A stretch of DNA of 64,000 bases from NCBI RefSeq assembly GCF_028867705.1, contig NZ_CP066171.1, positions 2,020,245 to 2,084,244 of the forward strand, read 5' to 3'. The notes under the pieces are model-generated. The model was not told the origin of the DNA, made no database searches, and saw only the letters and a program-made list of their open reading frames with translations. The number at the start of each line of letters is the position of its first letter. Positions within the stretch are counted from its first letter, which is position 1. The translations under genes and the position numbers were made by a program. Origin of the DNA: Thermoleophilum album (GTDB lineage: Bacteria; Actinomycetota; Thermoleophilia; Solirubrobacterales; Thermoleophilaceae). Below, piece by piece: positions 1 through 64,000 of this stretch.

Positions 1-285
1 CTGCAAGGCGGCACCGACGACGACACCGGCGACTGCTGGAACGCCCACGAGCGCCGCCGCTTTCACGTCGACGTTGCCGTGCAAACCGTGCGCCGCAGCG
101 GCGAGCGCACCGATGATCGCGATCGCGCACAGCGACGTGCCGGTCGCGACACGTTCGCGGTAACCGAACCACACGATCAGAAGCGGAACGATGACCGTGC
201 CGCCGCCGATCCCGAAAAGACCGCTGAACGCCCCGCCGGCGGTTGCCGTGAGGGCGAGTCGGAGCGTGCGTCGGCGAGGCGTCAC
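1..285 (-). CDS. TSUP (TauE/SafE) family permease, 5' part only
   Basis: Minus-strand frame running off the left edge; 95 codons are visible. After a short Arg-rich start the protein has GGAFSGLFGIGGGTVIVPLL, the typical first helix and glycine loop of TSUP membrane permeases, followed by GTSLCAIAIIGALAAAAHG. The family moves sulfite, sulfonates or other organic anions across the cytoplasmic membrane; the substrate here cannot be told. I chose GTG at 285 because a TAGATA box lies just upstream at about 298-303 on this strand; an ATG at 333 is also in frame. It is divergent from otsB. Confidence 0.8.
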   Translation of the reverse strand, partial: MTPRRRTLRLALTATAGGAFSGLFGIGGGTVIVPLLIVWFGYRERVATGTSLCAIAIIGALAAAAHGLHGNVDVKAAALVGVPAVAGVVVGAALQ

Positions 286-343
286 CGGCCGCGGACGATA
301 TCTAGACGCGAAAGCGCTCGCGCCGGGCGCCATACTTGGGCGA

Positions 344-1162
344 GTGCCGCTCGCACCTCCCGAGGCGCAGTCGCTCCTCGAGCCGCTCGTCGCCGTGCCG
401 GAGCGGGCCGCCGTGCTGTGCGACATCGACGGCACGCTCGCGCCGATCGTCGCTCGTCCCGAGGATGCGCACGTAAGCGAAGAGACCGCGCGCCTGTTGG
501 CGCGGATCGCTCGCCGCTACCGCCTGGTCGCCTGCGTGTCGGGCCGCCCGGCGAGCGAGGCACGGCGTCTGGTCGGAGTCGGCTCGCTCGTTTACGCCGG
601 ATCGCACGGGGCCGAGCTGTTGCTCCCCGGCGAGCGCGGCGTGCGTGTCCAGCCAGGGTTCCGCGAGTGGGAGGAGCGTGTGCGGCGGTTCGCCGACCGT
701 GTCGACCGCGCGGCGCTGCGCCTGCTCGGCATCAGGCGCGAGGACAAGGGACCGATCGTCGCCCTGCACTGGCGCACCGCGCCCGACACGCAACGGGCGC
801 GCAGCGAACTCGAACGCCTCGCTGCCGAGGCCGAGGAGGCGGGCCTCGCCACCCACTGGGGCCGGAAAGTGCTTGAACTGCGCCCGCCGCTGCCGATCGG
901 CAAGGATCGGGCTGTCAGCGAACTCGTCGAACGCTTCGGCGTGCGATCGGCGCTCTTCGGCGGCGACGACGCCACCGATCTCGACGCGTTCCGCGCGCTG
1001 CGCACACTGCACGAACGGGGCGCGCTCGACCACGTTGTGCTGGTGGGAGTGCACTCGAGCGAAGGTCCGAGCGAACTCGCCGAGGAGGCCGACCTGCTAG
1101 TCGACGGGGTCGGCGGCTTCGCCTCCCTTCTGCGCACGCTGGCGGAAGGCTCCGACCGGTGA
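344..1162 (+). CDS. otsB: trehalose-6-phosphate phosphatase
   Basis: 272-residue HAD-superfamily phosphatase. Motif I is LCDIDGTLAPI near residue 27; motif II is VSGRPASEA; the C-terminal metal site is GGDDATDLDAF. The sugar-binding cap between them and the overall length fit OtsB, which removes phosphate from trehalose 6-phosphate in the cytoplasm. The open frame extends upstream to 191 but that part overlaps the divergent permease and is Arg-rich nonsense; GTG 344 sits 7 nt after a CATACT box (331-336), so the transcript may be leaderless. The matching synthase OtsA lies 53 kb away at 53839-55329. Confidence 0.88.
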   Translation: MPLAPPEAQSLLEPLVAVPERAAVLCDIDGTLAPIVARPEDAHVSEETARLLARIARRYRLVACVSGRPASEARRLVGVGSLVYAGSHGAELLLPGERGVRVQPGFREWEERVRRFADRVDRAALRLLGIRREDKGPIVALHWRTAPDTQRARSELERLAAEAEEAGLATHWGRKVLELRPPLPIGKDRAVSELVERFGVRSALFGGDDATDLDAFRALRTLHERGALDHVVLVGVHSSEGPSELAEEADLLVDGVGGFASLLRTLAEGSDR

Positions 1163-1241
1163 AGACCGGCACGCGTACCGGCACCGGCGCCGGGCGCGGC
1201 GAGAGCGTTCGCCAACTCGGCCGTGCTACAGACAACTGACG

Positions 1242-1772
1242 ATGCGCTTCCGCGACTTTTTGCGCGCCTCGGTGCTGCTGCTCGGCGCGGCCGCGACCGC
1301 GCTGACGGTAGTAGCGATGTTCGCCGTGGCACGCAGCGACGATGCCACCACAGCGATCGTCGCGAGCGCCTGGCTGGTCGCAGCGGCGGTCGCGGGGACC
1401 GTGCGCGGCGCCCGACCGCGGCCGACCGACGGTATCGCGCGCCTCATCGCTGCCGCGCGAACCACCGCGACGCTGCCCGAGCTCGAACCGGGCGCGATCC
1501 TCGTAAACCGCCACTGGCCTCTCGCGCTCGCTTGTCTTGTCGCGACGGTGGCGGGCGTGTGGTTCCCGCAGGTGCCCGCCGTCGCTGCCGGCTACGCCCT
1601 CTTCGTCGCCTTGCGCTGGCGCAACCAGCCGCGCGCCGTACAGGCGATCGAGGAGCGCGACGGTGTCGAGTTCTGGATCGAGCGCGGCTCGCCCTTGCGC
1701 GCACCGCGCCTGCTGCGCCTGCCGGGCTTGCGCAAGATCGAAGCTGAGCCCGCCGCCAAGGCGCGCGGCTGA
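1242..1772 (+). CDS. conserved membrane protein of unknown function
   Basis: 176 residues with about four hydrophobic stretches (near residues 8-29, 38-56, 92-110 and 110-128) followed by a basic C-terminal tail with GVEFWIERGSPLRAP. I do not recognise the family. It follows otsB by 79 nt and converges with polX; its stop and the polX stop are 25 nt apart. Third-position GC is high, as in its neighbours, so it is probably a real gene. Confidence 0.65.
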   Translation: MRFRDFLRASVLLLGAAATALTVVAMFAVARSDDATTAIVASAWLVAAAVAGTVRGARPRPTDGIARLIAAARTTATLPELEPGAILVNRHWPLALACLVATVAGVWFPQVPAVAAGYALFVALRWRNQPRAVQAIEERDGVEFWIERGSPLRAPRLLRLPGLRKIEAEPAAKARG

Positions 1773-1796
1773 GCCGCGCGACCGAGCCGGCGCCAC

Positions 1797-3569
1797 CTAG
1801 ACACGTGCACGTTTGCGCAGCCGCCTGAGCTCGGCGAGCGGACGGGTGTTGGCGACCGACTGCGCCCCCACCCACCCGCGGCGTGCGGTGGCGACGCCGT
1901 AGCGGATCACGTCGAACCCCTCGGGGCTGTGCGCATCTGAGTTGATGACGAGCATCGCCCCCGCCTCGGCCGCGAGGCGTGCCCACACCTCCGACAGGTC
2001 GCGGCGGTCGGGGTTGCCGTTGATCTCGAGCATCGTGCCCGTCTTCACCGCCGCCTCGACAAGCGCCTCGACGTCGACGGCGTAGGGGTCGCGGCGACCG
2101 ATCAAGCGGCCGGTGGGATGGCCGATCGCATCGACCAGCGGGTTCTCCATCGCGGCGACGATGCGCGCCGTCATCTCGCGCTCGGGTAGCGCGAACGAGG
2201 TGTGAACGCTCGCGATCACCCAGTCAAGGCGCTCGACGAGCTCATCGGGGTAGTCGAGCGACCCGTCGGGTCGCAGCGAGATCTCGCTGCCGCAGAGGAG
2301 CGTGATGCCCTCGAGCTCGGCGTCGAGAGCGGCGACACGCTCGATCTGCTGCTCGAGCTCGCTCGCCGAGACCGCGTTGCCGAAACCGTGGCTCGCCGAG
2401 TGGTCGGTGATCGCCAGGTACTCGTAGCCGCGCTCGCGCGCCGCCAGCGCCATCGTGCGAGCGTCTGCGCGGCCGTCGGAAGCCGTCGTGTGGCAGTGAA
2501 GATCGCCGCGGATCTGCTCGACCGTCACGAGATCCGGCAGCGAGCCCGCCTGTGCAGCCTCGATCTCGCCGCGGTCCTCGCGCAGCTCGGGCGGGATCCA
2601 CGGCATGCCGACGAGCGCGTAGACGTCCGCCTCGGTGGCGCAGCGCAGCGCAGCGCCCGCCCGCCTCGCGCCGGCGGGCGAAAGCTCGATGCCCTGCTCG
2701 CTGGCCAGCTCGCGGATACGCGCGCTGTGGCGCTGCGAACCGGTGAGCTGCTGCAGCGCGACGGCGAAAGCGTCGGGCGCGCACAGTCGCAGGTCGACGG
2801 CGATGCCGTCGTGGGTCTGAAGGGTCAGGCGGGCCACGCCCGCAGTCTCGCCGCCGCCGTCGTCGCCGTCCTCGGTCAGCGCCACCGACTGGAAGGCGCC
2901 GCTCGCCGCAAGCCGCTCGCCGACCGCCTTTGCCGGCACCGCTGCGGCAGCGAGCAGATCGACATCGGCGGTCGCTTCGACCGCCCGCCGCACACCGCCG
3001 ACCGCCTCGGCGGCGAGGACGCCGTCGCACTCTGCGAGCAGCGCCAGCACGCGCTCGGCAGCGTCGCAGGCATCCGAGATCAAAAGCAGCCGCGACCGCT
3101 CCGCCAACGGTCGTTGGCGGAGCCGCTCGAGCGCTCGCCGCAGACGCTCGACGGTGCGCCCACCGAACCCGGCGACCTCGGCGATGCGCCCGGTCTCGAC
3201 GGCACGCTCGAGATCTTCGAGCGAGGCGACGCCGAGCGTTTCCCACAGGAGCCGCGCGCGTTTCGCGCCGATCCCCGGAACCGCCATCACCTCCAGCAGA
3301 CCGGGCGGGTATTTCGCCAAAAGGCGCTCCAGCGCCGGGACCGTTCCCGACTCGACGAAGTCACGGATCTTGCCCGCGATCGTCGGACCGACGCGAGGCA
3401 GTTCGGTGGCGCGACCGGAGCGTGCGAGCTCGGCTACCGACACCGTCGCGTGGCGCACCGACTCCGCCGCCTGCCGGTAGGCATTGACGCGGTAGGGCTC
3501 GGCGCCGTCGAGCTCGTACAGCGCTGCGAGCCGCTCGAGCATCTCGGCTATGTCGGCATTGCGGAGCAC
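1797..3569 (-). CDS. polX: PolX-type DNA polymerase / 3'-5' exonuclease
   Basis: 590 residues. N-terminal family X part: helix-hairpin-helix repeats (PRVGPTIAGKIRDFV, VPGIGAKRARLLWE), then a polymerase palm with the Asp pair in ADVDLL and a further Asp in AVDLRL. C-terminal PHP domain with an intact metal site: DLHCHTTASDG, AITDHSASHG, GSEIS, SVHTSF, GHPTGRLIGRRDPY and NSDAHSP. Bacterial PolX fills gaps in base-excision repair, and the PHP domain supplies 3'-5' exonuclease activity. I start at GTG 3569 because family members begin with this short lead to NADIAEMLERLAALYEL; 25 upstream residues in the longer frame do not look coding. Divergent from the glycosyltransferase, 46 nt apart. Confidence 0.9.
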   Translation of the reverse strand: MLRNADIAEMLERLAALYELDGAEPYRVNAYRQAAESVRHATVSVAELARSGRATELPRVGPTIAGKIRDFVESGTVPALERLLAKYPPGLLEVMAVPGIGAKRARLLWETLGVASLEDLERAVETGRIAEVAGFGGRTVERLRRALERLRQRPLAERSRLLLISDACDAAERVLALLAECDGVLAAEAVGGVRRAVEATADVDLLAAAAVPAKAVGERLAASGAFQSVALTEDGDDGGGETAGVARLTLQTHDGIAVDLRLCAPDAFAVALQQLTGSQRHSARIRELASEQGIELSPAGARRAGAALRCATEADVYALVGMPWIPPELREDRGEIEAAQAGSLPDLVTVEQIRGDLHCHTTASDGRADARTMALAARERGYEYLAITDHSASHGFGNAVSASELEQQIERVAALDAELEGITLLCGSEISLRPDGSLDYPDELVERLDWVIASVHTSFALPEREMTARIVAAMENPLVDAIGHPTGRLIGRRDPYAVDVEALVEAAVKTGTMLEINGNPDRRDLSEVWARLAAEAGAMLVINSDAHSPEGFDVIRYGVATARRGWVGAQSVANTRPLAELRRLRKRARV

Positions 3570-3615
3570 GCAGGTCGCGGGGCCGAAGCGGCTGGCCTGG
3601 CTACTGTAGGGGCTC

Positions 3616-4416
3616 GTGCCGTCGGCCTGGCTGATCCTGCCCACCTACAACGAGGCGGACAATCTGCCTCGCATCGCACCGCTCGCCCTCGCCGCGCTGG
3701 AGCAAACCGGCCTCGATGTCACGCTGCTCGTGGTCGACGACGCGTCCCCCGACGGCACAGGGCGGATCGCCGACAAGCTCGCTGAACACGACGCGCGCAT
3801 CCGCGTTCTCCACCGTCGCAGCAAAGCGGGTATCGGCCCCGCATATGTAGCCGGCTTCGAGCAAGCTCTCGCTGGCGGCGCCGACCTCTTGTTGCAGATG
3901 GACGCCGACTTTTCGCACGACCCGGCGGACCTGCCTCGCCTCGTCGCGCCGGTCGCAGCGGGCGAAGCCGACCTCGTGCTCGGGTCGCGCTACGTCACCG
4001 GCGGACAGATCGAGCGCTGGGGGCCGCTGCGCCGGGCGATTAGCCGCGTCGGCTGTTGGTACGCACAGGTGGTGCTAGGTGTCGGCGTGCGCGACCTAAC
4101 GGGTGGCTTCAAGTGCATCCATCGGCGGGTGTTCGGGGTCGTAGCACCGAGGACCTTGCGCACCAACGGCTATGGCTTCCAGATCGAAGTCACCTACCGC
4201 GCGCTGCGCGCCGGTATGCGCGTGCGCGAGGTACCGATCACCTTCCGCGAGCGCGAGCGCGGCAAGTCGAAGATGAGCATGGCGATCGCGCTCGAGGCAG
4301 CGTGGCGTGTACCCGCTCTCCGCCTGCGTGTCGCGCGGTCGCGCAGCGACGATATCGTGGCCATCGACAGCGTCCGAGAGGAGACAGCGAAGTGGCAGGA
4401 TCGATCAAGGACGTAA
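3616..4416 (+). CDS. polyprenol-phosphate mannose synthase (GT2)
   Basis: 266-residue GT2 glycosyltransferase of the Dpm1/Ppm1 type. Visible motifs are [40 protein letters not shown] and the late [11 protein letters not shown]. It transfers mannose from GDP-mannose to a polyprenyl phosphate at the inner membrane face, giving the donor used by GT-C mannosyltransferases such as the PIG-V-like protein at 42800-44101. GTG 3616 follows a TACTGT box by a few bases. The last 25 nt overlap trxA, so the two are probably co-translated. The C-terminus lacks the extra membrane domain seen in some actinobacterial Ppm1 proteins. Confidence 0.85.
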
Positions 4417-4721
4417 CTGACGCGACCTTCCAGGTCGATGTGCTCGAGGCGTCGAAGCCGGTGCTTGTCGACTTCTGGGCACCCTGGTGCGGTCCGTGCC
4501 GGGTGATCGCCCCGCACCTCGAGGAGTTGGCGAACGAGCGCGACGACATCGAGATCGTCAAGCTCAACGTCGACGAAAACCCGCAAACCGCGGCGCGCTA
4601 CGGCGTCATGTCGATCCCGACGCTAATCCTGTTCAAGGCCGGTCAGCCGGTACACCAGATCGTCGGCGCGATGCCCAAGCAGCGCATCGCGCAGGAGCTC
4701 GAGCCAGCTCTGCGGGCGTAG
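4392..4721 (+). CDS. trxA: thioredoxin
   Basis: 109 residues, a normal thioredoxin: FWAPWCGPC with redox cysteines 33 and 36, the cis-proline segment [10 protein letters not shown], and the acidic buried residue VDFW. A cytoplasmic disulfide reductant. GTG 4392 is chosen because GAGGAG lies about 10 nt upstream inside the end of the mannose synthase gene. The longer frame starting at 4056 is read-through of the overlapping gene. Confidence 0.93.
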
Positions 4722-4747
4722 TCGCCGCCTCGCCCCCCAGCGCGCCG

Positions 4748-7828
<3,081 letters not shown>

Positions 7829-7891
7829 GGAGCGCGATTCTACGGCGCCGGCGGCACGGCGGACGGGCGTCGCCGGCGCCCGACGTGCAGC

Positions 7892-8863
7892 TCAGCGGCC
7901 GAGCGGCGCGGCGTGGGCGGCGACCTGGGCGCGCGCCGCCGACGATCGCTGGCGGGCGCGCACCACGGGACGCGTGCTGCTCTCACGGCCGGCGGGCGCG
8001 ACCGGGGCGGCGAGAGGCACCCCGTCGGCGAGCGAGCGCAACGCCTGGACGGCCTCGGTCGGGCGGCTGCCGAGCGACGGCAGCGACCGCTCGCCCCGCA
8101 CCGGCAACGCTTCGCGGTACTCGACGACCGGTGCGGTCGAGCCGAGTTTGCGCACGGCGTGGACGAGCCTGCCGACACGGTCGAGGGTGGCGCAGCCGCC
8201 GCAGAACACGAAGGCGATCGGGTCGAGCGCGCGGATCGCGCGGAGGATCCGCTCGGGCGCTATGTCGCTACGCAAAAGCAGCGTTCTGAAACCGGCGCGC
8301 CGGACCAAGAGCTCGAGCGCTTGCACGTGCAGCGCTTCGACGTCGAGATGCGCCGAGGCGTCGAAAAGCAGCACGCCCTGCGGGCGCGTCGCCGGCGGTA
8401 CCGCGCGCCGCACCGACAACACCCAGCCCGTCGCCCAGCGCAAGGCGGCCTCGAGCTCGGCCTCGCGGTGGTCGCGCCTGGCCAGCGCCTCGAGGGCGGG
8501 TAGCAGGACCTCTTCGACCGTGCGCTCGACCGAGCGCACCGCCAAGCTCTCTTCGAGTACGCGGTCGGCTCCCTCCTCGTCGAACGACTCGAGCGTCTCG
8601 AGCAGACGGCGATCGTTACTGGGGCCGTCGCCGCGGCGGCGGGCGAGCGCGATCGCCGAGGAGATGTTGCCGGTCTCGGCGAGCGCGCGGCGCAGGGCTT
8701 GGAGCTCGGCGAGGTCGTACTGGCGGTGGCCGCCGGGGGTGCGGCGCGGGCGCGGGTAGCCGAAGCGCCGCTCCCAGCTGCGCAGCGTGTTCGGGCTCAC
8801 ACCGAGGAGGTCCGCGGCGGCGTTGGTGCGGATCCCGGCGGTCGTGCCTTGGTCGGCTCTCAT
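7892..8863 (-). CDS. MerR-family regulator with B12-binding-like fold
   Basis: 323 residues. Residues 1-80 form a MerR winged helix (TNAAADLLGVSPNTLRSWER then PRRTPGGHRQYDLAELQALR). Residues about 90-170 resemble the helical cap and 175-260 the Rossmann part of CarH/LitR-type B12 photoreceptor regulators. However the cobalamin motif DxHxxG is not intact: the equivalent stretch reads DASAHLDVEALHVQ, and the cap lacks a clear Trp-x9-Glu-His. The C-terminal 50 residues are low-complexity. It may have lost cobalamin binding. A dyad and repeat in the shared upstream region (8921-8949) is a possible autoregulatory site. The target is unknown. Confidence 0.78.
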   Translation of the reverse strand: MRADQGTTAGIRTNAAADLLGVSPNTLRSWERRFGYPRPRRTPGGHRQYDLAELQALRRALAETGNISSAIALARRRGDGPSNDRRLLETLESFDEEGADRVLEESLAVRSVERTVEEVLLPALEALARRDHREAELEAALRWATGWVLSVRRAVPPATRPQGVLLFDASAHLDVEALHVQALELLVRRAGFRTLLLRSDIAPERILRAIRALDPIAFVFCGGCATLDRVGRLVHAVRKLGSTAPVVEYREALPVRGERSLPSLGSRPTEAVQALRSLADGVPLAAPVAPAGRESSTRPVVRARQRSSAARAQVAAHAAPLGR

Positions 8864-8920
8864 TGCTGTTCAGGGGAGACCCGGTGTGCGGTGCGGGTCG
8901 GCTCCACCCCCTCCTGGCAC

Positions 8921-8949
8921 TGACTGTACGGCCAGTCGGAGCAGTCGTG
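8921..8949. promoter_or_regulatory. possible operator between merR and fumC
   Basis: In the 270-nt gap between the divergent merR and fumC genes there is an inverted repeat GACTG-TACGGC-CAGTC (8922-8937) and a second CAGTC directly repeated 9 nt on (8942-8946). MerR regulators usually bind dyads in their own promoters, so this is a reasonable but unproven site. The rest of the gap holds TAGCCT at about 9046, which could be a fumC -10 box. Confidence 0.3.
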
Positions 8950-9133
8950 ATTTTCACCACGCTGCGGCCGTGCGAGGCAAGCTCTGAAACCGTTCTTGCA
9001 GAGCTCGCGAGCGCTCTTGCAACGCCCTCGGTACGCCCGGCGCGGTAGCCTGCGGGACCGGTCCGCCGAGGGTCGCCGAGCGGCGGGCGGCAGCGGCAGC
9101 AAAGCACGAGCAGAGAGCAGCGGAAGGAGGCCG

Positions 9134-10468
9134 ATGACCGCACGCACCGAGCTGTGGGGAGCGGAGACGCGCAAAGCGATCGAGAACTTTCCGGTGTCGG
9201 GCGAGCGCGTCCCGGTAGCGGTGGTTCGCTGGCTCGGGCGGATCAAGGCCGCCGCGGCGCGCGTGAACGGCGAGCTCGGCCTGCTCGACACCGACCGTGC
9301 CGAGCGCATCGCGCGCGCCGCCGACGAGGTCGCCGCCGGGATGCACGACGACCAGTTCCCCGTCGACGTCTTCCAGACCGGCTCGGGAACGTCGTCGAAC
9401 ATGAACGCCAACGAGGTGATCGCGCGCATCGCCGGCGACGACGTCCACCCCAACGACCACGTCAACATGGGACAGTCGTCGAACGACGTCTTCCCGACCG
9501 CCGTTCACCTCGCTGCGGCCGCCGAGGTTCGCGACGACCTGATGCCGGCGCTCGAACGCCTCGAGCGCTCGCTCGCCGCCAAGGCCGAGGAGTGGCGCGA
9601 CGTGGTCAAAGCCGGGCGCACCCACATGATGGACGCCGTGCCGGTGACGCTGGGCCAGGAGTTCGCCGGCTACGCCACGCAGATCCGGCTCGGTCGCCAG
9701 CGCATCGAGGACACCCTGCCGCGCGTGCTGCAGGTGCCGCTCGGCGGCACCGCGACCGGCACCGGCCTGAACACCCACCCCGAGTTCGCGCGCCGCGTGC
9801 ACCGAAAGATCCAGGAGCAGACGGGGCTCGAACCGCGCGAGCCCGAAGACCGTTTCGAAGCGCAGGGCAACCGTGACGCGCTCGTCGAGCTGTCGGGCGC
9901 GCTACGGGTGCTCGCGATCTCGCTCACCAAGATCGCCAACGATCTCGTGCTGATGGGCTCGGGGCCGCGCTGCGGCCTCGCCGAGCTGCAGTTGCCCGAG
10001 CTGCAAAAGGGCTCGTCGATCATGCCCGGCAAGGTCAACCCGGTGATTCCCGAGGTGGTGCTGCAGATCGGCAACCAGGTGGTCGGCAACGACGCGGCGA
10101 TCGCGATGGCCGGCAGCCAGGGCAACTTCGAGCTGAACGTGCGGGTACCGCTGATCGCACGCAACCTGCTGCACTCGATCAAGATCCTCGCCTCGGGCGC
10201 GCGCCTGCTCGCCGAGAAGTGCGTCGACGGGATCGTCGCCAACGTCGAGGCGCTGCGCCGCTACGCCGAGTCGACGCCCGCGATCGCCACCGCACTCAAC
10301 CCCTACATCGGCTACGACCGCGCCACCGAGATCGTCAAGGAGGCGGTCGCCTCGCGCCGCACGATCCGCGAGGTAGCGCTCGAGAAGGGCGTCGGGGCGG
10401 ACGTTCTCGACCGTGCGCTCGACCTCGCTGCGATGGCACGCGGCGAGTCCACCGCCGGACGCAAGTAG
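9134..10468 (+). CDS. fumC: fumarate hydratase class II
   Basis: 444 residues of the fumarase/aspartase superfamily. The class II signature [11 protein letters not shown] is intact, with [14 protein letters not shown], the [15 protein letters not shown] segment and [17 protein letters not shown]. It catalyses reversible hydration of fumarate to malate in the citric acid cycle. ATG 9134 has a strong Shine-Dalgarno AAGGAGG at 9124-9130; the frame upstream of it to 8996 is not coding. Slightly shorter than E. coli FumC (about 465). Confidence 0.95.
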
Positions 10469-10490
10469 GTCGTCTGCGACCGGCGGCGAC

Positions 10491-10522
10491 GCGCGGCCTG
10501 CGGCAGCTGTCGCAGGCCGCGC
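10491..10522. terminator. hairpin between convergent fumC and gabD
   Basis: Perfect 12-bp stem GCGCGGCCTGCG / CGCAGGCCGCGC with an 8-nt loop, in the 68-nt gap between two convergent genes. There is no clear T tract, only GTTTG downstream, so it may act as a weak or factor-assisted bidirectional stop. Confidence 0.5.
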
Positions 10523-10536
10523 TGCCCGTTTGCCGC

Positions 10537-12006
10537 TCACCCGGCAGCCAGCGCCACGTACTTCGTTTCGAGGTACTCGTCGATCCCCTCGTTGCCGCCC
10601 TCGCGGCCGATCCCCGACTGCTTGACACCACCGAACGGCGCGCCGGCGTTCGAGACGATCCCCTGGTTGAGTCCGACCATCCCGAACTCGAGCCGCTCGC
10701 AGACGCGGCGGGCGCGATCGAGGTCGCGCGTGTAGACGTAGGCGACGAGCCCGTACTCGCTGGCGTTCGCCTCGGCTAAAGCCTCCTCTTCGCTCGCGAA
10801 GGTGCGGATCGGCGCGACCGGGCCGAAGATCTCCTCGCGCAGCAGCCGCGCCCCGTCGGGCACGGGATAGAGGACGGTCGGCTCGTAGAAGTAGCCGGGC
10901 CCGGCGGGAGCGTTTCCGCCCGTCAAGACACGCGCGCCGCGGTCGACAGCGTCGGCGACGAGCTCCGCCACCTTTTGTCGCTGCTCGGCGCTGACGAGCG
11001 GACCGACCTGCGTTTCCGCGGCGCTGCCGCGCCCGATGCGCAGCTCGCTAAGGCGGGCCGCCAAGCCACGAGCGAACTCGTCGGCGATCGCCTCGGCAAC
11101 GAGGAAGCGGTTGGCGGCGGTGCACGCCTCGCCGACGTTGCGCATCTTGGCGGTGACCGCACCGGCGAGGGCGGCGTCGAGATCGGCGTCGTCGAAGACC
11201 AGGAAGGGTGCGTTGCCGCCGAGCTCCATCGACACCCTCAGCACGCGCTCGCCGGCCGCTGCCATCAGCCTGCGCCCGACTGCGGTCGAGCCTGTGAACG
11301 ACACCTTGCGCAGGCGCGGGTCGCGCAGCAGCGGTTCGGTGACGGCGCGCGCGTCGCTAGCCGGAACCACGTTGAGGACGCCGGGGGGCAGGCCGCATTC
11401 GGCAAGCACACCGGCGAGCGCTAGTGCCGAGAGCGGCGTCAGCTGGGCGGGCTTCCAGACCATCGTGCAGCCCGCTGCCAGCGCCGGACCAATCTTGCGC
11501 GTGCCCATCGCCAGCGGGAAGTTCCAGGGAGTGATGAGAAGGCACGGCCCGACCGGCTCGCGCGTAACGATGAGGCGGCTGCGACCGTCACCGGAGCGCT
11601 TCACGTAACCGTCAAGACGCAGCGCTTCGCCGGAAAACCAGCGGAAGAACTCGGCCGCGTAGAGAACCTCGGCACGCGACTCGGCGAGCGCCTTGCCCAT
11701 CTCGAGTGTCATCAACAGCGCGAGCTCGTCGGCGCGCCGGCGCAACTCTTCGAAGGCGCGCCAGAGCAGCTCGGCGCGCTCGTTGGGCGGCGTGTCCGCC
11801 CACTCGCGCTGCGCCCGGCCGGCGGCAGCGAGCGCGGCGAGCGCGTCCTCGGCGGTGGCGTCTGCGACGCGGCAGAGCACCTCACCCGTGGCGGGATCCT
11901 CGACCGCGAACTCGCCACCGCCGCTAGCCTCGCGCCACTCGCCGGCGACAAAGAGCCGCTTCGGCACCGCCTCGACGACCTGCCGCTCCGATGCAGCTAC
12001 AGCCAC
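10537..12006 (-). CDS. gabD: succinate-semialdehyde dehydrogenase (aldehyde dehydrogenase family)
   Basis: 489-residue NAD(P)-dependent aldehyde dehydrogenase. Cofactor and active-site motifs: TPWNFPLAMGTRKIGPALAA, FTGSTAVGRRL, MELGGNAPFLVFDDAD and catalytic Cys295 in VGEACTAANRF, then EIFGPVAPI near the end. Sequence style matches GabD, which oxidises succinate semialdehyde to succinate, feeding the same cycle as the convergent fumC; other small aldehydes are possible substrates. I start at GTG 12006, preceded by AAAGGGGG; the frame extends 13 codons further to 12045 without a ribosome binding site. Confidence 0.85.
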   Translation of the reverse strand: MAVAASERQVVEAVPKRLFVAGEWREASGGGEFAVEDPATGEVLCRVADATAEDALAALAAAGRAQREWADTPPNERAELLWRAFEELRRRADELALLMTLEMGKALAESRAEVLYAAEFFRWFSGEALRLDGYVKRSGDGRSRLIVTREPVGPCLLITPWNFPLAMGTRKIGPALAAGCTMVWKPAQLTPLSALALAGVLAECGLPPGVLNVVPASDARAVTEPLLRDPRLRKVSFTGSTAVGRRLMAAAGERVLRVSMELGGNAPFLVFDDADLDAALAGAVTAKMRNVGEACTAANRFLVAEAIADEFARGLAARLSELRIGRGSAAETQVGPLVSAEQRQKVAELVADAVDRGARVLTGGNAPAGPGYFYEPTVLYPVPDGARLLREEIFGPVAPIRTFASEEEALAEANASEYGLVAYVYTRDLDRARRVCERLEFGMVGLNQGIVSNAGAPFGGVKQSGIGREGGNEGIDEYLETKYVALAAG

Positions 12007-12092
12007 TTTCGGCCCCCTTTCGCAGCTGTGTGGCCGGGACGGCACGAAGGTTACGAGAGCGCGCTACTCTCGCCGCCTTGCCGCGTTTCGGT

Positions 12093-13463
12093 ATGCAGAT
12101 GCGCACGGCGGTAACCGTGCTCGCGACGCTCTTCGCCCTCGCCGTCACGGCACCGGCGCACGGCGCTGCCGTCAGCGACTTCGTCGTGCGCGGCGCCGGT
12201 TTCGGTCACGGGCTCGGCATGAGCCAGTGGGGAGCCCAGGGGATGGCGCTCGCGGGTAGCGACTACCGCGAGATTCTCGCCCACTACTACACCGGCACCA
12301 CCGTCGAGACGCGACCCGCTCGCACGCTGCGCGTACTGCTCGCGAGCGGCCTGCGCACGCTCGCGGTCGCGGGCGTGGCGCGGATCGACAGCAAGAACGT
12401 TGACCCGGGCCGCCTGTTGCGCGCCAGCGCCGAGCGCGGCCGCGTCGTCGTGCGAGCAGGTCGGCGTGTTCTCATGCGTGCCCGCTCGCCCGTGCGGCTG
12501 CGACCGCGCAGTGGTCGGCCGCTGCGTCTTGTCGCGCCGACGCTGGCGGGCATCGCCGATGGTCGCTGGCGTGGGGCGCTCGAGCTGCGTGTGGTGTCGG
12601 GGCGACTGGCAGTGGTGAACGTCGTGGCGGTCGAGGACTACTTGCGCGGTGTCGTGCCCGACGAGGTGCCGCCCAGCTGGCATCCCGAAGCTCTCAAAGC
12701 CCAAGCCGTGGCGGCGCGAAGCTACGCGCTGTCGACGCTCGCGCGCGGCTGGTTCGAGCTCTACCCCGATACACGCTCTCAGGTCTACCGGGGAGTTACC
12801 GCCGAAGACCCGGCGACCGACGCGGCGATCGCCGCCACCAGCGGCGAGGTTGTCACCTACGACGGCGAGATCGCGCGCACCTTCTTCCACTCGAGTTCGG
12901 GCGGCCGCACCGAAAACGTCGAGAACGTGTTCGTCGCACCCCTTCCCTATCTGCGCGCCGTCGACGACCCGGCCGACCGGATCTCGCCCTACCACCGCTG
13001 GACGCTGCGTTTCACCCGTGCGCGCCTGGAACGCCTGCTCGGTTCGCTGGTGCGCGGCCGCTTGCGAGCGATCGTTGTGACCAAGCGGGGTGCGTCGCCG
13101 CGGGTGTTGCGCGCGCGCGTGGAGGGAAGCGGCGGTAAGGTGGCGACGACCGGCGCCGTCTTGCGGGCGCGACTGCGCTTGCGCTCGACGTGGTTCACGG
13201 TCGTGCGCGCCGACCTGCGCGCCGCGCGCGTGTCGGCGCGCGCCAGCAGCACAAGCGACGGGAGCTGGCTTTTGACCGGGACGTTCGCACCGCGCGCCGG
13301 GCGCACGGTGGTGCTCGAAAAGCTCGACAAACGCGGACGGTTCGTCCGAGCCGCCACCGCGCCGACGACGCGCAGCGGCGCCTTCCGGGTGGCGGTCGCC
13401 GCGCCCGGTGTGTGGCGGGCGCGCATCGGCTCACTGACGTCGCTGCCGCTGACCGTTCGCTGA
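12093..13463 (+). CDS. secreted SpoIID/LytB-domain protein
   Basis: 456 residues. A signal peptide (MRTAVTVLATLFALAVTAPAHGA) precedes GAGFGHGLGMSQWGAQGMA, then the SpoIID core: VVAVEDYLRGVVPDEVPPSW, LKAQAVAARSYAL, YRGVTAEDPATDAAI, FFHSSSGGRTENVENVF. SpoIID is a lytic transglycosylase acting on denuded glycan in sporulating Firmicutes, but the domain is widespread in non-sporulators as a wall-remodelling or LytB modifier protein. A C-terminal beta-rich domain follows from about residue 370. ATG 12093 gives a clean signal peptide; the frame open from 11991 overlaps the divergent gabD start. Confidence 0.82.
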   Translation: MQMRTAVTVLATLFALAVTAPAHGAAVSDFVVRGAGFGHGLGMSQWGAQGMALAGSDYREILAHYYTGTTVETRPARTLRVLLASGLRTLAVAGVARIDSKNVDPGRLLRASAERGRVVVRAGRRVLMRARSPVRLRPRSGRPLRLVAPTLAGIADGRWRGALELRVVSGRLAVVNVVAVEDYLRGVVPDEVPPSWHPEALKAQAVAARSYALSTLARGWFELYPDTRSQVYRGVTAEDPATDAAIAATSGEVVTYDGEIARTFFHSSSGGRTENVENVFVAPLPYLRAVDDPADRISPYHRWTLRFTRARLERLLGSLVRGRLRAIVVTKRGASPRVLRARVEGSGGKVATTGAVLRARLRLRSTWFTVVRADLRAARVSARASSTSDGSWLLTGTFAPRAGRTVVLEKLDKRGRFVRAATAPTTRSGAFRVAVAAPGVWRARIGSLTSLPLTVR

Positions 13464-13465
13464 TG

Positions 13466-13491
13466 CGCCGGCGCCTCGCGCCACGCCGGCG
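13466..13491. terminator. weak hairpin between convergent genes
   Basis: CGCCGGCG at 13466-13473 and again at 13484-13491 form an 8-bp stem with a 10-nt loop in the 38-nt gap between the SpoIID gene and ychF. No T tract, so only a possible bidirectional stop. Confidence 0.35.
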
Positions 13492-13501
13492 GTCAGAGTG
13501 G

Positions 13502-14593
13502 TCAGCGCGGTGGTGTGAAGCGGAAGCGAATCACGTCGCCGTCGCGAACCGAGTAGTCGCGACCTTCGGTTCGCACTAGCGCGCGTTCGCGCGCGGCAGC
13601 GAGCGACCCCGCCGCGACGAGCTCGTCCCAGGCGACGACCTCGGCGGCGACGAAGCCGCGCTCCATGTCGCTGTGCACCTCGCCGGCAGCGCGCCGCGCT
13701 GTCGTGCCCCGCAGCACGGCGTGGGCGCGCGCCTCGCCGCCCTCGTGGGCGGTGAAAAACGTGACGAGATCGAGCAACGCGAAGGCGCCACCGACAACGC
13801 GCTCGAGCGCGGAAGCGCCGAGCTCGAGCTCCGAGCGCAGCGCCTCGGCCTCGCTCGGTTCGAGGTCCGCGAGCTCGGCTTCGATGCGCGCGCTCACCGC
13901 CACCGCGCGCGCACCGCGCGCGGTGGCGTGCGCGACAAGCTCCGGCGGCGGTTCGAGCGGCGCGCCCTCGTCGACGTTGGCGACGTAGAGGAAGGGTTTC
14001 GCGGTCAGGGCTTGGAGTTCGCGTGCAGCGTCGGGTGCGTCCTCGGGTGCCTCGAGCCCGCGCACGGGCTCGCCGCGGGCGAGGCGCTCGTGCACCTGCT
14101 CGAGCCACTCGGCCTCGGCGACAGCGGCGCGTTCGAGCGAGCGGGCGCGCCGCCGCGCCCGCTCGAGCCGCTCGCCGGCGCGCTCGAGATCGGCCTGCAG
14201 AAGCTCGGCTTCGAGCAGCTCGGCGTCGGCGAGGGGATCGACGTGGCCGTCGGGGTGGGGCACGTCCGGCGCGGCGAATGCCCGCACGACGATCACGACG
14301 ACGTCGACCTCGCGGATCTGGGCGAGGAAACGGTTGCCGAGCCCCTCGCCGCGGTGCGCGCCGCGCACCAGTCCGGCGATGTCGCGCAGCTCGACGGTCT
14401 CGTAGGTGACGGGATCGGCGCCGATCGTGCGCGCGACCGCGTCGAGACGCTCGTCCGGCACGGGAACGACAGCGATGTTCGGGTCGACAGTCGTGAACGG
14501 GTAGGGCGCGACCTCGGCGGCCTGGCGCGAGATCGCTCGAAACAGCGAGCTCTTCCCGGCGTTGGGGAGACCGACGATGCCGATCCGTTTCAA
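13502..14593 (-). CDS. ychF: redox-regulated ribosome-binding ATPase YchF
   Basis: 363 residues, exactly the usual YchF length. Obg-family G domain: GLPNAGKSSLF (P loop, residues 8-18), FTTVDPNIAVVPVPDERL, DIAGLVRGAHRGEGLGNRFL, the NVDE nucleotide-base motif, a central coiled-coil, and a C-terminal TGS domain (LVRTEGRDYSVRDGDVIRFRF). YchF prefers ATP and binds ribosomes. Start is TTG 14593: GGAGGT lies 8 nt upstream, and the TTGA overlaps the stop of the PAP2 gene, so translation is coupled. Confidence 0.93.
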   Translation of the reverse strand: MKRIGIVGLPNAGKSSLFRAISRQAAEVAPYPFTTVDPNIAVVPVPDERLDAVARTIGADPVTYETVELRDIAGLVRGAHRGEGLGNRFLAQIREVDVVVIVVRAFAAPDVPHPDGHVDPLADAELLEAELLQADLERAGERLERARRRARSLERAAVAEAEWLEQVHERLARGEPVRGLEAPEDAPDAARELQALTAKPFLYVANVDEGAPLEPPPELVAHATARGARAVAVSARIEAELADLEPSEAEALRSELELGASALERVVGGAFALLDLVTFFTAHEGGEARAHAVLRGTTARRAAGEVHSDMERGFVAAEVVAWDELVAAGSLAAARERALVRTEGRDYSVRDGDVIRFRFTPPR

Positions 14594-15216
14594 GGTCGCT
14601 GACCTCCGGTCGCGCGCCGTTCGGTGCCCGCGCCGCCGCGAGCGGCGGTTCGTCCCACAAGCGCACCGAGCGCTGCCCCCGCCGCTACGTCGCTCGGATA
14701 GTGCGCGCCGAGCACGATCCGCGACGCCGCCACCCACCCGGCGGCCGCCCACGCAAGGACGCGGGCCCTTCGCGACAGCGGTGCCGAGCTTGCGAAGGCG
14801 GCAGCGCAGGCGGCGTGGGCGGACGGGAAGGAGCGGTTCGAGTAGAGCCGCACCTCGCGTGGCACGTCGGGACGCGAGCGCGGCAAAAGACGCTTCACGA
14901 CCTGCACCGCCGTGAACGCACCCGCCACACCAAGCGCGGGCGCAAGCCAGTCGCGGGCACGCGCCGAGTCGCGCCCGCGGGCACGCACCGATGCGGCGAG
15001 CGCGACGGCGATCCAGCCGGTGCCGTATTCGCCGAAGCTGCTCGCGAGCCGCGCGACTGGTACAAGCGCGGTGTCTCTGGTCGCGGCGACGAGCGCGGCC
15101 ACAGCCGGGGTTTCGATGCGGTCTAGCCGCGACAGCAGCTTGTGCCGCGAGCGCGCTACGGCGCTGCTAGAAGCCGACGCGCTGCTCGGCAAGCTCGCAG
15201 CGGACGTAGGCGACAC
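14590..15216 (-). CDS. PAP2-family phosphatase, membrane
   Basis: 208 residues with three intact PAP2 signatures: KRLLPRSRP, SFPSAHA and SRIVLGAHYPSDV. Several hydrophobic helices surround them. The family removes phosphate from lipid phosphates such as undecaprenyl pyrophosphate or phosphatidate at the membrane. The stop overlaps the ychF TTG start by 4 nt. GTG 15216 is uncertain: it overlaps the upstream small gene by 50 nt, and the first 20 residues are low-complexity Ser/Ala; a later TTG (codon 9) is possible. Confidence 0.82.
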   Translation of the reverse strand: MSPTSAASLPSSASASSSAVARSRHKLLSRLDRIETPAVAALVAATRDTALVPVARLASSFGEYGTGWIAVALAASVRARGRDSARARDWLAPALGVAGAFTAVQVVKRLLPRSRPDVPREVRLYSNRSFPSAHAACAAAFASSAPLSRRARVLAWAAAGWVAASRIVLGAHYPSDVAAGAALGALVGRTAARGGAGTERRATGGQRP

Positions 15217-15385
15217 GCGCTAGGTCGAGCACCACCTCGGCCTCCTGGGCGCGCACGGTGTGGACCGAGCGACCTTCACCTGCGCTTCGCAACGCGTCGA
15301 CGAGCGCGCGGTGCTCGCCCTCGTCGAGGCGCAACGTCAGAACCTGACCGCCCTGGAAGCCGACGTCGACGTTGCGCAGCGCCAC
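15167..15385 (-). CDS. small conserved protein of unknown function
   Basis: 72 residues beginning with NVDVGFQGGQVLTLRLDEGE and ending with DLARVAYVRCELAEQRVGF, a predicted all-beta and one-helix protein with no membrane segment. I do not recognise a named function, although the pattern looks like a conserved actinobacterial orphan. It lies 9 nt downstream of mce in the same operon and its end overlaps the PAP2 start, which supports expression. GTG 15385. Confidence 0.6.
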   Translation of the reverse strand: MALRNVDVGFQGGQVLTLRLDEGEHRALVDALRSAGEGRSVHTVRAQEAEVVLDLARVAYVRCELAEQRVGF

Positions 15386-15394
15386 GGTCGCGCC

Positions 15395-15802
15395 TCAGTG
15401 CTCGGCGGGTTGCACAAGCTCGGTGAGCACCCCGCCCACCGACTTCGGGTGGATGAAGGCGACACGACTGTTGCGAATCCCGCGCCGCGGCTGCTCGTCG
15501 ATCAGCCGCAGCCCGGCGGCGCGGCACCGCTCGAGCGCATCCTCGATGTCGTCGGTCGCGTAGGCGACATGGTGCAGGCCGGGCCCATTGCGCTCAAGAA
15601 AACGAGCGATAGCGCTGTCAGCACTGACGGGCTTGAGCAGCTCGACGTGGCTTTCGCCGACGTCGAGCAGAACCGCTTCGACCCCGAACGATTCCACCAC
15701 CTCGCGGTGGGCGAGCGGCATGCCGAACGTCCGCTCGTAAAGCGCGATGGCGGCGTCGAGATCCTCGACGGCGACGCCGATGTGGTCGATGCGCCCGAAC
15801 AC
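15395..15802 (-). CDS. mce: methylmalonyl-CoA epimerase
   Basis: 135-residue vicinal-oxygen-chelate (glyoxalase-fold) protein. The pattern IDHIGVAVEDLDAAIALYER, then GPGLHHVAYATDDIEDAL, RRGIRNSRVAFIHPKSVGG and final LTELVQ is typical of epimerase; metal ligands would be His7, the second-half His and the terminal Glu. It converts D- to L-methylmalonyl-CoA in propionate and odd-chain or branched-chain degradation. The mutase is not in this window. GTG start, 11 nt downstream of ftsH. Confidence 0.9.
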   Translation of the reverse strand: MFGRIDHIGVAVEDLDAAIALYERTFGMPLAHREVVESFGVEAVLLDVGESHVELLKPVSADSAIARFLERNGPGLHHVAYATDDIEDALERCRAAGLRLIDEQPRRGIRNSRVAFIHPKSVGGVLTELVQPAEH

Positions 15803-15813
15803 GCGCCGGCAGT

Positions 15814-17535
15814 CTAACCGGGCGAGCCGGTCGTCGTAGCCGAGCGCTGCAGCGCAGGCGCGCCAGCAGCGGGCGAGCGCGGCGTGTCGTGCTCGCCCGC
15901 CCGGCCGTGGCGCTGGTGTCGTCCACCACCTACGAGACGCTCGATCTCGCGCCGTTCCAACGTCTCGCGCTCGAGCAGGGCTTGCGCGAGCGCGTCGAGG
16001 CGGTCGCGGTGTTCGCTCACCAGTGCTCGCGCTCGCCGCTCGGCGAGCGCTGCCAACTCGAGCTGCTCTTCGTCGACGAGCCGTCGCGTGGCGTCGGAGA
16101 GCGAGTAGTCGTCGGTCGGCACTTGTTTGGCGCGCAGCTCGCTGCCCATCCCGTATTCGGCGATCATCGCCCGGCTGATCTCGTGGACCTTGCGCAGGTC
16201 GTCAGCGGCGCCGGTGGTGACCTCGCCAAACACCTCTTGTTCGGCTGCACGGCCGCCGAGCAGCACGACCATGTAGTCGATCAGCTCCTCGCGCGTTTTC
16301 AGGTAGCGGTCTTCCTCGGGCAGGTTGAGCGTGTAGCCGAGCGCGCGGCCGCGCGGCACGATCGAGATCCGATGCACCTTCTCGACGCGTGGCAGAAGCT
16401 CGGAGCACAGCGCGTGGCCGGCCTCGTGGTAGGCGACGACACGCTTCTCGTGCTCGGTGAGCGCGCGCCGCGACTCGGCCCCAGCGATAACCCGCTCGAT
16501 CGCGCGGTCGAAGTCGCGGCGCGTGATGACGGTGCGTCCGTCACGCGCCGCCGAGATCGCCGCCTCGTTGCAGATGTTGGCGAGATCGGCGCCGGTTAGA
16601 CCGCTCGTCTGGCGCGCGACGAGGTCGAGGTCGACGTCGCTGGCGAGCGGCTTGTCGCGCGCGTGGACGCGGAGGATCTCTTTACGCCCGTGCAGGTCCG
16701 GAGGCGCAACGAAGATGCGGCGGTCGAAGCGGCCCGGCCGCAAAAGCGCGGGATCGAGCTTTTCGATCAGATTCGAGGCCGCGATCACGACGACGTCCTC
16801 GTGCTCGGAGAAGCCGTCGAGCTCGACGAGCAGCTGGTTGAGCGTCTGGTCCTTCTCGCCCGAGATATCGCGCCCGCGCGTAGCCCCAACGGCATCGAGC
16901 TCGTCGATGAAGACGATCGCCGGCGCCGCCTTGCGCGCGGCGCGGAAGAGGCGCCGGATGCGCGCGGCGCCGAGCCCAGCGAACATCTCGACGAAGGACG
17001 ACGCCGACTGGGCGAAGAAGGCAGCCCGCGCCTCGTTCGCGACCGCTTTGGCGAGCAAGGTCTTCCCCGTTCCCGGCGGGCCGTGCAAAAGGATGCCCTT
17101 CGGCACGCGCGCACCGAGCTTGCGGAAGCGGCGCGGGTCGCGCAGGAACTCGACGACCTCGCGCAGCTCCTCCTTCGCCTCGTCGACACCGGCGACGTCT
17201 TCCCAGCGCACCGATCCGGCCGACTCGGGCTTGAGCGTCTGCGGTTTGGTGCGCGGCATGTAGCGCAGGGTCATCACGAGCACGACCGCGATCAGTCCCA
17301 TGAAGACGATCGGAAGCCAGGTGACGGCGAGGTCCTGAACGCGGCCCCAGTCGATCGCCGCCGGCACGGCGAGCGGCCCGCCCGCGCCAGCGACCAGCGC
17401 GAATGTGGCCCCGCCGACCGGGCCCCGCGTAGCGCTGGAAGCGCGCGTCGCGCATGGCCTCGGGCAGCCACGGTCGCGACCCCCCGACACTGTGCGCGAC
17501 GTACGACCCCGCGCCGCCCCCTCTGCGCGTTTCAT
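15814..17535 (-). CDS. ftsH: FtsH-type AAA+ zinc protease with short N-terminal region
   Basis: 573 residues. AAA+ module: HGPPGTGKTLLAKAVANEA (Walker A), IVFIDELDAVGATRG (Walker B), second region of homology RPGRFDRRIF. Zinc protease: HEAGH at residues 370-374 and the third ligand Asp in TTGAADDLRKV. Degrades membrane and some soluble proteins. Only one convincing membrane helix (TWLPIVFMGLIAVVLVMTL) precedes the ATPase, and there is no room for the usual roughly 70-residue external domain; the start is Arg-rich. ATG 17535 is a best guess, with another ATG at 17559. Operon with NAPRTase upstream and mce 11 nt downstream. Confidence 0.88.
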   Translation of the reverse strand: MKRAEGAARGRTSRTVSGGRDRGCPRPCATRASSATRGPVGGATFALVAGAGGPLAVPAAIDWGRVQDLAVTWLPIVFMGLIAVVLVMTLRYMPRTKPQTLKPESAGSVRWEDVAGVDEAKEELREVVEFLRDPRRFRKLGARVPKGILLHGPPGTGKTLLAKAVANEARAAFFAQSASSFVEMFAGLGAARIRRLFRAARKAAPAIVFIDELDAVGATRGRDISGEKDQTLNQLLVELDGFSEHEDVVVIAASNLIEKLDPALLRPGRFDRRIFVAPPDLHGRKEILRVHARDKPLASDVDLDLVARQTSGLTGADLANICNEAAISAARDGRTVITRRDFDRAIERVIAGAESRRALTEHEKRVVAYHEAGHALCSELLPRVEKVHRISIVPRGRALGYTLNLPEEDRYLKTREELIDYMVVLLGGRAAEQEVFGEVTTGAADDLRKVHEISRAMIAEYGMGSELRAKQVPTDDYSLSDATRRLVDEEQLELAALAERRARALVSEHRDRLDALAQALLERETLERREIERLVGGGRHQRHGRAGEHDTPRSPAAGAPALQRSATTTGSPG

Positions 17536-17631
17536 GCCCTCAAGGATGGCGACTCCCACCCCTTGCCGCCACCGGAAGCTGCGCGGCGCACGGCTCGTCG
17601 GACCGTGGTGCCACGGAACGGCCGATCCGGG

Positions 17632-18732
17632 CTACGCGACGCGCTCGAGGCGCGGGTTCGGTTTGTAGCGGCGCCCGACCTTCGCGCACGGGCGTCCGTC
17701 GACCCGCACAACGTCGGCGGTGAAATCGTTTTCGCCGCGCAGCAGGGCCGAGCCGACACCGTAGGCGTCGGCCGGCACGCCGAGCTCCTCGAACTGGCGG
17801 ATGCGCTCGGCGTTGAAGCCGCCCGAGACGACGATCTTCACGCGCTCGTGTCCGGCACGGTCGAGCGCCGCGCGTACCTTCTCGACAAGGCGAGGGTTGA
17901 CGCCACGAGGGTCGAACTCACCCATCTCCTCCCACAGACAGCGGTCGACCATCGTGCCCGAGGTGTCGAGCCGCACGCCCCACAGCTTCTCGCCGAGCGC
18001 ATCGGCGACTTCGACGGCGGTGCGACAACAGTCGTTGTGGAAGTCGACGAGAACGACGACGTTCATCTCGTCGGCGAAGCGATCGGCGAAGGCGCGCGCC
18101 GCAGCGACGGTGTCGCCGCCGAAGGCGGCGATCAATGCGTGCGGCACCGTTCCCACTCCCCGCCCGCCCCACCACGACGCCTGCGCGTCGGTGGAAACAC
18201 CGAGCGCCCCGGCGATGTGCGCTGCCCACCCGTCACCGGTCTGCACAAGCCAATGGTCGTGGCGGGCAGGGAAGTAGAGGATCGGCTTGCCGCGCGCCGC
18301 TTCCACGACCTCGCGAACGTTGCGCATGATCAGCGTCCGCCGGGCCAGGCAGCCCAGATAGACGGTCTCGAGATGGGCGAAGAGCGCATAGTCGCCCTCG
18401 ATCAGCAGGACCGTCTCCCAGGGCTCGATCTCGTCGCCCTCGTGTAGGGCCCACACTTCGAGCTCGTCCCAACCGTTCTGCCAGCTGCCGTCGGGAAGGC
18501 GCCGCCCCGAGCAGAGCTTGAGCACCGCGATCGCCTCGTCGATGCCACCCAACACCGAGCGGTGCTTCTGAAACACCTGCATCGTGACGCGCGGGTGCAT
18601 GCCGCGCTCTTCGAGCAGCCTTTTGGTGAAGTTGAAGTACGCGTCGGTGTAGTAGCCGTCGCGGATCTTCTCGACCGGCAGACGAAAGACCGACGGGTCG
18701 AGCCGCTCGCGGCGAGGCGTAGGCGCGCTCAT
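17632..18732 (-). CDS. pncB: nicotinate phosphoribosyltransferase
   Basis: 366 residues of the nicotinate/quinolinate phosphoribosyltransferase fold. Recognisable stretches are KIRDGYYTDAYFNFTKRLL, a conserved ARHDHW segment, VVVLVDFHNDCC, GVRLDTSGTMVDR and KIVVSGGFNAERIRQFEE, with GVGSALLRGENDFTADVV at the phosphate site. It makes nicotinate mononucleotide from nicotinate and PRPP in NAD salvage. The short form resembles proteins from actinobacteria and archaea more than the 400-residue E. coli PncB. ATG 18732, 12 nt after the DUF1385 gene. Confidence 0.85.
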   Translation of the reverse strand: MSAPTPRRERLDPSVFRLPVEKIRDGYYTDAYFNFTKRLLEERGMHPRVTMQVFQKHRSVLGGIDEAIAVLKLCSGRRLPDGSWQNGWDELEVWALHEGDEIEPWETVLLIEGDYALFAHLETVYLGCLARRTLIMRNVREVVEAARGKPILYFPARHDHWLVQTGDGWAAHIAGALGVSTDAQASWWGGRGVGTVPHALIAAFGGDTVAAARAFADRFADEMNVVVLVDFHNDCCRTAVEVADALGEKLWGVRLDTSGTMVDRCLWEEMGEFDPRGVNPRLVEKVRAALDRAGHERVKIVVSGGFNAERIRQFEELGVPADAYGVGSALLRGENDFTADVVRVDGRPCAKVGRRYKPNPRLERVA

Positions 18733-18744
18733 GGCGCCGGAATG

Positions 18745-19632
18745 CTAGGTCGCGCCGGCGAGACCCTCGGCACGCGCCAGCTCCGCCAACGCCGCGCGCG
18801 CCACCGCCAACTCGTCGCCCGCTGGCTCGCGCGTGCCGAAAACACGTTGGAACAGACGTCCGGGCGCCTGTAGCGCGCTCGCCAGGGGACGGTCGCGGTT
18901 GCGATCGCTCCATGCAAGAAGCTCGAAGGCGACACCGGCGGCGGCGAGCTGGACGGCGCCCTCGGCGAGCGGGCCGCGCACCCCGTGCCGGCGCAGTGCA
19001 GCGTTGCCGACGGCGGTAAGGGCGAGCATCGGCGCCACGAGGTGCGTGCCGCAGCGCTCGTGCTCGCGCGCCTCGTCGACAGCATCCGTGCCGTGTTCCC
19101 AAGCAGCGATCACCTTGTGCTCGGCGCCGTGGTAGGCGGCGACGCGCCCGTCGCGCAGCGCGACGAGCGCCGGCACCAGCCCGGCCAGGCCGATTGCGAG
19201 CTCGCTCGCGAACGACCCGCTGCCCGTGCGGCGCAAGCGCGTGCCGAACACGGCAGCGGCAAGGGCTGTCGCGAGCGTGCCGGCGTTGAAAAAAGGCAGC
19301 CGCGCCTCGGGCAGGGCGCGCCGCACGGCGGCGACGACCGCCACCGCCTCGGCGAGGCGGGCGATGCCGCGCAGACCGGGAAGCGCGCCGAGCGGTCCGC
19401 GTGCGAGAACGGCCTTGCGTCCCGAGCGCACGACGATGCGGCCGTCGCCTGTTCGCACCGCTGCCGCCCAGCGCGTCGGCCCGTGCAGTAGCACGCCGTT
19501 GGCGAGCGCCATCCCGCCGAAGCGCACCTGGTCGGAGCCCGCACGTGGCGAGCTTGCCACCGCCGAGCTCGCCGTCGCCACCGAGGCTGCCGCCGCGAGG
19601 CCTGCCCACGTCACCGCATCCGCCGCCCTCAT
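18745..19632 (-). CDS. DUF1385 (YqhQ-like) membrane protein
   Basis: 295 residues. Contains the DUF1385 hallmarks RFGGMALANGVLLHGP, YHGAEHKVIAAWE and RCGTHLVAPMLAL with several hydrophobic helices. The conserved His/Glu residues suggest metal binding, but no enzyme activity is known for the family. The C-terminus continues into an Ala-rich helical tail. Part of the minus-strand run, 13 nt after the M20 peptidase gene and 12 nt before the NAPRTase. Confidence 0.78.
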   Translation of the reverse strand: MRAADAVTWAGLAAAASVATASSAVASSPRAGSDQVRFGGMALANGVLLHGPTRWAAAVRTGDGRIVVRSGRKAVLARGPLGALPGLRGIARLAEAVAVVAAVRRALPEARLPFFNAGTLATALAAAVFGTRLRRTGSGSFASELAIGLAGLVPALVALRDGRVAAYHGAEHKVIAAWEHGTDAVDEAREHERCGTHLVAPMLALTAVGNAALRRHGVRGPLAEGAVQLAAAGVAFELLAWSDRNRDRPLASALQAPGRLFQRVFGTREPAGDELAVARAALAELARAEGLAGAT

Positions 19633-19645
19633 CGAACCCTCCGCG

Positions 19646-21031
19646 TCACGCCAGCAATGTCGCCGCCGCCTCGGCGTAGAACGCCGCCGCCAGCCCCAGG
19701 TCGACTACCGGCACACGCTCGTCGGCGCCGTGGATGAGCGCCGACGCTTCCGTCATCTCCATCGCGAGCTGCGGAAAGAAGCCGTAAGCCGCACAGTCGG
19801 GGAAGGTGGCGCGGAACCAGCGCGAATCGGTGAAACCCGGCAACAGCGTGGGCACCGGGTGCGCGGTCGGATCTTCGCGCGCGCAGAAGGCAGCGATGAA
19901 CTCGTAGAGAGCGCCCTCGGGCGCCGACAGGCTGCCATCGGTCGCTTCGTCGAGCTCGAGCTCAACACCGCTGTCGCCGACGACCTCGCGCACCACCGCC
20001 AGCGCGCGCTCGCGGTCGACCCCCGGCGGCACTCGACAGTCGACGGCGAGCTCGGCGCGAGCGGGGATGACGTTGATCTTCGCCGACCCGCGCGCCATCG
20101 TCGGCGCGAAGGTGACGCCGAGCATCGGCTCGAGCAGCGCACGCAGTTCGCCGTCGCCAGCGGTGAGGCGCGCGAGCTCTTCGACCGCGGCAGCACCGTC
20201 CGGCAACCCGAGCCCGGCGAGCACGGGTCGCACCGCCGGCGACGGCAGCGGCACCGTGCCGGCCCGGGCGAGACGCTCGAGCAGCGGCGCGAGCTTGACG
20301 AGCGCGTTGTCGGCCAAGCCGGGGGTCGACGCGTGCCCCGCACGCCCGCGCGTGCGCACCGTGAAGCGGAACACCCCCTTCTCGCCGACACCGATGCTCC
20401 ACAGTCGCCGACCGGCGAGCGTGAACGTGTCGCCGCCACCCTCGTTGATCAGGTAGTCGCAGCGCGCAAGATCGGGGCGGCGCTCGCACAGCCAGCGCGC
20501 TCCGAGCGTGCCGCCGGCCTCTTCGTCGCAAGTGACGATGACCCGCAGCTCGCCGCTCCCGGGCCGCCAGCCCGACTTCGCCAGGGCCTCGATGGCCACC
20601 ACGGTCGCCGCCACTTGACCCTTCATGTCGAGGGCACCACGCCCCCACACGCAGCCGTCGCGCAGCTCGCCCGCCCACGGGTCGCAGCGCCACTCGGCCG
20701 GTTCAGCGAGGACGGTGTCGACGTGCCCGAGCAGCACGAGAACGGGCCCGTCGCTTCGAGCTGGCAGGCGCGCGACGAGGTTGGGACGCTCGCGGTCGGC
20801 ACCGACTAGCTGGCAATCGAACCCCGCTGCGCCGAGGCGCTGAGCCAGAAGCTCCTGAGCCGGACGCTCGTTTCCAGGCGGGTTGGTGGTGTCGAAACGG
20901 ATCAGTGTGCGCAGCAGGTCGACCGCGCGGCTCTCGAGCTGCTCGCGCTCGACAGGGAGCACCGGCACTGCCCGTGGCGGCTGCGCGACCGGCCCTAGTT
21001 CCGCCTCGACACTGCCGCGCTCGCCCGCCAC
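19646..21031 (-). CDS. M20-family metallopeptidase / amidohydrolase
   Basis: 461 residues. Two-zinc M20 site: LLGHVDTVLAEP (His and Asp ligands), GALDMKGQVAA, TCDEEAGGTLG (catalytic Glu pair) and the final HGADERVP. The dimerisation domain includes INVIPARAELAVDCRVPP. Members include ArgE/DapE deacylases and carboxypeptidases; the exact substrate is not clear, with resemblance to the M20/M25/M40 group acting on N-acyl amino acids or dipeptides. ATG or GTG near 21031 is uncertain because the first 25 residues are poorly conserved. 11 nt after clpP. Confidence 0.82.
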   Translation of the reverse strand: MAGERGSVEAELGPVAQPPRAVPVLPVEREQLESRAVDLLRTLIRFDTTNPPGNERPAQELLAQRLGAAGFDCQLVGADRERPNLVARLPARSDGPVLVLLGHVDTVLAEPAEWRCDPWAGELRDGCVWGRGALDMKGQVAATVVAIEALAKSGWRPGSGELRVIVTCDEEAGGTLGARWLCERRPDLARCDYLINEGGGDTFTLAGRRLWSIGVGEKGVFRFTVRTRGRAGHASTPGLADNALVKLAPLLERLARAGTVPLPSPAVRPVLAGLGLPDGAAAVEELARLTAGDGELRALLEPMLGVTFAPTMARGSAKINVIPARAELAVDCRVPPGVDRERALAVVREVVGDSGVELELDEATDGSLSAPEGALYEFIAAFCAREDPTAHPVPTLLPGFTDSRWFRATFPDCAAYGFFPQLAMEMTEASALIHGADERVPVVDLGLAAAFYAEAAATLLA

Positions 21032-21042
21032 CGCGACACCCC

Positions 21043-21657
21043 CTAGGTCAAGGCCGGTTCGGGACGGGAGCGCTCTTTCGGCTGCAAAACGCGATCGATT
21101 AGGCCGTATTCGACCGCCTCTTCAGGCTTGAAGAAGCGGTCGCGCTCGGTGTCGCGGTGGATCGTCTCGGGGGTCTGCCCGGTGTGCTTGGCGTAGATCT
21201 GGTCGATCCGTCGGCGCAGGTCGAGCACCTCGCGGGCGTGGATCTCGATGTCGCTCGACGGTCCCTCGAAGCCCGCCGACGGCTGGTGGATGAGGATGCG
21301 ACTGTTGGGCAGCGCCGAGCGTTTCCCGGGTGCGCCGGCGGCGAGCAGCAGCGAGCCCATCGACATCGCGATTCCCACGCACGTCGTCTGCACGTCGCAG
21401 CGGATGAACTGCATCGTGTCGTAGATCGCGAGCCCCGCGTAGACCGAACCGCCGGGACAGTTGATGTACAGCGCGATGTCGCGGTCGGGGTCCTCGGACT
21501 CGAGGTGCAAAAGCTGGGCGATCACGAGGTTGGCAACCTGGTCGTCGATCGGTTCGCCGAGAAAGACGACGCGGTCGCGCAGCAGACGCGAGTAGATGTC
21601 GAACGCACGCTCGCCGCGGGCGTCGTGCTCGATGACCATCGGTACTAGCGGCGTCAT
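21043..21657 (-). CDS. clpP: ATP-dependent Clp protease proteolytic subunit
   Basis: 204-residue serine peptidase. Catalytic Ser99 is in [13 protein letters not shown], His124 in ILIHQPSAG, and the Asp in RDTERDRFF. It forms the double-heptamer chamber fed by ClpX or ClpC, neither of which is here. ATG 21657 has a clear GGGAGGAG ribosome binding site; the frame open from 21732 runs into the divergent hydrolase gene. This is the first gene of a minus-strand run that continues to ychF. Confidence 0.94.
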
Positions 21658-21730
21658 TGCTGCTCCTCCCGGGCTGTGACCCCAGCGCGCCTCATTGTGT
21701 CGCATCGACGTGGCAGCTAGCTTCGCAGAC

Positions 21731-22549
21731 ATGTCCAGCTTTCCGGTCCATCGCGACGACGCTCCGCTCGCCTACCGCTGCCACGGCCCTCGCGACGGCC
21801 TGCCGGTACTGATGCTGCACGGCTACCCGGAGTCCTCGTATATGTGGCGGCACCTGCTCGGACCGGTGGGCGAAGCCGGCTTTCGGGCGATCGCGCCCGA
21901 CCTCGCCAACTTCGGCGATTCGCCGCTCGTGCGTCCCGGCAACTGGGAGCGGCAGATCGAGCGCGTCGAACTGCTCCGGCGCGCAATTGCTGTCGACCGC
22001 TTCGTGCTCGTGGTGCACGACTGGGGCGGGCTTATCGGCTTGCGTTGGGTGCTCGAGCGTGAGCTCGAGCTCGCCGGCCTCGTCGTGTCGTGCACCGGCT
22101 TTTTCAGCGACGGGCGCTGGCACGGGCTCGCCGAAACGATGCGCACGCCCGACCGCGGCGAGGAGTTGATGGAAGCGCTCACCCGTGATCTTTTCGCCCA
22201 GGCACTGCGCAGCGAGTGGCAGGGTTTCGACGACGCCACGATCGACGAGTACTGGAAGGGGCTCGCCGATCGCGAGCACCGGATGGCGCAGCTCGAGCTA
22301 TATCGCTCGGGCGACTTCGAGAAGATCGCGCCGCTCGAGGGTCGACTGCGCGAGCTCGACGTCCCGACGCTCGTTCTGTGGGGCGGTCGCGACCGCTACG
22401 CACCGGTCGGGGGTGCGCACCGCTTCGCCAAGCTCCTGCCCCAGGCCGAGCTCGTGGTGTTCGACGACGCCGGACACTTCGTCTTCGAGGAGGCGCCCGA
22501 GCGCTGCACCGAAGCGGTGCTCGCGCTGCTCGCACGCGTCGACCGCTGA
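21731..22549 (+). CDS. alpha/beta hydrolase, dehalogenase/epoxide-hydrolase type
   Basis: 272 residues. [14 protein letters not shown] is the oxyanion region, [11 protein letters not shown] carries the nucleophile Asp, and the catalytic pair is completed by GGRDRYAP and DAGHFVFEE. An Asp nucleophile with DWGG points to haloalkane dehalogenase or epoxide hydrolase chemistry rather than an esterase. The usual dehalogenase Asn after HG is Tyr here, so halide handling is doubtful and an epoxide hydrolase or related enzyme is at least as likely. Divergent from clpP, 73 nt apart. Confidence 0.78.
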
Positions 22550-22563
22550 TCGCCGCGGCGACC

Positions 22564-23931
22564 GTGGAACGGCCTCTCTTCGAGGAACCGCATCCCGCGC
22601 CGCGAGGCGCGGAGAGCGGCGAGCGCGGGGCGCCGCTCGCGGCGCGGATGCGCCCGCGTTCGCTCACCGAAGTCGTCGGGCAACGCCACCTGTTGGCGAC
22701 CGACACGCCGCTTCGGCGCGCGCTCGAGGGGCACGCGCCGCACTCGCTGGTGCTGTACGGACCGCCCGGCAGCGGAAAGACGACGCTGGCGCGGCTCGTC
22801 GCCGGCGCGAGCGGCGCACCGGTCGCAGAGCACTCGGCGGTGGCGTGCGGCAGCCGCGAGGTGCGCGCAGTGATCGAGCGCGCCCGCGCTCGCGGCGAGC
22901 GCCCGGGGGCGGTGCTCGTGCTCGACGAGATCCACCGGTTCAACCGCACCCAACAGGACACGCTCCTGCCCGCGCTTGAAGAGGGCAGCGTGCTGCTCGT
23001 CGGTGCGACCACCGAGAACCCCTACTTCGAGCTCGTGCCAGCGCTGCGTTCGCGGCTGCGGATCTACGAGCTGCGGCCGCTCGACGAGGACGACCTCGTC
23101 GCGCTCCTCGAACGGGCGCTGAGCGACCCCGAACGGGGTATACCCGCGCCGCCGCCAGTCGACCGCGACGCTCTAGCCCTGATCGCGCGCCGGGCGGCGG
23201 GCGATGCGCGGCACGCTTTGACGTTGCTCGAGGTCGCCTGCCAAACGGCCGGCTCCGGCCGGTTGACGGTGGCGGTCGCCGCTGCCGCCGCCGGGCGCAC
23301 CGCGCTCGCCCACGACCGTTCGGGCGACCGCCACTACGACCTCCTCTCGGCGCTGATCAAGGCGCTGCGCGGCTCCGACCCCGACGCCGCCGTGCTGTAC
23401 ATGACAGCGCTGCTCGAGGGCGGCGAAGACCCCCGCGTCGTCGCTCGCCGCCTGGTGATCCTGGCGAGCGAGGACATCGGCAACGCCGATCCGCGCGCGC
23501 TCGCCATCGCAGTTGCGGCCGCCCAGGCGGTCGAGCACGTCGGCATGCCGGAGTGCGCTTACGCCTTGACGCAGGCGACGATCTACCTTGCGCTCGCGCC
23601 CAAGTCGAACGCCGCCGCGCGGGCGCTTGCGCGGGCGCGCGCCTGGATCGCCGAGCGCGGCACGCCGGAACCACCGCCGTACCTGCGCGACGCCCACTTC
23701 GCCGGGGCGCGCGAGCTGGGTCGGGGCGTCGGCTACGAGTATCCGCACGACCTGCCGGACGCTTTGTCGACCCAAGAGCTGGCGCCGCGCGGCGCGGAGG
23801 GAGAACGCCTCGTCGAGCTGAGCGAGCACGGCGATGAGTCGCGCCTCGCTGCACGCTTGCGCGAGCTGCGCGCGCGGCGCGACCGGGCCCGGCGCGAGCA
23901 GTCGCGGGACGAACAGTCGCCGCCGCGCTAA
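22564..23931 (+). CDS. rarA: replication-associated recombination ATPase RarA (MgsA)
   Basis: 455 residues. AAA+ domain: [51 protein letters not shown]; then the tetramerisation region [18 protein letters not shown] and [20 protein letters not shown], and the C-terminal [15 protein letters not shown]. RarA acts at stalled forks near SSB. GTG 22564 is 14 nt after the hydrolase stop, so both are probably one transcript; the longer frame from 22216 is the hydrolase gene in another phase. The C-terminal 40 residues are Arg/Glu-rich and not conserved. Confidence 0.9.
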
Positions 23932-23953
23932 CACCGAAGCGGCGGGCGGCGCG

Positions 23954-23959
23954 TACACT
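23954..23959 (+). promoter_or_regulatory. -10 box TACACT before the siroheme synthase gene
   Basis: TACACT lies 7 nt upstream of ATG 23967. At this distance transcription would begin at or next to the start codon, giving a leaderless mRNA. No clear -35 hexamer is visible. The identical TACACT box with similar spacing occurs before purA (60575-60580). Confidence 0.45.
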
Positions 23960-23966
23960 GCAGGAA

Positions 23967-24710
23967 ATGCCCGCGCAAGCCTACGCCGGCAAGGAGTGCG
24001 TGTGCCAGCTCCGCAAGGGGATCTGCGACCAGTCGTGCGTGCAGGGGATGCTCGAAACCCCCTTCTACGTCGCCTGTTTGCGGCTTGCGGGGCGCAAGTG
24101 CCTGGTGGTCGGCGGCGGCGAGGTGGGTCTCGAGAAGGTCGAAGGCCTGCTCGCTTGCGACGCTGCCGTGACGCTGGTCGCGCCCGAGGCGATTGAGCCG
24201 CTGCGCGAGCTGGCGGCGGAAGGCTCTATCAAGTGGCTGGCACGGGAGTGGCAGCCCTCTGATCTCGACGGCGCCTTTTTGGTGATCGCCGCCACCGACG
24301 ACAGCGACGTCAACATCCGCATCTTCGAGGAAGCGGAGCGGCGAGCGATGCTCGTAAACGTCGTCGACGTGCCGCCGCTTTGCAACTTCATCCTGCCGGC
24401 GATCGTTCGTCAGGGACCGCTGGCGATCGCGATCTCGACCCAAGGGGCGTCACCGGCGCTCGCCAAGCGCATCCGCGACGAGGTCGCCGCCCGCTACGGC
24501 GAGCCTTACGCACGGCTGGCCGTGCTGCTCAACGAGGTGCGCGGCTGGGCGAAGCGGACGCTCCCCACCTACCAGGACCGCAAAGAGTTCTTCGAGTCGA
24601 TCGTCAACGGCGATCCCGACCCGATCGAGCTCCTCGCACGCGGCGACGAGCAGGCTGTGCGCGAGCTGATCGCGAACGCCCAGCGCGAGCGGGAGCGCGC
24701 GCTCGCCTGA
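23967..24710 (+). CDS. siroheme synthase, dehydrogenase/ferrochelatase part (CysG-N/Met8p type)
   Basis: 247 residues. NAD-binding Rossmann site [18 protein letters not shown], then [10 protein letters not shown] and [17 protein letters not shown] (dimer and active-site segments), and [23 protein letters not shown] in the helical domain. It oxidises precorrin-2 and may insert iron to form siroheme; the methyltransferase step is encoded by the cobA-hemD fusion 5 kb downstream. An unusual N-terminal extension of about 28 residues has four cysteines (11, 13, 20, 24), which could bind a metal or Fe-S centre. An internal start at Met28 would remove it. Leads the tetrapyrrole cluster. Confidence 0.85.
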
Positions 24711-24727
24711 GGACGGATCCGCGGGCG

Positions 24728-25423
24728 ATGTCCGCCCCGGCGCCGGTCGCGATTGCGCTGGAACACGTCGGGCGCACCTTCGGCGACGTTGTCGCGCTGC
24801 ACGACGTGACGCTCGAGGTACGGGTCGGGCAGACGCTGTGCGTCGTTGGCCGCAACGGGGCGGGCAAGACCACGCTCGCCCGCATCGTCGCCGGGCTCTT
24901 GCGACCGTCGCAGGGTCGCGTGCGCGTCCTGGGGGCCGAGCTTCCGGCCGAGCGCCACGCTCTGCGCGGGCGCATCGGCTACGTCGGCCACGACGCGGCG
25001 CTCTACCGCGCTCTTACGGCACGCGAGAACGCCCGTCTGCGCGCTCGGCTTCTCGGCCTGCCCGATGCGAGCGCCGACCGCGCACTCGCCGCCGCCGAAC
25101 TCGGCCGCCACGCCGACCGCCCGGTGCGCGAGCTCTCGCGTGGATTGCGTCAGCGCGCGGCGGTCGCCTGCGCACTCGTGGGCGACCCCGAGCTGCTGGT
25201 GCTCGACGAACCGTTCGCGAGCCTCGACCGCGCCGCCAGCGAGCTCGTCGCCGGCCTGGTCGGACCGCGAGAGGGGCGAACGCGCCTGCTCGTCACGCAC
25301 GACCTGGAACGTGCCGCGCGCGAGGGCAACGCTGTGTTGGTCCTCGCCGATGGACGGGCCTACATCGCAGATCGCGCAGGGAGGGCACCGAGCGCGGCCG
25401 ATCTCGCCGAGGTGCTGCAGTGA
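24728..25423 (+). CDS. ccmA: heme exporter ATP-binding subunit CcmA
   Basis: 231-residue ABC ATPase: VVGRNGAGKTTLARIVAGLL (Walker A), RELSRGLRQRAAVACAL (signature, LSRG in place of LSGG), LLVLDEPFASLD (Walker B), VTHD (switch His). Length and the ccmB/ccmC genes directly after it identify CcmA of the System I cytochrome c maturation pathway, which powers release of heme-loaded CcmE. ATG 24728 follows the siroheme synthase stop by 17 nt. Its stop overlaps the ccmB start (GTGA). Confidence 0.87.
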   Translation: MSAPAPVAIALEHVGRTFGDVVALHDVTLEVRVGQTLCVVGRNGAGKTTLARIVAGLLRPSQGRVRVLGAELPAERHALRGRIGYVGHDAALYRALTARENARLRARLLGLPDASADRALAAAELGRHADRPVRELSRGLRQRAAVACALVGDPELLVLDEPFASLDRAASELVAGLVGPREGRTRLLVTHDLERAAREGNAVLVLADGRAYIADRAGRAPSAADLAEVLQ

Positions 25424-26103
25424 CCGCGCGCCCGCGCGACCAGTTGCGCGCGCTCGTCGCCAAGGACGTGCGTCTCGAGCTGCGCTCGGCCGAGGCGCTG
25501 CCAGCAGCGCTGCTGTTCGCCCTCGCGGCGATCGTCGTAATCCACTTCGCCTTCCAGCGCGACACGCTCGCCGGCCCGCTCGCCGCCGGCGCGTTCTGGG
25601 TGACGCTGCTGTTCGCCGCCTTTCTGCCGGTCACCCGCGCCTTCGTCGTTGACAGCGAGCAGGGCGGCATCGACGCCGTGCGCCTGGCCGGGGTCGACGG
25701 CACAACCGTCGTTGCCGCAAAAGCGGCGTCGCTGGTGCTAGCGCTCGTCGCCGTCGAGACCGTGCTCGTCCCGGCCTTCGCGCTGCTGCTCTTGGGTCCC
25801 TCACTTTGGCCCGTGCTCGTGCCGCTCCTAGCCGTGCTCGCACTGGCCAACGTCGGCATCGCTGTAGTCGGAGCTTTGGCGGCGGCGCTAGCGGCACTGT
25901 CGCGGCTGCGCGAGCTGATCGTCCCGATCCTGATGCTGCCGCTGTCGGTTCCCCTGGTGATCGGCGCCGCCGAGGCGACGGCGCCGCTCTTCTCGCAAAC
26001 GCCCGGCGACCTCGAGCTGCGCTGGCTGTTGCTCCTGGGGCTTTACGATGTGTTGTTCGTAGCCGTCGCCGTCGGCGTCGCCGACCATCTCATCGACGAA
26101 TGA
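25420..26103 (+). CDS. ccmB: heme exporter membrane subunit CcmB
   Basis: 227 residues with about six hydrophobic helices and no large soluble domain. Near the N-terminus is LVAKDVRLELRSAEALPAAL, and the cytoplasmic loop reads DSEQGGIDAVRLAGVDGTTV, both typical of CcmB. It pairs with CcmA in the ABC complex. GTG 25420 shares 4 nt with the ccmA stop and its own stop shares 4 nt with the ccmC ATG, so translation is coupled throughout. Confidence 0.87.
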   Translation: MTARPRDQLRALVAKDVRLELRSAEALPAALLFALAAIVVIHFAFQRDTLAGPLAAGAFWVTLLFAAFLPVTRAFVVDSEQGGIDAVRLAGVDGTTVVAAKAASLVLALVAVETVLVPAFALLLLGPSLWPVLVPLLAVLALANVGIAVVGALAAALAALSRLRELIVPILMLPLSVPLVIGAAEATAPLFSQTPGDLELRWLLLLGLYDVLFVAVAVGVADHLIDE

Positions 26104-26876
26104 CAGCGCTGCGCTCAAACCGCCTTGCTCTGCTCGCCGCGGCGACGGCCTGCCTGCTCGCGCTCGCCTTGGCACTGGTGTTCTTCTACGCCCCGCTCGA
26201 CGCCGACCAGGGCTTCGTGCAGAAGATCTTCTACGTCCACGTCCCGTCGGCGATCGTGGCGCTAGGCGGCTTCGTCGCCGCCGGTGTGATGGGCGCGCTC
26301 TATCTGCGCAGCGGAAATCCGCGCTGGGACCTGCGCAGCTACGTCTCGATCCACCTGTCGGTGATCTTCGGCTGTGTGGTGCTCGCCACCGGCTCGATCT
26401 GGGCGCGCGCGTCGTGGGGGCACTGGTGGCTGTGGGACGAGCCGGTGCTCGTGTCGTTCCTAGTGATCTTCCTCCTCTACTGCGTCTACTACCCGCTTCG
26501 CTACTCGATCGATGACCGCGAGCGACAGGCGCGGGCCGCCTCGGTGTTCGCGATCACCGCCGGCGCCTTCGTGCCCGTGAACTTCATCGCGGTGCGCCTC
26601 GCCGAGTCGTTCACGCACCCGCGGGTGCTCTCCCAGACGGGCGGAAACATGCCCGGCGAGATGCGGCTGACATTTCTCGTCGCGCTCGCCGCGGTGGCCC
26701 TCCTCTACGTGACCCTCTGCCGGCTCGAGATCGCTGCTAAAACGCTGTCGGCACAAGTTTCCGAGCTGCGCCGCGCGCTCGAGAGCGCGCACGTCGGCGC
26801 GCTGCCGGGCGGCGCACGGGCGAGCGGCTCGCAGGCACCCTCGACACCGGCCACGTCGACGGGGACGGGAGGCTGA
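26100..26876 (+). CDS. ccmC: heme transport protein CcmC
   Basis: 258 residues, six predicted membrane helices. The heme-handling WWD signature is present as WGHWWLWDEPVLVSFLV, flanked by conserved histidines (YVHVPSAI and SFTHPRV). CcmC hands heme to the chaperone CcmE in cytochrome c maturation. The last 50 residues form a coiled helix and a Ser/Thr/Gly-rich tail. It overlaps ccmB by 4 nt. CcmE and CcmF are not in the window. Confidence 0.9.
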   Translation: MTALRSNRLALLAAATACLLALALALVFFYAPLDADQGFVQKIFYVHVPSAIVALGGFVAAGVMGALYLRSGNPRWDLRSYVSIHLSVIFGCVVLATGSIWARASWGHWWLWDEPVLVSFLVIFLLYCVYYPLRYSIDDRERQARAASVFAITAGAFVPVNFIAVRLAESFTHPRVLSQTGGNMPGEMRLTFLVALAAVALLYVTLCRLEIAAKTLSAQVSELRRALESAHVGALPGGARASGSQAPSTPATSTGTGG

Positions 26877-26878
26877 CG

Positions 26879-27049
26879 ATGCCAGCGCTGCCGTTGGACG
26901 AAGCCGGCAAGTACGTGGCGGCGGCGTACGTGATCTTCGCCGTGCTGCCGGTGATCTACGTCGCGATCCTGGCGAGCAAGATCGGCCGCCTCCAGAGCGA
27001 GGTGGCGCGCTTGCTCGAGCTGGTCCGCGACGAACGCCGCGGGAGATGA
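26879..27049 (+). CDS. ccmD: small membrane protein, CcmD-like
   Basis: 56 residues: a short lead with GKYVAAAYVIFAVLP, one hydrophobic helix at about residues 13-31, then a basic/acidic helix RLQSEVARLLELVRDERRGR. Position right after ccmC (2 nt gap) and before hemA (ATGA overlap) and the size fit CcmD, which stabilises the CcmABC complex. The sequence of CcmD is poorly conserved, so the name rests mainly on context. Confidence 0.75.
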   Translation: MPALPLDEAGKYVAAAYVIFAVLPVIYVAILASKIGRLQSEVARLLELVRDERRGR

Positions 27050-28428
27050 GCTCCGGCCTGCTCGTACTCGGTGCTTCGCACAAAACGGCACCGCTCGCCT
27101 TGCGCGAGCGTCTGGCGCTGCCCGAGGGTCGGGCCGCGGCGATCCTCGGCGAGCTCGTCAGTGTGCCGGCGATCCAAGAGGCGGTCGCCCTCTCGACCTG
27201 CAACCGCACCGAGCTCTATTTGCTTGCAAGTGACACGGTGGCGGCGGAGAGCGCTGCGCTCGGCGTTCTCGCCCGTCAGGCGGCGATCGGCCCGACCGAG
27301 CTGTCAAATGCGCTCTACTCGCTACGCGACCGCGACGCTGTGCGTCACCTGTTCGCCGTCGCCGCCGGTCTCGACTCGATGGTCGTCGGCGAAGCCGAGA
27401 TCCAAGGTCAGGTGCGCAGAGCGCACGAGCTCGCCACTGTTGAGGGCGCGAGCGGGCCGGTCACCAACCGTCTTTTCCGCGACGCGATCGCCGCCGGCAA
27501 GCGCGTGCGTAGCGAAACGACGATCGGCCGCCGCAGGGTGTCGGTGCCGTCGGTCGCGGTCGAGCTGGCAGCTGCGACGCTCGGCGACCTCTCAAGCCGG
27601 CGAGTACTCGTCATCGGCGCCGGCGAGGGCGGCGAGTTGACGGCGCGCGCCCTGCGCGCACAGGGTGTTCACACCGTGTTCGTGGCCAACCGGCGCTACG
27701 ACCGGGCGATCGGCTTGGCGCGCCGCTTCGGCGGCCAAGCAGTACGTTTCGACCAGCTGCCGGCCGAGCTCGTCAGCGCTGACATCGTCGTCAGCTCGAC
27801 CGGATCGCCGCACCTGATCGTCGGTCGCGAGGAGCTCGAGCTGGTGATGAACGAGCGCGACTGGCGTCCGCTCGTGATCATCGACATCGCCGTGCCGCGC
27901 GACTTCGACCCGGAAGTGCGCGCACTGCGGGCGATCACGCTCTTCGACATGGACGACCTGCAGCGCGAGGTGGCGCGCAACCTGCGCCTGCGCGAAGCCG
28001 AGCGCCGGCAAGCCGCGACGATCGTCGAGCAGGAAACCGAGCGCTTCTGCGCATGGCTCACCGAGCTCGACGTGCTGCCGACGATCGCGGCGCTCAGGCG
28101 GCGTGCCGACGCGCTCGTCGCAGCGGTGCTGGCTGAGAACGAGGGGCGCTGGGAGAGCCTTTCGGTGCGCGACCGACAGCGGGTCGAAGCGATGGCGCGG
28201 GCGCTCGCCAAGCGTCTGCTCCACGACCCGACGGCGGTCCTGCGGCGCAGCGCGGGAAGCGAGGACGGCTACCGCCTGGCGCACGCTGTGCGTGAGCTGT
28301 TCCAGCTCGACCGAAGCGCGGGCGGTGCGAGCGCCAGCGATCGCGAGAACGCTGCCGACGCGCCCGCGGCGAAGGTCGAGCGGCTGCCCCGGCGCGCTCA
28401 GCGCGGCGCCCGCAAGAGCGTTCGGTGA
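27046..28428 (+). CDS. hemA: glutamyl-tRNA reductase
   Basis: 460 residues. GASHKTAPLALRERLAL, the catalytic Cys52 in LSTCNRTELYL, GLDSMVVGEAEIQGQVRRA, the NADPH fold VLVIGAGEGGELTARALR, and IDIAVPRDFDPEV all match GluTR. It reduces Glu-tRNA to glutamate-1-semialdehyde, the committed step of C5 tetrapyrrole synthesis. The C-terminal 50 residues are a non-conserved basic extension. Overlaps ccmD by ATGA and hemC by GTGA, linking heme synthesis to heme export. Confidence 0.94.
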   Translation: MSSGLLVLGASHKTAPLALRERLALPEGRAAAILGELVSVPAIQEAVALSTCNRTELYLLASDTVAAESAALGVLARQAAIGPTELSNALYSLRDRDAVRHLFAVAAGLDSMVVGEAEIQGQVRRAHELATVEGASGPVTNRLFRDAIAAGKRVRSETTIGRRRVSVPSVAVELAAATLGDLSSRRVLVIGAGEGGELTARALRAQGVHTVFVANRRYDRAIGLARRFGGQAVRFDQLPAELVSADIVVSSTGSPHLIVGREELELVMNERDWRPLVIIDIAVPRDFDPEVRALRAITLFDMDDLQREVARNLRLREAERRQAATIVEQETERFCAWLTELDVLPTIAALRRRADALVAAVLAENEGRWESLSVRDRQRVEAMARALAKRLLHDPTAVLRRSAGSEDGYRLAHAVRELFQLDRSAGGASASDRENAADAPAAKVERLPRRAQRGARKSVR

Positions 28429-29570
28429 CCGCCGCTCGCGGCAAGCTGCGGCACCCACTACGCGTCGGCACCCGCCCGTCGCTGCTCGCACGCACCCAGG
28501 CCGAGATCGCTGCACGGCGGCTCGGCGTCCCCTACGAGCTCGTCGTGGTGCGGACGAGCGGCGACGAACGAACGAGCGAACACGAACGCATGCACGGCGA
28601 CGAGCGCACGCGCCGCGGCGGCGGCGAATCCCCGGCCGTTGCTGGTCCCGAACCGGTCTCCTCGCCGGGGCGCGGCACGCCGACTCGCCCGCAACGGGCC
28701 GACAAAACGCGCTTCGTGAAAGAGCTCGAGGAGGCGCTCCTGGCCGGCGAAATCGATGTCGCGGTGCACTCGGCCAAGGACGTGCCCGGCGAACTGCCCG
28801 ACGGTCTCGTCCTAGCCGCTGCAGCGGGGCGCGCGAATCCAGCCGACGTGCTGGTGATGTCGGCGGCAGTCGCGGCTAAGCGCTCGGCGGATGCGGCACT
28901 CAGCGCACTGCCAGCGGGCGCGCGTGTGGGCACGAGCTCGCGCCGCCGCACCGCCCAGCTACTCGCCGCCCGACCGGACATCGCGGTCGTGCCGCTGCGC
29001 GGCAACGTCGACACCCGCCTACGGCGTCTGCGCGAAAGCGAGCTCGACGCGGTCGTACTCGCCGCCGCCGGCCTCGACCGCCTCGGTAGCGCGCTCGCGG
29101 AACTAGCGCCACGAGCCACGCACGACTCGCGGGAGCACCCCGTCGACCACATGCCCGCTGACACCCTCGCGATGCTGCGCCTCGATCCGCCCGCCTTCCT
29201 CCCGGCCCCCGGCCAGGGAACGCTCGTGTACGAGACGCGCCGCGACGACCATTCGACCCTCGCCGTCTGCGCGGCCGCCAACGACAGCGCGAGTTGGCGC
29301 GAACTGTTGGCCGAACGGGCGCTGGTGCGTGCCCTCGAAGCCACCTGCGACACACCGCTCGCCGCGCTCGCCCGCCACGAAGGAGACGAGCTCCAACTAT
29401 CGGCATGGGCAGGATCGCCCGACGGGTCGACGTGGGTGCAAGACCGCGGCCGCGGCAGCCGCGACCGTCCCGAGGAGCTCGGCGAGCTCGTCGCCGAGCG
29501 GATGCAAGCCGCCGGGGCGCTCGAGGTGATGGCCGGCATGCCCCCGAACGACGTGGCGCAGAGCCCTTGA
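28425..29570 (+). CDS. hemC: porphobilinogen deaminase with an inserted loop
   Basis: 381 residues, versus about 310 for the usual enzyme. N-terminal LRVGTRPSLLARTQAEI, central VAVHSAKDVPGELPDG, VGTSSRRRTAQLLAARPD, PLRGNVDTRLRRL and cofactor Cys308 in LEATCDTPLAALA are all present. It joins four porphobilinogens into hydroxymethylbilane. About 40 extra residues sit at roughly 45-90, between RTSGDE and KTRFVKELEEALL; they are Arg/Glu/Gly/Pro-rich and partly encoded by a GAAC-type short repeat (28563-28590). The usual GGKGLF is DKTRF here. GTG start overlaps hemA. Confidence 0.9.
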   Translation: MTAARGKLRHPLRVGTRPSLLARTQAEIAARRLGVPYELVVVRTSGDERTSEHERMHGDERTRRGGGESPAVAGPEPVSSPGRGTPTRPQRADKTRFVKELEEALLAGEIDVAVHSAKDVPGELPDGLVLAAAAGRANPADVLVMSAAVAAKRSADAALSALPAGARVGTSSRRRTAQLLAARPDIAVVPLRGNVDTRLRRLRESELDAVVLAAAGLDRLGSALAELAPRATHDSREHPVDHMPADTLAMLRLDPPAFLPAPGQGTLVYETRRDDHSTLAVCAAANDSASWRELLAERALVRALEATCDTPLAALARHEGDELQLSAWAGSPDGSTWVQDRGRGSRDRPEELGELVAERMQAAGALEVMAGMPPNDVAQSP

Positions 29571-29598
29571 GCCGCGACAGCGACGTAGGCTGCCGAAC

Positions 29599-31119
29599 GT
29601 GACCAGCGAAGGTGCGAACGGAACGGGGGGTGTCGTCTACCTCGTCGGCTGCGGCCCGGGCGATCGTGGCCTTGTCACCGAGCGGGCCGTCGAGCTCGTC
29701 GCGAGCGCCGACGCGATCCTCTACGACCGCCTCGTGCCGCGCTCGCTGCTCGCCTTGGCTCCGCCGCAGTGCGAGCTGGTTTACGTCGGCAAGCTGCCGG
29801 GACGACCGACGCTGCCACAGGAGGAGATAAACGCCGAGCTCGTCGCGCGCGGCCGCGCCGGTCAACGGGTCGTGCGCCTGAAGGGCGGCGACCCGTTCGT
29901 GTTCGGTCGCGGCGGCGAGGAGGCCGAGGCGCTCGCCGCCGCCGGCGTCCCTTTCGAGGTCGTGCCGGGCGTCACCGCCGGCATTGCCGCGCCCGCTTAC
30001 GCCGGCATCCCTGTGACGCACCGCGCCGAGGCGTCGGCCGTCGCCTTCGTCACGGCCCACGAGGATCCCCGCAAAGGCGAGTCGGCGCTGGACTGGCGAG
30101 CGCTCGCACGCTTTCCCGGCACGCTCGTCTTCTACATGGGGGTCAGCCGCCTAGCCGCCGTGTCCGAACGTCTACGTGCGGAGGGGCGTAGCCCCGACGA
30201 GCCCTGCGCGGTGGTCGCCGACGGCACCCGCGCCACCCAGCGAACCGTGACCGGGACGCTGGCCACGATCGCCGAGCGGGTGGTGGCGGCGGGGCTGCAG
30301 CCACCGGCTGTGCTGGTCGTCGGAGCGGTGTGCGCCCTGCGCGACCGGCTAGCGTGGGCGGAGCGGCGACCGCTGCACGGCGCCGTGGTCGTGGTGACCC
30401 GCGCCCGCCCCCAACAGAGCGCGCTCGCACGGCGCCTGCGCGCGCTCGGCGCCGAGGTGGTGGAGGCGCCCGCGATCCGCATCCGCCCACTGCCGACGCC
30501 GCCCGAGCTCGCGACGATCGAGCGCTTCGGGCTCGTTTGCTTGACGAGCCCGAACGGCGCCCGCCTGCTCGTCGACGGTCTGCTCGCCCAGGGGCGCGAC
30601 GCGCGTGCTCTCGCCCGCACGCAGATCGCGGCGATCGGCCCGGGCACGGCAGCGGCGCTGGCAGAGCGCGGGTTGCGCGCCGACATCGTGGCCGAGCGCT
30701 TCGTGGCCGAGGGGCTAGTCGAGGCGCTCTCGGACGTCGAGGTCGCAGACCGCGACGTTTTGATCGCCCGCGCCGCCGAGGCGCGCGACACCCTCGTCGA
30801 GGCGCTCGCCGCTCGCGGTGCGCGCGTGACCGTCGCGCCCCTCTACGAAACCGTTCACGAGCCGCTGCCCGACTACGCGCGCGACGACCTCGAGCGCGCC
30901 ACCTACATCACTTTCACGGCTAGCTCGACGGTGCGCAGCTTTCTTGCCGGTGGCGGTACCGTTCCGCAGGGGGCGCGGGTGGTGTCGATCGGACCGATCA
31001 CGACCGCGGCGCTGCGCGAAGCCGGTATAGCTGTCGATGTCGAGGCGTCGCGCCACGACATCGACGGTCTTGTCGAAGCGCTCGTCGCCGACGCGCGAGC
31101 GAGGAGGGCGGTAGCGTGA
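29599..31119 (+). CDS. cobA-hemD: fused uroporphyrinogen-III methyltransferase and uroporphyrinogen-III synthase
   Basis: 506 residues in two domains. Residues 10-250 are the SAM-dependent methyltransferase: VYLVGCGPGDRGLVT, RLKGGDPFVFGRGGEEAEAL, VVPGVTAGIAAPAYAGIPVTH and VFYMGV. Residues 255-506 are HemD: VVVVTRARPQQSALARRL, LTSPNGARLL, AIGPGTAAALAERG, TFTASSTVRSF and SIGPITTAALREAG. One chain thus makes uroporphyrinogen III and methylates it to precorrin-2, supplying the siroheme enzyme upstream. This fusion is known in Firmicutes and Actinobacteria. GTG 29599 lies 28 nt after hemC with a TAGGCT box between. Stop overlaps the next gene (GTGA). Confidence 0.93.
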   Translation: MTSEGANGTGGVVYLVGCGPGDRGLVTERAVELVASADAILYDRLVPRSLLALAPPQCELVYVGKLPGRPTLPQEEINAELVARGRAGQRVVRLKGGDPFVFGRGGEEAEALAAAGVPFEVVPGVTAGIAAPAYAGIPVTHRAEASAVAFVTAHEDPRKGESALDWRALARFPGTLVFYMGVSRLAAVSERLRAEGRSPDEPCAVVADGTRATQRTVTGTLATIAERVVAAGLQPPAVLVVGAVCALRDRLAWAERRPLHGAVVVVTRARPQQSALARRLRALGAEVVEAPAIRIRPLPTPPELATIERFGLVCLTSPNGARLLVDGLLAQGRDARALARTQIAAIGPGTAAALAERGLRADIVAERFVAEGLVEALSDVEVADRDVLIARAAEARDTLVEALAARGARVTVAPLYETVHEPLPDYARDDLERATYITFTASSTVRSFLAGGGTVPQGARVVSIGPITTAALREAGIAVDVEASRHDIDGLVEALVADARARRAVA

Positions 31120-31997
31120 CCGGCCACCAGTCGACCGCCACCGCGGATGCCCACCGCAGCGACGAGCAGCCGCCGCTCGTGACGCTGCTCACCGACTACG
31201 GACTCGGCGACGAGTTCGTCGGCGTTTTGCACGGCGTGATCGCTGGCATCTGCCCCCAGGCGCGAGTGATCGACATAACGCACGGGATCGAGCGCCACGA
31301 CGTGCGCAAGGGCGCGCTCGTCCTGCGCGCCGCCTTGGCTTACTGTCCGCGCGGTGTTCATGTCGCTGTGGTCGACCCCGGTGTCGGCACTGCTCGCCGC
31401 GGCGTCGCGGTGCGTGCCGCCGATGGCCGCATTCTCGTCGGCCCCGACAACGGGCTCTTGAGCCTGGCGCTCGAGAGCGCCGGCGGCGCCGTCGAGGCGG
31501 TCGAGATCACCCGCTCTCCGCTGCGCCTCGAGCCCGTGTCGGCCACGTTTCACGGCCGCGACATCTTCGCTCCGGTCGCCGCTCATCTCGCAGCCGGCAC
31601 GCCGTTGGCGGAGGCGGGCGAACCGTTCGACCCCGACACGCTCGTACGACTCGACCTCCCCGCACCGAAGCTGGACGGGGCGACCATCCACGCCCACGTT
31701 CTCACCTTCGACCGTTTCGGTAACGCGATCCTCTCGGCGTCGCACGAGCACGCCACCGCTGTCGGGCTGAAACTCGGCCGGCCGGTGCTCGTGCGCACGC
31801 CCCGTGGCGAGCGCGAAACGCTGTTCGTGCGCACGTTCGGCGACGTCGCCCCGGGCGAGCTGCTGCTCTACGAGGACTCTTGGCGGATGCTGGCGCTGGC
31901 TGTGAACCGCGGCGATGTGCGTAGCGTGCTCGGTATCGCGGTCGACGACAAAGTGACGATCGCCCCGGTGCGCGAGGCGACGGGCGCGCAGCTGTGA
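31116..31997 (+). CDS. SAM hydrolase (DUF62 / fluorinase-like family)
   Basis: 293 residues. VTLLTDYGLGDEFVGVLHGV opens the fold, then VVDPGVGTARRGVAVRA, LVGPDNGLLSLAL, FHGRDIFAPVAAHLA and FDRFGNAILSA. These are the signatures of the family of SAM hydroxide adenosyltransferases, which split SAM into adenosine and methionine. A halogenase role is unlikely, as true halogenases are rare and have an added loop that I do not see. Sitting between a SAM-using methyltransferase fusion and birA, its role may be to control SAM or remove it. GTGA overlaps on both sides. Confidence 0.85.
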   Translation: MTGHQSTATADAHRSDEQPPLVTLLTDYGLGDEFVGVLHGVIAGICPQARVIDITHGIERHDVRKGALVLRAALAYCPRGVHVAVVDPGVGTARRGVAVRAADGRILVGPDNGLLSLALESAGGAVEAVEITRSPLRLEPVSATFHGRDIFAPVAAHLAAGTPLAEAGEPFDPDTLVRLDLPAPKLDGATIHAHVLTFDRFGNAILSASHEHATAVGLKLGRPVLVRTPRGERETLFVRTFGDVAPGELLLYEDSWRMLALAVNRGDVRSVLGIAVDDKVTIAPVREATGAQL

Positions 31998-32818
31998 GAA
32001 GGGACACGCGCGCCAGCGAGGCCGGCGGCGGCGCGAGGCAAGCGAACGTTCGCGACGGCGAAGCACACAGCGAGCCGACGCCCTTCGGCCGTCCCCGCCT
32101 GCACTTGCGCCGCTGCGGCTCGACCAACGACGTCGCGCGCGCCCTCGCGGCGCGCGGCGCGCCCCACGGCACCGTCGTCACCGCCGACGAGCAGACAGCC
32201 GGCCGCGGCCGACAGGGCCGACGCTGGCAGGCACCGCCCAAGAGCGCCTTGCTCGCCTCCTTCGTGCTGCGCACAGCCGCCCCGCCGGCGGGTACCTTGT
32301 CGCTCGCTGTCGCGCTGGCGGTGGCCGAGACGGCAGAGCTAGCGGTTCCCGGTCTCGCTGCCCGGGTCAAGTGGCCCAACGACGTCCTTGCGGATGGACG
32401 CAAGCTCGCCGGGATCCTGATCGAAAGCCGTGCCCTCGAGGGTTGGACCGTCGTCGGGATCGGCATCAACGTGCACACCGAGGAGCACCAGTTCCCGCCC
32501 GAGCTCGCCGCGAGGGCCACCTCGCTCGCGATCGAGGCGCGGCGCGCCGGGACGCCGTCGCCGACGATCGAAAGCGTGCTCGAGACGCTCTGCGCGGCGC
32601 TCGCGCGCTGGACGAGCGAGGACGGTCAGGCGGAAGTGGCCGCAGCGTGGCCACGGCGCGACGCGCTGGCCGGCCGCCGCGTTAGCTGGGACGGCGGCAG
32701 CGGCACGGCGCGCGGCGTCGATCGCGAGGGCAGGCTGATCGTCGAGACCGCCCGCGGCACGGTCGCGCTCGCGGCCGGCGAGGTCCACCTCGGCTCGGGC
32801 GCCGGGCGCGGCGACTGA
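31994..32818 (+). CDS. birA: biotin-[acetyl-CoA-carboxylase] ligase
   Basis: 274 residues. Class I biotin ligase: CGSTNDVARALAARGA, the biotin loop AGRGRQGRRWQAPP, KWPNDVLADGRKLAGILIE and GIGINVHTEE, then the small C-terminal SH3-like domain. It lacks the DNA-binding domain of E. coli BirA, so it is an enzyme only; a 35-residue Arg/Gly-rich lead precedes the core and the true start may be internal. GTG 31994 overlaps the SAM hydrolase stop. Last gene of the cluster; the end is partly repeated downstream (32847-32865). Confidence 0.9.
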   Translation: MRRDTRASEAGGGARQANVRDGEAHSEPTPFGRPRLHLRRCGSTNDVARALAARGAPHGTVVTADEQTAGRGRQGRRWQAPPKSALLASFVLRTAAPPAGTLSLAVALAVAETAELAVPGLAARVKWPNDVLADGRKLAGILIESRALEGWTVVGIGINVHTEEHQFPPELAARATSLAIEARRAGTPSPTIESVLETLCAALARWTSEDGQAEVAAAWPRRDALAGRRVSWDGGSGTARGVDREGRLIVETARGTVALAAGEVHLGSGAGRGD

Positions 32819-32865
32819 GCGGCGGGCGCGGAGACCGAGCAGCGGTCGCGGCGACTGAGCGGCGG
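32807..32865. repeat. 19-bp direct repeat spanning the birA stop codon
   Basis: The sequence CGCGGCGACTGAGCGGCGG occurs at 32807-32825, including the birA stop, and again at 32847-32865 in the gap before the convergent helicase gene. It looks like a local 40-bp duplication. Confidence 0.6.
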
Positions 32866-32893
32866 CCGCCGAGGCGAACAGCCAGCCGACCCG

Positions 32894-35638
32894 CTAGGCG
32901 GCGGCCGCTCCGGCCGCGGACTCGCCGCCGCCGGGGCGGGTGTCGGTCTCGCCTGCCGCCCCGCCTTCGTTGGTGCGGTCGCTCGCGTCCCCGTCGGTGT
33001 GGTCGCTCGTGCCGACCTCACCGCTTGCGTCCGCAGCGGTGTCGAGCGCGGCCGGAACCGCCCCCGGCACGACGTCCTCGGGCCGCACCGGTCCGCCACC
33101 CGCATCGCCGCCCCCGGACGCAGCGGCTTCGGCTGCGAGCGCATCCGCGGCGGCCGCTTCGGGCACTTGCTGCTCGGGAGAAAGCGGCGCGACAGCGGTG
33201 GCGTCGGTCTCGGCGCGCTTGCGCTTGCGACCCCCGCGCTTGCGTTTGCCCTTGGGGAAGTTGCGCAACAGCTCGCGCGCCACCGCCTGCGGCTTGCGCG
33301 CGAGGCGCATCCGTGCGTGGTCGAGCACCTGCTGAGCCTCGGGCGTGTGGACGGCTGCTGCCGCCAGCAGCGCCGCTTGCAGCCGCCGGTCCTGCTCGCG
33401 CGCGGCCTGCACGAGCTTGCGAGCGTTGCGGCCGTGCGCCGCTCCCGACGAGTTGACAAGCAGGCCGAGCAGGCGCTTCGCCTCGGGCCAGCGCTGCGTG
33501 GCGTAGTGCTCGTGCACCTCGCGGCTGAAGTCGGCGAGGTGCCACAGCCAGCGCGCCGCCTGTTCGCGCCGCCCGATCGGGCGATCGGCGAGGATCTGAA
33601 GCAGCGTGCGCACCCCCTCGCGGCGCTCGTCGCGCGCCCAGCTGCCGACGGTCTCGACCGCTTCGTCGAAAGCCTCGGGATCGCGTAGCGCGCCGATCTC
33701 TTGCAGCGCCTTGAGCCGCAGCTGGGTGTTGCGGTTACGGCGCAAGCAGTTCAGCAGGAACAGCTTGCGCAGCTCGCCGCTGCGGTCGAAGTGCAACATC
33801 GCCTTGGCGCGCCGCCAGTTCGCCTGCGACACGCGCGCACCGGCGAGCATCGCCCACGCCTGCTGCTCGCCCCACGGCAGGTGTTCGACCGCGATGCGCC
33901 AGAGCTCGCGCTCGAAAACCTGCGCTCGGCGCTCGGGATCGGCGGTGACAGGCACCACCCTTTTCTCGACGCGGATGCGGCGCCCGCGCGCGCGCCGCAC
34001 CGGCCCGACGACGATCGCCCCGCCGCGGTAGACGTCGCGGTCGAGCAGGCTGTGCAGCGTCACGACGGGATCGTCGTTCGGCGTCGCTGGATGGACGAAG
34101 TCGACGACGATGCCCGCCTCTTTCTGTGGGTGTTTGCGCGTCACGCGGCCGACGCGCTGCTGGTAGACGCGGCGCGACGCCGTCGGTGCGAGATGCATGC
34201 ACACCGTCGCTTTCGGCGAGTTCCAGCCCTCGGCGAGCAACTGGGCGTTGACGAGCACGTCGATCTCACAGCGTTCGTAGGAGGCGAGGATGCGCGCAAG
34301 TTCGCGCTTGGGCGTCTCGCCCGACACCGCGACGGCACGCACCCCCACCGCGCGCAGCGCCTCGGCGACGTTGTGGGCGTGCTTGACACCGGCGGCGTAA
34401 ATCACGCCCGGCAGCCCACGGAAGCGCGACTTGTAGAGATCGGCGATCGCAAGGTTGAAGGGCTGCTGGTCGAGGAGCGCGGCGAGCTCTTCCTGGTCGA
34501 AGTCCTGGTCGACCTCGCCGCGGCGCAGCGGCACCTTGGCGATCGAGCGCACACCGGGGCCGGGCGGGATGCGGATCGCTCGCAGCGGCGCGATCACGCC
34601 GCGGCGCGCCGCCTGCGCGAGGTCGAAGCGCGAAGTCTGTGTCGGGAAGAGATCGGTGACGTGGCGCGCGATCAGCGCACCGGTCGCTGTCATGCCGATG
34701 AACACCGGGCCGACCCAGCGGCGGATCGCCTCGCTCGTCTTCTCGCCGAGCGCGGTATGAGCCTCGTCGCAGATCACCACCGTGTAGGCATCGGAGATGC
34801 GCCCGGCGTTGCGAACGAACCACTGGTAGGTCTCGACCGTCACCGGCCCGTCGGCGGGAGGATCGTCGTCGGGGGCTAGCCGGGGCGGCCGTATGCGATC
34901 GCCGTACCCGCGGTCGCGCAGCTCGCCGAGGAACTGATCGACGAGGTTTCGGCGGTGGGTGAGGATCAGCACTCCGCCCGTCCGCGACGCGTCGACGAAA
35001 CCGAGCGCGGCGACCGTCTTGCCGGCACCGGTGGCGTGTTCGAACCAGAAGCGACGCGCCGCGCCGGGATCCTCTTCGACGTCGCGGGCGTGGAGCTCGT
35101 CGTGCTCGGTCTCGTCCCAGTCGATCGGTTCCTCGTCGCCGGCGACGAACTCCTCGTCCTCCCCGACCGCGGCGTCGGCACCGGCCGGTTCGTGCACGTC
35201 CGCGCCTTCGCTTGCACTGCCCGCTGCTGCCGCACTGGGGTCGCGCTCCGCGTTCTCGCCGGCGGCTTCGCCGTCGCGCGCGCCGCGACGGCCTTGCAGC
35301 TCGGCTGAGAGCGCGACGAGCGTCCCTGACAGAGCGTCGACCTGGTGCGCCGAGAGCACGGTGCCGTCGGCTAGGCGCGGCTCGTCGCTGCTTAGGAGTC
35401 GCTCGAGCCCAAGCAGGAGCGAGTAGTCACGCCTCCACTCGACCGACGGATATTCGCGACCCGCTGCGATCTCGGCGAGAGCGTCTTCGAGCGCCATCCG
35501 CCGTGCGCTGCCCGGCGTCAGCGCTGCTTGCGGGTCTTCGCCGTCGAGCACGAAACGTTCGCGCGCGAACTCCTCCGCGCGCTTGAGATCGTCGGCGGAG
35601 AAAGGCAGAGTTGCGGCGAGCGTGGTCGTTTCGGCCAA
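32894..35638 (-). CDS. large SF2 DEAD/DEAH-box helicase with helical C-terminal region
   Basis: 914 residues. N-terminal helical part (1-110), an acidic low-complexity linker (about 120-190), then an SF2 core: HATGAGKTVAALGF (Lys207), ILTHRRNLVDQFL, CDEAHTALG (Asp291-His294), GMTATG, VLVNAQLLAEGWNSPK and QQRVGRVTRKHPQKEAGIVV (Arg fingers). After the core lies a region rich in helical pairs (about 560-780), possibly HEAT-like, then a Lys/Arg stretch KGKRKRGGRKRKR and an Ala/Gly/Asp tail. Substrate unknown; the core resembles type III restriction/UvrB-like ATPases, but no methylase or nuclease is next to it. Start TTG 35638 has GAGAGG upstream; 197 further codons to 36229 overlap the divergent gene and look non-coding. 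Confidence 0.75.
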   Translation of the reverse strand: MAETTTLAATLPFSADDLKRAEEFARERFVLDGEDPQAALTPGSARRMALEDALAEIAAGREYPSVEWRRDYSLLLGLERLLSSDEPRLADGTVLSAHQVDALSGTLVALSAELQGRRGARDGEAAGENAERDPSAAAAGSASEGADVHEPAGADAAVGEDEEFVAGDEEPIDWDETEHDELHARDVEEDPGAARRFWFEHATGAGKTVAALGFVDASRTGGVLILTHRRNLVDQFLGELRDRGYGDRIRPPRLAPDDDPPADGPVTVETYQWFVRNAGRISDAYTVVICDEAHTALGEKTSEAIRRWVGPVFIGMTATGALIARHVTDLFPTQTSRFDLAQAARRGVIAPLRAIRIPPGPGVRSIAKVPLRRGEVDQDFDQEELAALLDQQPFNLAIADLYKSRFRGLPGVIYAAGVKHAHNVAEALRAVGVRAVAVSGETPKRELARILASYERCEIDVLVNAQLLAEGWNSPKATVCMHLAPTASRRVYQQRVGRVTRKHPQKEAGIVVDFVHPATPNDDPVVTLHSLLDRDVYRGGAIVVGPVRRARGRRIRVEKRVVPVTADPERRAQVFERELWRIAVEHLPWGEQQAWAMLAGARVSQANWRRAKAMLHFDRSGELRKLFLLNCLRRNRNTQLRLKALQEIGALRDPEAFDEAVETVGSWARDERREGVRTLLQILADRPIGRREQAARWLWHLADFSREVHEHYATQRWPEAKRLLGLLVNSSGAAHGRNARKLVQAAREQDRRLQAALLAAAAVHTPEAQQVLDHARMRLARKPQAVARELLRNFPKGKRKRGGRKRKRAETDATAVAPLSPEQQVPEAAAADALAAEAAASGGGDAGGGPVRPEDVVPGAVPAALDTAADASGEVGTSDHTDGDASDRTNEGGAAGETDTRPGGGESAAGAAAA

Positions 35639-35976
35639 GGTGGCGTCCTCTCGGAACAGGGAGCCCGCAACGCGCGCGCAAGCGTTAGCGCATGCCGGCG
35701 GGCCCGGCCCTGTCTTCGCCGCGTCCAGCGCCTGAAGCGCGGCGAGCCCGCCCGGTCCGGCGAGGACCGCAGAGGTCTCTGCAATTACAGCACACCGACG
35801 CGGACGGATCGACACCCCGTGCCCGACACATCGCCGAGCCCGGCGCGGGGTCCGTACCGGCGTCCGGCGCGAACCCCGGGCACGTGTGCGCACCGCATGC
35901 ACACACCGCGCACCGCCAGGTCCGGCGCGGGCTACGTGACACAGGTTCGGTGCTGACGGTGTGCCACTCTTCGCTC
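35639..35976. other. 338-nt divergent intergenic region
   Basis: Lies between the helicase and TlpA-like genes. It holds the relatively AT-rich near-palindrome TGCAATTACA (about 35780-35789), which on the minus strand gives TAATTG as a possible -10, and a CA/GT-rich stretch around 35880-35915. Open frames crossing it lack conserved features. No RNA gene recognised. Confidence 0.4.
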
Positions 35977-36591
35977 GTGCAGTCCCGCACAGGCGCGCGC
36001 TCTTTCTGCGTTGTATCCGCGGCGGCTCGTCAGAGGATCGTGGCGCTTGCCACGGCGGCGGCTTGCTTGGCGCTCGCGATCGGAGCGAGCGGCTGCGAAC
36101 GCAGCGGCGGCGAGAGCACTGGCGGAGCGTCCGCTGTACCGCGCGTCGAACGACCCCCGGCCCGGCTCGCCGCCCTGTACCGGCGCGCGAACGCCTTGGT
36201 CGACGCCGACCGCCACACGCTCGCCGCACAGCTGCGTGCCTTGCGGGGGTACCCGGTGGTGGTCAACAAGTGGGCGTCGTGGTGCGGACCCTGCCGCTCG
36301 GAGTTTCCGCTGTTGCGGCGTGCCGCTCTGCGCTTCGGAAGACAAGTGGCGTTCCTCGGCTTGAACTCCGAGGACGCGCGTGGGCCGGCGCGCGACTTCT
36401 TGCGCAGCGAACCGGTTCCCTATCCGTCGCTGCGCGACGCCCGCGGCGAGCTCGCCGCCGACCTGGGAGCCGACCGGATCTTCCCCGCCACCGTCTTTTT
36501 CGACCGCAGCGGCGGCCGCGCGCACGTCAAGTACGGCCCCTACCGCTCGCTCGCCGAGATCCGCACCGACCTCGCCCGCTATGCGCGCTAG
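35977..36591 (+). CDS. TlpA-like thiol-disulfide lipoprotein
   Basis: About 204 residues. A basic lead and hydrophobic segment VALATAAACLALAIGASGC end in a lipobox-like Cys, followed by a Ser/Gly linker and a thioredoxin fold with NKWASWCGPCRSEFPLLRR, the LGLNSEDARGPARDF extension typical of TlpA/ResA, and cis-proline FPATVFFDR. It probably faces outward and reduces disulfides, for example on apocytochrome c, which would fit the ccm genes 9 kb away. Starts at GTG 35977, with alternatives at 35950 and 36040. Its stop overlaps the galT-like start by 11 nt. Confidence 0.82.
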   Translation: MQSRTGARSFCVVSAAARQRIVALATAAACLALAIGASGCERSGGESTGGASAVPRVERPPARLAALYRRANALVDADRHTLAAQLRALRGYPVVVNKWASWCGPCRSEFPLLRRAALRFGRQVAFLGLNSEDARGPARDFLRSEPVPYPSLRDARGELAADLGADRIFPATVFFDRSGGRAHVKYGPYRSLAEIRTDLARYAR

Positions 36592-37642
36592 CGATCGACC
36601 CGAGGTACGCGTCGATCCCTTGAGCGGGCTGCGTGTGATCGTCGCCCACGGGCGTGCGGCGCGACCCGGCGGCTGGCTCGCCGCTAGCGATCGGGCCGGG
36701 CCGGATCTCGTCGGCTCCGACCCTTTCGCCGAGGGCAACGAGTCGGCCACGCCCCCCGAAGTCGATGCGGTACGGCCCGGGGGCAGCGCCCCCGACACGC
36801 CCGGCTGGCAAGTGCGGGTGGTGCCGAACAAGTTCCCGGCTCTCGTTCCCGCCGGGGAAGGTGGACCGGCGCGACCTGTCGATGGCAGCAGCGGAACGAC
36901 GCTGGAGCTCGACCCCTTCGGCGGTCGCGGCGAAGTCGAGCTGTTCGCGGCGGCACCGGCGGTCGGCGCTCACGAGGTGATCGTCAACAGTCCTCGACCC
37001 GTGACGACGTTGGCGGCGCTCGCTGTTGAGGAGCTGAGGGTCGCCGTTTCTGTGTGGCAGCGGCGGATGCGCATCAACCGGGCACGCGGTTACCCGCAGC
37101 TGATCGTCAACGAGGGTCACGCCGCCGGCGCTTCGCTGACCCACACCCACGCCCAGCTCTACGTGCTGCCGTTCCTGCCCCAGCTGGTGGCGCGCGAGCG
37201 CGAGCGTTTCACCGCCTACTACGAGCGCACGCAAGGCCGCAACCTGCTCGCCGACCTCGTTCAAGCCGAAGTCCGCACCAGCGAACGTGTCGTTTGGGTC
37301 GACGAGCAGTGCGTCGCCTTCTGTCCCTTCGCGGCGCGGGCGGCTTTTCACGTGGTGATCGCGCCCCGGCGCCCGGCGGCGCGTTTCGAGGACGACGAGC
37401 CGCCGGCACGGGCGCTCTGGGCGACGCTCAAGAAGTTGCGCCACGCCTGCGGGGGCGATCCGCCGCTGAACCTCTTCGTGCGCACCGCGCCTGACGGCGC
37501 ACAAGCTTTCTGCTGGCGTATCGAGCTGCTGCCGCGGCTCGCCCAACCGGCCGGACTCGAGCTCGGCGCCGGCGTCCACGTGTGCCCGCTCGCGCCCGAG
37601 CGCGCCGCGGCGCTGCTGCGAGCGGCCGACCCGAAGCTCTGA
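36581..37642 (+). CDS. galT: galactose-1-phosphate uridylyltransferase-like protein
   Basis: 353 residues of the HIT superfamily. Active-site HTHAQ in SLTHTHAQLYVLPFLP, preceded by VVPNKFPAL, VGAHEVIVNSPRP and YPQLIVNEGHAAGAS, then FAARAAFHVVIAPRRP in the second half. The pattern fits GalT, which exchanges UMP between UDP-glucose and galactose 1-phosphate. No galK or galE is adjacent, so ADP-sugar or other phosphorylase activity of the GalT/Apa2 group is possible. ATG 36581 overlaps the TlpA-like stop. Confidence 0.8.
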   Translation: MRASDRPEVRVDPLSGLRVIVAHGRAARPGGWLAASDRAGPDLVGSDPFAEGNESATPPEVDAVRPGGSAPDTPGWQVRVVPNKFPALVPAGEGGPARPVDGSSGTTLELDPFGGRGEVELFAAAPAVGAHEVIVNSPRPVTTLAALAVEELRVAVSVWQRRMRINRARGYPQLIVNEGHAAGASLTHTHAQLYVLPFLPQLVARERERFTAYYERTQGRNLLADLVQAEVRTSERVVWVDEQCVAFCPFAARAAFHVVIAPRRPAARFEDDEPPARALWATLKKLRHACGGDPPLNLFVRTAPDGAQAFCWRIELLPRLAQPAGLELGAGVHVCPLAPERAAALLRAADPKL

Positions 37643-37798
37643 GGGCACCACGCGGGGAGACGAGGGCGGCGCCCGGGGGGCGAGCGGCGGACGGGCCGCC
37701 GCTTCGCGCCACCACCGCCGCGACAATCTCCGCCACGGCGCGGCCGACCGCAGCCCACCGCTGCCGCGCGGGCGCGTCTACCCTCCCGACTGCCACGA

Positions 37799-37871
37799 GC
37801 CCCCGTAGCTCAGTGGATAGAGCACGCGCCTCCTAAGCGCGGTGTCGCAGGTTCGATTCCTGCCGGGGGCA
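37799..37871 (+). tRNA. tRNA-Arg (anticodon CCT)
   Basis: Full cloverleaf of 73 nt: acceptor stem GCCCCCG / CGGGGGC with discriminator A; D stem GCTC/GAGC; anticodon stem CGCGC/GCGCG enclosing the loop CTCCTAA, which gives anticodon CCT; T arm GCAGG-TTCGATT-CCTGC. CCA is not encoded. A TACCCT box at 37779-37784 is 14 nt upstream and may be its -10. Reads the AGG Arg codon, which is rare in this GC-rich genome. Confidence 0.96.
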
Positions 37872-38003
37872 TCGCAGCACGGACGCGCTAGCCCGCCTTG
37901 CGCCCGCGGAGGCTCGCGCCCGACGCGGAAAGCGCTGCTCGCGCACACTTCCGGTGCTCGCGCACACGTCTGGTGGCGCGGCTCGGTGCGTGCCGGAACT
38001 CCC

Positions 38004-38600
38004 CTACGCCCCGAAGGCGCGGGGTGCGGGCTGGTCGGGACGGTCGGGGTAGACGTCGTCGATCGTCGTCAAGGCCCTGTAGGCGCCGCTCCCCAGAGCG
38101 TCGCGAACCGCGTCGGCACCGCCGCTTAGGCGGTCGAGCACACACAGCGCACCGACGACCTCACCCCCCTCTTCGCGCACGCGCTCGATCGCTTTTACGA
38201 GCGAGCCGCCGCTCGTCACCACGTCCTCGACAATCAGGCAGCGCTGGCCGGCCACCGGTGGCCCTTCGATCCACCGTCCGAGACCGTGCCGCTTCGGCTC
38301 TTTGCGCACCAGGAACGCGCTCAGCTCGCCATCGGCGGCTAGCGCTGCGCAAGCGATCGGGTCGGCGCCGAGCGTCAACCCGCCGACAGCGCGAGCGCCG
38401 AGCGCGCGGGCGTGCTCGGCGACGAGCTCGCCCACGAGCGCGAATCCCGGCGCGCGCAAAAGCGCGCGCCGGCAGTCCACGTAGTAAGACGCGCGGGCGC
38501 CGCTCGCGAGCGTCACTTCTGCGATCACGAGCGCCTCGTCGCGCAAAAGCTGCGCGAGCTGCTCGAGGCGACGATCGCTGCGAGGCTTATCTCCGCTCAA
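38004..38600 (-). CDS. pyrE: orotate phosphoribosyltransferase
   Basis: About 198 residues. PRPP-binding signature CLIVEDVVTSGGSLVKAI, ASYYVDCRRALLRAPG, and GGLTLGADPIACAALA, with FLVRKEPKRHGLGRWIEGP (flexible catalytic loop). Makes orotidine monophosphate in pyrimidine synthesis. I choose TTG 38600 because TACTAT lies 9 nt upstream on this strand, the usual place for a -10 before a leaderless start; a GTG at 38633 would overlap this box and the divergent gene. Confidence 0.88.
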   Translation of the reverse strand: MSGDKPRSDRRLEQLAQLLRDEALVIAEVTLASGARASYYVDCRRALLRAPGFALVGELVAEHARALGARAVGGLTLGADPIACAALAADGELSAFLVRKEPKRHGLGRWIEGPPVAGQRCLIVEDVVTSGGSLVKAIERVREEGGEVVGALCVLDRLSGGADAVRDALGSGAYRALTTIDDVYPDRPDQPAPRAFGA

Positions 38601-38625
38601 ACGAGCGCCGATAGTAGGGGATGAG

Positions 38626-39015
38626 GTGCGCACGCTGGTTCGAATCGTTGCGGTAGTGGCGAGCCTGGTGATCGTCCTGAGCTTCGCGATGTTCGCTGCC
38701 GATCAGGGCGCTCGCGGCCGCGACGAGCAGCTCCAGAAACTTCAGGAGCAAATCGCGCCTCCGGCGCCCGGGGCGAACGCCGAGCGGTTGCGCGAAGCCC
38801 GTCACGGCAAGCTCCGCGAAGCCGTCGACGACGCCAACGACTTCTTGCTGAAACCGTTCGCCGGCGCCGTGACGAGCTCGAACCCGTGGGTCGCGCGTGG
38901 CGTCCCGGCTCTGCTCGGGCTGCTGGTGTGGGGCTTTTTGCTGGGGTTACTGGCGAATCTGATCCCCCAGCGTGCGCGAACCGTGCGCGACTGGCGCACC
39001 GGCCAGCCGATCTAG
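38626..39015 (+). CDS. small two-helix membrane protein, unknown
   Basis: 129 residues: a membrane helix near 5-24, a charged coiled region (LQKLQEQIAPPAPG then a Arg/Lys-rich helix), an amphipathic segment, and a second hydrophobic helix GVPALLGLLVWGFLLGLLANL. Not recognised. It stands divergent from pyrE and upstream of the riboswitch-controlled M23 gene, from which it is separated by its own promoter. GTG 38626. Confidence 0.6.
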   Translation: MRTLVRIVAVVASLVIVLSFAMFAADQGARGRDEQLQKLQEQIAPPAPGANAERLREARHGKLREAVDDANDFLLKPFAGAVTSSNPWVARGVPALLGLLVWGFLLGLLANLIPQRARTVRDWRTGQPI

Positions 39016-39084
39016 CGCGAACCGAGTCGACGCAGGCGACGATCCCGAACAGCGGCCCACAGTGGCCAACTGTGCCGCTTGGGC

Positions 39085-39113
39085 TTGGTATCGACGCCCG
39101 GACACGCTAACCT
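39085..39113 (+). promoter_or_regulatory. promoter for the riboswitch-M23 transcript
   Basis: TTGGTA (39085-39090) and TAACCT (39108-39113) are separated by 17 bp, the standard housekeeping spacing. Transcription from here would run through the c-di-AMP aptamer starting about 60 nt downstream. Confidence 0.6.
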
Positions 39114-39177
39114 GCGCGCAGCGCCCGCCCGACAGGGTCGTGGCGAAGGCAGTCGCCTTACATAAGGACTTGTAGTC

Positions 39178-39316
39178 CCAAGGCCGAGTCCTCGCGCCGC
39201 CCGGTGCGAGGAGCGGGGGACCCAAAGACCGCCACCGGTCAAGGGGCGAATCGCCGCCCGAGCGCGGCGTAGCGCCACTTCCAGCGCGAGCCCGACAGCT
39301 AACCCCGTAGGCCGCA
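39178..39316 (+). ncRNA. cyclic-di-AMP (ydaO-yuaA) riboswitch
   Basis: The 5' leader of the M23 gene has the conserved blocks of the ydaO aptamer: GGCCGAGTCC at the 5' side, a CCTCGC/GCGAGG hairpin, GAGCGGGGGACCCAAAG, a GACCG/CGGTC hairpin, AAGGGGCGAATCG, GCGTAGCGCCACTTCCAG and the hallmark CCGACAGCTAACCCCGTAGG. GGCC at 39182-39185 and 39310-39313 can close the first stem, and GGGG can pair with CCCC near the end. Such aptamers bind c-di-AMP and, in Actinobacteria, usually precede wall hydrolase or resuscitation genes and switch them off when the signal is high. The AGGAAGGGGG ribosome site follows at once, so translation or termination could be controlled. Confidence 0.93.
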
Positions 39317-39340
39317 ACAGGAAGGGGGCATGACCGAGAC

Positions 39341-40966
39341 ATGCACCAACAGCGTGATCTCGCATCACGGGAGTTGTGGCAACGAGAGATCGAGCGGTCG
39401 CGGCGAAGGCGCGCACTCGCGCCTGTGGCGAGAAAAGAGCTTGCGCGCAAGCGCCGCCTCTCCGCGGCGATCGTCTCGGCAGTGCTGGCGGGACACGCCG
39501 CACCCGCAGCTGCCGGGGGCCGCAGCGCCACAGGCGGCTCGGGAGAGGAACGCGGCGGACGCCAGGTCGTCGAGCTGCGCGAGGGATCGCTCCCGCTCGC
39601 GCGCGGTTCGGTAGGCGATCTCGTCGCCGAGGTGCAGCGCAAGCTCGGCGTTGCAGCGGACGGGATCTTCGGTCCCCAGACCGAGCGAGCCGTGCGCGCA
39701 TTCCAGGCCCGGGCCGGCCTGGCGAGCGACGGGATCGTCGGGCCGCTCACCTGGTCGGCCCTTTTCGGCGCCGACACCGTCGCCTCGCTGCCGTCGGGGA
39801 GCGAGCGCGCCGGTCTGGTCGCGGTTGCGCGCACCGCGGTGCGGGTGGCACGGGCGTCGGCCGTCGCGCGCGTGGAGCGACGTTTGGAGCGCCGAGCGCG
39901 CAAGCTTGGTGTGGACCGTGGGCGCACGTCGGGCGGCGCTGCCTGGGCGCCGGCAGCGCACAACCCGGCTGACAACACCGCGGTGCCCCCGTCGTCGCCC
40001 GCACCGGCCCCCGGTGGTGGCGTGTGCGGCACGACGACGCGCCCAGTGAGCGGGGTCGTGACGAGCAATTTCGGCGAGCGCCGCCCCGGCCATAGGCACA
40101 GCGGTATCGACATCGCAGCGCCGACGGGCACTCCGGTACGTGCGTTCGACTGCGGCACGGTGTCGGTTGCGGGGGCCCAGAGCGGCTACGGCAACATCGT
40201 GTGCATCCGCCACAGCGGATCGTTCAGCACCTGCTACGCGCACCTCAGTCGCTTCGCCGTGCGCGCGGGTCAGCGTGTCGCGAGCGGGCAGGTGATCGGC
40301 TACGTCGGTTGCACGGGCACGTGCACCGGTCCCCATCTGCACTTCGAGACGCGCGTCGGTGGCCACCCGGTCGATCCGCGGCAGCGCCTTGTCGCAGCGG
40401 GCACCGCGCGCACACGCGCGCAAGTGGCATCGCGCAGCGCGCAAGCGGTCACGCGAACGCGCACGGCCGCGACAGAGCGAGCGCAGCGGGGAGCGATCAC
40501 GGGGGCGAGCACGACCGCGCGCTGGAGCCAACCCCCGGCGACCGAGCGCGAAGCGCCGAACGGCGGCGCGGGTGCGGCGAGCACCCAGGCCGTCGGCGGC
40601 GCTCCGGCCACCGTCGACCCGTCGGCCACGGGCAGCGGCGGCGCGAACGCGCCGACCAGCACGTCAACAGCGAGCTCGCAAAACGCGGGTACGACTGTCC
40701 CGGCAAGCAGCGCCGCTGCGCCGCGAACCCAGGGCGCCCAACAAACGTCGCCCGCCCCGCGAGCGGCGGAACACAACGGAGCTACGAGCGTCATCCGTCC
40801 CCCTGCCGCGGCCGCCTCGCAACAGTCGGCGTCGACGAACGTTGTGGACTCGTCGGCAGCGGGGTCCGTCGACGCCGACGCCGCAGACGGCGCTAGCGGC
40901 ACAGCGGGCGACGCGGGCTCGGCAGCGAGTTCTGTTAGCGGGTCCGCGGCGAGCCCGGCGAACTGA
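39341..40966 (+). CDS. secreted M23 peptidoglycan endopeptidase with PG-binding domain
   Basis: 541 residues. A long basic lead and a hydrophobic signal (AAIVSAVLAGHAAPAAAG), a peptidoglycan-binding domain (VQRKLGVAADGIFGPQTERA, FQARAGLASDGIVGPLTW), a variable linker, then an M23 domain with zinc ligands His253 and Asp257 (HSGID) and catalytic HLH at 332-334 (GPHLHFE). Cys pairs in VCGTTT, AFDCG and GCTGTCTG may form disulfides. It cleaves peptide crosslinks in the wall. The C-terminal 170 residues are low-complexity Ala/Ser/Thr. ATG 39341 lies 12 nt after AGGAAGGGGG; expression is under the riboswitch at 39178-39316. Confidence 0.92.
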   Translation: MHQQRDLASRELWQREIERSRRRRALAPVARKELARKRRLSAAIVSAVLAGHAAPAAAGGRSATGGSGEERGGRQVVELREGSLPLARGSVGDLVAEVQRKLGVAADGIFGPQTERAVRAFQARAGLASDGIVGPLTWSALFGADTVASLPSGSERAGLVAVARTAVRVARASAVARVERRLERRARKLGVDRGRTSGGAAWAPAAHNPADNTAVPPSSPAPAPGGGVCGTTTRPVSGVVTSNFGERRPGHRHSGIDIAAPTGTPVRAFDCGTVSVAGAQSGYGNIVCIRHSGSFSTCYAHLSRFAVRAGQRVASGQVIGYVGCTGTCTGPHLHFETRVGGHPVDPRQRLVAAGTARTRAQVASRSAQAVTRTRTAATERAQRGAITGASTTARWSQPPATEREAPNGGAGAASTQAVGGAPATVDPSATGSGGANAPTSTSTASSQNAGTTVPASSAAAPRTQGAQQTSPAPRAAEHNGATSVIRPPAAAASQQSASTNVVDSSAAGSVDADAADGASGTAGDAGSAASSVSGSAASPAN

Positions 40967-41026
40967 CGAGCTTGCTGAGAGGCTTCCTCCCACGAGACAG
41001 GCAGAAGGCAAGGGGATCCGGGAACC

Positions 41027-41064
41027 GGCACGGCCCGCGCTGAGCGCGGGCCGTGCCCCTTTTC
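41027..41064 (+). terminator. intrinsic terminator after the M23 gene
   Basis: Perfect 14-bp stem GGCACGGCCCGCGC / GCGCGGGCCGTGCC with a 3-nt TGA loop and the tract CCTTTTC. Acts on the plus strand. It touches the stop codon of the convergent CPBP gene; on the minus strand the hairpin has no T tract. Confidence 0.9.
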
Positions 41065-41977
41065 AACCAGAAGGGGATCGCTGAAGCATCGGCAGAGTGC
41101 GGACGCTAGCCGCACACAGCGCCAGCATCGCTGCGCCGACAGCGAGGGTCACAGCGTCGTGCGGAGCCTGTCCCGAGAGTGCGAGCGTGTTGTTGAAGGC
41201 GTGCAGCGCGATCGGCGCGAACAGCGTGCCCGTGCGCTCGTAAAGGAGACAGAGAAGGAACCCGAACAGCGCGAGCGGCGGAACGATCAACAGTTGGTCG
41301 GCGCTCTGGAAGTCCCAGTGCAGAAACCCGAAGACGACACCGTCGACCGCGGCCGCGAGCAAGACCGCTAGCCGGCCCCGCAGCGCGCGGTAGAAGAAAC
41401 CGCGGAAAAACAGCTCTTCGGCGACCGGCGCCACAGCGACGATCAAGATCGCCGCCGCGACGAGACCGCCGACACCATCGTCGGCGCCGAGATCGCGCGC
41501 CACGGTCTGCTCGATGTCGGGTTTGACGAGCAGCGAGTAGGCGATCACGGCGGTGTAGTAGGCGACGGCAGCCAGCGCTACCGCCGCCGCGACCCGCCCG
41601 ACGGGACCACCACGAAAGCCGAAGTCGCGCGCGCGCACCGATCCCGACAGCGAGGCGAACGCCACCGCCGAAACGGCAAAAACCACCGCCTGCACGAGCG
41701 TGGCTAAAACGCGGAAGGCAAGCGTTTCGTCGTGTCCGCTGTCGATGCCGAGGAGAGCGGCGAGCATCCCGGCGAGCGCCAGGGTCATGAAGATCGCACA
41801 CACGAAGGCGGCGAACCCCTGCCACGGCCGCCATGCCGGCCCGTCTTGCGGCGCGCCGCGCACGCCAGCCGCACGGCGACCTCGCTGCGGTCGCGATCGC
41901 CACACGACGCGCGGCGCTTCGTGCGAAAGCTCTTCCCCGCCGTGCTTTGCGGAGTCTGTCGCTCGTTCCTCGTTCAC
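41063..41977 (-). CDS. CPBP-family intramembrane glutamic protease
   Basis: 304 residues with seven or eight hydrophobic helices after a 50-residue basic lead. The CPBP (Rce1-like) motifs are present: AEELFFRGFFYRAL (Glu187-Glu188), FGFLHWDF and LHAFNN. Family members cleave membrane or prenylated proteins, or act in bacteriocin immunity. Nothing here suggests a bacteriocin, so a housekeeping membrane role is more likely. GTG 41977 is a best guess; the ribosome site is not clear. Confidence 0.85.
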   Translation of the reverse strand: MNEERATDSAKHGGEELSHEAPRVVWRSRPQRGRRAAGVRGAPQDGPAWRPWQGFAAFVCAIFMTLALAGMLAALLGIDSGHDETLAFRVLATLVQAVVFAVSAVAFASLSGSVRARDFGFRGGPVGRVAAAVALAAVAYYTAVIAYSLLVKPDIEQTVARDLGADDGVGGLVAAAILIVAVAPVAEELFFRGFFYRALRGRLAVLLAAAVDGVVFGFLHWDFQSADQLLIVPPLALFGFLLCLLYERTGTLFAPIALHAFNNTLALSGQAPHDAVTLAVGAAMLALCAASVRTLPMLQRSPSG

Positions 41978-42041
41978 CTGAGCAAGAAAGCCGGTTTCGC
42001 CGCCATCGGATTGCGGCGGTCGTCGCGGCGGGCGCCGCTCG

Positions 42042-42803
42042 CTACGCAGTGGAGAGTAGGGGCACTAGCTGGTCGAGCGCCTCCACACGGTCTCTCGCCT
42101 CAGGGTGCACACCCTGGCGATCGACGAGGACGGCGCGCGCTCCGGCAAGCCGCGCGCCGACGAGATCCGCACAGGGGTCGTCGCCGACGTGCAGCAAATC
42201 GCGAACCGCGACTCCTGCCGCCCGAGCCGCGGCTTCGAAGACCCGGCGGTCGGGCTTCGCGGCACCGAGCTCGGCGCTCGTCACCATGCCACGCAGGTAG
42301 CTGTCGATGCCGTGCTCGGCGAGGATCGCGGCGAGACCGCAATCCCAGTTGCTCGCTACCACCACGGGCACACCGCACTGGCGGGCACGCGCGAGTAGGC
42401 GAAGCGCGTCCGGGTAGGGCGTGAAAGCGATCGCGTCGAGCAGCGCATCGAGAACAGCAGCCTCGCGCTCGGCTGCCCTCGCCTCCAGCGCGACGAGCTC
42501 GGGCAGGTGACGGTCTACGACCTGCGCGCAGCGGCGGCGCAGGTCGTCGAGGCGCGCGGGGTCCGAACCCTCGAGATGGTGGGCGCGGTAGTAGGCGATC
42601 TCAGCCGCGATGGCGCGCTCGACCGCAGCTCGGTCGAGCTCGACGCCGAAGCGCGCAGCGAGCGCCCGGCGCAGGCGTGGCGCCGGCGGCTCGAGACACA
42701 GGATCGTGCCGAGAGCGTCGAGCGAGAGCGCCCGCACAGGCCCGTCCAGGGGTGCACCGAGGTGCTCGGCCGGTCCGGGCGCTGCGCTCGCCGGAGCCGT
42801 CAT
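42042..42803 (-). CDS. HAD-superfamily hydrolase, REG-2/HDHD3-like
   Basis: 253 residues. Motif I is SLDALGTIL: the nucleophile Asp is present, but the usual Asp two residues later is Leu, as in the DALGT subgroup. Motif II is VVVASNWDCGL, motif III AAKPDRRVF and motif IV HVGDDPCADLVGAR. A soluble phosphatase-type enzyme of unknown substrate. ATG 42803 overlaps the stop of the mannosyltransferase gene by 4 nt (ATGA), so they are co-translated. The 591-residue frame reaching 43817 is antiparallel phase of that gene. Confidence 0.82.
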   Translation of the reverse strand: MTAPASAAPGPAEHLGAPLDGPVRALSLDALGTILCLEPPAPRLRRALAARFGVELDRAAVERAIAAEIAYYRAHHLEGSDPARLDDLRRRCAQVVDRHLPELVALEARAAEREAAVLDALLDAIAFTPYPDALRLLARARQCGVPVVVASNWDCGLAAILAEHGIDSYLRGMVTSAELGAAKPDRRVFEAAARAAGVAVRDLLHVGDDPCADLVGARLAGARAVLVDRQGVHPEARDRVEALDQLVPLLSTA

Positions 42804-44101
42804 CCGATCCAGTTCCAGCTCCCGTAGAGAGCGGCGAACGCGCCGAGCACGACCGCCGCCGATACCACCACGGCAGCGTCCGCACGCCGCTCGCGCGCCC
42901 AGACCGCGACCCCCCAGGCGAGCGGGAAGAGCGGCCCAAGGAAACGCGGCAGCGACATCAGCGGCTGGGGCACCGCGGGAACCGAGAGCGCGAACGCCAA
43001 CACCGCGAGCGCCCACAGCCACAGCGCCACCGGAACGCGCCGCCAGGACACGGCCATCGCGCCGAGCGCCGCGAGGAGAAAGGCGAACAGCATCACATTC
43101 ATCGCTGCGATTCGCAGTGGGTCGCCGGCGGCGAGACCGAAGTACACGACCTCGCGGCTTCCCGACGCCAGCTGGCGCACACCGAGCCAAGCTGCCTCGA
43201 ACGCCCGCCAGACTCCGGCCAGCGGCCCGACAGTTTGGCGTGCCCAGGCGCTCTGGACGTCGACGAAGGCAAGCGCCGGTGCACCGCCCGCCGCTAGCAG
43301 CACAGCGAAAGCAGCGATCCCCGCGGGAACCAGCAGCAGCGCCAGCGCGTGCCACGTCAGTGCGCTGCCGGCGCGCCACCGCTGCCACCACACGAGCGCC
43401 AACGGCAACACGAGCAGCACGCCGACCGGTCGCGTAGCGGCGGCAAGACCGCCTGCCGCAGCGGCCAGCCACAACCGTCCCTGTAGTGCCCACGCGAGGC
43501 TTGCGGCGGCGGCCGCGAGAAACAGACTCTCGGCGTAGGGCGCCCCGAACCACAGCGATCCCGGGAAAGCGGACAGCAGCACAACGGCGAGACGGGCCGT
43601 GGCGCGATCCCGGCGCTCGCGCACGAGCCGGTACACGACACATGCTCCGACCACGAAAGCGAACAGGGCGATCGCGTACGCGGCGATCAGCCGCCCGCCG
43701 GGCCCGCCGCCGAGCACAATGCCCAGAGCGCGCACGAGGAGCGGATAGAGGGGAAAGAACGCAGCCTTGAGGCCGGGATCGGCGCCGTACCCCTCGCCCG
43801 CGATGCGCAGGTACCACACGGCGTCCCAGCGCGCCATCGGCGCGAGCGCAAGGTCGACACCGGACCCGAAGGGGTGGGTCAGGCGCGGGTCATCGAAGCG
43901 CAGCTCGTTCTGCCGGCCGATCGATCCGGCCGATTCGCTGCCGGCCGCAAGCAGAGCGGCGAACGCCGCGACTGCCCACACCGCGAGCCGGCTGGCGAGA
44001 GCGACGGCAACGACCCAGGCGAGCTCGCGGTCGATCGGTGGCAGCGCTCTGCGCGCCTGCGCAGGCCGGCGTCGCCCCGCCGCTCTAGCCTGCAGCGCCA
44101 T
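42800..44101 (-). CDS. PIG-V-type mannosyltransferase (GT-C)
   Basis: 433 residues, about 8-10 membrane helices. The PIG-V pattern is visible: APMARWDAVWYLRIAGEGYG (with the acidic residue near the first loop), FFPLYPLLVRAL, SAFPGSLWFGAPYAESLF and AATRPVGVLL. Bacterial members probably transfer mannose from polyprenyl-phosphate mannose on the outer face, matching the synthase at 3616-4416. The ATG at 44101 forms a CATG with the divergent mscS start, so the two starts overlap on opposite strands; no other in-frame start lies in the next 40 codons. Confidence 0.8.
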   Translation of the reverse strand: MALQARAAGRRRPAQARRALPPIDRELAWVVAVALASRLAVWAVAAFAALLAAGSESAGSIGRQNELRFDDPRLTHPFGSGVDLALAPMARWDAVWYLRIAGEGYGADPGLKAAFFPLYPLLVRALGIVLGGGPGGRLIAAYAIALFAFVVGACVVYRLVRERRDRATARLAVVLLSAFPGSLWFGAPYAESLFLAAAAASLAWALQGRLWLAAAAGGLAAATRPVGVLLVLPLALVWWQRWRAGSALTWHALALLLVPAGIAAFAVLLAAGGAPALAFVDVQSAWARQTVGPLAGVWRAFEAAWLGVRQLASGSREVVYFGLAAGDPLRIAAMNVMLFAFLLAALGAMAVSWRRVPVALWLWALAVLAFALSVPAVPQPLMSLPRFLGPLFPLAWGVAVWARERRADAAVVVSAAVVLGAFAALYGSWNWIG

Positions 44102-44888
44102 GCCCGATTTCTACACGGGAGCCTCGTTCTTGGCCGAACACCGTCGCGAGCTGACAGCGCTGGCGACGTTTCTCGGTGCGCTCTTCGTCGCCGAGTTGTT
44201 CGATCGCTCGCTCGCACGGCGCGCCCACAAGCTGCGCGAGGCGCTCGGCGCCGAGGAGCTTTCGCCGGAGACGCGTACTCGCCTGCGACTGGTGCGGCGC
44301 CTTGTGTTCGCGACGATCGTCGTCGTCGGTGCCGGTCTCGCCCTCGCCCAGTTTCCCGACGTCCGTCGCCTCGCTACCGGTCTGCTCGCGTCCTCGGCAG
44401 TGGTCGGCATCGTCGTCGGTTTCGCCGCCCGCCAAACGCTCGCCAACGCGATCGCTGGGGTGCTGATCGCGATCACCCAGCCGGTGCGCGTAGGCGACAT
44501 CGTCACCTTCGACGGCCGCCGCGGGCTCGTCGAAGACTTGGCGCTCAGCTACACGACGATCCGCCTCGCCGACGGCGGTCGGCTGCTGATCCCCAACGAA
44601 CGGCTCGTGCAGTCGACGCTCGAAAACCACACGTTGCGCGACCGCCGGCTGCTGGTCGAGGTCCCGCTGTGGGTCGACCGCTCCGTCGACCTCGAGCGCG
44701 CCGCCGCGCTGCCACGTTCGCGCGGCCTCGACGTGCGTGTCAACTGTGTGGAAAAGGAAGGCGTCGAGCTCGTCGCGTTGCTGCGCCTGCCGCCGCACGC
44801 AGACTGGGAGCAAGCACGCTCGGAACTCCTTTCGGACTGGCTGAACGCCCTCGGGCAGGCCGAAGCCAACGGTCACCGCGAAAGCTAG
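44100..44888 (+). CDS. mscS: small-conductance mechanosensitive channel, MscS family
   Basis: 262 residues with three membrane helices. The pore helix and gate read SSAVVGIVVGFAARQTLANA, followed by the beta domain motif ITQPVRVGDIVTFDGRRGLVEDL and LIPNERLVQSTLENHT. It releases solutes at hypo-osmotic shock, which fits a cell that accumulates trehalose. Slightly shorter than E. coli MscS (286). ATG 44100 follows TAGCCT (44087-44092) by 7 nt, suggesting a leaderless start. Confidence 0.88.
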   Translation: MPDFYTGASFLAEHRRELTALATFLGALFVAELFDRSLARRAHKLREALGAEELSPETRTRLRLVRRLVFATIVVVGAGLALAQFPDVRRLATGLLASSAVVGIVVGFAARQTLANAIAGVLIAITQPVRVGDIVTFDGRRGLVEDLALSYTTIRLADGGRLLIPNERLVQSTLENHTLRDRRLLVEVPLWVDRSVDLERAAALPRSRGLDVRVNCVEKEGVELVALLRLPPHADWEQARSELLSDWLNALGQAEANGHRES

Positions 44889-44952
44889 AGCGCGGATATC
44901 CTCGACCCAGGCCGGCTGCCGCACCGCACCGGCCGCGTCCCGAGCGGCCGCG

Positions 44953-47124
44953 ATGACCTACCGACGCAGACAGAGGCGACGCCGCCGTTCCCGGCGGGGC
45001 TTGTTGGCAGCGGTCGCGCTGTTGGCCGTGGTAGTGACCGCTTCGGTCGTCGCGGTCGTCGGCTACGTGCTCGCGATCGCCGCTACCGCCCCCGGCATCG
45101 ACGAGCTGAAACCGCTCGACAAGGGGCGCACGTCGGTCGTGTACGCCGCCGACGGTTCGCGGCTCGGCTTCGTGCAGTCCGATGTGATCCGCACACCTAT
45201 CCCCTGGAGCCAGATGCCAGCGCACCTGCGCAACGCAACGGTGGCGATCGAGGACAGCCGCTTCTGGCGCCACCACGGTGTCGACTACACGGCGATCATC
45301 CGCGCCGGCATCCGCAACCTCCAGTCGGGCAAGACGGTGCAGGGCGGCTCGACGATCACCCAGCAGCTCGTTCGCGCCCTCTACATCAAGGATCCGCAGC
45401 GCAACTTCGCACGCAAGATCCGGGAGGCGAAGCTGGCGTCGGAGCTAGAGAAGCGTCGTTCGAAGCGCTGGATTCTGCAGACGTATCTCAACACCGTCCC
45501 CTACGGCACCGTGCAAGGACGCACGGCGCTAGGCGTCGAAGCAGCTGCCGAAACGTTCTTTGACAAACACGCGCGCGATCTCACCCTGACCGAGGCCGCG
45601 CTGCTCGCCGGACTGCCGCAAGCACCCTCTTACTACAACCCGTTCCGCAACCCGCGTGCGGCGCTCGAGCGGCGCAACGAGGTGCTCGAGCGGATGGCGG
45701 ACCTCGGCTACATAACCCGCTTCGAGGCGGCACAAGCGAAGGCGGCACCGCTCGGCTTGCGGCGCGGCACGAGCTACACCGTGCGTCGCGAGCCCTACTT
45801 TTTCGACTACGTACAAGAGCGCCTGATCGAGCGCTACGGCATCAACGTTTTCCGCCGCGGCGGTTTGCGCGTCTACACGACGATCGATCCGGCGCTCCAG
45901 GAAGCAGCCAGGCGCGCCATCCAAGGGCAGCTCGGTCTGCCCGGCGATCCTGCCGCTGCGGTGGTTTCGATCGATCCTGCGACCGGCTACATCAAAGCGA
46001 TGGCGGCGAGCTCCAACTACCGGGACACGACCTTCAACCTCGCCGCTCAGGGGCGGCGCCAACCCGGATCGGCGTTCAAAACGTTCGTGCTGGCGGCGGC
46101 GGTGGAGCGGGGGATCGACCCCGATCGGACGGTCTACGTCTCGAAACCGCTCGCGCTCACGGTGCCCGGCTACGGCCCCTGGCAAGTCAAGACCTACGAC
46201 AACACGTACGGCGGGGCGATGACGCTGACGCGCGCGACGCTGCGCTCCGACAACACTGTCTACGCCCAGCTGATCCTCGACCTCGGGCCTCGCGCCGTCT
46301 GCGAGGAGGCGCGCAAGCTTGGTATCACGACCAAGCTCGACTGCTACCCCGCCGAGGGACTTGGCGGGTTGCGCATCGGCGTCTCGCCGCTCGAGATGGC
46401 CAACGCCTATGCGACGCTGGCCTCGGGCGGGATCCGCAACAGGCCGGAAGCGATCCTCAAGGTGGTGTTCCCGAACGGCAAGGTCGACGAGCTCGGCAAG
46501 CCCGAGCGCAAGCGCGTGATGGACGCCGGCGCGGCCTATGTCGTGACACGGATCTTGCGCCAGAACGTCCTGTCCGGCACCGGCACGCGCGCGAACATCG
46601 GCTGTCCGGCGGCCGGCAAGACCGGCACCACCGACAACTACAACGACGCCTGGTTCGTCGGCTACACACCGAAACTGGCTACCGCGGTTTGGGTCGGCTA
46701 CCCGAACGCTCAGATCGCGATGCGCAGCGTGCACGGCATCACGGTCGCCGGCGGCACGTTCCCGGCGGCGATCTGGCGCGACTACATGCAGGTGGCACGT
46801 CGTGGCGACTGCTCCGACTTCCCAGTACCGCCGACGTTGCCGCGGCTCTCGCCCTTCATGAGCAGTCGAGCTGTCACCGGCACGTCCGACTCCTACCGCT
46901 ACTACGGCAACCCGCAGGCCGGGACCGGGACCACCACGCAGGGTGGCGCCGGGAGCTACGACCCGCGCTTCTACGAGAGCCCGCCGCAGGGTGCGCCGCG
47001 CACCGAATCGCCGCCCGCCGACTACCCGCGCGTCGGCGAGCCACCGACGAGTTCGCCACCCGGCGCCCAGGGACCGAGCGGCGGCAGCGCGGGGGGCGGG
47101 GGCGCCCCCGCCGGCGGGCGTTGA
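44953..47124 (+). CDS. class A penicillin-binding protein (glycosyltransferase/transpeptidase)
   Basis: 723 residues. Very basic start ([15 protein letters not shown]) and one membrane helix, then GT51 glycosyltransferase: [26 protein letters not shown] and [13 protein letters not shown]. Transpeptidase: catalytic Ser373 in [16 protein letters not shown] and [15 protein letters not shown]. It builds and crosslinks peptidoglycan at the membrane. A disordered Pro/Ser/Gly tail follows from about 640. thiL starts 5 nt after its stop. Confidence 0.93.
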
Positions 47125-47128
47125 CCCC

Positions 47129-48073
47129 GTGCGCGAACTAGCCGCGATCGGACGCTTCGCGCGCCGCGCCACCCGCCCGACAGCGCGGATCGAGCGCGGG
47201 ATCGGCGACGACGCCGCGGTCTTGCGCGCCGACGGGCTGTGCGCGATCTCGACCGACACCGTCGTCGACGGCGTGCACTTCACGACGCACGGCTACACGC
47301 CCTCCGAGATCGGCCACAAAGCGCTCGCGACGGCTATCTCGGACCTCGCCGCGATGGGCGCCCAGCCGGGCGAAGTGCTGCTCTCTATCGGCCTTCCCGC
47401 AAACGCCAGCGAAGAGTTCGTCGACGGTTTGGCGGACGGGTTCGTGGGCTTCGCCGACGAGGTCGGCGTCGCACTCGTAGGCGGCGACGTGGTGGCCGCA
47501 CCGGTGCTGTTTCTCGCTGTCACGGTGGTCGGCTGGGCAGCGACCGGCGAGAGGCTCGTCGGCCGCGACGGCGCGGCGCCGGGTGAGCTGGTAGGCGTGA
47601 CGGGCACGCTCGGCGCGGCCGCCGCCGCTCTCCTCGCCCGCGACCAAGTGGACGAGGCGCTGCGCGAGCGGCTCGTACGCCCGCGGCCGCGACTCGCCGA
47701 GGGCCGCGCCCTCGCCCAGCTCGGCGTCACCGCAATGATCGACGTAAGCGACGGCATCGCCAGCGACGCCCGCCACGTCGCCGCAGCGAGCGGCGTAGCG
47801 CTGCACGTGCGACTCGACCGGCTGCCGATCGCCCCCGGCGTCGAGGATGTGGCGGCCGCGCTCGGACGCGATCCGGGCGAACTAGCCGCGACCGGCGGCG
47901 AGGATTACGAGCTCCTTTTCACGGCGCGCCCGTCGCTGCGCACCGCGGTCGAGAACACGCTGGCCGAGCTCGGGTGTCCCGTGACTTGGATCGGTAGTGT
48001 CGAGCCCGGCAGCGGTGTCGCGTTCAGCGACCAGCACGGCGAGCGGCGGGACCTGCGCGGTTTCGAGCACTGA
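47129..48073 (+). CDS. thiL: thiamine-monophosphate kinase
   Basis: 314 residues. ThiL/PurM-like fold: [12 protein letters not shown] (metal site), [49 protein letters not shown] and [20 protein letters not shown], ending [11 protein letters not shown]. It phosphorylates thiamine phosphate to the diphosphate cofactor. GTG 47129, immediately downstream of the PBP gene; the pairing is common in actinobacterial lineages only by chance as far as I know. Ends 32 nt from the convergent M28-like gene. Confidence 0.92.
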
Positions 48074-48105
48074 CCAGCCCCCGGGTGCCTAGCTCCCCGC
48101 AGCGC

Positions 48106-49809
48106 TCACCGCAGCGCACGGCCGGGATGCGCTCGCGCCTCCGCGCGCGCCGCTTCCGCGCGCTCAGCGTTGGCGCGCAGATGCTGGACGAGCGCGATGC
48201 CGGCCGCCACAAAGAGCGCCGACATCGCTACGACCACCTCGTCGGCGGCACCCTGGGCCACCGCGATCAGCGCGTGCCATGCCCCTTCGACGGGGCTCGT
48301 GCCTGTGCGCAACAGCAGATGGACGCAGACGGCAGCGGGCAGCGCGAGCCCAACAGCGAGCGTGCCGGCACCGCGGCCACCGCCGGTAGCCGGCACAAGG
48401 AGCGCCCTCAGCCCCCAGACGTGGAGCGCCGGCAGCCATACGACGAGGGCGTAGGGATTGGAGAGCCACAGCACCGCGCCCGCGACCGCGAGCACGATCG
48501 CGATTCCCGCACCGGCGGCGGGACTGCGGGCGGCGCGACCGAGAGCTCGAACCGCGAACCAACAACCCAGCGCCAGCACCGCGATCGCCGCCAGCAACGC
48601 CACGCGTCCGCCGTTCGGCCCAACGGCGAACGGATCGCTCACCCCGAGACCGGACGGGCCGAACCAGCCCGCCATCCCGGCGACACGCAAACTGCCCACG
48701 AGCACTAAAAGCGGCAAGGCGAAGCTCGTCACGAGCGCGACACCGACACGTAGCCGCTGTCCCTGGCGGCGCGCACGGGCCGCAGCGTCGGCGGTCGCGA
48801 AGGCGACGGGCAAGAGCAGCGCCGCGGCGCACAGCGACACGACCCACCCGGGCAGAACGAGTCCGAGCACCGTGACGTAACGACCCGGGGCGGCCGCCAA
48901 CCGACCACCCTGGTCGAGAGCGCTGAGCGTCCGCAGCGCCGTGCGCGTGAGGATCCCGACGCTGTCGGGATCGATCCGCTCGAGCCGGCTGTCGGCAGGC
49001 GCGAGCTCCCCGGAGCCGGATATGCGCACGGCGTCGATACCCGCTTCAAGAAGTGGTGACTGCAAGCCGACGCCGATCGGGAAGGCGAGACGCGCCACCT
49101 GCCCGGCGAAGCTCGACGCTGCCGCCGGCTCGGCGGTCTCCTCGCGCAGCGAGGCGCGTGCCGTGCGCTCGGTCTGGGCGCTCGTGCGACGATCGCCCCC
49201 CGACCAGACGACAACCGGTGCCCCGCCTCGGGCCCGTGACGCGACGTCGCTCAACACCACGGCCGCAACGATCTGGCGGCCGGTGTCACGCAGGCGATCC
49301 ACAGCCCGCTCAACAGCCTCGGGATGGGCCCGACCATCGACCGAGGCGAGCACGATGCTGCGCTTGGTCGGCCGGCCCGCCAACACCTGGGCGATCGCCA
49401 GCAGCGCGGCGGTATCGGCAGCGGTGGCGCGGTCGCGCTCTCGCCAGGCGTCGCGCGGGACCACCAGCATCAGCGCGGTGTCGGAGCGACCCGGTCGCGT
49501 CGCGACGACGTTAGTGAGCTGGCGGTCACCGCTCTCGAAGCGGTCGTGATCGACCGTGAAGCCGAGCGCGGCGAGCCGCCCGCCGACGAGGTCGGCGAGC
49601 GCGCGATCGCCAGGCGCTCCGGCGCGCCGGTCGGGGTAGGTGCGGGCGATGCGCTCGCCCTCCTGCGCGATCAACCTGCCGTCGAGCAGCACGTCGGCGG
49701 CAAGCCCCTGGGGGAGCGCCGGCGGGCGGCGTTCGAGCGAGAACATCGCCACGATCGCGGCGAGCAGCGCAGGCAGGAGCGCAGCCCGGTACAGCCGTGG
49801 CTCGAGCAC
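48106..49809 (-). CDS. membrane protein with degenerate M28-like domain
   Basis: 567 residues. One N-terminal helix, then an external domain resembling M28 aminopeptidases (AGAPGDRALADLVGGRLAALG, DTAALLAIAQVLAGRPTKRSIVLASVDG) and about eight membrane helices from residue 310. The His-x-Asp metal site is replaced (VVPRDAWRERD) and the paired Glu after the strand is absent (SVDGRAHPEAVE), so it probably has no zinc and no peptidase activity. Its role is unknown; a binding or scaffold function is a guess. GTG 49809 is 26 nt from the divergent response-regulator gene. Confidence 0.7.
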   Translation of the reverse strand: MLEPRLYRAALLPALLAAIVAMFSLERRPPALPQGLAADVLLDGRLIAQEGERIARTYPDRRAGAPGDRALADLVGGRLAALGFTVDHDRFESGDRQLTNVVATRPGRSDTALMLVVPRDAWRERDRATAADTAALLAIAQVLAGRPTKRSIVLASVDGRAHPEAVERAVDRLRDTGRQIVAAVVLSDVASRARGGAPVVVWSGGDRRTSAQTERTARASLREETAEPAAASSFAGQVARLAFPIGVGLQSPLLEAGIDAVRISGSGELAPADSRLERIDPDSVGILTRTALRTLSALDQGGRLAAAPGRYVTVLGLVLPGWVVSLCAAALLLPVAFATADAAARARRQGQRLRVGVALVTSFALPLLVLVGSLRVAGMAGWFGPSGLGVSDPFAVGPNGGRVALLAAIAVLALGCWFAVRALGRAARSPAAGAGIAIVLAVAGAVLWLSNPYALVVWLPALHVWGLRALLVPATGGGRGAGTLAVGLALPAAVCVHLLLRTGTSPVEGAWHALIAVAQGAADEVVVAMSALFVAAGIALVQHLRANAERAEAARAEARAHPGRALR

Positions 49810-49821
49810 TTCCCGGCAACC

Positions 49822-49827
49822 TACAAT
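49822..49827 (+). promoter_or_regulatory. -10 box TACAAT before the response regulator
   Basis: A near-consensus TACAAT 8 nt before GTG 49836, again placing the start site at or very near the start codon. It lies in the only 26 nt between two divergent genes. Confidence 0.5.
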
Positions 49828-49835
49828 GAACCGCG

Positions 49836-50555
49836 GTGGGCAGCGCGACGGCCCGGATCCTTGTCGTCGACGACGAGCGCCCGCTCCAGGAGCTGCTGGC
49901 TTTCCCGCTGCGCCGCGACGGATACGAGGTCGTTTCGGCGTACGACGGCTACCAAGCGCTCGCGCGCCTGAACAGCGAACGTTTCGACCTGGTCGTGCTC
50001 GACCTAATGCTGCCGGGCATCGACGGCCTCGAACTCTGTCGGCTGATCCGCTCGACGAGCGACGTGCCGATCGTGATGCTCACCGCGCGCGGCGACGAGC
50101 GCGATAAGGTCGCGGGTCTCGAGCTCGGCGCCGACGACTACATCACGAAGCCGTTCTCGTTGCGCGAGTTCCGCAGCCGCGTGCGCGCCGTGCTGCGGCG
50201 AACGAAGCGTGCCGCCACGAGCGACGAGCGGGAGGCGCGAGGGGTGATCGAGCGCGGGCCGCTGCGGATCGACCTCGATCGCCGCACGGCGACGGTGCGC
50301 GGGCGCCCGGTGCGACTCACCTATGTCGAGTTCGAACTCTTGACCGCGCTCGCCCGCCGACCCGGCGTCGCGCAGGGACGGCCGCAACTTTTGGCGAGCG
50401 TGTTCGGCAGCTCGGCGTACCGCGATCCGCGCACGATCGACGTGCACATTCGTCATCTGCGCGAAAAGATCGAGGACGATCCCTCGCGGCCGCGGTTGAT
50501 CGAGACGGTGCGGCGTGTCGGCTACCGCTTCGCGCCGCTCGACCGGGAGCGCTAG
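49836..50555 (+). CDS. OmpR/PhoP-type response regulator
   Basis: 239 residues. Receiver domain ILVVDDERPLQELL with phospho-acceptor Asp56 in VVLDLMLPGIDG, MLTARGDERDKVAGLELGADD and the Lys in TKPFSLREF. Winged-helix DNA-binding domain from about 140: LTYVEFELLTALARRPG, VHIRHLREKIEDDP and VRRVGYRF. Controlled by the histidine kinase that starts 2 nt later. Preceded by TACAAT at 49822. Confidence 0.92.
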   Translation: MGSATARILVVDDERPLQELLAFPLRRDGYEVVSAYDGYQALARLNSERFDLVVLDLMLPGIDGLELCRLIRSTSDVPIVMLTARGDERDKVAGLELGADDYITKPFSLREFRSRVRAVLRRTKRAATSDEREARGVIERGPLRIDLDRRTATVRGRPVRLTYVEFELLTALARRPGVAQGRPQLLASVFGSSAYRDPRTIDVHIRHLREKIEDDPSRPRLIETVRRVGYRFAPLDRER

Positions 50556-50557
50556 CG

Positions 50558-52045
50558 GTGCTGCCGCCGCCGAGCGAACCGCGAGCGGCCGGCGCGTCGC
50601 TGCGTGCACGTGTGGCCTTACTGATGCTCTCGGTTTGCGTGATCGCTTTCGGGATCGCGTATCTCGGTGTCGCCTCGCAGCTCGTGTCGGCCCTGGAGCG
50701 GCAGCGACTCGACGAACTCAAGCGCTCGCTCGCGCGCAGCGTGCCGCGTTTGGCCGACACCTTCGCCGGCCGGGCATCCCCCGCATCCGCCTCCCGTCTC
50801 CGCGAGCTGGCGGAGGCGCTCGAAGTTCGTGCCTATGCCTTCCGCGTCCGCGCCACCGGCGGTGGCGATGTCCACCTCGCTCCACTCGCCGGCGGGGAGC
50901 CTTGGCCTGCAGTTCGCAAGACCGCGCGCAGCGCCGCTGCCGGCGGCAGCGTGGCGCGCGTCTCGGGTCGCGGTCGCGCGCGTACCGCCGTCGTCGCCCG
51001 CCCTCTGCCAGCACGCGGTCGCGACAAGGTCGTTGTCGTTTTCGCGCGTTCCCTCGGTGACGTCCAGCGCACGGCCAAGCTCTTGCGTGAACGGGGCGCG
51101 ATCGCACTGCTGCTCGCGTTGGCGTTCGTGCTGGTCGGCGCCATAGCGGTATCGCAGGCGGTTATCGGTCGTGTGAGAGCGGTGGAACGCGCCGCTCGTG
51201 CGATCGCCCGCGGCCAGCATCCCGGCCCGGTGCCGGTCGAGCGCGACGACGAGCTCGGCGCGCTGGCGCGCGCTTTCAACGAGATGCAGGAGCGCCTCAC
51301 CCAGGCCGAGCGTGCGCGCCGCGACTTCATCGTCACCGCTTCCCACGAGTTGCGCACGCCTCTGTCTTCCCTCGGCGGGTTCGTGGAGCTGTTGCGCGAC
51401 GAGGAGCTCGACACCGCCACGCGACGCCGCTTCCTCGCCACGATGGCCGACCAGGTCGAGCGCTTGCAGCGGCTCGCGGTGGACCTCCTCGATCTCTCGC
51501 GGATCGACTCCGGCGATCTCGAGCTGGCGCCAGAGAGCAGCGACCTCAGCGAGCTGGTGACGTCGGTCGCGCGCGAGTTCGAAGCGGTGGCTAGCGAACG
51601 CGGTCACCGCCTCGAACTACGTGTAAACCCTTCCGTGCAAGCGTTCTGCGATCCCGATCGCGCCGCCCAGATCGTGCGTGTTCTGATCGACAACGCACTG
51701 CGCCACACCCCGAAGGGCACGCGCGTGCGTGTCTCCTGCGGGCGGCGACGCAGCGACGGGCGCCCGTACGTGCGGGTGATCGACAACGGTCCCGGCATTC
51801 CCGAAGAGCTGCGCGCCCGCATCTTCGAACCGTTCGTGCGCGGCAACGAGAGCCCGGGCGCCGGGCTCGGACTGGCGATCGCGCGCCAACTCGCCGAACG
51901 TATGGGCGGGAGCCTGTCGGTGCGCAGTTCGGGAGGCGAGACGTGTCTCGAGCTGACACTCCCGGCCGACCGTGCCCCACGGTCGAGCGCCGACACCGAC
52001 GAGCCCTCGCTAACAGCGTCGCCGCAGCGGCCGATGGGTACCTAA
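50558..52045 (+). CDS. sensor histidine kinase
   Basis: 495 residues. Two membrane helices (about 17-42 and 180-205) flank an external sensor of about 135 residues; then HAMP, HisKA with His263 in FIVTASHELRTPLSSLGG, and HATPase with VLIDNALRHTPKGTRV (N box), VIDNGPGIPEELRARIFEPF and GAGLGLAIARQLAERMGG. Partner of the preceding response regulator, 2 nt apart. Signal unknown; the sensor domain is Arg/Ala-rich without a recognised fold. Confidence 0.92.
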   Translation: MLPPPSEPRAAGASLRARVALLMLSVCVIAFGIAYLGVASQLVSALERQRLDELKRSLARSVPRLADTFAGRASPASASRLRELAEALEVRAYAFRVRATGGGDVHLAPLAGGEPWPAVRKTARSAAAGGSVARVSGRGRARTAVVARPLPARGRDKVVVVFARSLGDVQRTAKLLRERGAIALLLALAFVLVGAIAVSQAVIGRVRAVERAARAIARGQHPGPVPVERDDELGALARAFNEMQERLTQAERARRDFIVTASHELRTPLSSLGGFVELLRDEELDTATRRRFLATMADQVERLQRLAVDLLDLSRIDSGDLELAPESSDLSELVTSVAREFEAVASERGHRLELRVNPSVQAFCDPDRAAQIVRVLIDNALRHTPKGTRVRVSCGRRRSDGRPYVRVIDNGPGIPEELRARIFEPFVRGNESPGAGLGLAIARQLAERMGGSLSVRSSGGETCLELTLPADRAPRSSADTDEPSLTASPQRPMGT

Positions 52046-52052
52046 GTAGGGG

Positions 52053-52481
52053 GTGGCCGAGGTGCCCAGCACACAAGCGACGCGGTCGCCGCAGCGAGAA
52101 CGGCGGGTCGTCCTGACGATCCCAGCACGCTCCGACTACCTTGTGCTAACCCGCCTGGCGTTGGCGGCTATCTGCCGGGCGGCCGAATTCGAACTCGCCG
52201 ACGTCGCCGACCTCAAGCTGGCCGTGACGGAAGCGGCCGAGGCGTTCATGGACGAGGCACCAGCGGCACAGCGCCCACCCGCCGCCGCGACGCGCACGCT
52301 GGCGATCGACTTCCGTCTCGACCGGGATGCGCTGCACATCGAGCTGAGCTGTCCCGGTGGCACCGGCGGCCGCGGCCTGCCCGAGCTTGCGCGGGCAATC
52401 ATCACTGCGACGGTCGACGAGTTCGACGCCGGCGACGACCGCTTAACCCTGGTCAAGCGCTTGCCCTCCGCGCGCGTCTGA
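52053..52481 (+). CDS. RsbW-like ATP-binding anti-sigma factor homologue
   Basis: 142 residues similar to the HATPase_c anti-sigma family: RRVVLTIPARSDYLVLTRLA, FELADVADLKLAVTEAAEAF and the C-terminal FDAGDDRLTLVKRL. The N box usually EAxxNA is EAAEAF here, so the Asn that binds ATP-magnesium is missing; kinase activity is doubtful though partner binding may remain. Third gene of an operon with a two-component pair, 7 nt after the kinase stop; GTG 52053 has TAGGGGG just upstream. No sigma factor or anti-antagonist is present nearby. Confidence 0.7.
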   Translation: MAEVPSTQATRSPQRERRVVLTIPARSDYLVLTRLALAAICRAAEFELADVADLKLAVTEAAEAFMDEAPAAQRPPAAATRTLAIDFRLDRDALHIELSCPGGTGGRGLPELARAIITATVDEFDAGDDRLTLVKRLPSARV

Positions 52482-52494
52482 AGACAAAAACGAC

Positions 52495-52521
52495 ACCGAT
52501 CGCGCCGCCCGGTATCGGTGC
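52495..52521 (+). terminator. hairpin between the RsbW-like gene and treT
   Basis: CACCGAT (52495-52501) pairs with ATCGGTG (52515-52521) across a 13-nt loop. No T tract follows, so a weak terminator or an mRNA structure in the 122-nt gap. Confidence 0.35.
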
Positions 52522-52603
52522 GGTACGACCTACTAGCGCCGCGGCGACTACGCTTGCGCGTCTTCCCCTGAACAGGGCTGTCGATCCACCGAAAACCCGG
52601 GCA

Positions 52604-53842
52604 ATGCTGCAACACGTCGTCGTCGGACACAAGAGCCTCAGCGACTACACGCACATCGTCGGCCGCCAGCTGGTCGACGAGATCCGCTCGCTCGCTGACG
52701 GTCTCGAAGGGCAGCGGGTGCTGCACCTCTCGGCGACCGCTTTCGGAGGCGGTGTCGCCGAGATCCTGTACGCGCTCGTGCCCTTGATGAACGACGTCGG
52801 TCTGCACTGCGAATGGCACGTGATGCTGGGGCGCGAGGAGTTCTTCAACGTCACCAAGCGACTGCACAACGCTCTCCAGGGCGACCCCGACGCTCCGACG
52901 AGCGACGAGTGGGACATATACCGCCGCTACAACCAGTTGAACGCCGACGAGCTGGCTGGCGACTGGGACATCGTCATCGTCCACGACCCGCAACCGGCGG
53001 GGGTTCGCAACTTCGTGCCCGACAAGGCGCGCCGCTGGATTTGGCAGTGTCACATCGATCTTTCGGAACCGAACGCTGCCGCCCTGGCGCCGCTGCTTCC
53101 GCTCGTCGCCGACTACGACGCGGCGGTGTTCCACATCGACCGCTACGTGCCCGAGGAGCTGCGGTCGCGTCCCGAGCGACCTGTTTACGTCTCGCCGCCG
53201 GCGATCGACCCGCTGTCGCCAAAGAACATGCGTCTCTCGCCCGAGGACGCCGCGTTCGTGTGCGAGCAGTTCGGTATCGATGTCGATCGACCGCTGATGT
53301 GCCAAGTGTCGCGGTTCGACCCTTGGAAGGACCCGATCGGCGTGATCGACGCCTACCGACAGGTGCGGACCGAGATCCCCGACGTGCAGCTGGCGTTGGT
53401 CGGGTCGATGGCCACCGACGATCCCGAAGGCTGGGAGTTCTACAACCGCACGGTCGCCTACGCTGGCGACGATCCCGATATTCACATCCTCAACAACCTC
53501 AACAACGTCGGCGCGATCGAGGTCAACGCGTTCCAGTCGCAAGCCGACGTGCTGATCCAGAAGTCGACGCGCGAGGGGTTCGGGCTGACGGTATCGGAGG
53601 GGCTGTGGAAGGCCCGTCCGATGGTTGCCGGCAATGTCGGTGGCATTCCGTTGCAGGTCATCGACGGCCGCACCGGCTTTCTCGTCAACTCGCCCGAGGA
53701 GTGCGCCGAGCGCTGTTTGCGCATCCTCCGCGATCCCGCGCTTGGTCGCCGGTTGGGACTCGCGGGCAAGGAGCACGTGCGCGCGAACTTCCTGATGCCG
53801 CGCGTCCTGCGCGACTGGTTGCGTATCTTCAAGCAGGCGTGA
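52604..53842 (+). CDS. treT: trehalose synthase TreT (GT4)
   Basis: 412 residues of the GT-B fold. Begins VVVGHKSLSDYTHIVGRQ, has the sugar-binding AFGGGVAEILYALVPLMND, WIWQCHIDLSEP, QVSRFDPWKDPIGVIDAYR and the E-x7-E motif EGFGLTVSE at 324-332. These are hallmarks of TreT, which makes trehalose directly and reversibly from NDP-glucose and glucose, known from hyperthermophilic archaea and Rubrobacter. Ends in GTGA shared with otsA, giving a two-gene trehalose unit. Confidence 0.88.
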   Translation: MLQHVVVGHKSLSDYTHIVGRQLVDEIRSLADGLEGQRVLHLSATAFGGGVAEILYALVPLMNDVGLHCEWHVMLGREEFFNVTKRLHNALQGDPDAPTSDEWDIYRRYNQLNADELAGDWDIVIVHDPQPAGVRNFVPDKARRWIWQCHIDLSEPNAAALAPLLPLVADYDAAVFHIDRYVPEELRSRPERPVYVSPPAIDPLSPKNMRLSPEDAAFVCEQFGIDVDRPLMCQVSRFDPWKDPIGVIDAYRQVRTEIPDVQLALVGSMATDDPEGWEFYNRTVAYAGDDPDIHILNNLNNVGAIEVNAFQSQADVLIQKSTREGFGLTVSEGLWKARPMVAGNVGGIPLQVIDGRTGFLVNSPEECAERCLRILRDPALGRRLGLAGKEHVRANFLMPRVLRDWLRIFKQA

Positions 53843-55329
53843 GCGACCGCACACCGCTGATCCTCGTCTCGAACCGTGGACCTTGCACGTTCGAGCGAGA
53901 CGCTGACGGCACGCTGCGGCCGCGCCGTGGCGGCGGCGGTCTTGTCACCGCGCTGACGGGGCTCGTCCACCACCGTGACGCGCTCTGGATCGCGTCGGCG
54001 ATGACCGAGGCCGACGCCGAGGTCGCCGAGCGTCATGGCGGGCGCTCCTTCTCGGTCGAGCTCGACGGCGAGACCTACCGCATCCGTCTCGTCGTTTCGG
54101 ATCCCGACGCCTACGACCGCTTCTACAACGTCATCGCCAACCCGCTTCTCTGGTTCATCCAGCACTACCTCTGGGACCTGTCGAACGCCCCCGAGATCCG
54201 CCGTGCCGAGGTCGAGGCGTACGAGCACGGCTACCGGGTCGTCAACGAGGACTTAGCCAACGCCGTTCTCGAGGAGGCGGAGAGCCTCGGCGAGGCGGTG
54301 GTGATGCTGCACGACTACCACCTCTACGTCGCCCCGCGCCTGATCCGCAACCAGCGACCCGACCTCTTTCTCCACCACTTCATTCACATCCCGTGGACGC
54401 AGCCCGACGCCTGGCGGGTGTTGCCGGCCGACATCCGCGAGGACATCTACGAGGGGGTGCTCGCCAACGACATCGTCGCCTTCCACACCCGTGCCTACCG
54501 CCGCAACTTCCTGCTCTGTTGTCATGAACTGTTCGGTCTCGATGTCGACATGGAGGCGGGAGTGGTGCGGGCACCGGACGGGCGCGAGGTGTGGGTGCGC
54601 GCCTACCCGCTTCCTATCTCGGCGAAGACGTTCCAGCGCACAGCGCAACGACCGGCGGTTCACGAGTACGAGCGCGAGATCCTGCGCCGGCGCCGCGAAC
54701 ACCTGATCCTGCGTGTCGATCGCGCCGACCTCTCGAAGAACATCCTGCGCGGCTTCACCGCCTTCGACCTGTTCCTCGAACAGCACCCCGAGTTCCGGGA
54801 ACAGGTGACGTTCATCGCCCACCTGATCCCCTCGCGGCAGGACGTTCCCGAGTACCGCGAGTACCTCGAACGGATCGAGGCGCTCGTGGCGGTGGTCAAC
54901 CACCGCCACGGCACGACCGACTGGATGCCGATCGAGCTGCGCCTGCGCGAGAACCTGGAAGAGGCGATCGCCGCGTATAAGCACTACGACCTGTTGATCG
55001 TCAACGCGATCTGGGACGGCATGAACCTGATCGCGAAGGAGGGTCCGCTGGTCAACGAGCGGCACGGAGTGTCGCTGTTGTCCGAGAACACCGGGGCCCA
55101 TGAGGAGCTGGCGGAGTTCGCGCTGTCGGTCAACCCGTTCGACGTCCAGGAGCAGGCGGACGCGATCTACCGGGCGCTGACGATGTCCGCCGAGGAGCGC
55201 TCGTGGCGCGCCGAAGGGCTCAAGCGGATCATCTCGGCACGCGATCCCGGCGACTGGGTCGACGACCAGCTCGCCGACATCGAGGCGAAACGCAGCGGAC
55301 GCGCGCCCTCGGCGACCTCGGCCCGCTGA
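53839..55329 (+). CDS. otsA: trehalose-6-phosphate synthase
   Basis: 496 residues of family GT20. N-terminal ILVSNRGPCTFER, glycine-rich RRGGGGLVTALTGL, VVMLHDYHLYVAPRLIR, FIHIPWTQPDAWRVLP, FHTRAYRRNFLLCC and late NAIWDGMNLIAKEGPLVN and LLSENTGAHEEL. It forms trehalose 6-phosphate from NDP-glucose and glucose 6-phosphate; the phosphatase lies at 344-1162. GTG 53839 overlaps the treT stop by 4 nt; the frame extends upstream to 52813 but that is treT in another phase. Confidence 0.92.
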   Translation: MSDRTPLILVSNRGPCTFERDADGTLRPRRGGGGLVTALTGLVHHRDALWIASAMTEADAEVAERHGGRSFSVELDGETYRIRLVVSDPDAYDRFYNVIANPLLWFIQHYLWDLSNAPEIRRAEVEAYEHGYRVVNEDLANAVLEEAESLGEAVVMLHDYHLYVAPRLIRNQRPDLFLHHFIHIPWTQPDAWRVLPADIREDIYEGVLANDIVAFHTRAYRRNFLLCCHELFGLDVDMEAGVVRAPDGREVWVRAYPLPISAKTFQRTAQRPAVHEYEREILRRRREHLILRVDRADLSKNILRGFTAFDLFLEQHPEFREQVTFIAHLIPSRQDVPEYREYLERIEALVAVVNHRHGTTDWMPIELRLRENLEEAIAAYKHYDLLIVNAIWDGMNLIAKEGPLVNERHGVSLLSENTGAHEELAEFALSVNPFDVQEQADAIYRALTMSAEERSWRAEGLKRIISARDPGDWVDDQLADIEAKRSGRAPSATSAR

Positions 55330-55503
55330 GTGGCCGACCCGACCCGGCGCGGCGCCCGCTCTAGCGCACCGGTCGCGTTTCGAGGTCGCTTTTTGGCATG
55401 TCGGACCTGTTCCTGTGGCGCTTCGCTCGCGTGCACACGCCGCTCGTGACGCGCACCCTCAACTCGACACGCGTACACGTCGCTCGGTAGGCGCGCACGA
55501 CAC
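55330..55503. other. non-coding stretch after otsA
   Basis: 174 nt with no gene I can support. It contains CGAGGTCGCTTTTTGGC around 55380-55396, with a T run but no strong hairpin before it, and GTG-rich repeats. No RNA gene recognised. Confidence 0.4.
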
Positions 55504-56034
55504 TCAGCGCGCCGATTCGATCCCGAACTCGGCCTGAACGGCGGCGCGCGGATCGGTGGGCGCGGCCGTGGCAGCGCCGCGGCGCCGGTCTGTCGTGCTC
55601 GGCCTGCGCGCCGGCGATCGCCCTAGTTCGAGACCAACGCCTGCGCGCAGCGGCGGGCGGGGCCCACGAGCGTTATGGAGGCAGCGGTAGGTAGCGCGGC
55701 GCTCGTTCTCCCCGAATCCCGGGCCGGCTTGCGGCCGGGGCGCCCGACGCGACGGCACCTGCTGCCCACGCTGCGAGCGCGCCTGGCGCGAGCGATCGCC
55801 GGCGCGAGCGATCGCCTGGCGGCCGTGGGAGCGCTGCCGCTCGTCTCCCGCCCCCGCCGCGGCCTCCGTGCGCGGTGCACGGCTCGCGTGCTGCGCGCTG
55901 GCGACGCCCGCCGCAGTCGCCGCTTCCCGCTGCTTGCGTCCACAGCCCACCGGGCTTAGGCCCGCGAGCGCCCACGCAAGCAGGGCGAACCCGCACAGAG
56001 CACAGCCGAGGCGGGCGACGTTGTTCCAGCGCAC
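55504..56034 (-). CDS. putative small exported protein, possibly decayed
   Basis: 176 residues. A start at GTG 56034 gives MRWNNVARLGCALCGFALLA, a fair signal segment with a Cys near residue 31 (LSPVGCGRKQ), then Arg/Ala-rich sequence with no known domain, ending PRAAVQAEFGIESAR. Codon third positions are GC-rich as in real genes. The middle is unlike a folded protein and may be frameshifted; another frame of similar length overlaps. I rate this as uncertain. Confidence 0.4.
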   Translation of the reverse strand: MRWNNVARLGCALCGFALLAWALAGLSPVGCGRKQREAATAAGVASAQHASRAPRTEAAAGAGDERQRSHGRQAIARAGDRSRQARSQRGQQVPSRRAPRPQAGPGFGENERRATYRCLHNARGPRPPLRAGVGLELGRSPARRPSTTDRRRGAATAAPTDPRAAVQAEFGIESAR

Positions 56035-56236
56035 CCTGCGTTTCGCACGCGTTCGCACGCACACATAAGGAGTCGCGCGCGCGTTCCATGCCCCATGAGC
56101 TGCGGGACGCTAGGGCGGGGACCTATTGCCTGTGGCAGCGACACGTGCGCAGGGAGTGGCAGGCGTGAGCCGCAGGGTCGTTCGCGGGGCGCGGCGTCCG
56201 TTGTCGCGATTCCCCTGCTAAGGTGCGGGCGCGCCG
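56035..56236. promoter_or_regulatory. upstream region of the rpsF operon
   Basis: 202 nt between the putative exported-protein gene and rpsF. TAAGGT at 56219-56224 is a possible -10, 12 nt before ATG 56237. No clear -35 or ribosome binding site, so a leaderless or near-leaderless rpsF start is possible. No conserved S6:S18 leader motif recognised. Confidence 0.35.
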
Positions 56237-56614
56237 ATGGCCAACGAGTACGAACTTTTGCTGCTGATCGACGTCGAGCTTGACGAGGACGATCGTTACG
56301 CGATCGTAGATCGCGTGCGCTCGCTCGTCGAGGCTCACGGCGAGGTCACCGGCGAGCACGACTGGGGTGTGCGCAAGCTCGCCTACGAGATTCGCCACCG
56401 TCCCCAGGCCCACTACTACCTCTTGCAGTTCGACGCCGACGCCGCAGTGGTTCGCGCACTGCCGCGCGAGCTTCGGATAATCGAGGGTCTACTCCGCCAC
56501 CGGCTCGTGAAGCTCGGCAAGCTGCCGCACGAGGCGCCGACACCCGATCGGGGCGAGGACACACGCGACGAGCAGCGCCGGAGCGGTCGGCGCGCCGGCG
56601 CACGTTCCAGCTGA
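56237..56614 (+). CDS. rpsF: 30S ribosomal protein S6
   Basis: 125 residues. YELLLLIDVELDEDDRYAIV, WGVRKLAYEIRHRPQAHYYL and LRIIEGLLRHRLVK are typical of bS6. It binds S18 on the platform of the small subunit. The last 30 residues are a basic/acidic tail, [16 protein letters not shown], a common lineage extension. First gene of rpsF-ssb-rpsR-rplI-dnaB. Confidence 0.95.
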   Translation: MANEYELLLLIDVELDEDDRYAIVDRVRSLVEAHGEVTGEHDWGVRKLAYEIRHRPQAHYYLLQFDADAAVVRALPRELRIIEGLLRHRLVKLGKLPHEAPTPDRGEDTRDEQRRSGRRAGARSS

Positions 56615-56925
56615 CGGACCGATCCCCGCCGATCGGTGTCGAACGTTGCGAGGAGTGTGGACTTCGACCGCTGAGGGGTGAAATCCCCGGGCTCGAGCGC
56701 TTAGCAAGGTGGCGCTGCGTTGTCGCGGTAGCGGCACCGGCGGCGTCAAAGATGGCACCACTCGGCTCGAGAGCCGCCGGCGACAGCCACGGAAATGGCG
56801 CAGAATGCGGTATTAGTCCGCGTCTTCCTTCTGGTGGCAGCCGTCGGCACGGTTAACCTCGGGGGGCGGCGTCGAACATTCAGTTTCCCGAACGCGCAAG
56901 TCCGCAGCCAGGAGGCATCGCAGCG
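56615..56925 (+). other. 311-nt gap between rpsF and ssb, possibly structured
   Basis: Unusually long for this operon. Hairpins that I can see: ACCGATC/GATCGGT (56618-56624 with 56631-56637), GGGG/CCCC around 56674-56690, the inverted repeat CGGCTCGAGAGCCG (about 56763-56776), and GCGG/CCGC around TATTAG. TAACCT at 56854-56859, the same as the riboswitch promoter -10, may be an internal ssb promoter. GGAGG at 56911-56915 is the ssb ribosome site. No gene with family features lies here. Confidence 0.45.
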
Positions 56926-57381
56926 ATGGCAGCCACCAACATCAACCGGGTCGTTATCACCGGCAATCTCACCCGCGACCCCGAACTTCGCTCCACACCC
57001 AACGGCACTTCGGTCTGCAAGCTAAGGATCGCTTGCAACACGCGCCGCCGCGATCCCGGCACGGGTAATTGGGTCGACAAGCCGAACTACTTTGACGTCA
57101 CGGTGTGGGGCGCACAAGGCGAGAACTGCGCCCAGTACCTGCAAAAGGGACGGGCGGTGGCAATCGACGGGCGCCTCGAGTGGCGAGAGTGGGTCGACCA
57201 GAACGGCAACAAGCGCCAGGCAATCGATATCATCGCTGACTCGGTTCAGTTCCTGGGCTCGCGCGACGGCGCCGACAGCGTCTCGCGCTTCGAGCCGCAG
57301 GACGGCATTCCCGCTGACACGTCCGATTTCGAGGACGCGCCGGTCGGGGTGGGCAACGCCACCGACGACATCCCCTTCTGA
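56926..57381 (+). CDS. ssb: single-stranded DNA-binding protein
   Basis: 151 residues. OB-fold: INRVVITGNLTRDPELR, NYFDVTVWGAQGENCAQYL, KGRAVAIDGRLEWREW and RQAIDIIADSVQFLG. The acidic C-terminal tip ends DDIPF, the docking site for replication and repair proteins such as RarA. The linker is short compared with most actinobacterial SSB. ATG 56926 with GGAGG upstream. Confidence 0.95.
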   Translation: MAATNINRVVITGNLTRDPELRSTPNGTSVCKLRIACNTRRRDPGTGNWVDKPNYFDVTVWGAQGENCAQYLQKGRAVAIDGRLEWREWVDQNGNKRQAIDIIADSVQFLGSRDGADSVSRFEPQDGIPADTSDFEDAPVGVGNATDDIPF

Positions 57382-57434
57382 GCACCTGACAACCCTTCAG
57401 ACAGCGAGTTCCGAACGCAACCTGACCAGCCAGC

Positions 57435-57701
57435 GTGGCCAAGAAGCAAAGACAGAAGCGTCGCCGTGACAAGCGCAGCGGTGCCGGTCCTACCAAGCGC
57501 AAGCCGTGCCCGTTCTGCCGCGACAAGATCGACACGGTCGACTACCGCGATGCCGAGGGTTTGCGTCGCTTTCTGAGCGACAAAGGGAAGATCCGCTCGT
57601 CGCGAGTCACCGGCTGCTGCCGCCGCCACCAGTCGCAGTTGGCGCGTGCGATCAAGCGAGCGCGCGAACTCGCGCTGCTGCCGTACGTGATCGAGAAGTA
57701 G
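57435..57701 (+). CDS. rpsR: 30S ribosomal protein S18, zinc type
   Basis: 88 residues. KPCPFCRDKIDTVDYRD and RVTGCCRRHQSQLARAIKRA match bS18; the CPFC and CC-x2-H cysteines show the zinc-binding (C+) form. Basic Lys/Arg start. GTG 57435, 53 nt after ssb. Confidence 0.95.
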   Translation: MAKKQRQKRRRDKRSGAGPTKRKPCPFCRDKIDTVDYRDAEGLRRFLSDKGKIRSSRVTGCCRRHQSQLARAIKRARELALLPYVIEK

Positions 57702-57707
57702 TAGCCG

Positions 57708-58160
57708 ATGGCCAAGGCGATCCTCACCCAGGACGTCGAAGGTCTCGGAGGCCGTGGCGAGGTCGTCGACGTCGCGCCCGGCTACTTGCGTAACTACCTC
57801 GTGCCGCGGCGGCTTGCTCAGGTGGCAACCCCAGCGCTGATCGCCGAAGCTGAGCGACGTCGGGAAGCAGCGGAGCGCGCACGGCGCGAGGCGCAGCAGC
57901 GCGCCGAGGAAACGGCGGCGCTGTTGCGTCGCACCGTGCTCACGATCCCTCACGCCGCTGGCGACGACGGGCGTCTGTTCGGCTCGGTCACGGCGAAGGA
58001 GATCGTCGACGCCATCCGCGAGGCGCGCGGCGTGAAGATCGACCGGCGCAAGGTTCGTCTCGAGGAGCCGATCCGCACGACCGGGACGCACATGGTCACG
58101 GTCGAGGTCGCCGAGGGCGTCACGGCCCAGGTCAAGACGATCGTCACCCCCGAAAGCTAG
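57708..58160 (+). CDS. rplI: 50S ribosomal protein L9
   Basis: 150 residues. MAKAILTQDVEGLGGRGEVV, APGYLRNYLVPRRLAQVAT, the long connecting helix, and DGRLFGSVTAKEIVDAI at the C-terminal domain are characteristic of bL9. 6 nt after rpsR. Confidence 0.95.
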   Translation: MAKAILTQDVEGLGGRGEVVDVAPGYLRNYLVPRRLAQVATPALIAEAERRREAAERARREAQQRAEETAALLRRTVLTIPHAAGDDGRLFGSVTAKEIVDAIREARGVKIDRRKVRLEEPIRTTGTHMVTVEVAEGVTAQVKTIVTPES

Positions 58161-58173
58161 ATCGCCCCAAGCG

Positions 58174-59562
58174 ATGGGCGCCACCGGCGCTAGCCCCGAG
58201 CCGACGAGCGTAGCGCCGCCCCACAACGTCGAGGCCGAGGCGTCGCTGCTGGGGACGATTCTCCTCAGCGATCAAGCCCTCGACGCGGTGCTGCTCGATG
58301 TCGGGCTTCGTGCCGACGACTTCTACCGCCCCCGCCACCAGCTCATCTTCCGGGCCATGATCCGCCTCAAGGAGCGGGCGGAGCCCGAGGCCGTCAACAC
58401 GGTCACAGTCTGCGACGACCTGCGCCGCAATGGGGAGCTCGAGCGCGCCGGCGGCGAGGAGTACGTGCAGTCGCTACCCACCGTAGTGCCGTCACTGGGT
58501 GCCTTCCTCGACTACGCGCGCATCGTCAAGGAGCACGCCCAGTTGCGTCGCCTGCTCGATGCCGCGCAAGAGATCGAGCGGCGCGTGCTCGCCGAGCCGG
58601 GCGACCCGCGGGAACTGATCGCTTGGGCAGAGAACGCCCTGTTCCGCATCGGGCACGACGAGGGCCGCGGCGAGATGCGCTCGCTCGAGGACGTCCTCCA
58701 CGAGGAGGTCGACAAGCTCGAGGAGCTCTCGCGCAAGGGGCTCCACCTCACCGGCGTCCCGTCGGGGTTCTCGGATATCGACGACCTCACCGGCGGTTTC
58801 CAGCCCGGCAACCTGATCGTTCTCGCCGCGCGGCCGTCGATGGGCAAGTCAGCTCTTGCTACCAACATCGCTGAGAACGCCGCCGTCGACGCTGGCGTGC
58901 CGGTGGCGTTGTTCTCGCTCGAGATGTCCGAGACCGAGCTCGCCCACCGCTTCATCGCGTCGCGCGCGCGCTTGTCGAGCGACGAGCTGCGTAAAGGACG
59001 GGTGAAGAGCGACCGCTGGCCGAAGGTGTTGCGCGCGGTCGAGCAGCTCGCGCGCGCTCCGCTGTTCATCGACGACTCGAGCGACATAAGCGTGCTCGAG
59101 ATCCGCGCCAAAGCACGTCGTCTCAAGGCTCGCCACGGACTCGGCCTGGTGATCGTCGACTACCTGCAGCTCGTTCGACCCGACACCACCGCCGACAGCC
59201 GCGTCGAACAGGTCGGACGCATAAGCCGCGGGTTGAAGATCCTCGCGCGCGAGCTGGAGGTGCCGGTGATCGCCGTCTCGCAGCTGTCACGCGCGGTGGA
59301 GTCGCGCAACCCGCCGATCCCGATGCTGTCGGATCTGCGCGAGTCGGGACAGGTCGAGCAGGACGCCGACCTCGTGATGTTCATCTACCGCGACGAGTAC
59401 TACAACGCCGAATCCGAGCGTCCCGGCGAGGCCGACGTGATCATCGCCAAGCACCGCAACGGCCCGATCGGCGAGGTCACGCTCACGTTCCTCCCGAAGT
59501 ACCCGCGCTTCGCGAACCTCTATCGGGAGCCGGCCTCGAGCCCAGTCGAGGTGGAGGTCTGA
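58174..59562 (+). CDS. dnaB: replicative DNA helicase DnaB
   Basis: 462 residues, no intein. N-terminal collar domain PPHNVEAEASLLGTILLSD, then the RecA-type ATPase: LIVLAARPSMGKSALATNIA (Walker A), SLEMSETELAHRFIA, LGLVIVDYLQLV, ISRGLKILARELEVPVIAVS and LRESGQVEQDADLVMFIYRD (arginine finger area). Opens the replication fork as a hexamer. ATG 58174, 13 nt after rplI. Confidence 0.95.
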   Translation: MGATGASPEPTSVAPPHNVEAEASLLGTILLSDQALDAVLLDVGLRADDFYRPRHQLIFRAMIRLKERAEPEAVNTVTVCDDLRRNGELERAGGEEYVQSLPTVVPSLGAFLDYARIVKEHAQLRRLLDAAQEIERRVLAEPGDPRELIAWAENALFRIGHDEGRGEMRSLEDVLHEEVDKLEELSRKGLHLTGVPSGFSDIDDLTGGFQPGNLIVLAARPSMGKSALATNIAENAAVDAGVPVALFSLEMSETELAHRFIASRARLSSDELRKGRVKSDRWPKVLRAVEQLARAPLFIDDSSDISVLEIRAKARRLKARHGLGLVIVDYLQLVRPDTTADSRVEQVGRISRGLKILARELEVPVIAVSQLSRAVESRNPPIPMLSDLRESGQVEQDADLVMFIYRDEYYNAESERPGEADVIIAKHRNGPIGEVTLTFLPKYPRFANLYREPASSPVEVEV

Positions 59563-59644
59563 TGCGAATCCACCCGAAGCGGCCGACGCTGCAGGCCGCC
59601 ACGACTCCCGATCGTCGACCGATCAGAGCGCTGCAGGCGATGGA

Positions 59645-60553
59645 ATGCCGATGACCGTCGACTGGTTTCGACAGCCGCGCACACGGGACAACGAGCCGGA
59701 ACGCTGTCCGTTCGGGCGCTGCGACGGCAGCGGCTGGATCCTCGCCGACGACAGCCACGACGCGCGCCCCTGCGCGTGCCGTGAGCGGCTGATCGCGCGC
59801 AGCGCCGCGCGCGCGCTCGGAACGACCGTTCCGCGCCGCTTTCGCGGGCTCGATTTCCATCGCCGCCCGATCGCCGATCTCGACCCGACGATCGTCGAGT
59901 ACGTACGCGAATACTGCGAGCGGATCGACGAAAACCTCGACGAGGGTCGCGGACTTTGGTTCCACGGCGACGTCGGCACCGGCAAGACGTCGCTGGCGAT
60001 GCTTGTCGCGATGAAAGCCGAGCGCGCCGGTCGTTCGGTGGCGGTCTACTCCGTGCCCCAACTTTTGGCGCGGATCCGCCAGACGTTCGACGGCGCAGGC
60101 ACAACGTACCTCGAGCTCTTCCGGCGTCTCTGCGAGGTCGATCTCTTGGTGCTCGACGATCTCGGCGCCGAGCGGCAAACCGAGTGGGTGCTGGAACAGC
60201 TCTACTCGCTCGTCAACGAACGTTGGCAGAACCGGCGGGCGATCGTGGTCACAACCAATCAGCCCGACAGGCCGCCCGACGGCCCGCTCGAAGACCTACG
60301 CGCAGCGGTCGCGGCGGTGCGCGAAAACGCGCGCGACGCGCTGGCCGGCGACGCTCTGCTGGAGGCGGCCGAGCGGCTCGAGCGGATATGCGAGCGCCTC
60401 GAGGCGCTCGACCTCGCCGACGACATGCTCACACGCTTGCGCGCACAGGTGGGCAGGCGCACGGTCTCGCGCCTGGTCGAGATCTGCGGCGACCCCTTGC
60501 CGATGCAGGGACCGGATATGCGCATCCGCCTCCTCGCCCGCGCTGACTCCTGA
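59645..60553 (+). CDS. DnaC/DnaI-like helicase loader ATPase
   Basis: 302 residues. An N-terminal cysteine cluster (ERCPFGRCDGSGWI then ARPCACRERL) suggests a zinc site like the DnaI loader. AAA+ core: GLWFHGDVGTGKTSLAMLV (Walker A), DLLVLDDLGAERQTEW (Walker B) and AIVVTTNQP (sensor 1). About 50 helical residues (RENARDALAGDALLEAAER then ERICERLEAL) are inserted before GRRTVSRLVEICGDPLP, the sensor 2/Arg region. Directly after dnaB, so a loading partner for DnaB. ATG 59645 or 59651. Confidence 0.85.
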   Translation: MPMTVDWFRQPRTRDNEPERCPFGRCDGSGWILADDSHDARPCACRERLIARSAARALGTTVPRRFRGLDFHRRPIADLDPTIVEYVREYCERIDENLDEGRGLWFHGDVGTGKTSLAMLVAMKAERAGRSVAVYSVPQLLARIRQTFDGAGTTYLELFRRLCEVDLLVLDDLGAERQTEWVLEQLYSLVNERWQNRRAIVVTTNQPDRPPDGPLEDLRAAVAAVRENARDALAGDALLEAAERLERICERLEALDLADDMLTRLRAQVGRRTVSRLVEICGDPLPMQGPDMRIRLLARADS

Positions 60554-61894
<1,341 letters not shown>

Positions 61895-62605
61895 TCACCG
61901 CGCGCGAACGCGGGCGGGAGCGCCGACGACCAGCTCGCCGGGCGGAACATCGCGGGTCACCACGGCTCCGGCGGCCACGAACGCGTCCTCGCCCACTGTC
62001 ACGCCTGGTAGCAAGACTGCGCCCGCTCCGATGCGCGCGCCGCGGCGAACGAGCGGACCGCGTAACGGCTCGCCTGGCGGGCGGCGCCCGGCAGTGCGGT
62101 CGTTCGTGAACGTCACCCCGGGACCGATGAAAACGTCGTCCTCGATGACTGCGGTCGCAGCGAGGTAGCAGTTGCTCTGCACGCGCACGCGTGCTCCGAT
62201 GACGACGTCGCAGTCGACTGCGCTGCCCCGGCCCACAACTGTTCCGTCGCCGATCCGTGCGCGCTCGCGGACGTGCGCCTGGTCGCCGATTACACAGCCG
62301 GCGCCGATCGTCGCGCTCTGCACCACTACGGCGCCGGCGCCCACCACTGTGCCTGCGCCCACGCGGGTGCGGCTAGGAACCTCGCCGCGGTTCCGTGACC
62401 GCTGCCCGAGGGCGACCGGTTTGCCGATCGTCGCGCCGTCTTGGACGACGACACGATCGCCGAGTTCGACACCAGCGTGAACGACCGCGAACGGCCCGAT
62501 CTCGCAACTCGCACCGAGGCGGGCACGGGGGTCGACGAACCGCGGCGGCTCGGCCGGGTCACCGCCCGCGCCGACTCGGTCTGCGAACGGCTCGGGAGGG
62601 CTCAT
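61895..62605 (-). CDS. left-handed beta-helix sugar N-acetyltransferase (WbpD/WlbB-like)
   Basis: 236 residues made of hexapeptide repeats ([37 protein letters not shown]). The segment [20 protein letters not shown] followed by [20 protein letters not shown] and [17 protein letters not shown] is characteristic of UDP-2-acetamido-3-amino-glucuronate acetyltransferases. It would add the acetyl group at C3 of the sugar nucleotide. ATG 62605 overlaps the oxidoreductase stop by 4 nt; its stop abuts the purA stop. Confidence 0.82.
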
Positions 62606-63672
62606 CCTTGGACGTCGAACGTCGGCCGCGCCTCGGCAAGCGGCAACCCGCCCGCAGCCGCTGCGTTAGCGCGAGAGTCGAGCGAACGCTGCAGCGCCTC
62701 GAGCACGCGTACGACGCGCAGACCGGAGTGCTCATCGGAGCGCGGACGCCTACCTGTGGCGATGCACTCGACGAAATGGCGGCACTCGATTCGTAGCGGT
62801 TCCTCGTTCGATACGCGCGGACTCCAGATGTCGCCGCTGCGAGCGATGTACTCGCCGTAGCTTTCGAACTCTTGGTCGAAACCTTTGTCGTAAACGGTGA
62901 CCTTGCGCTCCAGCTCCATGTCGTCGAACGTGGCCATGCGCTGGGCACCGACGACCGTCAATCGCCTTTGCTTGTGGGGATCGAGCCAGGAAAGATGCAG
63001 GTGCGCCGCTACGCCCGACGGGAAGCGCAGGTAACAGAACACGACGTCTTCGATTTCGTCGCGGACGAAGCTCTCGCCGACCGCGTAGCACTCGCAGGGC
63101 TCCTCGCCGACGATCGCTAGCGCCACCGACACGTCGTGCGGACCGAGCGACCAGAGCACGTTTTCGTCGGAGCGCAGTTTCCCGAGGTTGGTGCGCTGGC
63201 TGTAGAGGTAGCGAAGTGCCCCCAGTTGCCCCTCGCGCACGAGTTCCGCAAGCTTGATGACACCCGGGTGGTACTCGAGCAGATGGCCGACCATCACGAT
63301 GCGCTTCGCCGCCGCCGCCGCCGCGACCACCTGCTCGCAGGAAGCAAGATCGTGAGCGAGCGGTTTTTCAACGAAACAGTGTTTGCCGGCAGCCAGAGCG
63401 CGCAGCGCGAGCGGGGCGTGTGTCGGCACCGGCGTGGCGATGGCGATGGCGTCGAGGGAGTCGTCGGCCAGCAGTTCCTCGATGCCGGTGGTGGCGCGCG
63501 CGCTCGGAAAGTGGCGGTGCCAGCGCTCGAGTCGACTCGCGTCGGCGTCGCACAGCCAACGCAGCACGCACCCGGGAAGCGCGGCGAAGTTGCGCGCAAG
63601 ACCGGGCCCCCAGTGACCGAGCCCGACAACGCCGACCGCGACCGGGCGCTCTGTCGTGTGGGTCGCCGTCAC
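62602..63672 (-). CDS. Gfo/Idh/MocA oxidoreductase (WbpB/WlbA-like)
   Basis: 356 residues. NAD fold [36 protein letters not shown], catalytic-loop EKPLAHDL, and [20 protein letters not shown] with GPHDVSVAL at the active site, as in UDP-N-acetylglucosaminuronate 3-oxidases. It oxidises C3 ahead of amination. GTG 63672 overlaps the upstream dehydrogenase stop by 4 nt. The expected aminotransferase (WbpE type) is not in view. Confidence 0.83.
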
Positions 63673-64000
63673 AGGCGAACGAGGTTGGCGGCTTTCACGC
63701 CGCGGGTGACGCCACGGAAGTCGACGACGAGCGGCGCCTCGCGTAGAACGCGCTCGACATCGAGCCCGGGGTGGGCCGTCACGATCGCGGCTGCATCGAT
63801 GCCTGCGAGACCCTGCTCGAGCGGTTGCGACCAGAGTTCGAACTCGGGGAGCTCAGGCACCAAGTCGTCGTGATAGGCGAGCTCGGCCCCGCGATCGCGC
63901 AGGATGCGCATGATTTTGAGCGCCGGCGACTCGCGCAGATCCCCCACACCAGCCTTGTACGACACGCCGATGATCAGGATCCGCGATCCGCGGATCGGTT
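63669..64000 (-). CDS. UDP-N-acetylglucosamine 6-dehydrogenase, C-terminal part
   Basis: Cut by the right edge; 110 residues visible. ILIIGVSYKAGVGDLRESPA is the start of the UDP-sugar-binding domain of UDP-glucose/GDP-mannose dehydrogenases, followed by AIVTAHPGLD and VVDFRGVTRG. With the two following genes, the likely substrate is UDP-GlcNAc (WbpA type). Stop overlaps the oxidoreductase start (GTGA). Confidence 0.85.
   Translation of the reverse strand, partial: PIRGSRILIIGVSYKAGVGDLRESPALKIMRILRDRGAELAYHDDLVPELPEFELWSQPLEQGLAGIDAAAIVTAHPGLDVERVLREAPLVVDFRGVTRGVKAANLVRL

What the first reader, a model, noticed from the sequence alone, without database searches (positions are those of the whole stretch)
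39085..41064. Self-contained c-di-AMP riboswitch unit driving a wall endopeptidase
Seen: a -35/-10 pair (TTGGTA/TAACCT, 17 bp), the ydaO aptamer with CCGACAGCTAACCCCGTAGG, a ribosome site directly after it, one M23 gene, and a strong terminator. Known: ydaO aptamers bind c-di-AMP and often control wall hydrolases. Inferred: wall loosening is tied to c-di-AMP. The M23 protein has a long Ala/Ser-rich tail with no known domain.
Basis: partly seen in the sequence, partly recalled or inferred. Interest (0 to 1): 0.55.

Follow-up and report, generated by a model that had tools for sequence, protein, structure and literature searches.

The report
c-di-AMP riboswitch before wall-cutting enzyme
This is a real RNA switch for the signal molecule c-di-AMP in front of a gene for a secreted cell-wall-cutting enzyme, a known kind of arrangement, but the enzyme begins with a conserved, undescribed tail that in this group of bacteria sits almost only on genes under this switch.

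Summary
Window 39172-39328 matches the Rfam c-di-AMP aptamer RF00379 at 60.7 bits (cut-off 38). It is followed by a purine-rich ribosome site and a 541-residue gene (39341-40966), then a 14-bp terminator hairpin. The unit is one of seven aptamers in a 2.11-Mb genome (six above cut-off). Six of the seven precede wall enzymes or a CAP protein; one precedes a small membrane protein. A DisA-type cyclase gene is present. c-di-AMP control of wall hydrolases is already known in Streptomyces and Corynebacterium, so the core finding is ordinary. Most likely mechanism: c-di-AMP tightens helix P1, 27 nt before the start codon, and blocks translation. New here: residues 5-24 (RDLASxxxWxxSLERSRxRR) form a conserved N-terminal module without Pfam or NCBIfam match, recurring on M23, NlpC/P60-like and Rpf-like enzymes. 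Of 42 loci fetched by this motif alone, 37 have the aptamer just upstream. Codon variation shows selection on the peptide. I read it as an extended signal-peptide region for this regulon; its function is inferred.

The parts
39085..39113 (+). candidate promoter: -35 TTGGTA (39085-39090), -10 TAACCT (39108-39113)
   Evidence: read directly; only such pair in 64 kb on either strand; -10 conserved and -35 not in genus mate; not found by the sigma-70 scan
39172..39328 (+). c-di-AMP (ydaO/yuaA) riboswitch aptamer
   Evidence: RF00379, 60.7 bits, gathering score 38
39182..39185 (+). P1 helix 5' strand GGCC
   Evidence: cmscan alignment; pairs listed
39310..39313 (+). P1 helix 3' strand GGCC, 27 nt before the start codon
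   Evidence: cmscan alignment; pairs listed
39319..39328 (+). purine-rich ribosome site (GGAAGGGGG)
   Evidence: aligned GGAAGGGG in genus mate; a purine-rich ribosome-site-like word follows P1 in 109 of 127 aptamer loci
39341..40966 (+). secreted M23 peptidoglycan hydrolase, 541 aa
   Evidence: start codon supported by the conserved module that begins 4 residues later
39353..39412 (+). conserved N-terminal module, residues 5-24 RDLASRELWQREIERSRRRR
   Evidence: helix 10-51 in the AlphaFold2 model
39461..39514 (+). hydrophobic signal-peptide core, residues 41-58
   Evidence: read from the translation; no signal-peptide predictor was available
39653..39763 (+). PG_binding_1 domain (residues 105-141)
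   Evidence: PF01471, E 7.6e-14
40094..40378 (+). Peptidase_M23 domain (residues 252-346)
   Evidence: PF01551, E 1.4e-34; H253, D257, H301, H332, H334 invariant in 8 aligned sequences
40403..40963 (+). Ala/Ser/Thr-rich low-complexity tail (residues 355-541)
   Evidence: variable Pro/Ala/Ser-rich tails in relatives
41027..41064 (+). terminator-like hairpin, 14 bp with 3-nt loop, then CCTTTTC

Best explanation
A single-gene c-di-AMP regulon unit. Transcription starts near 39120. At high c-di-AMP the aptamer folds, its 4-bp P1 helix closes 27 nt before the start codon, and 30S binding to the adjacent purine-rich site is hindered; at low c-di-AMP P1 opens and the hydrolase is made (an OFF switch acting on translation). 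The product is exported, binds peptidoglycan through its PG_binding_1 domain and cuts peptide cross-links with its M23 domain. The conserved N-terminal module stays in the cytoplasm as a helical extension of the signal peptide and tunes where or how fast the enzyme is exported. Shown: aptamer, gene, domains, regulon, module and its link to the aptamer. Inferred: transcription start, ligand binding, direction, level of control, peptide-bond specificity, role of the module.
For: RF00379 60.7 bits. Seven aptamers in the genome, six above cut-off, before NlpC/P60-like, M23, Rpf-like, M23 (this gene), CAP, a small membrane protein and DPBB genes (the NlpC/P60-like call is by signature only). DisA-type cyclase gene. 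Start codon close to P1 in relatives: median gap 21 nt, 113 of 127 within 35 nt, leaving little room for a terminator between aptamer and gene. The C. glutamicum nlpC switch was reported to act on translation and to repress (PMC9960051, abstract, passages and discussion read). N-module: 37 of 42 motif-fetched loci have the aptamer upstream; third codon positions vary freely while residues hold; residues 10-51 modelled as one helix, block pLDDT 67-90.
Against: No ligand binding or expression data. Folding with P1 forced gives mixed changes: GGAAG 39320-39324 becomes freer (over 0.9 unpaired) while the GGGG of 39325-39328 becomes paired, and the start codon is not clearly freed or hidden; the pseudoknotted aptamer cannot be modelled by that program. 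The spacing between ribosome site and start codon is long. S. coelicolor rpfA is reported to terminate transcription instead (PMC10117811 passages). The M23 part folded poorly in the 8-sequence model.
Confidence: 0.68

Rival explanations
1. The switch acts on transcription: ligand-bound aptamer causes early termination or RNA polymerase release, as reported for S. coelicolor rpfA.
For: Transcription termination is reported for S. coelicolor rpfA, which is said to lack a canonical terminator (PMC10117811 and PMC9960051 passages).
Against: No terminator-like site is listed on the + strand between aptamer and gene, and only 27 nt separate P1 from the start codon; close spacing in 113 of 127 aptamer loci.
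Confidence: 0.25
2. The link between N-module and riboswitch is only common descent: one ancestral 5' unit (aptamer, module, PG-binding domain) was duplicated and fused to different catalytic domains, and the module has no role connected with the switch.
For: Module, signal core and PG-binding domain travel together across M23, NlpC/P60-like and Rpf-like enzymes; only 7 of 104 sampled aptamer genes carry the module.
Against: Residues stay conserved while codons diverge, and some genes carry more than one copy (8 of 72), so the module is itself under selection. That speaks for function, not for a link with c-di-AMP.
Confidence: 0.4
3. The N-module is an RNA element of the expression platform that happens to be translated.
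For: In single-copy genes it lies within about 130 nt of the aptamer's P1.
Against: Third positions vary freely at the conserved residues, e.g. Leu written with 4 codons and Arg with 5 among 61 copies.
Confidence: 0.05
4. The gene is mainly transcribed by read-through from the upstream gene 38626-39015, so the unit is not self-contained.
For: The upstream frame is on the same strand, ends about 70 bp before the -35, and no terminator-like site is listed between them.
Against: The candidate promoter is unique in the window by the pattern used, and its -10 is conserved in the genus mate.
Confidence: 0.15

Closest known systems
c-di-AMP riboswitch of cg2402/nlpC, Corynebacterium glutamicum (PMC9960051: abstract, passages and discussion read)
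   Same: ydaO-type switch before a secreted wall peptidase in an actinobacterium; no canonical terminator; repression, probably of translation
   Different: NlpC/P60 enzyme in a seven-gene operon; no statement of a shared N-terminal module in what I read
ydaO-like switches of Streptomyces wall hydrolases, rpfA and six others in S. coelicolor (PMC10117811: passages read)
   Same: a regulon of about seven wall hydrolases per genome under the same aptamer class
   Different: transcription termination reported for rpfA
Extended signal peptides: YSIRK/GXXS of staphylococci and the long signal peptide of E. faecalis AtlA (PMC11841062: search listing; PMC10113225: passages read)
   Same: long conserved or unusual segment before the hydrophobic core of wall proteins; YSIRK is linked to septal secretion and the AtlA signal peptide to inefficient secretion
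   Different: unrelated sequence by eye; the YSIRK and ESPR families were not compared directly, but no Pfam match covers the module

Membership tests
c-di-AMP riboswitch (RF00379) | covariance model score above the curators' cut-off over the full model | tested here: met
   60.7 against 38 bits, positions 1-134
c-di-AMP riboswitch (RF00379) | conserved core GGGGGACCC ... CAGCTAACCCCG.AGGC | tested here: met
   alignment
c-di-AMP riboswitch (RF00379) | genome can make c-di-AMP | tested here: met
   one DAC-domain gene, 102.5 bits, DisA-like, next to a radA-like frame (the names DisA and RadA are my reading of the frames); enzyme activity not tested
c-di-AMP riboswitch (RF00379) | binds c-di-AMP and controls the gene | not testable with these tools
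   needs in-line probing and reporter assays
Peptidase M23 (PF01551) | domain match and HxxxD / HxH metal ligands | tested here: met
   118.5 bits, cut-off 28.7; H253, D257, H332, H334 invariant in 8 sequences; the ligand motif is recalled
Peptidase M23 (PF01551) | endopeptidase activity on peptidoglycan | not testable with these tools
   needs enzyme assay
Extended signal peptide (YSIRK or ESPR type) | conserved segment before the hydrophobic core of exported proteins | tested here: met
   core seen by eye only
Extended signal peptide (YSIRK or ESPR type) | match to a described signal-peptide family | tested here: not met
   no Pfam (E 0.01) or NCBIfam (E 0.1) match to residues 1-85; so not filed as a member
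Extended signal peptide (YSIRK or ESPR type) | effect on site or rate of export | not testable with these tools
   needs localisation of fusions

The most novel reading that the evidence does not exclude
In Solirubrobacterales the c-di-AMP wall regulon is marked twice: at the RNA by the aptamer and at the protein by dedicated cytoplasmic N-terminal modules (RDLAS...SLERSR, one or two copies; and RRTVxIxGR...PDRIALWAV on small membrane proteins and DPBB fusions). These modules would bind a common cytoplasmic partner that places or gates export of the hydrolases, so that one signal sets both the amount and the site of wall cutting.
Probability: 0.22. Interest if true: 0.68.

Novelty: new variant of a known kind. 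Interest (0 to 1): 0.42.

Why it matters
Wall hydrolases must be held in check or they lyse the cell. This unit extends the known c-di-AMP control of such enzymes to a deep actinobacterial class on which the held library gave no relevant c-di-AMP or riboswitch paper by the searches used. It also supplies a testable new handle: a conserved N-terminal module that follows the riboswitch from one enzyme class to another. If the module steers export, it would help answer how these bacteria decide where to open the wall, and it would point to partners for the unknown small membrane protein of the same regulon.

Tried and rejected
RNA folding of the leader with and without P1: not decisive, since the aptamer is pseudoknotted. 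AlphaFold2 on the whole protein with 8 sequences: only residues about 10-50 and the PG-binding helices are confident; no fold search was run because the rest is too poor. Idea that the module is an RNA element: rejected on codon variation (the pattern used there fixes several of the 19 residues by selection, so only codon freedom is read from it). Idea that the true start is the ATG at 39330: rejected, because it reads a 94-aa frame without the conserved module. In one search the longest-frame rule picked some wrong frames (for example L008, L012, L021); for the Pfam count another rule was used, which gave 104 proteins from 108 loci (4 gave none) and still includes some wrong frames (for example L101, L102), so the counts are lower bounds. 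Weak module hits (E between about 1e-5 and 0.01, loci L228-L238) were left out of the 37 of 42; some are noise (L232). Loci L172-L191, other than L187, are the same genes as earlier loci and were left out too, as was L209 (same gene as L147). L245 is the same place as L228 and was left out.

Full report
WHAT IS THERE. The c-di-AMP aptamer family RF00379 matches window 39172-39328, + strand, at 60.7 bits (gathering score 38) over all 134 model positions; the only other Rfam match above threshold in the 64 kb is a tRNA at 37799-37871. A pair of that quality (TTG with at least 4 of 6, TANNNT, spacer 16-18) occurs once on this strand in 64 kb and not on the other; the pattern was set after seeing the site. 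In the only other genome of the genus in the sample (L045) the -10 is kept and the -35 is not. P1 is 4 base pairs, 39182-39185 with 39310-39313; GGAAGGGGG follows, and the start codon is 39341. The gene ends at 40966; a perfect 14-bp hairpin at 41027-41057 with CCTTTTC follows, facing a convergent gene 41063-41977 of the Rce1-like protease family.

THE PROTEIN. 541 residues: conserved N-terminal module (5-24), basic stretch, hydrophobic core (about 41-58, by eye), PG_binding_1 (105-141, E 7.6e-14), M23 (252-346, E 1.4e-34), and a 187-residue tail that is 27% Ala and 15% Ser. The best related solved structures are M23 peptidases. H253, D257, H301, H332 and H334 are invariant in eight aligned sequences.

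THE REGULON. The genome (2.11 Mb, one contig) has seven RF00379 matches at E <= 0.001, six above cut-off. The genes behind them: NlpC/P60-like by the YDCSG signature only, no Pfam match (L001); M23 with coiled coil (L002); PG_binding_1 plus transglycosylase-like domain of the Rpf kind (L003); this gene (L004); CAP (L005); a 144-residue protein with one hydrophobic stretch and no Pfam match (L006); DPBB (L007, aptamer 27.8 bits, below cut-off). One DAC-domain gene is present, DisA-like beside a RadA-like frame, and three DHHA1 genes, not resolved further. All 61 genomes of the relatives sample, own included, have at least one aptamer above cut-off. From these I took 128 aptamer loci; in 127 a downstream frame was called. 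The median gap from P1 to the called start is 21 nt, 113 of 127 within 35 nt, and 109 of 127 have a purine-rich ribosome-site-like word within 40 nt. Some called frames are wrong, so these are approximate. Of 104 downstream proteins from the aptamer-fetched loci, Pfam at E <= 0.01 gives PG_binding_1 29, M23 23, NLPC_P60 16, DPBB 10, transglycosylase-like 8, CAP 2; the YDCSG-type signature is in 38 members of the main cluster of 90.

THE N-TERMINAL MODULE. The search with the window protein showed that its first 150 residues recur on proteins just behind aptamers (with the aptamer places). Aligned N-termini give the consensus RDLASxExWxRSLERSRRRR, followed by a basic stretch. The same start precedes M23 (L004), NlpC/P60-like (L018, L086) and Rpf-like (L076, L121) catalytic parts. 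No Pfam match at E 0.01 and no NCBIfam match at E 0.1 touches it. A 44-position profile found it in 66 of 151 relatives at E <= 0.01 (the tail of that list is noise), in 76 of 399 genomes of the class at E <= 1e-4, 71 of them in the same order, and in 3 of 396 of the phylum, all in the same order and one of them the window's own genome.

IS IT TIED TO THE RIBOSWITCH? In all held loci, 72 distinct genes carry the module at 20 bits or more; 67 have the aptamer within 300 nt upstream (60 by pattern, 7 by cmscan) and 5 do not. That set is partly selected, because some loci were fetched by the aptamer or by homology to the window protein. The fairer set is the 42 loci fetched because of the motif alone (L187, L192-L208, L210-L227, L239-L244, leaving out same-gene repeats and weak hits): 37 have the aptamer (cmscan; L216 by pattern only, cmscan negative). 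Misses: L192, L197, L198 and L241, which are one NlpC/P60-like gene in one genus (the genus of L241's genome is given), with no RF00379 match even at E 1; and L243, where a recognisable 3' half of the aptamer remains. The profile was trained on genes behind aptamers, but a homology search does not need an aptamer, so the result is informative. Conversely only 7 of 104 aptamer-fetched genes carry the module: the switch does not need it. Among 61 copies, third codon positions vary freely at conserved residues, so selection is on the peptide. Eight of the 72 genes have more than one copy. AlphaFold2 makes residues 10-51 one helix with block pLDDT 67-90 over residues 11-50.

MECHANISM. Because P1 closes 27 nt before the start codon and no terminator-like site is listed between, I favour translational OFF control, as reporters indicate for C. 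glutamicum nlpC. Transcription control as reported for S. coelicolor rpfA remains open. The folding program was not decisive. For the module, the simplest reading is an extended signal-peptide region that affects site or rate of export, by analogy with YSIRK proteins and AtlA (PMC11841062 search listing; PMC10113225 passages). The strongest rival is plain co-inheritance of an ancestral 5' unit with swapped catalytic domains.

NAMED RELATIVES. Module plus aptamer is present in Solirubrobacter soli DSM 22325 (L250), S. phytolaccae KCTC 29190 (L249), Candidatus Siliceabacter maunaloa (L256) and two Solirubrobacteraceae MAGs (L247, L248); S. soli belongs to class Thermoleophilia.

NOVELTY. c-di-AMP control of actinobacterial wall hydrolases is known. 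Literature searches that found nothing on this class or module: (open-licence PMC only; search listings seen). The module and its tie to the switch I hold to be undescribed, on those searches and the family scans only.

Noticed in passing
L006:1655-2086 (G000:C1, own genome); family alignments A2, A4: Small membrane protein (RRTVxIxGR...PDRIALWAV, one hydrophobic stretch) without Pfam match; one hit in each of 55 of 101 genomes, and 25 of 29 tested loci have a c-di-AMP aptamer (misses L343, L344 at a contig edge, L349, L350; L346 at a contig edge not tested). In L148 and L162 the PDR..LWAV stretch, and in L011 both parts, continue into PG-binding and DPBB-like parts.
   Followed up: partly
L200, L201, L204, L207, L212, L213, L217, L220: Two copies of the N-terminal module in one frame before the hydrophobic core.
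   Followed up: partly
G000:C1 671584, 682660, 691626: Three of the genome's seven c-di-AMP aptamers lie within about 20 kb, the first close to the RNase P RNA gene.
   Followed up: no
L007:1501-1660: Aptamer below cut-off (27.8 bits) but with the conserved core and a DPBB gene behind it.
   Followed up: no
L243 upstream of the module gene: Apparently decayed aptamer: 3' half recognisable, 5' half not, before an M23-like gene with the module.
   Followed up: partly
window 39330-39614: Out-of-frame ATG 11 nt before the start codon, right after the purine-rich site; the genus mate has GTG at the aligned place and L049/L091 an ATG 8 nt upstream. May be chance or a small overlapping frame.
   Followed up: no
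L246 (JAPSGM010000209.1): A contig labelled Chloroflexota encodes a 45% identical relative with the module; probably mis-binned Solirubrobacterales DNA.
   Followed up: no
window 38626-39015: 129-residue membrane-like protein upstream on the same strand with no Pfam match.
   Followed up: no
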